DNA from: Terriglobia bacterium
Lineage (GTDB): Bacteria > Acidobacteriota > Terriglobia > Bryobacterales > Bryobacteraceae
Length of the DNA: 34,405 nucleotides
Direction of reading: 5' to 3'
NCBI GenBank assembly: GCA_025358575.1
Contig: JANYJA010000015.1
Span: 1-34,405 of the forward strand
The notes beneath the pieces were generated by a model. It made no database searches. It saw nothing but the letters and a program-made list of their open reading frames with translations, and was not told the origin of the DNA. Position numbers and translations under genes: made by a program. Positions 1 through 34,405 of the stretch are shown here, in pieces. Numbering within the stretch: position 1 is the first letter of the stretch; each line of letters begins with the position of its first letter.

Positions 1-1270
1 CGCGGGCCAGCCGCCTCTCGACCCTGCTACGGTCTCCGCTTTTGGAATGGCGCTCGCCGCCGACCTCTTGAAAGACCGCATCGATCCAGAAGTAGTGATC
101 GGGATGGACACGCGCGAGTCCGGGCCGTGGATCGCGGAGCATGTGGCGGGCGGTCTGGCCAAGGGCGGTGTTGCCTCGCGCTTCGCAGGAATTGTGACTA
201 CTCCCGGCGTCGCTTACCTCACGCGCTCGCGAGGGTTCGCGGCTGGCGTGATGATCTCGGCTTCCCACAATCCTTATGAAGATAATGGCATCAAGGTATT
301 CGCGCACAACGGTTACAAGCTGCCGGACGAAGAAGAGTCTCTGATTGAAGATGAGATTTTGCGGCTCCGCAACGGCGTCCAAGCCGCGCCGCTCACCGTA
401 GATTCTTCCCTGGACCATCACTATCTCGATTATCTGCTGGCAACTTTGCGCCATCCGCTGATCGGACTGAAGCTCGTCGTCGACTGCGGAAACGGCGCCG
501 CCTCCGCGCTGGCTCCCGATTTATTTCGCCGCGCCGGCGCGCATGTGACCGCCATCAATAACCATCCCGACGGGCGCAACATTAACCTTGGGTGCGGCGC
601 GCTCCATGTGGAACGCCTGCGCGAAGCCGTTTTGAGCGAGCACGCCGACGGTGGCGCGGCCTTCGACGGCGATGCCGATCGCGCGATCCTGATTTCCGGG
701 TCGGGCAAGATTATCGATGGCGACCACATGTTGCTGATCGCCGCGCGTGCGCTCCATGTCGATTCGGTGGTCGCCACCGTCATGTCGAACCTGGGCCTGG
801 AACGCGCACTGGAGCGCGACGGAATTCGCCTGCTGCGCACACCGGTGGGAGACAAGTACGTCCTCGAAGAAATGGTCCGCACCGGCGCGGCCATTGGCGG
901 CGAGCAATCTGGCCACGTCATTTTTCGTCAATTCGCCACCACTGGCGACGGGATGCTGACCGCGCTGAAAATCTTCGAAATTGCGCGTGCTGCCGGAGCC
1001 AATCTCGATGAGCTCACGCGCGACCTGGCGATCTATCCGCAGAAGCTGGTAAATGTTCGCTTTCGCCAGCGCAAGCCGCTGCAGGATTTACCGGCGGTAG
1101 TTGCCGAAATTGCGCGCGCCGAGAAAACGCTCAACGGCAACGGTCGCGTGCTGGTTCGTTTTTCGGGGACCGAGCCGCTCGCGCGGGTGATGGTGGAGGC
1201 CGCTGATCCGGCGCACGTTGAAACTTTTTCCGAAAGTATTGCCGAGGCCATCCGCAGTGAAATAGGGTAG
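1..1270 (+). CDS. glmM: Phosphoglucosamine mutase, 5' truncated by the window edge
   Basis: Interconverts glucosamine-6-phosphate and glucosamine-1-phosphate in the cytoplasm, on the way to UDP-GlcNAc for peptidoglycan. The reading frame is open from base 2, and the residues before the first ATG (base 47) read AGQPPLDPATVSAFG, typical of the start of domain 1. So the gene begins upstream and roughly 15 residues (the GTDGIRG region) are missing. All four signature elements are present: the phospho-serine loop ISASHNP (around base 257), the metal-binding loop DGDADR (around 668), the sugar-binding loop GEQSGH (around 898), and the C-terminal phosphate-binding loop RFSGTEP (around 1156). The length fits the family (about 440 aa). 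A DUF1080 gene starts 4 nt after the stop and may be cotranscribed. ManB/phosphomannomutase is the alternative, but the ASHNP and GEQSGH forms favour GlmM. Confidence 0.93.
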   Translation, partial: AGQPPLDPATVSAFGMALAADLLKDRIDPEVVIGMDTRESGPWIAEHVAGGLAKGGVASRFAGIVTTPGVAYLTRSRGFAAGVMISASHNPYEDNGIKVFAHNGYKLPDEEESLIEDEILRLRNGVQAAPLTVDSSLDHHYLDYLLATLRHPLIGLKLVVDCGNGAASALAPDLFRRAGAHVTAINNHPDGRNINLGCGALHVERLREAVLSEHADGGAAFDGDADRAILISGSGKIIDGDHMLLIAARALHVDSVVATVMSNLGLERALERDGIRLLRTPVGDKYVLEEMVRTGAAIGGEQSGHVIFRQFATTGDGMLTALKIFEIARAAGANLDELTRDLAIYPQKLVNVRFRQRKPLQDLPAVVAEIARAEKTLNGNGRVLVRFSGTEPLARVMVEAADPAHVETFSESIAEAIRSEIG

Positions 1271-1274
1271 TACC

Positions 1275-1904
1275 ATGCGCTTCTGCATTTTTGCTGTTTT
1301 GATGGCATCGACCCTGCTCGCCCAGATGACCAAACCCAAGCTTCCCAATGAGCAGTGGGTCTCCCTGTTCAACGGCACCGACCTCACTGGCTGGGACAAA
1401 GTTGGGAAGGAGAAGTGGGAAGTGGTCGACGGCGCCATTCACGGGCAGGGAATCACGAAAGACTACGGCTACCTGCAAACTGTCGGCAAGTATAAAGACT
1501 TCCACCTGGCTTTGCGGTTCAAGTGCATCGGGGACGGTAATAGCGGCGTTTTTTTCCACACCGCCTTCATTCCCGGCACGGCCGATGTATCGCAGGGCTT
1601 GCAATTTGAAATCGATCAGACGCCGAACCAGCATACGGGCGGCATCTACGGCGATGGGCGCCAGTGGATCGTATGGCCATCGCCGGAAAACGAATACGTG
1701 CTCCATCATGATGAATGGAACGACTACCTGCTCAAGGTGGAGAGCAATCATTACGTGGCGCGTTTGAACGGCGTGACAATCATCGACTTCACCGACCCGA
1801 CGCCCAAGTCATTCGATGGGACCATCGCGCTGCAACTTCATTCCGGCGGCAAGGGTAACTTTTCGTTCAAAGATATCAATCTGCGCGATCTCACCGTACG
1901 TTGA
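1275..1904 (+). CDS. Secreted DUF1080 (3-keto-disaccharide hydrolase fold) protein
   Basis: A 209-aa protein with a short Sec signal peptide (hydrophobic residues 3-16, cleavage likely near LLA-QM). It is followed by the DUF1080 opening pattern SLFNGTDLTGW and a lectin-like jelly-roll sequence through to the C-terminus (residues ~30-207). Members of this family are concanavalin-like beta-sandwich proteins, some shown to hydrolyse 3-keto-glycosides; they are abundant in Acidobacteria, Planctomycetes and Bacteroidetes. The substrate cannot be read from the sequence. The ATG lies 4 nt after the glmM stop. The stop codon overlaps the TTG start of the next gene in a TTGA arrangement, so the three genes are probably one transcript. 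Confidence 0.85.
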   Translation: MRFCIFAVLMASTLLAQMTKPKLPNEQWVSLFNGTDLTGWDKVGKEKWEVVDGAIHGQGITKDYGYLQTVGKYKDFHLALRFKCIGDGNSGVFFHTAFIPGTADVSQGLQFEIDQTPNQHTGGIYGDGRQWIVWPSPENEYVLHHDEWNDYLLKVESNHYVARLNGVTIIDFTDPTPKSFDGTIALQLHSGGKGNFSFKDINLRDLTVR

Positions 1905-2764
1905 AACTGTTTTACTGCGATCGTCACCAGATCTCTCTTCCGCCGGGACACCGGTTTCCGATTCGCAAGTATAGCTTGCTGCGGGCGAGGTTGGCCGCCA
2001 CGCCGGGATTTGACTTTGAACCCGCTCCATTCGCGACACGAGCTGCTATCGAGCGCGTCCACGATCCCGGCTATGTGGAAGCTTTTTTGAGCGGCACTCT
2101 TACGCCCCAGGTTATGCGACGGATTGGTTTCCCCTGGTCGGAAGGTCTGGTCGCTCGCACGCTGGCATCGGTAGGCGGCACGCTAGCGGCTACCGAAGAC
2201 GCTTTGCGATCCGGCGTCGCGGGAACGCTGGCGGGCGGCACCCACCACGCGTTTCCATCGGAAGGCTCCGGCTTCTGCGTGTTCAACGATATCGCTGTCT
2301 CCATCCGCGCACATTCGCTGCGCTCGGCGGTCGTCGACCTCGACGTGCATCAGGGCGACGGAACGGCGCTTATTTTCGAAAACGATCCGGATGTTCTAAC
2401 TTTGTCTATGCACGGTGCCCACAATTTCCCGTTTCGCAAACAGCGAAGCAAGATCGATGTTGCGCTTCCCGACGGCACCGAAGACGACGAGTATCTAGCC
2501 GCGCTCACCCCCGCGTTGGAACAAGTTGCGGAATTCCAGCCCGAAATCGTTTTCTATCAATCGGGAGTGGACGCGTTGGCCACCGATAAGCTGGGGAGGC
2601 TCGCGCTCACTCCCCAAGGATTGCAAGCGCGTGATCGGATGGTGTTTAGAAAGTTTCGCAACCTGCCGATCATCGTGACGCTGGGCGGCGGCTATTCCGA
2701 CCCGATTGAGCCAACAGTCGAAGCCCACGCGAACACCTTTTGGGAATTGGCGCAAAGACCATGA
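1901..2764 (+). CDS. Histone-deacetylase-superfamily amidohydrolase
   Basis: A 287-aa single-domain protein of the arginase/deacetylase fold (AcuC / acetylpolyamine amidohydrolase / class I-II HDAC relatives), expected to remove acyl groups from lysine or polyamine amides using Zn. Visible catalytic features: the His pair at 115-116 (GGTHHAF), Zn ligands D148 and H150 (DLDVHQGDG), the third ligand D224 (SGVDAL), and the transition-state tyrosine Y265 (GGGYS). All are intact, so it should be active. The start is TTG at 1901, chosen because residues MKLFYCDRH match the usual N-terminal strand and because it overlaps the DUF1080 stop by 4 nt, implying translational coupling. There is no signal peptide, so it is cytoplasmic. 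The natural substrate is unknown. Confidence 0.88.
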   Translation: MKLFYCDRHQISLPPGHRFPIRKYSLLRARLAATPGFDFEPAPFATRAAIERVHDPGYVEAFLSGTLTPQVMRRIGFPWSEGLVARTLASVGGTLAATEDALRSGVAGTLAGGTHHAFPSEGSGFCVFNDIAVSIRAHSLRSAVVDLDVHQGDGTALIFENDPDVLTLSMHGAHNFPFRKQRSKIDVALPDGTEDDEYLAALTPALEQVAEFQPEIVFYQSGVDALATDKLGRLALTPQGLQARDRMVFRKFRNLPIIVTLGGGYSDPIEPTVEAHANTFWELAQRP

Positions 2765-2801
2765 CTGCAACAGCCATAGCTCGCCAAGCTTAGTCCAGTT
2801 C

Positions 2802-3281
2802 CTACCTCGCCGAAATTTGCTGCATCACCGACTTCACATTCGCCGCATATTCCGCGTTCGCGTTGTAAGTCCGCAGCTTCTGGTAGGTGGATTTATTCCG
2901 GTAGTAAGGTGAATGGGCCAACCGGGAGGCCACGGTGCGGATGCCCTCGCTCAACGAGTGAAACGGTGTATCGCCATTATTCCATCCAAATAAGTTGTTG
3001 TTTTTAAAGGCTTTACCGCCGCTTGATTCAATTACGGAAATTCCCGGCAAAAGTCGCCAGTCTAGGTGATTGGCGTCGGACGCCGCGAGGAATACGGGCG
3101 AAAGTCGTTCAATCGGACAATGGCCGGCACGAAAAAAGCGGCGCAAGGTTTCCAGACGCGGATCGGCTTTCTTCACTTCTTTTTTGGTCGGTGGAACACT
3201 CTGATCTGCATTGCCGGCAAACGCGGGAATAAACACAACTCCGGCCACAATTACCATTCCGTGCGAAAGAAATTTTTTCAT
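2802..3281 (-). CDS. Secreted lysozyme-like / glucosaminidase-like protein
   Basis: A 159-aa protein. The chosen start (ATG at 3281) has a GGGAG ribosome site about 9 nt upstream and gives a classic signal peptide (MKKFLSHG then a hydrophobic run ending FAG). The frame stays open about 54 codons further upstream, but that extension has no signal-peptide character. After a short charged linker, residues ~55-159 resemble the mannosyl-glycoprotein endo-beta-N-acetylglucosaminidase / lysozyme superfamily: LLPGISVIESSGGK carries the probable catalytic glutamate, followed by NNLFGWN and the Y-rich tail typical of GH73-like domains. It probably cleaves peptidoglycan in the periplasm. A TATAAT -10 element for this gene lies at 3390-3385 without a good -35. 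It is convergent with the deacetylase gene and divergent from the phosphatase. Confidence 0.78.
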   Translation of the reverse strand: MKKFLSHGMVIVAGVVFIPAFAGNADQSVPPTKKEVKKADPRLETLRRFFRAGHCPIERLSPVFLAASDANHLDWRLLPGISVIESSGGKAFKNNNLFGWNNGDTPFHSLSEGIRTVASRLAHSPYYRNKSTYQKLRTYNANAEYAANVKSVMQQISAR

Positions 3282-3425
3282 AACTGAAGAGCTCCCAAAG
3301 AAGAATTTGATGCGAAGGGCGGGAAACGTTTTCCGCGCCAAGAGAGGCGTGCCGGGAGGGCGAGAATGACTATGACATAACGGAATTATACCATGTGCCC
3401 TCCGGTGACTTGATAAGCTCGGAAT

Positions 3426-4694
3426 GTGAACAGACGATTGCATTTGCGCCCGGAAAATCTCCTGCGGCTAGCCGTGTTGATGGCGGCCCTTTGCCTCGCG
3501 GCTCGGCTTCCGGCTCAAGGTTTCCACACCTATGTCGGACAGATCGAAAGTCACTCCGTCCTGATCGCCTGGGGCACCACGGCGGGCGAGGGAAACACCA
3601 TCGGGCGCGGATCGGTGTCCTCGGGAAAGGCGCACGTCACCGTGGGCGAAAAGAGCGGCGATACCACCAAAAACTGGATCGTCATCAACGAGCTTCCCGC
3701 CGACGCCTCGCTCCCCTACGAACTGACCATCGATGGAACCAGGCGCGCTCAGGGTACGGTGCGTACGTATCCCGACAAGGCCCAAAAACTGCGATTTTTC
3801 GTTCTGGGCGATTGGGGCAACGGCACGCCCGCGCAATACCGGGTGGCGGACTCCATGTGGAAGGAATTCCAGCGCTACCAGTCGACCGATAATCCCGTGC
3901 GGTTCGTTATCACCACTGGCGATAACATTTATGCCGACCTCAATTTATATGTCTCCTCCTCTCACTCCGGCGACCAGGATAATCATTGGGAAAGCAAATT
4001 CTTCCACCCTTATGAGCCGCTCATTCGCCAGATTCCGTTCTATCCGACGCTGGGGAATCACGACGGCAACGGATCGGAAAATCGCGGCGACTTGCCAACC
4101 TACCTCGATAACTTCTATTTCCCCGGAAACCATCCTGCCCGCTGGTATACGTTCACGTACGGTGGATTAGCGCAGTTTTTCGCGCTCGACAGCACCAACA
4201 ACAGTGAATCCGGGCGCACCGACAATGTCTTCCGCGCGGACGGCGCTGAGTTTAAGTGGTTTAAGGAGCAGATTCCGGCGTCGACCGCACCATGGAAAAT
4301 CCCCTACTGGCATCATCCGCTTTACAATGCCGGTCCCCGCCATCCGGCGAGTCTGAACGATCTACGGCATTTCGCCGACGTGTTCCAGAAAAACGGGGTC
4401 AAGGTGGTTTTCAGCGGCCACGAGCACAACTTTCAGTTCACTGACTTGAACGATTCCACCGGAAATATCCGGTATGTGGTGAGCGGAGCCGGAGGGGAAC
4501 TCCGGACCGGGGACGTGCGCGGCAAGATGGCCAAAGCGCACATCGCTGGATGGGCGGCCGAATTTCACTTTCTAATGGTGGAGATCGAAGGCGACACCAT
4601 GAAGATCATGCCTATCTCAGGCTCGGACGAACCCGTGAATGCGGTGGATCCGGACGCCAAGAAGATACCGATGCCGCTGGTAGTCACCCGGTAA
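3426..4694 (+). CDS. Secreted purple acid phosphatase-like metallophosphoesterase
   Basis: A 422-aa exported enzyme, expected to hydrolyse phosphate esters at a dinuclear metal centre. The signal peptide spans residues ~10-30 (LLRLAVLMAALCLAA then LPAQG). An N-terminal beta-sandwich like the PAP FN3 domain occupies ~33-120. The calcineurin-like catalytic domain shows all metal motifs in order: GDWG (~129), GDNIY (~168, whose Tyr is the charge-transfer ligand of purple enzymes), GNHD (~214), WHHP (~298) and GHEH (~334). The start is uncertain. GTG at 3426 gives the longest frame and a good n-region; an in-frame ATG at 3480 would shorten the signal peptide. Neither has a strong ribosome site. 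The gene is divergent from the lysozyme-like gene. Confidence 0.87.
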   Translation: MNRRLHLRPENLLRLAVLMAALCLAARLPAQGFHTYVGQIESHSVLIAWGTTAGEGNTIGRGSVSSGKAHVTVGEKSGDTTKNWIVINELPADASLPYELTIDGTRRAQGTVRTYPDKAQKLRFFVLGDWGNGTPAQYRVADSMWKEFQRYQSTDNPVRFVITTGDNIYADLNLYVSSSHSGDQDNHWESKFFHPYEPLIRQIPFYPTLGNHDGNGSENRGDLPTYLDNFYFPGNHPARWYTFTYGGLAQFFALDSTNNSESGRTDNVFRADGAEFKWFKEQIPASTAPWKIPYWHHPLYNAGPRHPASLNDLRHFADVFQKNGVKVVFSGHEHNFQFTDLNDSTGNIRYVVSGAGGELRTGDVRGKMAKAHIAGWAAEFHFLMVEIEGDTMKIMPISGSDEPVNAVDPDAKKIPMPLVVTR

Positions 4695-4819
4695 CATGGA
4701 ACTCCTAGGAAAACGCAGCCAGGATCTGGGCTTTGCATGGCGAATCGCGAACCGATTAAATCACATTGTCCTTTTGGGCATTCTTTTACAGCGTCGATGA
4801 AACGCGCGACACACCGCCC

Positions 4820-4861
4820 GTTCCGGTTGTCACTCCCCCCGTTCCGGTTGTCACTCCCCCC
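4820..4861. repeat. Perfect 21-bp tandem duplication in a promoter
   Basis: Two identical, directly adjacent 21-bp units at 4820-4840 and 4841-4861. Each begins GTTCCGGTTGTCAC and ends in a run of C. Each unit contains a TTGTCA hexamer (4827-4832 and 4848-4853); the second is the -35 box of the downstream promoter. The period equals two helical turns, so the copies face the same side of the DNA. Confidence 0.9.
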
Positions 4862-4877
4862 GCAACTGGGGTATAGT
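4848..4877 (+). promoter_or_regulatory. Sigma-70-type promoter of the small secreted protein gene
   Basis: TTGTCA (4848-4853), an 18-nt spacer, then TATAGT (4872-4877). Each box matches five of six consensus positions. Transcription would begin near 4884, giving a leader of about 24 nt that contains the strong ribosome site. Confidence 0.65.
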
Positions 4878-4894
4878 ACGGGTGAACCAAACCT

Positions 4895-4901
4895 GAGGAG
4901 G
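4895..4901 (+). promoter_or_regulatory. Strong ribosome-binding site that fixes a TTG start
   Basis: GAGGAGG is followed by six bases and then TTG at 4908. An upstream in-frame ATG (4737) exists, but it lies before the promoter and encodes a proline/arginine-rich stretch across the tandem repeat. The TTG is therefore the real start. Confidence 0.8.
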
Positions 4902-4907
4902 TTTAAC

Positions 4908-5207
4908 TTGAAGAAATTTGCTTTTGCCTGCTTGTTTGTAACGTCCACGTTTGCCGTCAGTGCTTTTGCGGAAGACTGGACCGGCTATATTTCCGATTCT
5001 AAGTGTGCCGCCAAGGGTGCCAAGGACGAGCATGCTGATTGTGCCGTCAAGTGCGTCAAGGGTGGCGCGTCCGCCGTATTTGTGGTGGACGGCAAAGTTT
5101 ACAAGATCGACGACCCGACTAAGGTTGCCGACCACATCGGACACAAAGTGACCATCAGCGGTACTCTTGACGGCGACACCGTCAAGGTCGACAGCGTGAA
5201 GATGTAG
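4908..5207 (+). CDS. Small secreted DUF5818-like protein
   Basis: A 99-aa protein with a clear signal peptide (MKKFAFACLF start, cleavage near AFA-EDW). The mature domain of about 78 aa has the pattern ISDSKC...DC..KC (three cysteines) followed by GGA.AVFVVDGKVYKID and a C-terminal strand-rich tail. From memory this resembles a small OB-like family common in Acidobacteria, usually annotated as DUF5818. The family name is tentative and no biochemical function is known. Start codon TTG with the GAGGAGG site 6 nt upstream. It has its own promoter and runs convergent to the PLP enzyme gene, with a 20-nt gap. Confidence 0.8.
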   Translation: MKKFAFACLFVTSTFAVSAFAEDWTGYISDSKCAAKGAKDEHADCAVKCVKGGASAVFVVDGKVYKIDDPTKVADHIGHKVTISGTLDGDTVKVDSVKM

Positions 5208-5227
5208 TTGTTTCCGGCGGGGAGCGG

Positions 5228-6331
5228 CTACTGTAGTTTGCCTCTCCCCTCCACTTTCCAATTCCTCTCCACCGTTTCGCCTCGCACGCCGTAAGCGTAT
5301 TCGTGCAAATTTACCGCCACGCACACGTGGTTGGGAATGATGCGCAAACGATCCCCGACCTTAAATTCCCGCTTGGCCCGCGTTGTGTCCAGAAATCCGT
5401 GTTCCTCGTTCATTTTGTGAAAGACGCATTCGGGCGACCCGACGACGCGGCCAAAACTCACTGTTCCATCGTTCGGGCGATCCGATGAGAACGTCTTTGA
5501 TCCTCCGTCCACAATCGCGTGTCCGTGACGGGGAGCCGATACCACCGTTACCAGCACGGTGGCGGCGCATTCGGCTAGCGTACACGCGCCGGTGAGAACG
5601 GTGTTCAGGTCATTGAAGACGTAAGTTCCCGGGCGAATCTCGTTGAGCCCTTTAATGAGGTGAGAGTGGTAAAGCGTGGGCGTGGAACCGCCGCTCACGA
5701 TGGAAACTTCCAGACCGGCACGCGCGAATTCTTCAAGAAGCCCGTGGAGCAGTCTGCCCAACTCGGGAATCTTGGGCGCGTCCTCTCCATCGGGCTCTCG
5801 AATTTGGCCAGGATAAAAAGTGATCCCACGGAAACGCAGGCCGGGGAGTTCCTCAATGAGTCTTGCCAGATTTACCGCTTCCGGACCGGGAACCACGCCA
5901 ACCCTGCCCATCCCCAAATCGATTTCGACGAGAACGCCGATCTCGACGCCGCCGGCCTGAGCGGCATCGGATAAAGGCCGGGCCGCGGCTTCGCTATCGA
6001 GCGCCACGGTGACGGGAGTTTGACGCGCGACCCGCACCAGCCGCTCCAGTTTCCGCGCACCAATAACAGGGAAGGCCACCAGGAGATCGAACGGGGCCGT
6101 CCTCGCCAGTGCTCCCGCCAGCACCTCCGCTTCGCCCACCTTCGCGACCGTGAGCCCGGCGGCTCCCAGGGCAAGCTGCTGACGCGCCACGTCCGGAGAC
6201 TTATGCGTCTTCGTGTGCGGGCGCATGCGCAGGCCGTGCCGGTCGGCGTAAAGCTGTACCTTGCGCAGGTTCTGTTCAAAGACGTCTAAATCAATGATGA
6301 GCGCCGGTGTGTCTAAGTCAGAAATGTGCAT
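5228..6331 (-). CDS. D-threonine aldolase / D-serine dehydratase-like PLP enzyme
   Basis: A 367-aa cytoplasmic fold-type III PLP enzyme of the DSD1/D-threonine aldolase family. The N-terminal alanine-racemase-like barrel starts with DLDTPALIIDLDVFEQN. The PLP lysine is in RPHTKTHK (around residue 40). The C-terminal beta domain carries the metal-binding motif NHVCVAVN (His and Cys spaced as in eukaryote-type D-serine dehydratases). Expected activity: cleavage or dehydration of a D-hydroxy-amino acid with a divalent metal; the exact substrate is not readable. Start ATG 6331 was chosen because the family begins just before DLDTP; the frame is open further but would overlap the upstream gene. 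It lies 14 nt after that gene, so it is probably the last gene of a four-gene operon with a class III aminotransferase and a D-2-hydroxyacid dehydrogenase. Confidence 0.86.
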   Translation of the reverse strand: MHISDLDTPALIIDLDVFEQNLRKVQLYADRHGLRMRPHTKTHKSPDVARQQLALGAAGLTVAKVGEAEVLAGALARTAPFDLLVAFPVIGARKLERLVRVARQTPVTVALDSEAAARPLSDAAQAGGVEIGVLVEIDLGMGRVGVVPGPEAVNLARLIEELPGLRFRGITFYPGQIREPDGEDAPKIPELGRLLHGLLEEFARAGLEVSIVSGGSTPTLYHSHLIKGLNEIRPGTYVFNDLNTVLTGACTLAECAATVLVTVVSAPRHGHAIVDGGSKTFSSDRPNDGTVSFGRVVGSPECVFHKMNEEHGFLDTTRAKREFKVGDRLRIIPNHVCVAVNLHEYAYGVRGETVERNWKVEGRGKLQ

Positions 6332-6345
6332 TTGGGCGGGAGTGA

Positions 6346-7011
6346 CTACTTGAAACGCAGGGTAAGCTTGCCCGCGGGCGTTGCGCAAAGAAGCTCAAGA
6401 TCTTTGAGCCGCTGCTTTTCGAGGGGAAAATAGAGCAACCCGGTGACGGTTTCCGATACCGGCTTCTGGGCTAGTTCCCTCTTCTCGAGCGTCGCTATTA
6501 AAGGATTAATCGCATCCTTCGTGCTGGATTTTGCCGTCGCTTTGGCTTCCGAAACCCCTTGCATACTGCCGATCCCTCCGCCGTTTCCGGGCATGCGTTG
6601 AGGACGCGACCCGGTCCCTGGCATGCCCCCCCAAATCGGCCCATTGGATTCCGTTCCCGGGCTCTGGTGCGACATTTTCTGTTCAGAAATAATAAGCGCG
6701 CCATCGCCCGCAATCTGGCTCGGCGCAAATGGATGCGTGCGTTCGCCGTCCTTATCGGTTTTCAAGACGAAGTCGTCACGATCCACCGTATACGGCTTGG
6801 GATCTTTGGGCGTGAGCCGGATTTGAAGCACGACATAGTGCCCGCCGAGGTCGGGGCCGCCCAGAACTTGTGAGACTGTTGCGACATCGGCCGATGCCGT
6901 AGCCACAATTGAGACGGCGGCATTTTCAGCCTCGCCAGTTCCCTGCGCCGGGCGTTTGCCGGCTATCAAAATCGAAGTGAGCACGAAAAGGAGTGCGGCA
7001 CGGGCGCGCAT
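6346..7011 (-). CDS. Secreted protein of unknown function
   Basis: A 221-aa protein I do not recognise. It has a signal peptide (residues 1-23, ending near RPAQG). A first domain (~30-110) reads like an immunoglobulin-type beta-sandwich: GHYVVLQIRLTPKD then DDFVLKTDKDGE. This is the pattern of telokin/DUF4352-like domains that hold an outer-surface or lipid-facing position. A glycine/proline/methionine-rich linker (~118-150) follows, then a C-terminal segment with VTGLLYFPLEK and LTLRFK, also typical of such sandwiches. It sits between a dehydrogenase gene (17 nt upstream) and the PLP enzyme (14 nt downstream) and is likely cotranscribed with them. Confidence 0.72.
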   Translation of the reverse strand: MRARAALLFVLTSILIAGKRPAQGTGEAENAAVSIVATASADVATVSQVLGGPDLGGHYVVLQIRLTPKDPKPYTVDRDDFVLKTDKDGERTHPFAPSQIAGDGALIISEQKMSHQSPGTESNGPIWGGMPGTGSRPQRMPGNGGGIGSMQGVSEAKATAKSSTKDAINPLIATLEKRELAQKPVSETVTGLLYFPLEKQRLKDLELLCATPAGKLTLRFK

Positions 7012-7028
7012 TCCAGGATTATATCGCG

Positions 7029-8021
7029 CTAATAACCTTTGACCTTGTCCACCACGTTCAGCATCGTCTCGCCTTTAGCGAATCGCGCGATGTTCTCCTT
7101 GATCAGATCCATGCGGCGTGCGCCAATGCCATCGGACTGCCCCGCAATGTGCGGCGTGATAATCACGTTGTCGAATTTCCAGAGCGCGTGCCCGGCGGGC
7201 AGCGGCTCGGGATTGGTTACGTCGAGACCGGCACCGGCGAGCTGGCGGCTATCGAGCGCTTTCACCAAAGCCTGCGTGTTATACAATTTCCCGCGCGAAA
7301 CGGCAATGAAGTACGCGCCCTTCTTCATCATCTCGAACTGCTTCGGGCCGATCATGCCCTCGCTCTGCGGCGTGTGCGGAGCCGATACAAAAATGACATC
7401 GGCTTCCGGAATCACACTATCCAGGCGATCCGGTGGAACCACTTTCGATATGTATGGGCTGAACGGAATATCTTTCGGATCGACGCCGATCACCTTCATG
7501 CCGAAAGCATTGGCACGTTGCGCAATCTGCTGCCCGATGCCGCCCACGCCAATGATCAGCGCCGTCTTTCCGCGCAGCTCGATCGGATGAAACGCGCCGC
7601 GCGGCCACTCTTCTTTTGTCCGCATGGGGATGATCTGATTCAGTTGCCGGGTCAATGACAGCAGCAGCGCGAACGCGTGGTCCGCAATCTCCGGACCCTG
7701 AATGACCTTGCAATTAGTCAGCACCACATCGCTGTTCGTGAAGGCGGGAAAGCGGTACGTCTCCACGCCCGCGCTGTAGGTCTGCACCCATTTCAGCTTT
7801 TTATCGGCGGCAAAGAGTTCGGGCGAGATCGTGCCGAAAATAGCGTCGGCGTCGGCCACTTGCGCGGTTAGATTCCGCTCATCCGCCGCGACCACGGCGA
7901 CATCGGGACTCACCCGTCCCATCTCCTCGATCTCGGCGGGGCCCATGCCGACGACGACAATCTTCTTCGAAGCGGCGGAAAGTAGAATCGCGGCGGCGAA
8001 CAGCAGCGCAAGGGTCTTCAT
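7029..8021 (-). CDS. D-2-hydroxyacid dehydrogenase with N-terminal signal sequence
   Basis: A 330-aa member of the D-isomer-specific 2-hydroxyacid dehydrogenase family (NAD(P)-dependent 2-ketoacid/D-2-hydroxyacid interconversion). The nucleotide-binding loop is GVGGIG. The catalytic triad is visible as Arg in VSRGK, Glu in NPEPLP and His in TPHIAG. The substrate-domain start is unusual: before the first strand (KKIVVVG) there are about 18 residues with the composition of a Sec signal peptide (MKTLALLFAAAILLSAAS). Dehydrogenases of this family are normally cytoplasmic. The ATG at 8021 is the natural start; a TATAAT element lies at 8035-8030 without a recognisable -35. It is 26 nt downstream of the aminotransferase and 17 nt upstream of the secreted unknown. 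Confidence 0.86.
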   Translation of the reverse strand: MKTLALLFAAAILLSAASKKIVVVGMGPAEIEEMGRVSPDVAVVAADERNLTAQVADADAIFGTISPELFAADKKLKWVQTYSAGVETYRFPAFTNSDVVLTNCKVIQGPEIADHAFALLLSLTRQLNQIIPMRTKEEWPRGAFHPIELRGKTALIIGVGGIGQQIAQRANAFGMKVIGVDPKDIPFSPYISKVVPPDRLDSVIPEADVIFVSAPHTPQSEGMIGPKQFEMMKKGAYFIAVSRGKLYNTQALVKALDSRQLAGAGLDVTNPEPLPAGHALWKFDNVIITPHIAGQSDGIGARRMDLIKENIARFAKGETMLNVVDKVKGY

Positions 8022-8047
8022 GGGTTTCTATTATAACGGTCCGCCGA

Positions 8048-9361
8048 CTACGCGCGGACCACTTCGGCGCTCACCTGCGCGAAGCTCTTGTCGAGTTGCA
8101 TAAGAAACGAATCCACATCGCTGCGTGAAATATTCATCGGCGGAGAAAGCCGAAGCACGTTTCCGTAAAGCCCGCCTTTGCCCAGAAGAATGCGATTTTC
8201 ACGCGCCGCTTCCAGCATTGCCAGCGTCGCCGCCGCCGCGGGTTTCTTCGAGTCGCGATCTTCCACTAATTCGATCGCCTGCAATAAGCCCATCCCGCGC
8301 ACCTCGCCGATGAGCGCATGCTTGTTTTGAAGCTCCAACAATCCATCGCGCAGGTAGCCGCCCACATCCGCCGTGTTCGCTCGCAAATTCTTCTCTTCGA
8401 TGTAATCGAGCACCGCTTTCGCCGCCGTTGTCACCACCGGATTGCCGCCGAACGTCGAGATGGTCACGCCCTTCAACGCATCCGCGATTTCCGGTTTCGC
8501 CACCGTCACCCCAATCGGCAAGCCATTTCCAAGACCCTTGGCGCTGGTAATGATGTCCGGCACCACTCCGTAATGTTCAATCCCGAACCACTTGGTTCCG
8601 GTGCGGCCCCAAGCCGTTTGCACTTCGTCGCTGATAAACAAGCCGCCGTGCCCTCGCACGATTTCCGCCACAATGCCGAAGTATTCTTTAGGGGGCGTGA
8701 TGAATCCGCCCACGCCCTGAATGGGTTCGCCGATGAAGCCGGCGATGCGCCCCGACGTGCTGGTACGGATCAGTTCTTCCATATCCTGCGCGCAGCGAAC
8801 GCCGCATGAGGGATAAGTCAGTCCGAACGGACACCGGTAACAGTAAGCATTATGCGCGTGCACAATCCCCGGCTGCGGCGCCCCACCCAGCCGCCAGGAA
8901 GCCTGCCCGGTCAGCGACATCGTAAGTGCGGATCGTCCATGGTAGCTATGGCGCAACGCAATGATTTCGGTTGAACCCGTGTAACAGCGCGCCGTCAGAA
9001 TCGCCGTTTCATTCGCTTCCGATCCGCTATTCGTAAAAAACGATTTTCGCAGCGCCTGTTCTGGAGTTATGGCCGCGATCGCCTTCGCCAGTGCCGCCTG
9101 AGGTTCCGTCGCAAACACTGGCGACGCGTGCTCCAGCCGGTCGACTTGCGCGTGAACTTTCCGGTTCACCTCATCGTTGCAGTGCCCCACGCTGACGGTG
9201 ACGATTCCCCCAAAAAAATCCAGATATTTATTCTCATCGGCATCGAACACATATTGGTCTTTGGCATGCGTGATGACCAGCGGCTCCTGAAAATAGTGAA
9301 ATACCGACGGAAAAAGGAATTCTTTGTTCGCGAGGATCACTTCTTGTTGGGTCATAGGCAT
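8048..9361 (-). CDS. Class III (omega-type) aminotransferase, AGXT2-like
   Basis: A 437-aa fold-type I PLP aminotransferase. Hallmarks in order: FFGGIVTVSVGH near the N-terminus, FFTNSGSEANE (PLP phosphate site), HSYHGRS, DEVQTAWGRTG (the Asp that contacts the pyridine nitrogen), and the Schiff-base lysine in SAKGLGNGLPIG. The sequence resembles the alanine-glyoxylate aminotransferase 2 / beta-amino acid:pyruvate group; the amino donor cannot be fixed. Two closely spaced ATGs (9361 and 9355) are possible starts, neither with a strong ribosome site. The frame is open up to 9469, but that extension does not resemble the family. It is the first gene of a minus-strand group. The 9362-9513 interval to the divergent ADOP gene should hold both promoters, but I see no convincing boxes in it. 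Confidence 0.87.
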   Translation of the reverse strand: MPMTQQEVILANKEFLFPSVFHYFQEPLVITHAKDQYVFDADENKYLDFFGGIVTVSVGHCNDEVNRKVHAQVDRLEHASPVFATEPQAALAKAIAAITPEQALRKSFFTNSGSEANETAILTARCYTGSTEIIALRHSYHGRSALTMSLTGQASWRLGGAPQPGIVHAHNAYCYRCPFGLTYPSCGVRCAQDMEELIRTSTSGRIAGFIGEPIQGVGGFITPPKEYFGIVAEIVRGHGGLFISDEVQTAWGRTGTKWFGIEHYGVVPDIITSAKGLGNGLPIGVTVAKPEIADALKGVTISTFGGNPVVTTAAKAVLDYIEEKNLRANTADVGGYLRDGLLELQNKHALIGEVRGMGLLQAIELVEDRDSKKPAAAATLAMLEAARENRILLGKGGLYGNVLRLSPPMNISRSDVDSFLMQLDKSFAQVSAEVVRA

Positions 9362-9513
9362 TTCGTTCAGCTTAAACCGTTTCGCCCCCACCGGCGAATG
9401 GAATGTGCGCAAGTGAGACGCTGAGTCCCAATATCGGACACTCCACGGCAAACTTCTTACCGGAATCAATAGGTTAGTAACGGCCCAAACCTTGCAAATT
9501 GAAAAACAATCTC

Positions 9514-11933
9514 ATGCGACAGGACTTATTGTTTGCCCTACGGACACTGATGAAAGTGCCCGGCTTTACCGCCGTGGCCCTGCTCACGCTCGCCCTGGGA
9601 ATCGGCGCGAATACCGCGATCTTTAGCGTTGTGAACGCCGTCCTGCTGCGTCCCCTGCCTTATCCCGATCCGGACCGGCTGGTGGCCGTCGATTCGTTCG
9701 ATTCTCGGCGCGAAGCAGCGCAGGGCGCGATCGGATATATGGATTTTTTCGACCTGCGCGATCTGAACAGCACTTTCGAGAACCTGGCGATTTATCGGGC
9801 CGACCGCGAGACGCTCAGCGGCACTGGTGTCGAAACGATGCCGGTTAGCACGGCGATCGTGTCGACGGATATTTTTCCGCTGATGCGCGTTACTCCATTG
9901 CTGGGGCGCTTCTGGACGAGGAGTGAAGAGAAACCAGGCAGCGCACTGAACGTGGTCATTAGCCTGAGACTTTGGCAGGAGCGATTTCACGGCGATCCGG
10001 CACTCCCGGGGAAAACAATCATGCTGGGACGGCGCGCCTACACAGTCACCGGAATCGCAGGTAAGGGCTTCCAATTTCCGATGCAGACGCCGCTGGTTGA
10101 TATTTGGATTTCAATTGCCGTGGAGACGGTTCCTTCCGCCGGCGAAGCCGCGCAATATCCAGACCGAGGCGCCCAGTATTCCGATGCCATCGGGCGCCTG
10201 CGGCCGGGAGTATCGATTGAACAGGCGCGGGCGGATTTGCAGACCATCGCCAAAAGACTGGGTAATCAGTTTCCATCCACGAATAAATACCGCGCCATCC
10301 GCGTCGTTAGCCAGACCGAGCGCGTGGTGGGCAAGGTGCAGCGGATTCTTTTTGTGCTGTTGGGTGCGGTGCTCGCGGTGCTGCTGATCGCGTGCGCCAA
10401 CGTGGCGGGGCTGCAATTATCCCGCTCGGCTGGCAGAGCCCGTGAGGTGGGAATTCGAATCGCATTAGGAGCCGGTCGAATGCGCGTGATCCGGCAGTTG
10501 CTAGCCGAGAGTCTCTTGCTTTCGAGCGTGGGTGCGGCGCTAGGTTTACTGCTCGCTTGGTGGAGCGTGGAAGCCCTGGTGCGGCTTGCTCCGGCTGGGT
10601 TGCCGCGGTCCGAAGACATCCGAATCGACGGCGTGGTGCTCGCGTTCACCACCGCGATGGGCATGCTCGCCGGCATAGTTTCAGGGCTTGCGCCCGCCTT
10701 GCAGTTGGCCCGTGGCGACGCCGGTGAATCGCTCAAGGATGGCGCGCGCAGCGCGACGTCCGCGCGGCACAACCGCTTGCGCCGCGTATTCGTGACCTTG
10801 GAAGTAGCGCTCGCGCTGGTGCTGCTCATTGGTTCGGGACTATTAATCGAGAGCCTCTGGAAACTGCAAAGCGTGAAGCCTGGTTTTGAACCGGGGGGCG
10901 TTTGGACCGCGCACGTATCGCTGCCCGATGCGCAGTATTCCGAAGAACGGCAAGCGGCGTTCTTTCGTGAGTTGTTCGCGAGGTTGGAGTCGCACCCGGA
11001 AGTGGCGGCTGCCGGCGGCGCGATGCCATTGCCCCTCAGCGGGAACGATTGGGGCACCAGCTTCGATCTGGTCACCCACCCGCTTCCTCCCGAAGAGCGG
11101 CCGCACGCGGACCGGCGAATTGTGACCCGTGATTACTTCCAGACGATGGGAATCCCGGTGCTGGCGGGCCGGGCGTTTACCGACCGCGACACGCAGGCCT
11201 CGGGTTTAGTGGCAGTGGTTAACGAGACACTGGCGAAACGTTTCTTCCCAGGGCAGAATGCAGTGGGCCAGCGGATCAAGATGGGCAAAGAACGCGAGAT
11301 CGTCGGCGTGGTTGGCGATGTGAAGCATGACCGCTTGAGCGCCGCATTCACGCCCGAGTTGTATTTGTCGGAAGATCAATCTCCCATGTCGTTCCTGAAC
11401 ATTGTCGTAAAAGCGAAGACCGCGAATGCCTCTGTGGTCGCGCCAATCCTGCAGGCGGACTTGCGTGCGCTGGATGCCGAGTTGGTCGCGTTCGATCCGT
11501 ACCCGATGACCCATTACCTGGATGGCGCGCTTTCGCAGCCCCGCTATTTGGCGATGCTGCTCGGGCTGTTTGCCGCTCTCGCCCTGACGTTGACGATTGT
11601 GGGGCTATATGGGGTCATAGCCCATTCGGTGGCGCAGCGAACGCGTGAGATTGGCACGCGAATCGCGCTCGGTGCGCTGCCCCGCGACATCGCCCGCATG
11701 GTGGTTGGGCAAGGCTTCGGCATCACGCTGGCCGGTGTCGGGATCGGAATCGCCTGCGCACTAGGTTTCACTCGCGCGCGCTGCGGAGCCTCCTTTATGG
11801 AGTAGGCGCCGCCGATGCAATCACATTCGTCGCCGTGGCAATTCTCCTTACGGCCGTGGCCATCCTTGCCTCATGGATTCCAGCCCGCCGCGCCGCGCTC
11901 ATCGACCCGATCTCGGCACTCCGGCACGAGTGA
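9514..11933 (+). CDS. ADOP-type duplicated FtsX/MacB permease, frameshifted near the 3' end
   Basis: An inner-membrane protein of about 800 aa with two tandem halves, each a MacB-like periplasmic core plus an FtsX transmembrane bundle. The first half opens with [19 protein letters not shown] and its FtsX part contains [19 protein letters not shown]. The second half starts near [18 protein letters not shown] and ends in [18 protein letters not shown]. The open frame stops at 11805 in a garbled tail. The expected last helix and ending ([13 protein letters not shown] through [17 protein letters not shown]) continue in another frame to a TGA at 11931-11933. The frame change maps to a CGCGCGCGC run at 11773-11781, where two extra bases explain it. 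The start is ATG 9514 ([10 protein letters not shown], as in the family); TTG 9499 is also in frame. No ATPase gene adjoins it. Without the last helix the protein is probably impaired. Confidence 0.85.
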
Positions 11934-11990
11934 GATCACAAGTGAAGCAGGCTACTTGTAGACCAAGCGGCGTGAAGAATCCGGCGAGAT

Positions 11991-12233
11991 TCACCAGCCT
12001 GGGTCTTTCTTACATTTATCCACAGGTGTGGCAAGGCCTTCAATGATTGATTCCCGCATGCCAGGGACTGAAAGAAGGTGCAGCGTTTCCTGTATTCCCT
12101 TCCAGTCTTCTTCTCCGACGAGGACGGCATTCGCCCGTGGGCCCGTGATGAGCACCGGATTATAATCGTTGGACGTTTCATCGAGCAATCGGCAGAGCTT
12201 CTCACGAGCTTCGTTGGCATTTATGCTGATCAT
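11991..12233 (-). CDS. Orphan Phd/YefM-family antitoxin
   Basis: An 80-aa protein matching YefM almost end to end: MISINANEAREKL (DNA-binding N-terminus), a central PVLITGPRANAVLVGEEDW (the Phd/YefM strand-turn segment), an HLLSVPGMRESI helix, and the tail EGLATPVDKCKKDPGW that normally wraps the YoeB toxin. The start is ATG 12233; a longer frame to 12269 lacks family similarity. Normally a yoeB gene overlaps the antitoxin stop, but downstream there are only about 20 codons before a stop, then the 3' end of the convergent ADOP gene at 11933. It is therefore an antitoxin without an intact toxin. It could be a relic or an anti-addiction gene. Confidence 0.82.
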   Translation of the reverse strand: MISINANEAREKLCRLLDETSNDYNPVLITGPRANAVLVGEEDWKGIQETLHLLSVPGMRESIIEGLATPVDKCKKDPGW

Positions 12234-12281
12234 ACTCGTGAGCGTACGCTCTTTCGCATATGGCCGCAAACTGCTGGGAAC

Positions 12282-12341
12282 GGCGGAGGCTTGCGAAGGC
12301 AGCCAAAGTCCGTTCTAAGCTGGCCAGTAACCCAAGGGCCG
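12282..12341 (+). pseudogene. Fragment of a second copy of the secreted-protein family seen at 15646
   Basis: In one frame this stretch reads GLRRQPKSVLSWPVTQG. This aligns with GLPRQAKYVLLSWPITQA in the gene at 15646-16460, with one codon of difference and about 70-75% identical bases. No other part of that gene is recognisable around it. It is probably a leftover of a duplicated gene, bounded by the antitoxin promoter region and the end of the beta-propeller gene. Confidence 0.5.
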
Positions 12342-12401
12342 ACGCTCCGACGAAAAGTTAAGGTGAAAATCAAATGCCCAAGAGCCGTCAAACCGCCCGA
12401 A

Positions 12402-14558
12402 TTATTTTACGGCGATCGTAACTCCGATCGTGGGTCCCGCGAGCTCGTGGCCGTCGATGATTGCTATCACGGATTCCGGAAAAAAGAGAAAATTTCCGTG
12501 GGCGTAGCTTGGCACGAGCACGTTGATCTGTTCCACTCCACACAACAAGGCCGGCGCGCTACCGGCATAATAGGCAGGGTTACTCCTGCCCGCGACACCC
12601 GGGACAACTATGTCGGCAAGCAAGACACTCATACCCCCGGCGAGGTTTGCGGCCATCGGCACGTTTAGCCCACCAGTGGTGCACGGAGGATCGGTGGTGC
12701 CAAAACCCGTGCCCCATACCGTCACCACAGAACCTGTTCTCGCCGGATTCGAAAGTCCGTTGAGTGTGCCGTCCTGGTTGAACGCCGCCGCTTGCGCCGA
12801 GACACCCGACTGAAGGCGAAAGATCCCTGGCACTGCAAACGTCAACGGCACCGCCATCGGACCCAGAAGTGTGCCGTTGTACTGCACCTGGATGTTCGTC
12901 GAGCTTTTCCCGTTTAGCTCGAACGGCGCCAAAACATTGATCTGGCGCGACTGCGCATACAGTATCGGCGCGGCCACGCCGTCGAAGAACACCTGAACGC
13001 CAGCCAGTTGTCGCGGAGCTAGGCCTTGGGCGTCAGGTTGGTAGGCAATTCCATTCTTCGGTCCGATTCCGAATCCAGTTAGAGTAATGAACTCTCCCGG
13101 TGCAATTCCGGTTCCCTCCGAGTTGAGCGTCGCTGCGTTGAGTGCATCCGGCGACAAACAAGCAGGCGCGCTCCATCCTGGACCGCCGAACCGAATCCGC
13201 GAGAAAGTGGGGAAGCCGGAGGAAATCGCGACCAGCATGACCGATCCATCATTGGCCAGCGCCAGGGTCTGTGCCGCCTCGGCTTGCGGGCCGCCAACAT
13301 ACGTCGCTTCCAGCAGGGTGCCTCGCGGATCGAGATGCGCCACGAAGCCATCGATGCCTCCGCCAAAACAAATCTGAGGCGCGGATTCGGTTACCGCAAA
13401 GCCGGCACCCGTGCTGCCGCCCACGTAGGCTTCGCCCGATGCCGTGACCGCCAGACCCGTGACGCCTTGCCCCTGTATCTCCAGACTCTTGACGTAACTC
13501 GAATAAAGCACGGCGCTGCCGTCCGCGCTGAGTTTGACGATGAATCCGCCCGGCGATGTGTTGTTCCACATGGGCACGATGGGAGCTGGCTGAAAGCTCC
13601 CCGGCGTCGTCGGGAAGTCCAAAGACGTGGTCTGGCCGGCGACATATATGTTCTCAGATGAATCGAGCTGAACCGCGCGTGGCGTGTCTGCGGCGCTTCC
13701 GCCCAGATGGGTGGAAAATACTACGTTACCGCTGGCGTCGAGTTTGGTGATGAATACATTTTGAGGGCCGCTGGGCAGTGCCTGCACCACGCCAGTGACT
13801 ACGGCGTTGCCCGCGGCGTCCACTACCATCGCGGTGGCTCCCTCGACATGGCTTACGGGCAAAGTAACGTTATAAAGGAAGGCTGAGCCGTCGGGATTGA
13901 GCTTTGTAATGAAGGCATGGCCGGTGGTCGTCGTGCCTGCCACGTAGGCGTTGCCCTGGCTGTTGACCGCAACTGCCGACGCGTCCGATGCCGTATCGGG
14001 CAAGTAGGTGGAATAGACAAAGCGGCTCCCGTCGGCGCTGAGTTTCGCCGCGAACACCCGGCTCGTCGTGCTGGTACCGATGGCCGCTTGCGCGGTCGTG
14101 GGAAACAAGCCTTTAGTGTCTCCTACCACGAAGACATTGCCTCCGGCGTCCACTGCTAGAGCTGTGGCGTATTCAAAGTTCGGGCCACCCAGCCGAGTAC
14201 CGAACACCAGGTTTCCATTGCTGTCGGCCTTGCCCACGTAAGCGTCTGAGCAGGGTTGGGGAACCATAAAGCCGGCACAAGTGCCGCCGCCCGCTTGGAT
14301 CTGCGCAGCGCCGGGCGTCACCGGCTGGCTCGTGCCCGTGACATTCCCCGCGCTATACACGTTTCCCGCAGAGTCTATTATCAAGGAACCCGAGAAGGGG
14401 ATCGCGTGCCTCGTAATACTTCCGACCGCCGATTGGGCAGAGAGATCCAATGCATGGAAACACACCGTGAAGGCAAGCAAGAACGCTCGGCCGTACAGAC
14501 CCGACTCGCGGGTGAGTCGATTCGATCCACCGGACCGCACACTTCGTAATGATTCCAT
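12402..14558 (-). CDS. Secreted SBBP-repeat beta-propeller protein with Solibacter-type C-terminal domain
   Basis: A 718-aa exported protein. The start ATG 14558 is supported by a GAGAGG site 6 nt upstream. A signal-peptide-like hydrophobic stretch lies at residues ~24-42 (RAFLLAFTVCFHALDLSAQ). Residues ~50-460 hold many SBBP-type repeats with the recurring core D..GN.YVAG.T (for example NSQGNAYVAG and DSSENIYVAGQT), predicted to form a beta-propeller. From ~470 to the end there are two Ig-like units with GIAPGEFITLTGFGIGP, SRQINVLAPF, GSVVTVWGTGFG and EQINVLVPS. This is the TIGR03437-like C-terminal domain of large paralogous families in Solibacter. Surface adhesion or carbohydrate contact is the usual guess; no catalytic motif is visible. 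Confidence 0.85.
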   Translation of the reverse strand: MESLRSVRSGGSNRLTRESGLYGRAFLLAFTVCFHALDLSAQSAVGSITRHAIPFSGSLIIDSAGNVYSAGNVTGTSQPVTPGAAQIQAGGGTCAGFMVPQPCSDAYVGKADSNGNLVFGTRLGGPNFEYATALAVDAGGNVFVVGDTKGLFPTTAQAAIGTSTTSRVFAAKLSADGSRFVYSTYLPDTASDASAVAVNSQGNAYVAGTTTTGHAFITKLNPDGSAFLYNVTLPVSHVEGATAMVVDAAGNAVVTGVVQALPSGPQNVFITKLDASGNVVFSTHLGGSAADTPRAVQLDSSENIYVAGQTTSLDFPTTPGSFQPAPIVPMWNNTSPGGFIVKLSADGSAVLYSSYVKSLEIQGQGVTGLAVTASGEAYVGGSTGAGFAVTESAPQICFGGGIDGFVAHLDPRGTLLEATYVGGPQAEAAQTLALANDGSVMLVAISSGFPTFSRIRFGGPGWSAPACLSPDALNAATLNSEGTGIAPGEFITLTGFGIGPKNGIAYQPDAQGLAPRQLAGVQVFFDGVAAPILYAQSRQINVLAPFELNGKSSTNIQVQYNGTLLGPMAVPLTFAVPGIFRLQSGVSAQAAAFNQDGTLNGLSNPARTGSVVTVWGTGFGTTDPPCTTGGLNVPMAANLAGGMSVLLADIVVPGVAGRSNPAYYAGSAPALLCGVEQINVLVPSYAHGNFLFFPESVIAIIDGHELAGPTIGVTIAVK

Positions 14559-14701
14559 TTGGACCTCTCATACTGCGATGAGGACAATAGCAATGCGGCT
14601 GCCACGACCTTGCCTTGCGACCTTCATGATTCCCGCCATCACAACGAGTGGAGCCAGGCCAAGAGACCTGCATCGCGTTTCCAACGATTAGGTTTCTTCG
14701 C

Positions 14702-14721
14702 TACCCGACATATCGCGGGTA
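14702..14721. promoter_or_regulatory. Inverted repeat upstream of the Phd antitoxin gene
   Basis: TACCCG (14702-14707) and CGGGTA (14716-14721) are perfect 6-bp arms around an 8-bp AT-richer centre, 45 nt before the proposed antitoxin start. Phd-type antitoxins repress their own operon through palindromes in this position, so it is a candidate operator. Confidence 0.35.
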
Positions 14722-14765
14722 ATCGGAACCCGTACTCAACTAGCGCCCTGCACTACTGGTCAGCG

Positions 14766-15077
14766 GTGGCCACTTATGGCCATAATGTACCCATCGAGGC
14801 TGGCATCCGCGAGCTAAGGGATAACCTCAGCCGGTACTTCCGGCGAATCGAGGCGGTTGAGCGTGTTGTGGTGACGGCCCATGGTCGAGCGGTGGCAGAG
14901 CTTGTTCCCCCGGGCGGGGTCCGTGGGACCCATAACAGCAAGTTCGACCGTCCGGTAGCTTCTTGCGTGATCACCCCACCATCCGAGAACGGCGACCCAC
15001 TGGAAAACTGTCGTGGGATTCGGCTCGTGCCCGGTACGGCAACTTCCCTGATTGACAGCGACCGTGAGGAAGGCTAA
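14766..15077 (+). CDS. Phd-family antitoxin of a VapBC-like module
   Basis: A 103-aa protein from GTG 14766. Its first half reads GIRELRDNLSRYFRRI then VVVTAHGRAVAELVPP, the standard Phd/VapB antitoxin N-terminal domain that binds DNA and dimerises. The second half (ITPPSENGDPLENC, then LIDSDREEG at the end) matches the toxin-wrapping tail usual for this subgroup, so it is full length. The start is not firmly fixed: the frame is open upstream, and a GGCC-rich repeat overlaps the GTG. The partner toxin gene 58 nt downstream is internally deleted, so the antitoxin has no functional partner here. Confidence 0.75.
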   Translation: MATYGHNVPIEAGIRELRDNLSRYFRRIEAVERVVVTAHGRAVAELVPPGGVRGTHNSKFDRPVASCVITPPSENGDPLENCRGIRLVPGTATSLIDSDREEG

Positions 15078-15135
15078 GACGGTTCCGCACCGCGGCACCC
15101 GGCTGTTAAGCCGCACCCCGTCCGCAACGAAGGGT

Positions 15136-15387
15136 GTGCCTGGGAGTCGCTACATTGAATCCAGCGCCTTAGTTGCCGCATTGCTGCTCTCACGGTTGCC
15201 GAAACCAGCCGCGCCCTTCTTCGCGCACGCTGGACGCCCCTTCCCGGTGGAACCCATCCGCACTCTGGACGCGATTCATCTGGCGACAGCGGCAGCCTTG
15301 AGCGCAATGCCTGCGCTCGTGACGATAGTCACCCGGGACCTCCGCGTTCGGAACAACGCCACGGCGCTCGGTCATCAAGTCGAGTGA
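15136..15387 (+). pseudogene. VapC/PIN-domain toxin remnant with internal deletion
   Basis: The frame from GTG 15136 encodes the PIN-domain start RYIESSALVAALLL and, after only about 25 residues, the PIN-domain end RTLDAIHLATAAALS...TIVTRDLRVRNNATALG, finishing at the usual stop. PIN toxins are about 130-140 aa; here only 83 codons remain. The missing block is the central part that holds the middle acidic residues. The frame survived the deletion, so a short product could still be made, but the four-acid active site is incomplete. It follows the Phd antitoxin, as expected of a VapBC pair. Confidence 0.7.
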
Positions 15388-15645
15388 GGCAGGCCGTTTA
15401 CGGTCGACAACCCTGAAGCAGAGCCTGGTTATCATGGCCAAACCGACCAGCGCCAGCCGAAGTCCGGTTAGCGCGTGTTCCAGGAGCTACAGCGGAGAGA
15501 CATATACGACATGACGACAACCCGCCAGATGATCTAGTAGGGTTGAAGGGAGTCGTGGCGCGAGGCCGGAAAGGCTGGAAAGTCCCCAGGTTAAAACCTC
15601 GGCTCTCCGACCGGCGTTAATCGCCGTACGTTAGACTTAGCAGCT

Positions 15646-16460
15646 ATGTTCTTAACTAAACTGTCATCCACCCAGAAAGTCTGCGGCTTCGTTTTCTTCC
15701 TTTCGACTTTGGGTTTTGGTCAAAGCGCTCCCCTGACTGAGGAAGCCCGGATCTCGCAACTCGCTACGAAACTCGCTAAGATGCACCAGGCTTGGGGACC
15801 GCCCACCAGCACCCCGCATGCTTCGTTATTTCTCAAAGAGTCACCTCGTTCCGGGCCTCTTATTCGGTATCACATTACGCACAGGGATTGCCGAGGCAGG
15901 CAAAGTACGTGTTGTTGAGCTGGCCAATCACCCAAGCTGAACCGGGGCAGTCTCTTAGCGGTGTCACCTTGGATGATTCGGGCCTAGCGGTGTGCGCTGG
16001 TATCGAGGGAACATGCGGGCGTTCCGATCTGCCAAACGATCCGATTGCACTTGCGCTTCAGCCCGTCATGGGAGAGCCGACACGCATCGCACTGGTTTCC
16101 ATGGAGGATCCGAATGTGAAGGCCGCAGTTAAGATCGTGCCGATTCCAAACGAAAGCATCGACAACGGATGTCATGTCCAGTCGGTGTTGCTGCTGCTTG
16201 ATGCGGTGGCGATCGCGATCGAAGCATCCGGATTTCCGGCAAACGCGAAGCTCCAACTGGAAAGCCGCAGCGGGGGTGAAAAGCATGAAGGCCCAGTGGT
16301 CGCCGACGCCAGCGGGAATTATTTCTCCGTCATGTTGCCTTATGTCAAAGGGATGAGTCACGGCCGTACCACTTTGACTCTAAAATCTGAAAACTGCCAT
16401 CCGTCAGTTACTTTTGAGTGGGGTAAACAACGCCCCATTGCCGCGCCCGGCCAACCCTGA
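15646..16460 (+). pseudogene. Secreted protein of unknown family, split by a -1 frameshift
   Basis: The first frame (from ATG 15646) gives a signal peptide (CGFVFFLSTLGFGQS) and a conserved-looking stretch up to GPLIRYHIT near 15879, then runs out. A second frame picks up exactly there with AQGLPRQAKYVLLSWPITQ and continues to TGA 16460, ending FEWGKQRPIAAPGQP. One missing base at about 15877-15881 explains the split. The joined product would be about 270 aa. The later part has beta-rich segments (GVTLDDSGLAVCAG, YFSVMLPYVKGMSHGRTTLT) that look like one or two Ig-like domains. I do not recognise a named family. Either the gene is inactive or the frameshift is a sequencing or assembly error; a relic of a paralogue lies at 12282-12341. 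Confidence 0.62.
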
Positions 16461-16483
16461 CGTTGGGCGGACTAGAATCAAGC

Positions 16484-17218
16484 ATGCTCATGGAAATCGG
16501 ACATGTGGAGGCGATCTTCCGGTATCCCGTGAAGTCCATGCGCGGCGAACCGCTCGATGCCGCCAAGCTGGGCTGGCACGGCCTCGAGGGTGACAGACGC
16601 CTCGCATTCCGGCGGATTGATGACCGCAGCGGGTTCCCGTGGCTAAGCGCAAGCAAGCTTCCCGACCTGCTCCTGTTTACGCCGCAGCGCCGTGAAGACG
16701 GTGCTCAGGGCGACCTTCCTACGCAGATTCGCACGCCGGATGGTGAAGAAATGCCTGTCTTCGGGGAGGACTTGGCCACGGAGATCGGACGTCGTTACGG
16801 GGCTCCGGTGCAGATGATGCAGTTAAGGCATGGCATCTTCGATGAAGCGAGCATCTCCGTGATCGCCTCCGATACAGTGCGCGAGATCGGACGGCTCGCC
16901 GGGGGGTGCCCGGACGTGCGACGATTTCGCCCGAATATTGTCGTTCGTTTACTGCGACCGGTTCCCTTCCAGGAAGACGAGTGGTTGGGCGGTGTGCTCT
17001 CATTCGGCGACGGGGACGATGCCCCCGCCATCACCGTAACGATGCGCGACATTCGCTGCTCGATGGTGAACCTTGATCCCGACTCGGCAATCCCAGCGCC
17101 GGAAGTGCTGAAAGCGGTTGTTCGCGCGAACCAGAACAACGCGGGAATCTACGGCGCGGTCACTCGCGTCGGTCGACTTGCGGTCGGACAAACCATACTC
17201 TTCCGTTCGGCGCTATAG
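16484..17218 (+). CDS. MOSC domain protein
   Basis: A 244-aa cytoplasmic protein with an N-terminal MOSC_N beta-barrel (VEAIFRYPVKSMRGE, residues ~6-90) and the C-terminal MOSC domain (~110-240). The conserved cysteine that can carry sulfur is in MRDIRCSMVNLDPD. This is the pattern of the molybdenum-cofactor sulfurase C-terminal family and of YcbX/mARC-like proteins, which bind Moco and reduce N-hydroxylated compounds or transfer sulfur. No 2Fe-2S domain follows, so a redox partner would be separate. ATG 16484 and ATG 16490 are both plausible starts. Its stop overlaps the stop of the convergent kinase gene in a shared CTATAG. Confidence 0.84.
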   Translation: MLMEIGHVEAIFRYPVKSMRGEPLDAAKLGWHGLEGDRRLAFRRIDDRSGFPWLSASKLPDLLLFTPQRREDGAQGDLPTQIRTPDGEEMPVFGEDLATEIGRRYGAPVQMMQLRHGIFDEASISVIASDTVREIGRLAGGCPDVRRFRPNIVVRLLRPVPFQEDEWLGGVLSFGDGDDAPAITVTMRDIRCSMVNLDPDSAIPAPEVLKAVVRANQNNAGIYGAVTRVGRLAVGQTILFRSAL

Positions 17219-18541
17219 CGGCAGCCACAATCTCGCCACGCACCCGCCCCCATCCTCCCGATTGCTCAGCGTCAAATCGCCCCCATGCGCCTCGGCAATC
17301 TGCCGGCTCAGCACCAGCCCAATCCCGGACCCTTGCGGCTTCGTCGTGAAGAACGGGACGAAGACATTGCTCAAATTCGCCATCCCAGGCCCATCGTCTT
17401 GCACCAGCAGCTCCAGCGCGTTCGCCGCCAGCGACCACGTCACCGTCACTTCGCCCGACGCCGAGTTGCGCTCCATCGACGCATCTACGGCGTTGCGGAC
17501 TACATTGATCAATAGTTGTTCGAGCTGATCGCGGTCCGCGCGTATCGTCACGTCGGGGCCGGCGCGCACGATCACCGCCATCCTCGTCTCCAGTTGCGCC
17601 ACATGCATCACCAGATCCGCAACCTTCACCGGCGCGCGTTCCGGCCGCGGAAGCCGCGCCAATCTTGCGTACGATCGCGTAAAACGGCTCAGCGCTTCAC
17701 TGCGGCTTGCGATCGCGCTCAACCCGCTGCGCGCATCCTCCCGCCAATCCTCCGGTAGCGGATCGCGCGCCAGCAGATCCGCCAGGCTTTGCGATATCGA
17801 CTTCACCGGCGTCAATGAATTATTAATCTCGTGGCCCAGCACGCGCACCAGTCTCTGCCACGCCACCAGTTCTTCTTCGCGCAGCGGGCTGGTAAGATTC
17901 GAGATCACCAGCAGGGTATGCGAAAGGCCGCCCTCCCGAAATTCCGTCCGCTTCGTTCCCCAGATTCCGGCGCCGCCCGGGAACGCAGCACGCACCACGG
18001 CGGGAGCGTCGTCCGAAAGATATTCCGATAAACCGATTTCATGAGCGGAACGGTGCAGAATGCGTTCGGAGGTCCGTGCCAGCAGGCGTTCGCCAGCCCG
18101 ATTGATCAATCGCAAGCGTTCTTCGCTGTCGAACGCAAACACGGCGACGTCAATCTCTGCCATCACCTTTCGCAGCAAAGCCGTGGCTTCGAGCGCGCTC
18201 AGGCGCTGTTCGCGCAGCGTCTTTGCCATGGCATTGATTTGCATCGCTACTTCGCCGAGTGCATCGTCGGGATCGTCGGTGCGGGCGCGAAGCGAAAAAT
18301 CACCCTCACGTAGTGCCGCCAGGAGGTTGGAGAAAGTGCGCAGCGGAAACACCACGTTCTCGTGCAGTGAAGCCCCGAAGCCGAGCCACAAAAGCAGAAT
18401 GAATGCGGTGAGAGTCCACTGTGTCTTCGGGCTGAAATCGCCCGTCCACAAAAGAATGATTGCGACCGATGAACCGGGAAGTCCCGCGCCAAACGCCAGC
18501 AGCTTGATGCGGCGCTCGAAGTGGATGCGCCGCGTTTTCAT
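17213..18541 (-). CDS. NtrY-like sensor histidine kinase with almost no extracytoplasmic domain
   Basis: A 442-aa inner-membrane kinase. Two helices (residues ~14-32 and ~43-59) are separated by about 10 residues, so there is practically no periplasmic sensor. A HAMP-like linker (~60-115) follows, then a PAS-like domain (~122-220: LLRKVMAEIDVAVFAFD). The dimerisation/phosphoacceptor helix has H237 in LGHEINNSLTP (the family usually has HEIKNPLTP). The ATPase domain has DDGPGMA and GSGIGLVLSRQIAEAHGG. Its ATG overlaps the stop of the response regulator by 4 nt (ATGA), so the two are cotranslated and form a two-component pair. It is the last gene of the seven-gene transporter operon. With no own sensor loop, the signal is probably intramembrane or comes from the transporter. 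Confidence 0.9.
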   Translation of the reverse strand: MKTRRIHFERRIKLLAFGAGLPGSSVAIILLWTGDFSPKTQWTLTAFILLLWLGFGASLHENVVFPLRTFSNLLAALREGDFSLRARTDDPDDALGEVAMQINAMAKTLREQRLSALEATALLRKVMAEIDVAVFAFDSEERLRLINRAGERLLARTSERILHRSAHEIGLSEYLSDDAPAVVRAAFPGGAGIWGTKRTEFREGGLSHTLLVISNLTSPLREEELVAWQRLVRVLGHEINNSLTPVKSISQSLADLLARDPLPEDWREDARSGLSAIASRSEALSRFTRSYARLARLPRPERAPVKVADLVMHVAQLETRMAVIVRAGPDVTIRADRDQLEQLLINVVRNAVDASMERNSASGEVTVTWSLAANALELLVQDDGPGMANLSNVFVPFFTTKPQGSGIGLVLSRQIAEAHGGDLTLSNREDGGGCVARLWLPL

Positions 18542-19890
18542 ACGTTGCGCTGCAATCGCCGGTACAAAGCGCTGCGGCTTAATCCCAGTGCCTTCGCCGC
18601 CAGGCTCACGTTGTCGCCGTGTCGAGCCAGAGCCTTGCGGATCAGCAGGCTTTCCACTTGTTCCAAACTCAAATCTTCGATGCGCGTTTGACCCGCGGAT
18701 TTCCCTCGAAGGCCCAGGTCCGCAACCTGAACCAACTCCCCGCGCGTCACCAGGACGGCTCTCTCGATGGCGTGCTGCAACTCGCGCACATTGCCCGGCC
18801 AGTTATGCTCCATAAGATACTGCAGCGCGGCCGCGTCGAAATTCAAAACAGTCTTACGATAGCGCTGCGCGTACTGTGTGAGGAAGTGGGCCGCCAGCAA
18901 AGGAATATCTTCGCGACGGTCGCGCAGCGGCGGAAGCTGAATCTCGATGGCGTTCAGCCTGAAGAGTAGATCGGCGCGAAAGCGGCCCGATTCCACCTCC
19001 TGGCCCAGGTCCGCATTGGTCGCTGAAAGTATCCGCACATCCACCTTGATGGTGCGCGACGACCCCACCTTTTCCAGTTCCCCGGTTTGGAGCACGCGCA
19101 GCAACCGGCTCTGCTGTGTCGCGGAAATATTCGCGATTTCGTCCAGAAAAAGCGTTCCGCAGTCGGCCAGTTCGAAGCGCCCCACGCGGTCGGCCTTCGC
19201 GTCCGTAAACGCCCCCCGCACATGCCCGAACAACTCGCTTTCAAAAAGCGTTTCGGAAAGGCCCCCGGCATTCACCGCCACCAGCCTCTTCGACGCGCGA
19301 TGCGAAAGCGCATGCAGCGTTTGCGCGACAATTTCTTTGCCAGTGCCGGGTTCGCCGCTAATTAGCACGTTCGCGTCGGACGGGCCCACGTCCTCCATCA
19401 GCCGCAGCACCGGCTTCATCGCGGCGCTCTGAGCGATGAGGACCGGCAGATCCCCCGCGCGCAGCATGCGGTTCTCAGCTTCCAGACGCCGGCCTTGGCG
19501 CAATGCATTCGCCAGTTCCACCTGGTTGCGCACCACCGCCGCAAGCCGCGCATTGTCCCAAGGCTTTTGGATGAAATCGCGCGCACCCGATCGCATGGCT
19601 TCCACCGCCACGTCCACCGTCCCCCACGCCGTCATCACCACCACGCGCACGCACGAATCAATCGCTTGCAGCCGCGCCAGCAAATCTAGGCCTTCTTTGC
19701 CGGACGTAGTGTCACGCGCGTAATTCAGGTCGATCAGCGCAACATCGAACTCGGTGCGTTCCACCGCCGCGGTCGCTGCTTCTGGCGACGCAGCCAGCTC
19801 CGTCTGGTAACCTTCGGCCTTCAACAACAGCCGCAGCGCTTCAAGGACGTCGGGCTGATCGTCGGCGATCAGGATTCTGGGAGCGGCCAC
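18538..19890 (-). CDS. NtrC-type sigma-54-dependent response regulator
   Basis: A 450-aa three-domain activator. Receiver domain at 1-120, with acidic pair D10/D11, phospho-acceptor D54, T87 and K109. AAA+ domain at ~150-380, with Walker A GEPGTGKE (179-186) and Walker B GTLFLDEI. The sigma-54 contact loop reads GAFTDA (226-231) instead of the usual GAFTGA; the Thr that touches sigma-54 is kept. A Fis-type helix-turn-helix lies at the C-terminus (NVSLAAKALGLSRSALYRRL). It works by phosphorylation from the downstream kinase, hexamer formation and ATP-driven opening of -24/-12 promoters. It starts 8 nt after the second ATPase gene and overlaps the kinase gene. The likely target is this operon's own promoter region, where palindromes are present. 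Confidence 0.93.
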   Translation of the reverse strand: MAAPRILIADDQPDVLEALRLLLKAEGYQTELAASPEAATAAVERTEFDVALIDLNYARDTTSGKEGLDLLARLQAIDSCVRVVVMTAWGTVDVAVEAMRSGARDFIQKPWDNARLAAVVRNQVELANALRQGRRLEAENRMLRAGDLPVLIAQSAAMKPVLRLMEDVGPSDANVLISGEPGTGKEIVAQTLHALSHRASKRLVAVNAGGLSETLFESELFGHVRGAFTDAKADRVGRFELADCGTLFLDEIANISATQQSRLLRVLQTGELEKVGSSRTIKVDVRILSATNADLGQEVESGRFRADLLFRLNAIEIQLPPLRDRREDIPLLAAHFLTQYAQRYRKTVLNFDAAALQYLMEHNWPGNVRELQHAIERAVLVTRGELVQVADLGLRGKSAGQTRIEDLSLEQVESLLIRKALARHGDNVSLAAKALGLSRSALYRRLQRNV

Positions 19891-19898
19891 AGTCCTTA

Positions 19899-20570
19899 CT
19901 ATTTCACGATCCAGCCGTCTGCTAGTTCAATGGTCCGGTGGCCGTAGCCGGCATTCTGTTCCGAGTGCGTGACTTGAATGATCGTCGTGCCCTCATCGTT
20001 GAGCTTCTTGAAAAGCTCCATGATTTCCTTGCCCTGCACCGAATGCAGATTGCCGGTCGGCTCGTCCGCCAGAATCAGTTTGGGGCTGGCGATCACGGCT
20101 CGCGCGATGCCCACCAGTTGCTGTTGGCCCCCGGAAAGCTGGCTGGGAAACAGGTCCTTCTTCCCGACCATGTGAAAGCGATCGAGCGTGTCCGCAACCA
20201 ATGCCATACGCTCCGATTTCTTCACGTCGCGATACGAGAGCGGCATATCCAGATTCTCGGCCACCGTCAGGTCGTCAATTAAGTGATAGCTCTGAAATAC
20301 GAACCCCATGTTTCGCTTATTCATTTCGGCGCGCTGCCGGGAATTCATCTGGTGCACGGGGTTGCCGTGAAAAAAATATTCTCCGGTCCAGGAATGATCG
20401 AGCATGGCGATGATGCTCAACAGCGTTGACTTCCCCGAGCCCGAAGGCCCCATGATTGTCAGGAATTCGCCCTCGCGGACTTCAAGTTCGATGCGGCGGA
20501 GAACATAGGTGCGCGACGGCCCCGCCGGAAACGACTTTTCTAGGTTGTGCAACTGAATCAGTGGAATCAT
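19899..20570 (-). CDS. MacB/LolD-type ABC transporter ATPase 2, with atypical D-loop
   Basis: A 223-aa ATP-binding subunit. Walker A GPSGSGKS (41-48), Q-loop at FQSYHL (~92), signature LSGGQ (145-149), Walker B LILADE (165-170) and switch His in QVTHSEQ are all present. The D-loop differs from the family: NLHS with H176 instead of NLDS; the codon CAT differs from Asp GAT by one base. After the signature it reads QQLVGIARA rather than QQRVAIARA. Members of this group power FtsX-type permeases without moving substrate through them. It lies 10 nt after permease B and 8 nt before the response regulator. It may form a heterodimer with ATPase 1 of the same operon. Confidence 0.92.
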
Positions 20571-20580
20571 TCGTATCGGA

Positions 20581-22974
20581 CTATTCCTGACGCAATGCTT
20601 TCACCGGGTCGACGCGAGTTGCTCGCCACGCGGGAAACGCCGCAGCGGCTAGCGCAACCACCAGAATCGTCACCAGCACCGCAATGTAAGTAGTCGCATC
20701 GAGCGCTTGAACCCCAAATAGGATGCTCGAAAGCACTCTCGTGCTCAGCAGCGAAGCCGCCAAGCCCACCGCGATTCCGATTGCCGTCACGCCCGCCGTC
20801 TGCCGCAGAATCAGACGCATCACATCGCCCCGTTGAGCGCCCAGAGCCATGCGCAGCCCGAATTCGGATGTCCGCTGTGCCGCCATGTAGCTCATCAGAC
20901 CGTAAATCCCCGACATCGCCATCAGCATCGCCAGTCCCGCGAAAATGCCCGCGAGATAAGTGCGGAATCGCGGCGTTGCGATGGAGTTCGAAACCATCGC
21001 ATCCATCGTGGTAAATTTCGTCGCCATGGTTGGATTATTCTCGGCCACAGTTCGGCGCACCGGATCCATCAGGGCCGAAGGCTCCACGGAAGTTCGCATC
21101 ACCACTTGGACTTCGTTGGCGTAAAACGGATGCTGCGCTAGCGGCATATATAGCTCGGGCGCGGGCGTGGATGCCGGGGAATCCTGACGGACGTCACCGA
21201 CCACGCCGACGATGGTCATGTAGTTCAAGGAATCGAGGCCACACTGCAACTGCTTCCCGACGGGGTCTTCGCCGGCAAAACTCTGGCGCGCGAGCGATTC
21301 GCTGATCACGGCCACGAATGGCTTGTCGTAGACATCCGTGTCGGCGAAATCACGGCCACGCATCACCTGAATTCCCATGGTGCCGAAGTAATTCGGGTTG
21401 GCGAGGCGGAAGCCGGCCTGCGGCAGATCCTGGCCAGGCGCGAAAGTGTTCTTCCCGCGCACCGCGTACATACCGTTCGAGCCATACGTCCCGGTGGGCA
21501 GGCCCATGGCCGCGCTTACGGAAACCACGCCGGGGATAGCGGCCAGTTTGGGATACAGATCGCTCACCGTCTTGATCGCGCGGAGAGACTGATCGAGGCC
21601 GTTTGCCGGTTCGTGCGCGTACATCACCAGAATGTGGTCCGTCCGATAACCCAGCGGCGCTTGCGTCAGCGCCCAGAAGCTGCGAAATAGCAGGCCCGCG
21701 CCGATAGCAAGTATGATGGAAAGCGAAATCTCAGTGACCACCACGGCGCTGCGCAGCCAGCCCGATTGTCCCCCAACCACGCCGCGCACGCCGCCTTGCT
21801 TCAAAGCTTCGTTGACATCCGCGCGAGCGGCATTCCATGCGGGCACGAGACTGAAAAGCAAGCTGGAAAAGAGCGAGATCGCAATGGCAAACAGAAGCAC
21901 TGGCACGCTGAGGTGAACTTCATTCGCGCGGGGCAAATTTGCGGGAGCGAAACGAATCAGAAGATCGATTCCCGCTTGCGCCAGCACGATGCCTAACGCG
22001 CCGCCGAGCAAACCGAGCGTCAGACCTTCGATAGCTAACTGCCGGACGAGGCGCGAGCGCGCGGCCCCCAGAGCGGCGCGAACCGCAAACTCTCGTGCTC
22101 GCGGAGCGGCGCGGGCCAGCATCAAGTTCGCGACGTTTGCGCATGCGATTAATAAAACCAGCGTGACCGCGCCAAGCAGGAAAAAGAGCGTCAGACGAAT
22201 TGAGCCGGTAATCTGTTCACGCAATCCGGTGACGGCGAAAGTCTTCGCTTTGTTGTCAGCGGGAAATGCAGAGGCGAGACGCGCGCCAACAGTCTCCATC
22301 TCGGCCTGCGCGCCGTCCCTCGAAATCCCCGGCTTCAATTTGGCCACGGCGGCGTAGTTGTACGCGGAACGGTTCAGGTTCTCGAGCTGCACTGGCGAAG
22401 CGACCCAGACTTCGGCATTGCGCGGGTATGCGAATCCGGCGGGCAGCACCCCGGAGATTTGGTAGAGCCGATTTTCAATGGTGATCGCTTTGTTGACCGC
22501 CGCCGAGGCACTCCCGAAATTCCGCTTGGCGAAGCCCTCGCTTACTTCTGCCAGCAGAGCTTTGTCGGAGGCGCCGAAAAGCCGTCCGGCCACTGGTTGA
22601 ATTCCAAAGACACCAAAGAATTCCGGGCGCACGAACCATGTCCCTGTGAATGTGGCGCGATCTCCAAGCTGCACTCCGATCTCGCCGCCGGTGTAAACAC
22701 TGATGGCTTCGAACACGCGATTGTCATGAATGATATCGGTGAGGTCGCCGCCGGTCAGGCGCGGGATGGTGCGCGCCTTATCTTTGAAGTGAGTGCCGAC
22801 CGAAACAATGCGAGCGGCATCATGGAACGGAAGCGGCGCGAGCAAGACGCCATACATCACGCTGAAAATCGCCGTGTTCAGGCCGATGCCGAGCGCCAGA
22901 GTGATGGCCGCCGCGAGCGTGAAGCCGATGTTGCGGCGCAATCCCCGCAGCGCGTAGATGAAATCGCGTCCCAT
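20581..22974 (-). CDS. ADOP-type duplicated permease B of the seven-gene operon
   Basis: A 797-aa inner-membrane protein with two MacB_PCD-FtsX units. Unit 1: helix at LALGIGLNTAIFSVMYGVLL (~25-45), periplasmic core to ~260, FtsX bundle around CANVANLMLARAAPRAREFA (~280-400). Unit 2: helix at VVVTEISLSIILAIGAGLL (~415-435), core to ~655, FtsX bundle with GIYGLMSYMAAQRTSEFGLR and an ending RVDPVKALRQE. The sequence style (VSVGTHF after the first helix; YFGTMGIQVMRGRDF in core 2) is closer to the frameshifted gene at 9514 than to permease A. So the operon pairs two different sub-types. It starts 16 nt after permease A and is followed after 10 nt by ATPase 2. Such proteins usually act in efflux, lipoprotein or peptide handling as mechanotransmitters. 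Confidence 0.9.
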   Translation of the reverse strand: MGRDFIYALRGLRRNIGFTLAAAITLALGIGLNTAIFSVMYGVLLAPLPFHDAARIVSVGTHFKDKARTIPRLTGGDLTDIIHDNRVFEAISVYTGGEIGVQLGDRATFTGTWFVRPEFFGVFGIQPVAGRLFGASDKALLAEVSEGFAKRNFGSASAAVNKAITIENRLYQISGVLPAGFAYPRNAEVWVASPVQLENLNRSAYNYAAVAKLKPGISRDGAQAEMETVGARLASAFPADNKAKTFAVTGLREQITGSIRLTLFFLLGAVTLVLLIACANVANLMLARAAPRAREFAVRAALGAARSRLVRQLAIEGLTLGLLGGALGIVLAQAGIDLLIRFAPANLPRANEVHLSVPVLLFAIAISLFSSLLFSLVPAWNAARADVNEALKQGGVRGVVGGQSGWLRSAVVVTEISLSIILAIGAGLLFRSFWALTQAPLGYRTDHILVMYAHEPANGLDQSLRAIKTVSDLYPKLAAIPGVVSVSAAMGLPTGTYGSNGMYAVRGKNTFAPGQDLPQAGFRLANPNYFGTMGIQVMRGRDFADTDVYDKPFVAVISESLARQSFAGEDPVGKQLQCGLDSLNYMTIVGVVGDVRQDSPASTPAPELYMPLAQHPFYANEVQVVMRTSVEPSALMDPVRRTVAENNPTMATKFTTMDAMVSNSIATPRFRTYLAGIFAGLAMLMAMSGIYGLMSYMAAQRTSEFGLRMALGAQRGDVMRLILRQTAGVTAIGIAVGLAASLLSTRVLSSILFGVQALDATTYIAVLVTILVVALAAAAFPAWRATRVDPVKALRQE

Positions 22975-22990
22975 GTTCTACTCGTGTTTT

Positions 22991-25468
22991 CTATTCGTAG
23001 CGAAGAGCGGTAATGGGATCCACGCGTGCCGCCCGCCGCGCCGGAAACCATGCAGCGAGCGCGCCAAACCCTGCCATGACCAGTGCCGCGACGCCGATCG
23101 TGAACGCATCGTTGGCCTTCAAATCATAAAGTAAGCTCTGCACAATTCGGCTCAAAGCCAGCGCGCACGGAATCCCGATCGCGAGCCCAATCGCCAGCAG
23201 CCAAGCGGTCTCGCCGAACACCATGTTCAGCACCGCGCGCGAACTTGCACCCAGCGCCATCCGGATGCCGATTTCTCCCGTCCGCCGAGCCACGCCGTAT
23301 GAAAGGATTCCATACAGCCCGATGCATGCCAGGATCAGTGCCAGCAGTCCGAAGAACGCCGAGAGCCGCGCCACCAGGCGTTCCCGCGACAACGTTCGGT
23401 CGATTTCCTGCCGCATGGTGTTGATGGTGACCACCGGGAAATTGGGTTCCGCTTCTGCAATAGCGGCTCTAATTTGAGGCGTCACACGAACGCCATCACC
23501 GGCGATTCTAACCGCAAATTCACCGTAATATCCAATGCGTTGTGCCGCCGGAAAGTAGATCATCCGGCGAGGCTTTTCGCGAACCGTCACGTACTTCGCG
23601 TTCTTCACCACGCCGACAACCTCAATCGGCTTCGAGTTCTGCAAGAACTGGCGGCCTAGCGGTGACACCCCGGGGAACAGGGCCTTCGCCGCAGTCTCGT
23701 TGAGCACCGCTACTTTCGTCGCGCTGGCCGAATCGCTGTCGTTGAAAACGCGGCCCATCACCAGATTGATTCCCATGACATCGAAAAATGACGGGTCGAT
23801 CACGTTCCCATTGCTCATCTCGATGCGATGCGCTCCGCCGGTTTCGCCCAGCGGTTCGACGCTGGAAGACCACTCCGACGGGCCGAAATTCATCTGAGAG
23901 AAGCTCGCGGATTTCACTCCAGGTATCGCCGCAACGCGCTTTTCGATGCGCTGGTAGACACCGGGAAGCCGCGCATCGCCATCCGTGTATCCCGAGTAGT
24001 CGGTGTCCAGATGGAACAGCAGCACGCTGTCGCGATTGAATCCGGTATCGATCACGGCGAGGTTGCGCAGCGTGCGCAGGAACAAGCCCGCGCCGATCAG
24101 CAACAGCAGCGAGAGAGCGACTTGGCCGATGACAAGCGCTTTGCCCAGTCTTCCCCTTCGCGCCCCCGACGCGCCTTTGCCTTCCTTCAGCGCCGGATTT
24201 AAATCGACATTCGTTGCGCGCAACGCCGGGGCCAGCCCAAACAGAATGCCAGTTCCGAGTGCGACCGCGAGCGTGAAGCCCAGTGTGCGCAAATCGGGCG
24301 CAATTGCCAGAGGGATTTCATCCGGCCCGCGCGCCAACATCTTCAGCAGCGCTTGCCCGCCCCACCACGCCGCAAAGACTCCGGCGGCCCCGCCCATGAG
24401 TGCCAGCAAAACACTTTCCGCGAGCAGTTGGCGAATCAGACGCCACCGTCCGGAACCGATAGCCAACCGCACGGCGATCTCGCGCTGCCGTGCCGCCGCG
24501 CGCGCCAGAAGCAGATTGGCGATGTTGGCGCACGCGATCAAGAGCACTATCACCACGACGCCCATCAAAATCTTCAGGGAACTAGCAAACTGGTCGCGCA
24601 ATCCCGACATCCCGCGCGCCATGGAACTTAGTTCGATATGAACATTTTCAAATGAGCGCTTTTCTTCCGGGCGCGTGTCGGCGGGTGCCGCGGCAAGCAT
24701 CCACGGATGAAAGATGGCATCGATGCGCACCGCGGCTGCATGAGCGGTAACACCCGGTTTCAAACGCCCGATGAGGTAAGCCGATTGAGCCATCTTGTCG
24801 TTCAGGATGTCCAGCCACGGAGTTACCTGGTGCAACATCGCCATCGGAAACCACGCATCTGGAGATTCGCCCACTGAAGTTCCGAAGAAGTTCGGCGCAG
24901 CCACGCCAGTCACCGAATAGACTGTATCGCCGGCCCTGAGTTTGCGCCCAATGACGGACGGATCCCCATTGCATCGCCGCTTCCAGTAAGAGTGGCTGAG
25001 CACCAGCACTGGATGCGCGCCCGGCGTGACGTCGTCGGCCCGCGTAAAAGTTCTGCCCAGGTACGCGGGCACACCTAAGGTTGTGAAATAATTTCCGCTA
25101 ACCACCACCGACTTCACCGGCTCGGGTGAACCGGAATTGAAGCGGCCGTAGACGCGCTGCGGCATGCTCTCAACCGCCGCGAGTTCCGCGAAGACGTTAC
25201 TGCGTTGCGCTTCGCGATAGAACGGAACGGAGAAAAGCTGCGGCGCCTGGTCCATTAAACCATCGGTCAGGCCCTGCATCTTGCCCGCTCCAAGCAGCAC
25301 CAGATCTTTAGGTTCGTAAACCGGAAGATCGCGCAGCAGCATCGCGTTGATCAGCGAAAAGATCGCCGTGTTCGCCCCGATCCCCAGCGCCAGCGATAGC
25401 ACCGCGATCATGGTGAAACTCGAGTTCTTCTGTAAGACACGAAAGGCGTAACGAAAATCGTTGAGCAT
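22991..25468 (-). CDS. ADOP-type duplicated permease A of the seven-gene operon
   Basis: An 825-aa protein with the same two-unit plan as its neighbour. The first helix is [20 protein letters not shown] (~25-44). The first FtsX bundle is near CANIANLLLARAAARQREIA (~310). The second unit opens at LVIGQVALSLLLLIGAGLF (~440) and ends with GLYGILSYGVARRTGEIGIR, RAARVDPITALRYE. It resembles the stand-alone permease at 30384 (shared LPV.EP..LVLLGAG-type segment after the first helix, SHSYWKRR in the core) more than permease B. It starts 17 nt after ATPase 1, so ATPase 1 plus permease A form one MacB-like half and permease B plus ATPase 2 the other. Confidence 0.9.
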   Translation of the reverse strand: MLNDFRYAFRVLQKNSSFTMIAVLSLALGIGANTAIFSLINAMLLRDLPVYEPKDLVLLGAGKMQGLTDGLMDQAPQLFSVPFYREAQRSNVFAELAAVESMPQRVYGRFNSGSPEPVKSVVVSGNYFTTLGVPAYLGRTFTRADDVTPGAHPVLVLSHSYWKRRCNGDPSVIGRKLRAGDTVYSVTGVAAPNFFGTSVGESPDAWFPMAMLHQVTPWLDILNDKMAQSAYLIGRLKPGVTAHAAAVRIDAIFHPWMLAAAPADTRPEEKRSFENVHIELSSMARGMSGLRDQFASSLKILMGVVVIVLLIACANIANLLLARAAARQREIAVRLAIGSGRWRLIRQLLAESVLLALMGGAAGVFAAWWGGQALLKMLARGPDEIPLAIAPDLRTLGFTLAVALGTGILFGLAPALRATNVDLNPALKEGKGASGARRGRLGKALVIGQVALSLLLLIGAGLFLRTLRNLAVIDTGFNRDSVLLFHLDTDYSGYTDGDARLPGVYQRIEKRVAAIPGVKSASFSQMNFGPSEWSSSVEPLGETGGAHRIEMSNGNVIDPSFFDVMGINLVMGRVFNDSDSASATKVAVLNETAAKALFPGVSPLGRQFLQNSKPIEVVGVVKNAKYVTVREKPRRMIYFPAAQRIGYYGEFAVRIAGDGVRVTPQIRAAIAEAEPNFPVVTINTMRQEIDRTLSRERLVARLSAFFGLLALILACIGLYGILSYGVARRTGEIGIRMALGASSRAVLNMVFGETAWLLAIGLAIGIPCALALSRIVQSLLYDLKANDAFTIGVAALVMAGFGALAAWFPARRAARVDPITALRYE

Positions 25469-25485
25469 TATTTTTGTTTAGTTTC

Positions 25486-26181
25486 TTACACCACCGCTTC
25501 GATGCTCTCTTCGACAATCCGTCCGTCGAACATGTGAATTGTGCGGTCTGCGAACTTGGCATAGCGCGGATCGTGCGTCACCATGCAGATGGTCGCGCCA
25601 TTGCGATGCAAATCGCGCAGCAGATCCATCACTGCCTCGCCATTTTGCGAATCGAGATTTCCCGTCGGCTCATCCGCCAGCAGCACCGATGGATTTCCGG
25701 CCAGCGCTCGCGCCACGGCCACGCGCTGCTGCTGGCCCCCGGAGAGTTGCGACGGATAGTGCTTCACGCGATGTGACATGCCCACCTTTTCGAGCGACTC
25801 CATCACCGCTTTCTTGCGATCCGCGCTGCCCATGCCGCGATAGGTCAGCGGCAATTCCACATTTTCATAGACGTTCAAATCCCCGATGAGATTGAAGGCT
25901 TGAAAGATGAAGCCGATCTCGCGATTGCGAATGCGCGCGCGTTCGGAAATCTTCAGCCCGCTCGCCGCCTTGCCATTCAGCGTGTAACTGCCGTCACTCG
26001 GCGTATCGAGCAGCCCCAGAATAGCTAGCAGCGTGGACTTCCCGCAGCCCGACGGGCCGGAGATAGACACGTACTCGCCCTTGCGGACGTTGAGCTCGAT
26101 CCCCGAAAGGGCATGCGTCTCCACTTCGTCCGTGATGAATACTTTCTTTACCCCATCCAGCTGGATCATTGCTTCCGACAT
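25486..26181 (-). CDS. MacB/LolD-type ABC transporter ATPase 1
   Basis: A 231-aa ATP-binding subunit with fully canonical motifs: Walker A GPSGCGKS, Q-loop FQAFNL, signature LSGGQQQRVAVARAL, Walker [14 protein letters not shown], switch His MVTHD. In contrast to the second ATPase of the operon, the D-loop Asp is intact. ATG 26181 was chosen because GAAGAG lies 4 nt upstream of it; in-frame ATGs at 26193 and 26169 are alternatives. It follows the adaptor gene by 50 nt and precedes permease A by 17 nt. It is expected to drive the duplicated permeases from the cytoplasm. Confidence 0.93.
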   Translation of the reverse strand: MSEAMIQLDGVKKVFITDEVETHALSGIELNVRKGEYVSISGPSGCGKSTLLAILGLLDTPSDGSYTLNGKAASGLKISERARIRNREIGFIFQAFNLIGDLNVYENVELPLTYRGMGSADRKKAVMESLEKVGMSHRVKHYPSQLSGGQQQRVAVARALAGNPSVLLADEPTGNLDSQNGEAVMDLLRDLHRNGATICMVTHDPRYAKFADRTIHMFDGRIVEESIEAVV

Positions 26182-26231
26182 GTGTCTCTTCATCCCCTTC
26201 AGTACTTCGCGTCTCCGCTAAAGTTACCGGC

Positions 26232-27524
26232 TTAATTCAAACGGATTCGATTCTGCGAATCCATGCCCGTGATATCCGACAGAATTACCTGATCTCCCGG
26301 CCGCAACCCATCCAGCACTTCCACCACGCTCACCGACGCGCGGCCCAGCCTCACGCGAACGCGCGCGGCCCCGTTCCCATCGGCGTCAATCTTGAAAAGC
26401 GAAATCGTCGTATTCGGCTGTCCCGACGTCGGCCGACCCATGTAGATCACGTCCGTCAGACGCTCCAATTCGATCACCCCGTCAACGCTCAAATCCGGAC
26501 GAGCGCCCTGGGGCAGCGCGCCTAACAGCGCCACGTCCACCAGCACGCTGCCATTCACGGCTGCCGGGTCGATCCGCGTTACGCGTCCCGCAATAATGCC
26601 GTTGCGCGTATCGATGGAAGCCGGCTGGCCCACCGCGATGTCCTTCGCTTCGGTCTCGGTGACTTTTAGCTCCGCTTTCAGCTTCTCGGGCTGCGCGATT
26701 TTCGCGAGCACCGTGCCAGCCGCAACTCGCTGACCAACTTCCAGCTTCCCCGCCGCTTGACCCGCAACCAGCGCGTCCGCGCCCAACTGCAGCAACACTC
26801 CTCGTGCCCCAGCACGAATCCTGAGCTGCTCCACCTGCTCCTGCTTCAACTGATGCAATGCGCGCAATTGCGCGATCTTTACGCGCTGCGATTCCATCTG
26901 CGCCTTCACCGATTCGTCGATGATCTGCAGCCGCTGCTCTTCCAAGCCGTTCTGCGTGCCCAGTTCCTTTGCCTTCGACGCCGAGATTTTGGCATCCAGC
27001 GATGAAACCAGCCCTTCCTTAAATAACTGCGCGTCGCGCTCCGCCTTCAGGCGCGCTTCAGTGAAATCCCCGCGAACTTTCGCCGCCGCGGATTGTTTAT
27101 CGAATCCCTGGCTTTGCAGCGTGACGCGCAGATCGATCAGCGCCGCTTCCGCGACTTTCAAATCGTACTCGGCGGTCACGGCATCGAGGATCAGTTCCGG
27201 GTTGCTCAACTCGAGAATGATGGTGTTCGGCTCGACAATCTGGCCCGGACGCATGTTGATTCTGACGATGCGCCCGTCGGTTTGTGCCGGAATGAATAAA
27301 ACCTGCTCGGGAATCAGCGTTCCCACTCCTCGCACCTGCCGCAGGATTGGCCCGCGCTTCACCGTGTCCGGAACCACGGTGGCTTTCTCTACGGAGGGCA
27401 CCGCCGGCCGCAACTGCTTCACGCCGATCGTGATGCCAACGACCACCACAAGTGCCAGTGTGCCGAGTGCGGCCCGAATCATCATGCGGCGTCGCGCAGC
27501 GCCTTTCCCGCGGGGTATGTCCAT
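26232..27524 (-). CDS. HlyD/MacA-type periplasmic adaptor, first gene of the operon
   Basis: A 430-aa membrane-anchored adaptor. It has a basic N-terminus, one helix (residues ~15-33), and a barrel/lipoyl half at ~60-110 (VGTLIPEQVLFIPAQTDGRIV). A long helical hairpin (~115-245, rich in Ala/Glu/Lys/Gln, for example RVKIAQLRALHQLKQEQVEQL) follows, then the second lipoyl half, a beta-barrel (AELKVTETEAKDIAVGQPAS) and a membrane-proximal domain ending GDQVILSDITGMDSQNRIRLN. This is the architecture that bridges an inner-membrane ABC permease to an outer-membrane TolC-like channel. No TolC gene is in the window. ATG 27524 was chosen because it starts just before the basic/hydrophobic N-terminus; an AAGAG lies 12 nt upstream inside a hairpin loop. 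The frame is open up to 27638. A decayed copy of its N-terminus lies at 28753-29024. Confidence 0.9.
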   Translation of the reverse strand: MDIPRGKGAARRRMMIRAALGTLALVVVVGITIGVKQLRPAVPSVEKATVVPDTVKRGPILRQVRGVGTLIPEQVLFIPAQTDGRIVRINMRPGQIVEPNTIILELSNPELILDAVTAEYDLKVAEAALIDLRVTLQSQGFDKQSAAAKVRGDFTEARLKAERDAQLFKEGLVSSLDAKISASKAKELGTQNGLEEQRLQIIDESVKAQMESQRVKIAQLRALHQLKQEQVEQLRIRAGARGVLLQLGADALVAGQAAGKLEVGQRVAAGTVLAKIAQPEKLKAELKVTETEAKDIAVGQPASIDTRNGIIAGRVTRIDPAAVNGSVLVDVALLGALPQGARPDLSVDGVIELERLTDVIYMGRPTSGQPNTTISLFKIDADGNGAARVRVRLGRASVSVVEVLDGLRPGDQVILSDITGMDSQNRIRLN

Positions 27525-27552
27525 TGCGATGGCTACTCTTGCATCGCAATGG
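27521..27552. promoter_or_regulatory. 11-bp perfect inverted repeat covering the adaptor start codon
   Basis: Arms CCATTGCGATG (27521-27531) and CATCGCAATGG (27542-27552) are perfectly complementary with a 10-nt loop. On the minus-strand mRNA the start codon (27524-27522) lies in the stem and the only Shine-Dalgarno-like AAGAG lies in the loop. It could be a translational hairpin or, since the arms are two helical turns apart (21 bp centre to centre), a dimer binding site. Confidence 0.6.
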
Positions 27553-27555
27553 CCA
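27540..27555 (-). promoter_or_regulatory. Candidate sigma-54 (-24/-12) promoter of the transporter operon
   Basis: Minus strand TGGCCATTGCGATGCA: the invariant GG and GC doublets are exactly 10 nt apart, with TGGC and TGCA matching the consensus TGGCAC-N5-TTGCA. Transcription would start near 27529, leaving only about 5 nt of leader, so either the mRNA is nearly leaderless or the match is by chance. It overlaps the inverted repeat at the start codon. Confidence 0.35.
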
Positions 27556-27606
27556 GCGCGAAGTGATTGATTCGATTGTGAGCCTTCGTAGGTAAGTGTC
27601 CGATTC

Positions 27607-27623
27607 TGGGACGAATCGTCCCA
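27607..27623. promoter_or_regulatory. 17-bp perfect palindrome upstream of the operon
   Basis: TGGGACGAATCGTCCCA, with 8-bp perfect arms around a single A. It lies 83 bp upstream of the adaptor start and at about -85 relative to the proposed -24/-12 promoter. Fis-type activators bind such sites as dimers, so it is a candidate enhancer for the operon's own response regulator. A matching half-site (TCGTCCC) occurs at 27813-27819. Confidence 0.5.
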
Positions 27624-27652
27624 CCAGCGAAATCCCATTGCGGAAAGGTCAA

Positions 27653-27671
27653 GCCACTCGAATTCAGTGGC
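27653..27671. promoter_or_regulatory. Second, weaker palindrome upstream of the operon
   Basis: GCCACT (27653-27658) and AGTGGC (27666-27671), separated by 7 nt containing GAATTC. Centre about 47 bp from the centre of the 17-bp palindrome and near -132 from the proposed promoter. The sequence differs from the first palindrome, so a shared binding protein is not implied. Confidence 0.3.
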
Positions 27672-28158
27672 ACCAATCCAGCGGCAAGATTCAGCTTCGA
27701 GTCTCGAATCGCATCTCCAGCGGTTAGCCGATCTCGCAATTTTCGAAGGACCGCGCGATCAGCGATAACACAAACCCGGATTTACATTCCAGGCTCGCAC
27801 CGCTCCAATTTGTCGTCCCTTCGCCTGAGAACCCAATTTTTCAAGTAGCAATCCAAACAGCGTGCGTGTACTCCACGGCGACAAACCGGCCAGGTGGTTT
27901 GCAGCGACGTTAAGAGCAAAAACCGCGCTAGTTTTCGGGAAGGGTTTTGGGACCGGCTGCGAACACCATACTGTGGGCCGAATAGTGCGCGTTCTCCATT
28001 TTCTTGGGACAGACTTTCAGGACGTTGAAAGCCTTGATTCTATTGCCCTCGGGTTCCGTCCCGAAACTTACCCAATTCGTAATACGAGGGGAGTTACGCA
28101 AAGGGGCCATATTTGGGGTGGAATTACTGTCATCTGGAAACAGTAGAGGTGCGCCGAA
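27672..28158. other. Intergenic stretch with no convincing gene
   Basis: Short open frames exist on both strands (for example 27862-28146 plus and 27928-28110 minus), but they lack ribosome sites, recognisable domains or signal peptides. Base composition is lower in GC than the flanking genes. It probably holds promoter DNA for the gene at 28159 and remnants beyond recognition. Confidence 0.5.
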
Positions 28159-28528
28159 ATGCGAAGTGGCAACGTAGTAATCTTGCTAGGGCTGTCGGTG
28201 GCACTGGGACTTTGGGGCAAGCCAAGGAAACCTTTAAGGCTCAACGGTCCATGGGAATGAGTTCATTCGAAGCAAGTTTCACCGTGCCGCTGGGTACGCG
28301 TGGGCTTCGACCGACCGGCATTATCACAACGGTGTTATCCCGTGGAACGACGTTCGCCAATGGTCTTGTTACGGTGAAAGCTACGGCTTTGCTTTGACGT
28401 TGCATCATCAAACGGGTGTCGATGATTTTCGATTTAGCCACGATGATCTCGTCAGTATCGTTAACAACTATCTTAAGAAATACGTCGGCGACAAGCTGGA
28501 CCCCAAAGACGGTTGCCGTCCAGATTAA
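28159..28528 (+). pseudogene. Small secreted protein gene broken by one frameshift
   Basis: ATG 28159 follows an AGAGG site and encodes MRSGNVVILLGLSVALGLWG (a good signal peptide) then KPRKPLRLNGPWE, stopping at TGA 28258. In the next frame the sequence continues from 28259 as EFIRSKFHRAAGYAWAST, and for 90 codons through LTLHHQTGVDDFRFSHDDL and NYLKKYVGDKLDPKDGC to TAA 28528. The composition (Trp, Tyr, His, Asp, Lys balanced) looks like a real globular protein, unlike the other frames here. Joined length is about 120 aa. I do not recognise the family. The break is at 28255-28262; a 4-base insertion (TGAG) or a single-base change would explain it. Confidence 0.5.
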
Positions 28529-28752
28529 AATTGACGCGCGGGCGGAGTTTTCGCTCTTCGCTGCTGTGGCTGTGGGCGAAAGGGACAATTGTGACACGGT
28601 TCCGATAAGTCGGGCTGGAGCAGGGGATTACGCAAGCAGCGCGCGGGAAACGATCTTCTCTAGAGGCAGGATTGAATGCCGTTAATGCCCCTCCGACCCG
28701 ATCTCCGATTCACGGGTCTCTTCAAACGCAACTTCAACACAGGCCGCGAAAT

Positions 28753-29024
28753 GGTCTGGCCCGCGCGCATGTTAATTTTGTCGACGCGCCCGTCAGTTTC
28801 GGCCGGAAAAACAAATTTGTTCACGAATCAGTGTGCACTTGCCGCAGGATAGGGACGCACTCTAAGACATCCGGGGCAATGGTGGCTTTCTCGACGGACG
28901 GCACGGCGGGACGAGTTGCCGCACTCCGATGGTGATTGCGATGGCGACCTAGGGCCAGCGACCCCAATGCCGCTCGAATCAGAAGGCGGCGCCGTGCCAC
29001 GGATTTTCCACGTGGTCTGTCTGT
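28753..29024 (-). pseudogene. Decayed second copy of the HlyD/MacA adaptor N-terminus
   Basis: Read on the minus strand, pieces in different frames match the intact adaptor (27524-26232) in order: PRGKSVARRRLLIRAALGSL, then AIAITIGVRQL, then PAVPSVEKATIAPDV, then PILRQV, then a stop, and finally a stretch matching the GRIV.INMR.GQ region. The position equivalent to the start codon is ACA (29024-29022). At least three frame changes and one stop are present, so it cannot make the protein. It covers about the first 90 codons; similarity ends near 28753. The orientation is the same as the operon, so it looks like the rest of an earlier tandem duplication. Confidence 0.72.
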
Positions 29025-29104
29025 TACGCTGTGACTAATACCGGGCGATTATAAGCGCTAACCGCCCCGTCGCTTGCGAGCCAACTCTCAATTTTCGATA
29101 ACTG

Positions 29105-29183
29105 GACTCTTCAGGCGGAACGACCGTGAGCCAGTAGAGGGTTCATTTTGGGATCGCATGATTCAGGGAGCAATCTTGACAGC
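29105..29183. repeat. Diverged 79-nt direct repeat, left copy
   Basis: Aligns without gaps to 29839-29917. The outer ends are nearly identical (18 of 20 bases at the start, GACTCT...GGCGGAACGAC; 17 of 19 at the end, AGGGAGCAATC..GACAGC) while the middle is only about 45% identical. Together the two copies flank the MazF module. Confidence 0.55.
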
Positions 29184-29258
29184 GCACGTGTACGACATGC
29201 CGACAATGCGACCAAGTGGCAGGACACCGCACTGTGGATCGCCGGGTCGGCTGAGCAT

Positions 29259-29591
29259 TTATTTGGAAGCCCTGTCAAGATCCAACGCAAACGCCAGCGC
29301 GTCCTTCAGATGTTCCATCACCTCTGAGGAAAGCCTGCCGATCCTCCGTTCAAGGCGCACGGTTGGCAGAGATCCTAATCCTTGAACATTGGCTACTGAT
29401 TCACTGTCAAGGAACGGAAGCCGAGGCAGAGGCACTTCGTACGGGCTGCCCCTCCGCTGAGTGGTGAGAGGCACATACAACACGAGCGACCGCGGCGGGT
29501 CGGAGTCTTGGCGGGAGACAATTACGACGGGACGGGTCTTCGCGGCGAGTCCCAGGTCTGCCAACCAGATCTCACCGGGTTGAGAGATCAT
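29259..29591 (-). CDS. MazF/PemK-family toxin (ribosome-independent mRNA endonuclease)
   Basis: A 110-aa protein with the family opening QPGEIWLADLG, the strand RPVVIVSRQD (with the conserved Arg of the active site), YVPLTT (catalytic Thr region) and the closing helix VMEHLKDALAFALDL. The length is typical. ATG 29591 was chosen because it begins two residues before the domain; it overlaps the 3' end of the small upstream gene by 20 nt, the usual toxin-antitoxin arrangement. No intact reading problems are seen, so the toxin is probably functional. Expected role: cleavage of mRNA at short specific sequences when the antitoxin is degraded. Confidence 0.82.
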   Translation of the reverse strand: MISQPGEIWLADLGLAAKTRPVVIVSRQDSDPPRSLVLYVPLTTQRRGSPYEVPLPRLPFLDSESVANVQGLGSLPTVRLERRIGRLSSEVMEHLKDALAFALDLDRASK

Positions 29592-29772
29592 CGAGAAGGT
29601 CGAGGACTTCCTGTTCGGCGGCACGCGAGCGCGCGAGATCAAGCACATCCCGATCGGCGAACTCAATCACTTCCATGATGCGTTCCCTGGCCTGTGCCGC
29701 CGTCTCCGGCTTCCATTCGCGCAATCGAGCATCCAGTTTCTCCGCCAGTGCGTCCACAATGGCCTCCTGCAT
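29572..29772 (-). CDS. Probable antitoxin of the MazF-type module
   Basis: A 66-aa, strongly charged and helical protein (EKLDARLREWKPETAAQARERI then RSRAAEQEVLDLLDDL). It has no recognisable AbrB-type MazE domain, so the call rests on position: it is 20 nt overlapping and immediately upstream of the toxin on the same strand. The start ATG 29772 has GAGAG 5 nt upstream. An acidic leucine-rich C-terminus fits the part that binds a MazF dimer. It could bind DNA through an unrecognised domain or depend on other regulators. Confidence 0.6.
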   Translation of the reverse strand: MQEAIVDALAEKLDARLREWKPETAAQARERIMEVIEFADRDVLDLARSRAAEQEVLDLLDDLSTR

Positions 29773-29838
29773 CCGCTCTCAGTTTAACGCTACGGAACCT
29801 GTAGAGATTGTCGCGGCGTACTCTACTTACGAAAAGAG

Positions 29839-29917
29839 GACTCTCCCGGCGGAACGACAATACGCTGGCAGCGGTCCCAGTTCGGATAGCACTGATCGAG
29901 GGAGCAATCCGGACAGC
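29839..29917. repeat. Diverged 79-nt direct repeat, right copy
   Basis: Partner of 29105-29183, same length and same orientation, about 67% identical overall with near-identical ends. It lies just upstream of the antitoxin gene. A distant third relative may lie at 15455-15520 (see findings). Confidence 0.5.
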
Positions 29918-30383
29918 CTTTGCCTGCCTCCGGCAATCGCGACAGATCTGTCCGCGCTCGCAGAGGACTAGCGGAAATAGCGCCGAACCGAAGGATCGAC
30001 TGGTCCGATTCCTGGTCCGACGAAGACCTAAATGAATTCAGGGCCGCATCGCTGCGGCGCCTCGATGCTCAGGAATCGGAGAACCGGGATTGAGGCCCGG
30101 CGATGGGTGGTCGGCGTCTTTTCGGCTCCCCGGAAACCAACGTCCGTTCGGCCGTCGTGATCGCAAGCGGCACGTATCTGGCCGAGCCCCCAGATGCGCT
30201 GGTTGGGACACCACGAAGATGACTAAGGCGTCGGCCTCGACAGAACACATCCTCCTGGACTGGCGATCAGCGGGGCTCCGCGCCGAGTTTTGCCAGCGCC
30301 CACTGTAAGCTCGCCCGCCCATCGGCGCGTATTCCCAAAAATCCCAGTAACTTTTCCCGCCCCGCCCAGTATCACGTGCAGAC
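29918..30383. other. Gene-free stretch upstream of the solo ADOP permease
   Basis: No domain, signal peptide or ribosome site could be recognised in any frame. Two details are visible: a direct repeat TGGTCCGA at 30001-30008 and 30013-30020, and a small hairpin GCCGCA-TCGC-TGCGGC (30043-30058) without a T-tract. No PadR-type regulator gene, often seen before ADOP genes, is present. Confidence 0.5.
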
Positions 30384-32885
30384 ATGACCCTCACCGACCT
30401 CCTACAGGACGTGCGCTTTGCCCGCCGATCGTTTACCAAGTCGCCCGTCTTCGTTGCGGTCGCCGTCATCTCGCTCGCGCTCGGCATCGGTGCCAACACG
30501 GCCATCTTCACGCTCACCGATCAAGTGCTCCTGCGCATGCTCCCCGTGCCGCACCCCGAACAACTGGTGCTGCTAAGCGCCGAGGGCCGGCATTACGGTA
30601 ACAACATGGGTTGGAATCGGATCTCCTATCCCATGTATCAGGACTTTCGTGATCGCAATTCCGTCTTCAGCGGAATGTTCTGTTTTCGCGAAAGCCCCAT
30701 GAGTCTCGGCTTCGGAAAAGGCACCGAGCGCGTGTCCGGAGAATTTGTGTCCGGGAACTATTTTCCGTTTCTCGGCGTCGGCGCCGCACTCGGCCGCGTC
30801 TTCACCCCGGAAGATGACAAGTTCCAAGGCGCGCATCCCGTCGCGGTTCTCAGCTACGGTTACTGGCAAACACGCTTTGCGGGCGACCCCGGAGTCGTCG
30901 GTCAAAAAATTATCGTGAACGGGTACCCCATGACCATCGTTGGCGTCAGTCAGGCCGGCTTCACCGGCACCGATCCCGGCTACGGACCGCAGATTCGAGT
31001 GCCAATCGCCATGAGCCTGAAGCTCACCACCTACCTGGATCTGAACGACCGTCGTACGCGTTGGGTCACCATCTTCGCACGCCTCAAGCCCGGCGAAAGT
31101 ATCGTTCAGGCCAAGGCGGGCCTGCAGCCGCTCTTCCATCAAATCCTCGACATGGAAGTGAAACAAAAGGAATTCGCGAAGGCTGCCCCTGAAATGAAAC
31201 AACAGTTTTTAAAAATGTCCATGGACGTGCTGCCCGCATCCAAAGGCCGCTCGCAGCTTCGGAGTCAGTTCTCGAAGCCCCTGCTGGTGTTGATGGCAAC
31301 CGTCGCCCTCGTCTTGTTGATCTCTTGCGCGAATGTCGCCAACCTTTTGATCGCGCGTGCCACGGCGCGTCAGAAAGAAATGGCCGTGCGCCTTGCCTTG
31401 GGCGCGAGCCGCGGAAGAGTTGTCTCTCAGCTCTTAGTAGAAAGCCTGATGCTCTCGATCATCGGCGGTCTCGCGGGGCTTGCGCTCGCCGTGTGGATAG
31501 ATCGCGCACTGATCGGCTTCCTCCCGCAAGGTTCGGTTCCGCTCAGCATCTCTTCCACGCCGGATTGGCGCATTCTCGGCTTCAACATCGCCCTCTCCTT
31601 ATTAACTGGCGTCATCTTCGGCCTCATACCCGCTCTTCAATCCACGCGACCCGATCTTGCGCCCACCTTAAAGGACCAAGCCGGCGCGGTCGCGGGCGGC
31701 GGCTCGGTTACCTTACGCAAAGCTTTAGTGATCGCTCAAGTCGCCTTATCTTTGTTGCTATTGATCGGTGCCGGCCTGTTCATTCGCAGCCTTCAAAATC
31801 TCAAAGATCTCGACCCGGGATTTCGCACCGCCAACCTGCTCGCCTTTAAGGCGGATCCCGGCCTAAACGGCTATAAACCCGAACGCACGCGCGACTACTT
31901 CAGAAGACTTCACGAAGCCGTTGCAGCCGTGCCGGGTGTGAACGCGGCTAGTTTGGCCGTCGTGCCGGTGCTCGAAGACGACGAGTGGGATTCCTGGGTG
32001 ACCATCGACTCCTATAAGCCATCGGTCGGAGAACTGCCCGATCCGCACATGAATTTCCTGGCGCCCGGCTATTTCAAAACGCTCTCAATTCCCATGGTCG
32101 CGGGCCGCGACTTCACGAGCAGTGACAATATGGGCGCGCCCAAAGTAGCCATCGTCAACGAGTCGTTCGCCAAGAAATATTTCGCTGGCGGCAATGCCAT
32201 CGGTCACCAGGTCGGCATGGGTATCGATCCGGGCACCAAGACCGACATCACCATCGTCGGGGTGGCGCGCAACACCAAGTACGAAAATATGCGGGAAGAA
32301 ATTCCGATAGAAATGTTTCGGCCCTTCAAGCAGCTTGAATTCGTCACCGGCATGACGGCCTATGTGCGCACCGACCGCGATCCCAGCCAGATGTTCGCCG
32401 CCATCCGCCGAATCGCGCATGACATCGACCCCAACGTTCCCCTATTCGCAATGATCACGCTCGAAAAGCAGATGGCGAATTCGCTCGTTACCGAGCGCCT
32501 GGTAGCCACGCTTTCAACGGCTTTCGGATTTCTGGCGACTCTGCTCGCTGGCATTGGTTTATACGGCGTGATGGCGTATACCGTTGCCCGGAGGACGCGC
32601 GAGATCGGCATCCGCATGGCGATTGGCGCCGGGGGCCGGGATGTGATCTGGCTGGTGATGGGCGAAGTGTTCGTGCTGGTCGGAATGGGGATTGCAATCG
32701 CGCTCCCGGCCTCGTGGATTCTAACGCGTTATGTCCGCGCGCAGCTCTACGGAATCCAGCCCACCGACCCGTTTTCCATCGCCATCGCGACCATCGGTAT
32801 CGCCGCCGTGGCCGTAATGGCCGGCTATCTCCCCGCCCGCCGCGCCACCCGCGTGGATCCGATTCTGGCGTTGCGGTACGAGTGA
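30384..32885 (+). CDS. ADOP-type duplicated FtsX/MacB permease, intact, stand-alone
   Basis: An 833-aa inner-membrane protein with two complete units. Unit 1: helix [20 protein letters not shown] (~28-47), periplasmic core to ~285, FtsX bundle with SCANVANLLIARATARQKEM (~310-430). Unit 2: helix ALVIAQVALSLLLLIGAGLF (~447-466), core to ~700, FtsX bundle with GLYGVMAYTVARRTREIGIR and the family ending RVDPILALRYE. The core segments SYGYWQTRFAGDP and DFTSSDNMGAPKVAIVNES match permease A of the operon closely. No ATPase gene is adjacent, the usual situation for ADOP. ATG 30384 has only a weak ribosome site. Function unknown; presumably it uses an ATPase encoded elsewhere, or the ATPases of the operon at 17-27 kb. 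Confidence 0.93.
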   Translation: MTLTDLLQDVRFARRSFTKSPVFVAVAVISLALGIGANTAIFTLTDQVLLRMLPVPHPEQLVLLSAEGRHYGNNMGWNRISYPMYQDFRDRNSVFSGMFCFRESPMSLGFGKGTERVSGEFVSGNYFPFLGVGAALGRVFTPEDDKFQGAHPVAVLSYGYWQTRFAGDPGVVGQKIIVNGYPMTIVGVSQAGFTGTDPGYGPQIRVPIAMSLKLTTYLDLNDRRTRWVTIFARLKPGESIVQAKAGLQPLFHQILDMEVKQKEFAKAAPEMKQQFLKMSMDVLPASKGRSQLRSQFSKPLLVLMATVALVLLISCANVANLLIARATARQKEMAVRLALGASRGRVVSQLLVESLMLSIIGGLAGLALAVWIDRALIGFLPQGSVPLSISSTPDWRILGFNIALSLLTGVIFGLIPALQSTRPDLAPTLKDQAGAVAGGGSVTLRKALVIAQVALSLLLLIGAGLFIRSLQNLKDLDPGFRTANLLAFKADPGLNGYKPERTRDYFRRLHEAVAAVPGVNAASLAVVPVLEDDEWDSWVTIDSYKPSVGELPDPHMNFLAPGYFKTLSIPMVAGRDFTSSDNMGAPKVAIVNESFAKKYFAGGNAIGHQVGMGIDPGTKTDITIVGVARNTKYENMREEIPIEMFRPFKQLEFVTGMTAYVRTDRDPSQMFAAIRRIAHDIDPNVPLFAMITLEKQMANSLVTERLVATLSTAFGFLATLLAGIGLYGVMAYTVARRTREIGIRMAIGAGGRDVIWLVMGEVFVLVGMGIAIALPASWILTRYVRAQLYGIQPTDPFSIAIATIGIAAVAVMAGYLPARRATRVDPILALRYE

Positions 32886-34405
<1,520 letters not shown>

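Follow-up and report, generated by a model that had tools for sequence, protein, structure and literature searches.

What controls the transcription of a seven-gene exporter operon in a Bryobacteraceae genome is the question raised by a stretch of DNA of 34 405 nucleotides from a Terriglobia bacterium (contig JANYJA010000015.1; hereafter, the window). Read from 27524 on the minus strand, the genes follow the order adaptor-ATPase-ADOP-ADOP-ATPase-regulator-kinase: an HlyD/RND-type periplasmic adaptor beginning with MDIPR (26232..27524, PF13437 and PF16576, start codon 27524-27522), an ABC ATPase of the LolD/MacB/DarD-like kind (25486..26193, PF00005), two duplicated permeases of the ADOP family (P0006, 22991..25468, and P0005, 20581..22974), a second ABC ATPase (19899..20570, PF00005), an NtrC-type response regulator (18538..19890) and a histidine kinase (17213..18541, PF02518), the start of which overlaps the stop of the regulator gene. 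We infer that these seven genes form one transcript. The regulator combines a PF00072 receiver, a PF00158 sigma-54 AAA+ domain with a GAFTDA loop and a PF02954 Fis-type helix-turn-helix (HTH), in agreement with an earlier note on this DNA, according to which the operon encodes a sigma-54 activator with a Fis-type DNA-binding domain; RpoN is encoded in the same genome (PF04552, 188 bits, G000:C5:7803-8276).

The assignment of permeases to the ADOP family rests on the curated TIGR03434 cut-off of 622.3 bits, which is passed by P0005 (815), P0006 (894), P0008 (980) and P0009 (847 bits). The adaptor scored under the cut-off of the RND_mfp model, and the operon proteins under that of the MacB model. 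In an alignment of 17 adaptors, residues M1, D2 and R5 do not vary, and the 80 best relatives of the adaptor come mostly from Bryobacterales, Bryobacteraceae, Solibacter and other Acidobacteriota metagenome-assembled genomes, with a few of the Verrucomicrobia type. The kinase has, by eye, two hydrophobic stretches with a loop of approximately eight residues between them, a short-loop pair that presumably resembles those of intramembrane-sensing kinases.

With high probability, the region 27633-27540 is the control region of this operon, in which the operon's own NtrC-type regulator would drive a sigma-54 promoter, a case of positive autoregulation. The earlier note had proposed an NtrC-type autoregulated sigma-54 promoter at this place, and this proposal is now supported by the regulator gene in the operon, the presence of RpoN, a conserved pair of operator and promoter, the periodic spacing between the two, and the co-occurrence of operator and regulator among genomes.

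The predicted sigma-54 promoter, TGGCCATTGCGATGCA (27540..27555, minus strand), has the exact GG-N10-GC arrangement, with the -24 GG at 27554-27553 and the -12 GC at 27542-27541, as had been noticed before, and matches 8 of the 12 consensus letters; transcription would start at 27529. Taken alone, this element is unremarkable: the window contains, both strands counted, 110 GG-N10-GC sites with a score of at least 8, and a relaxed sigma-54 consensus search of the window yielded 43 matches compared with 53.7 expected, without exceeding the shuffles, so that the promoter question is settled only through comparison. In 27 other orthologous promoters, a GG-N10-GC site aligns with this element. In the first set of loci, all 28 operator-bearing promoters (window included) contain a GG-N10-GC site with a score of at least 7 at most 75 nt from the start codon. 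Of 27 promoters, the window among them, 18 have a site with a score of at least 9 downstream of the operator, and the same pairing count in 200 shuffles had a mean of 0.8 and a maximum of 4. The earlier note listed two weak points, the -12 box ATGCA and a leader of about 5 nt. Both lose weight because the inferred leaders of the 28 first-set promoters span 5–20 nt and -12 boxes starting with G rather than T (GTGC) are common among them; the 5 nt of the window do stand as the shortest leader. The AT profile of the promoters, considered with regard to IHF or AT-rich DNA, showed no sharp motif. A 14-nt inverted repeat (27518-27531 / 27542-27555, 93% complementary, 10-nt spacer) was also seen here, with one arm including the -24/-12 element and the other spanning the start codon.

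The upstream DNA of the first set comprised 300 nt from each of 29 loci besides the window. A de novo Gibbs search of these 29 promoters recovered the half-site GTCCCA..AA.C, with an information content of 17.2 (two shuffled runs gave 10.1 and 9.7); the motif extends to CGTCCCANAANCGGACAC, and 26 of the 29 promoters have at least 12 of the 16 consensus letters. Locus L026 has the operator in reverse orientation. When both strands of the window were scanned with a matrix built from 26 of the 29 orthologous promoters, the window being left out, the top match was 27596-27613 on the minus strand (23.7 bits, 16 of 16 letters), followed by 9424-9441 on the plus strand (18.7 bits) and 32-49 on the minus strand (15.4 bits). 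The comparison supports the first of these, CGTCCCAGAATCGGACAC, as the conserved upstream activator site or main operator (27596..27613; 17-bp core 27597-27613), with 51 bp between its center and the downstream -24 GG. The third match, CATTCCAAAAGCGGAGAC, lies at the contig end. Throughout the 4.77-Mb genome, two sites have at most two mismatches to the operator, namely 27596-27613 and 9424-9441. With up to three mismatches, 40 matches compare with 24 in the control, so that there is little in the genome beyond the two sites of the window, and the pattern TGTCC-N7-GGACA with one mismatch (140 strand matches in the same genome compared with 114 in the control) was discarded as too loose.

The operator cut-off of 11 bits was chosen after the window had been scanned, and three sites of the window exceed it; narrow passes were G044 (11.6) and the regulator unit of G027 (11.5). 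A further 80 named loci, reduced to 71 by removal of nine duplicates (L256 and L282 were both kept, with 131 of 150 aligned positions identical), have the operator in 42 cases (42 of 70 when L284, a duplicate of L041, is subtracted), and 39 of the 42 also have a sigma-54 site. Both elements are present at locus L236 of Bryobacterales bacterium F-183, the genome of which is nearly complete. The operator stayed under the cut-off in 29 of the 71 loci, including the two whose adaptors show the highest identity, which have weak operator-like sites 83 and 71 bp from a sigma-54 site. Variant palindromes were seen in two loci where the usual operator is missing, GTGTCCGGATCCGGACAC within a 30-bp palindrome in L041 (G007) and GTGTCCGAATTCGGACAC in L246, both with an N6 center.

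The link between operator and regulator can be gleaned from their distribution in a panel of 61 genomes, 50 of which have an adaptor match and 36 of which have a regulator ortholog at the threshold of E ≤ 1e-150. The DNA upstream of the adaptor gene was read in all 36 regulator-containing genomes and in 12 (14 loci) of the 14 adaptor-bearing genomes lacking the regulator, G028 and G051 being left out; the stretches were up to 400 nt for the further adaptor loci and 400 nt (plus 30) for the regulator loci. By hand tally, an operator above 11 bits precedes the adaptor gene in 31 of the 36 genomes with the regulator compared with none of the 12 without it (Fisher 8.9e-8, kinship ignored; 10 of the 12 belong to a single genus, g39, and G017 and G058 are separate cases). 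The five regulator-containing genomes with an adaptor operator under the cut-off are G007, G015, G053, G057 and G059. The regulator loci were read in 30 of the 36 genomes. In 18 of them, an ABC gene precedes the regulator at no more than 1.5 kb, and in 12 it does not; again by hand tally, the regulator has its own operator in 7 of the 12 loci of the second kind compared with 0 of the 18 of the first (Fisher 3.9e-4). For each of these seven operators, including the weak one of G027, a sigma-54 site is found at a distance of 50, 52 or 63 bp. Whichever gene order is considered, the operator thus tends to accompany the regulator. Autoregulation fits both arrangements: the regulator lies downstream in the controlled gene row, and separate regulator loci often have an operator of their own.

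The same distribution bears on the possibility that a different enhancer-binding protein works through the operator and the sigma-54 promoter, both of them genuine, and that the operon's regulator acts elsewhere. Other activators do exist, with 7–162 regulator-like candidates per genome at first look, and G017 keeps a sigma-54 site (TGGCAGGGTGGTTGCG, score 10) although neither the operator nor the regulator was found there. However, the operator tracks this particular regulator between genomes, also where the regulator-kinase pair is apart from the exporter, and the 30 regulators compared differ little in the HTH stretch LGLSRSALYRR, which makes a different activator unlikely.

The second-best match to the matrix points to a further target within the window. 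This operator, AGTCCCAATATCGGACAC (9424..9441, plus strand), is followed, 50 bp from its center, by a sigma-54 site, CGGCCCAAACCTTGCA (9481..9496, plus strand, 10 of 12 letters), and by the gene of the ADOP-family permease P0009 (9514..11805, plus strand, PF12704 and PF02687), with an ATG start and an inferred leader of 7 nt. The ADOP gene at 9514 is probably a second target of the same regulator. Its usual C-terminal stretch runs on in another frame (window 11600-11936), which means either a disrupted gene or an error in the sequence. An operator over the cut-off was seen for 3 of 27 ADOP relatives of P0009, including the window's own; the listed relatives are 36–46% identical, so that there is no clear one-to-one ortholog.

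In relatives, operators were also found before ADOP genes (L136, spacing 52; L153, spacing 71; L149, best sigma-54 site 132 bp away), before regulator-kinase pairs (L133 in G029 and L148 in G031, both among the seven regulator units counted above) and before genes for receiver-SpoIIE phosphatases (L132 in G029, spacing 50, sigma-54 score 8; L137 in G032, spacing 94), the receivers of which are 61% and 60% identical, respectively, to that of the regulator. These loci were picked via their operator matches and do not represent a census. Operator-like sites are in excess in G029, G032 and G021, which was considered as a sign of a large regulon and rejected: 29 of 34 sites in G029 (35 pattern matches) and six of eight in G032 have repeated flanks and mostly no well-scoring sigma-54 site at the typical spacing, and the G029 and G032 sites were therefore set aside as dispersed repeats. 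In G029 (L107-L112, L114-L126, L128-L131, L134, L135), these repeats are approximately 45 bp long with the core CCAAACGACCCTA-GTCCCA(C/T)AAACGGACA; in G032 (L138-L140, L142-L144), they are also approximately 45 bp long, with the core AATTCGAACCCA-ATCCCAAAATCGGACACT. G021 has many matches to the TTCCCAAAATCGGACAC pattern, the sequence context of which was read for L166 and for the adaptor promoter L019. These sites possibly represent a mobile or REP-like element with the operator core in common.

The spacing between operator and promoter, measured from the operator center to the -24 GG, was compiled for 67 promoters (28 from the first set and 39 from the named loci), each operator being paired with a sigma-54 site no farther than 75 nt from the start codon, a rule under which L028 pairs at 75 bp (otherwise 31). 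The distances fall into clusters of 51–52, 61–64, 70–76, 82–87 and 99–107 bp, with stragglers at 59, 80 and 94 bp; the 51 bp of the window itself is the minimum. The cluster centers, about 51, 62, 73, 84 and 105 bp, make up a natural series that could serve as a test set for selection on enhancer-promoter phasing in short loops. The best period over all 67 promoters is 11.1 bp (R = 0.613, reached by none of 20 000 uniform draws), compared with R = 0.580 at 10.5 bp; at 11.1 bp, the first set alone gives R = 0.782 (0 of 20 000 draws) and the second set alone 0.504 (9 of 20 000), p-values that overstate the case, given that the relatives share ancestry and do not represent 67 independent draws. 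The pattern suggests that the operator-promoter distance among relatives changes mostly by whole helical turns.

Such periodicity relative to the -24 box argues against a sigma-70 promoter as the main driver, with the sigma-54 element as an auxiliary or a relic and the conserved element conceivably a repressor site. This alternative draws on AT-rich stretches (e.g. CATAATG) between the operator and the -24 box in several relatives, and on the sigma-54 box of the window, which is among the weaker ones of the compared promoters, but the same operator/sigma-54 pair recurs before regulator-kinase units and ADOP genes, and we consider a sigma-70 driver very improbable.

Upstream of the main operator, an alignment of 62 promoters (window excluded) contains a second, weaker conserved block at positions -21..-5 before the operator, which looks like a tandem operator copy 20–21 bp upstream; from -75 to -22, no column of these promoters rises above the random 99% level. 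The corresponding weak tandem site of the window (27617..27633, minus strand, identified by eye) lies 20 bp from the main operator, and its right half, GGACG at 27621-27617, alone is recognizable. The earlier note had pointed to a 17-bp perfect palindrome at 27607-27623 and an inverted repeat at 27653-27671 in this region. Both are present: TGGGACGAATCGTCCCA is a perfect 8+1+8 palindrome, and GCCACTCGAATTCAGTGGC consists of two 6-bp arms separated by a 7-base center. The palindrome reads as a junction to which the weak site contributes its right half and the main operator its left half; the palindrome and the main operator have only the CGTCCCA half in common. With 119 perfect inverted repeats of this kind (6-bp arms, loop of 0–10) in the window, the second repeat is unremarkable. 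That these two elements are the activator sites is hardly credible: the palindrome is the sole one with 8-bp arms and a loop of 0–1 in the window, but it occurs in 1 of 30 promoters, that of the window itself, and the second repeat falls in the zone without conservation in the 62 promoters. Read literally, the refuting outcome named in the earlier note, a palindrome not conserved before orthologous operons, thus did occur, but the comparison revealed a conserved element overlapping it, and the role of activator site passes to this candidate, 27613-27596 on the minus strand.

Under autoregulation by the operon's own regulator, the membrane kinase would phosphorylate the NtrC-type regulator, dimers of which would bind the main operator at 27613-27596 and, with its help, occupy the weak tandem site approximately two helical turns upstream. 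The bound dimers would then assemble into an AAA+ hexamer that contacts sigma-54 RNA polymerase at 27555-27540 across approximately 51 bp and opens the promoter, so that the exporter and the two-component system would rise together. The inducing signal could be envelope stress or an exported toxic compound. More tentatively, and with somewhat less than even confidence, a single GAFTDA-type activator may govern a regulon throughout this lineage of Bryobacterales-type Acidobacteriota, the operator lying close to the promoter (50–107 bp) and having moved in the course of evolution mostly by whole turns. Its targets would be the exporter, the two-component genes of the activator itself, additional ADOP permeases and, in two of the genomes, a phosphatase of the receiver-SpoIIE kind; if such a regulon exists, the receiver-SpoIIE branch might provide feedback or partner-switching.

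The exact GAFTGA loop is absent from the regulator of the window, which has GAFTDA, the form also found in 26 of 30 regulators. GAFTGA has been called invariant (PMC12316311), GAFTDA has been counted among the activity-compatible variants, with DVU2106 (GAFTDA) listed with targets (PMC4641369), and a pull-down with the GAFTDA-bearing VfmH recovered no RpoN (PMC10714721). Given this mixed published view, we speak of a regulator that would work like a sigma-54 activator and treat the exact motif as non-defining. The conserved sigma-54 promoters described here suggest that surveys requiring exact GAFTGA would drop an activator family. Judged from sequence comparison, the type of regulation is ordinary, the comparative support is good and the regularity of the spacing is neat. 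For an exporter type found repeatedly among Acidobacteriota genomes, the comparison defines an operator and a promoter, names a candidate regulator and predicts further targets.

Among the closest known systems are those of a 2025 study that predicted sigma-54 control of FtsX/MacB-type ABC genes in other classes (PMC12316311); shared with it is the predicted sigma-54 control of a COG0577 permease (Gammaproteobacteria, Opitutia, Bacteroidia) and a COG1136 ATPase (Opitutia). Its main text does not mention Acidobacteri, Acidobacteriota or Terriglobia, no operator or spacing rule was encountered in the parts of the paper available, and its activator list, as described there, takes exact GAFTGA only and would drop the GAFTDA family found here. 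Besides that study, the titles and abstract starts among the matches listed included nothing recognizably on this operator-exporter system, which leaves its absence from the literature unproven. The QseF/GlrR system (PMC8745638), as far as the available text describes it, has in common a sigma-54 response regulator, a TGTC...GACA palindrome and two-component genes inside the controlled operon, but its site is TGTCN10GACA and its target genes are others, whereas the site here is TGTC-N9-GACA with inner CC and GG; together with the score of the regulator against the GlrR model (305.8 bits compared with a cut-off of 763), the N9 spacing places the operon outside that regulon. With the darobactin exporter DarBCD and the MacAB-type tripartite exporters, the operon shares the grouping of adaptor, ATPase and MacB-like permease genes, but its permeases are of the ADOP family, and the DarC, DarD and MacB models remain under their cut-offs (DarC 48 of 450 bits, DarD at best 262 of 375 bits). 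NtrC of nitrogen control has the same domain order as the regulator, which reaches 343.7 bits against the TIGR01818 cut-off of 558.6. Finally, compared with sigma-54 activator sites in general, which, according to a review seen in part (PMC7057263), lie approximately 100–150 bp upstream of the promoter, the operator described here is close, with its center 50–107 bp from the -24 box.
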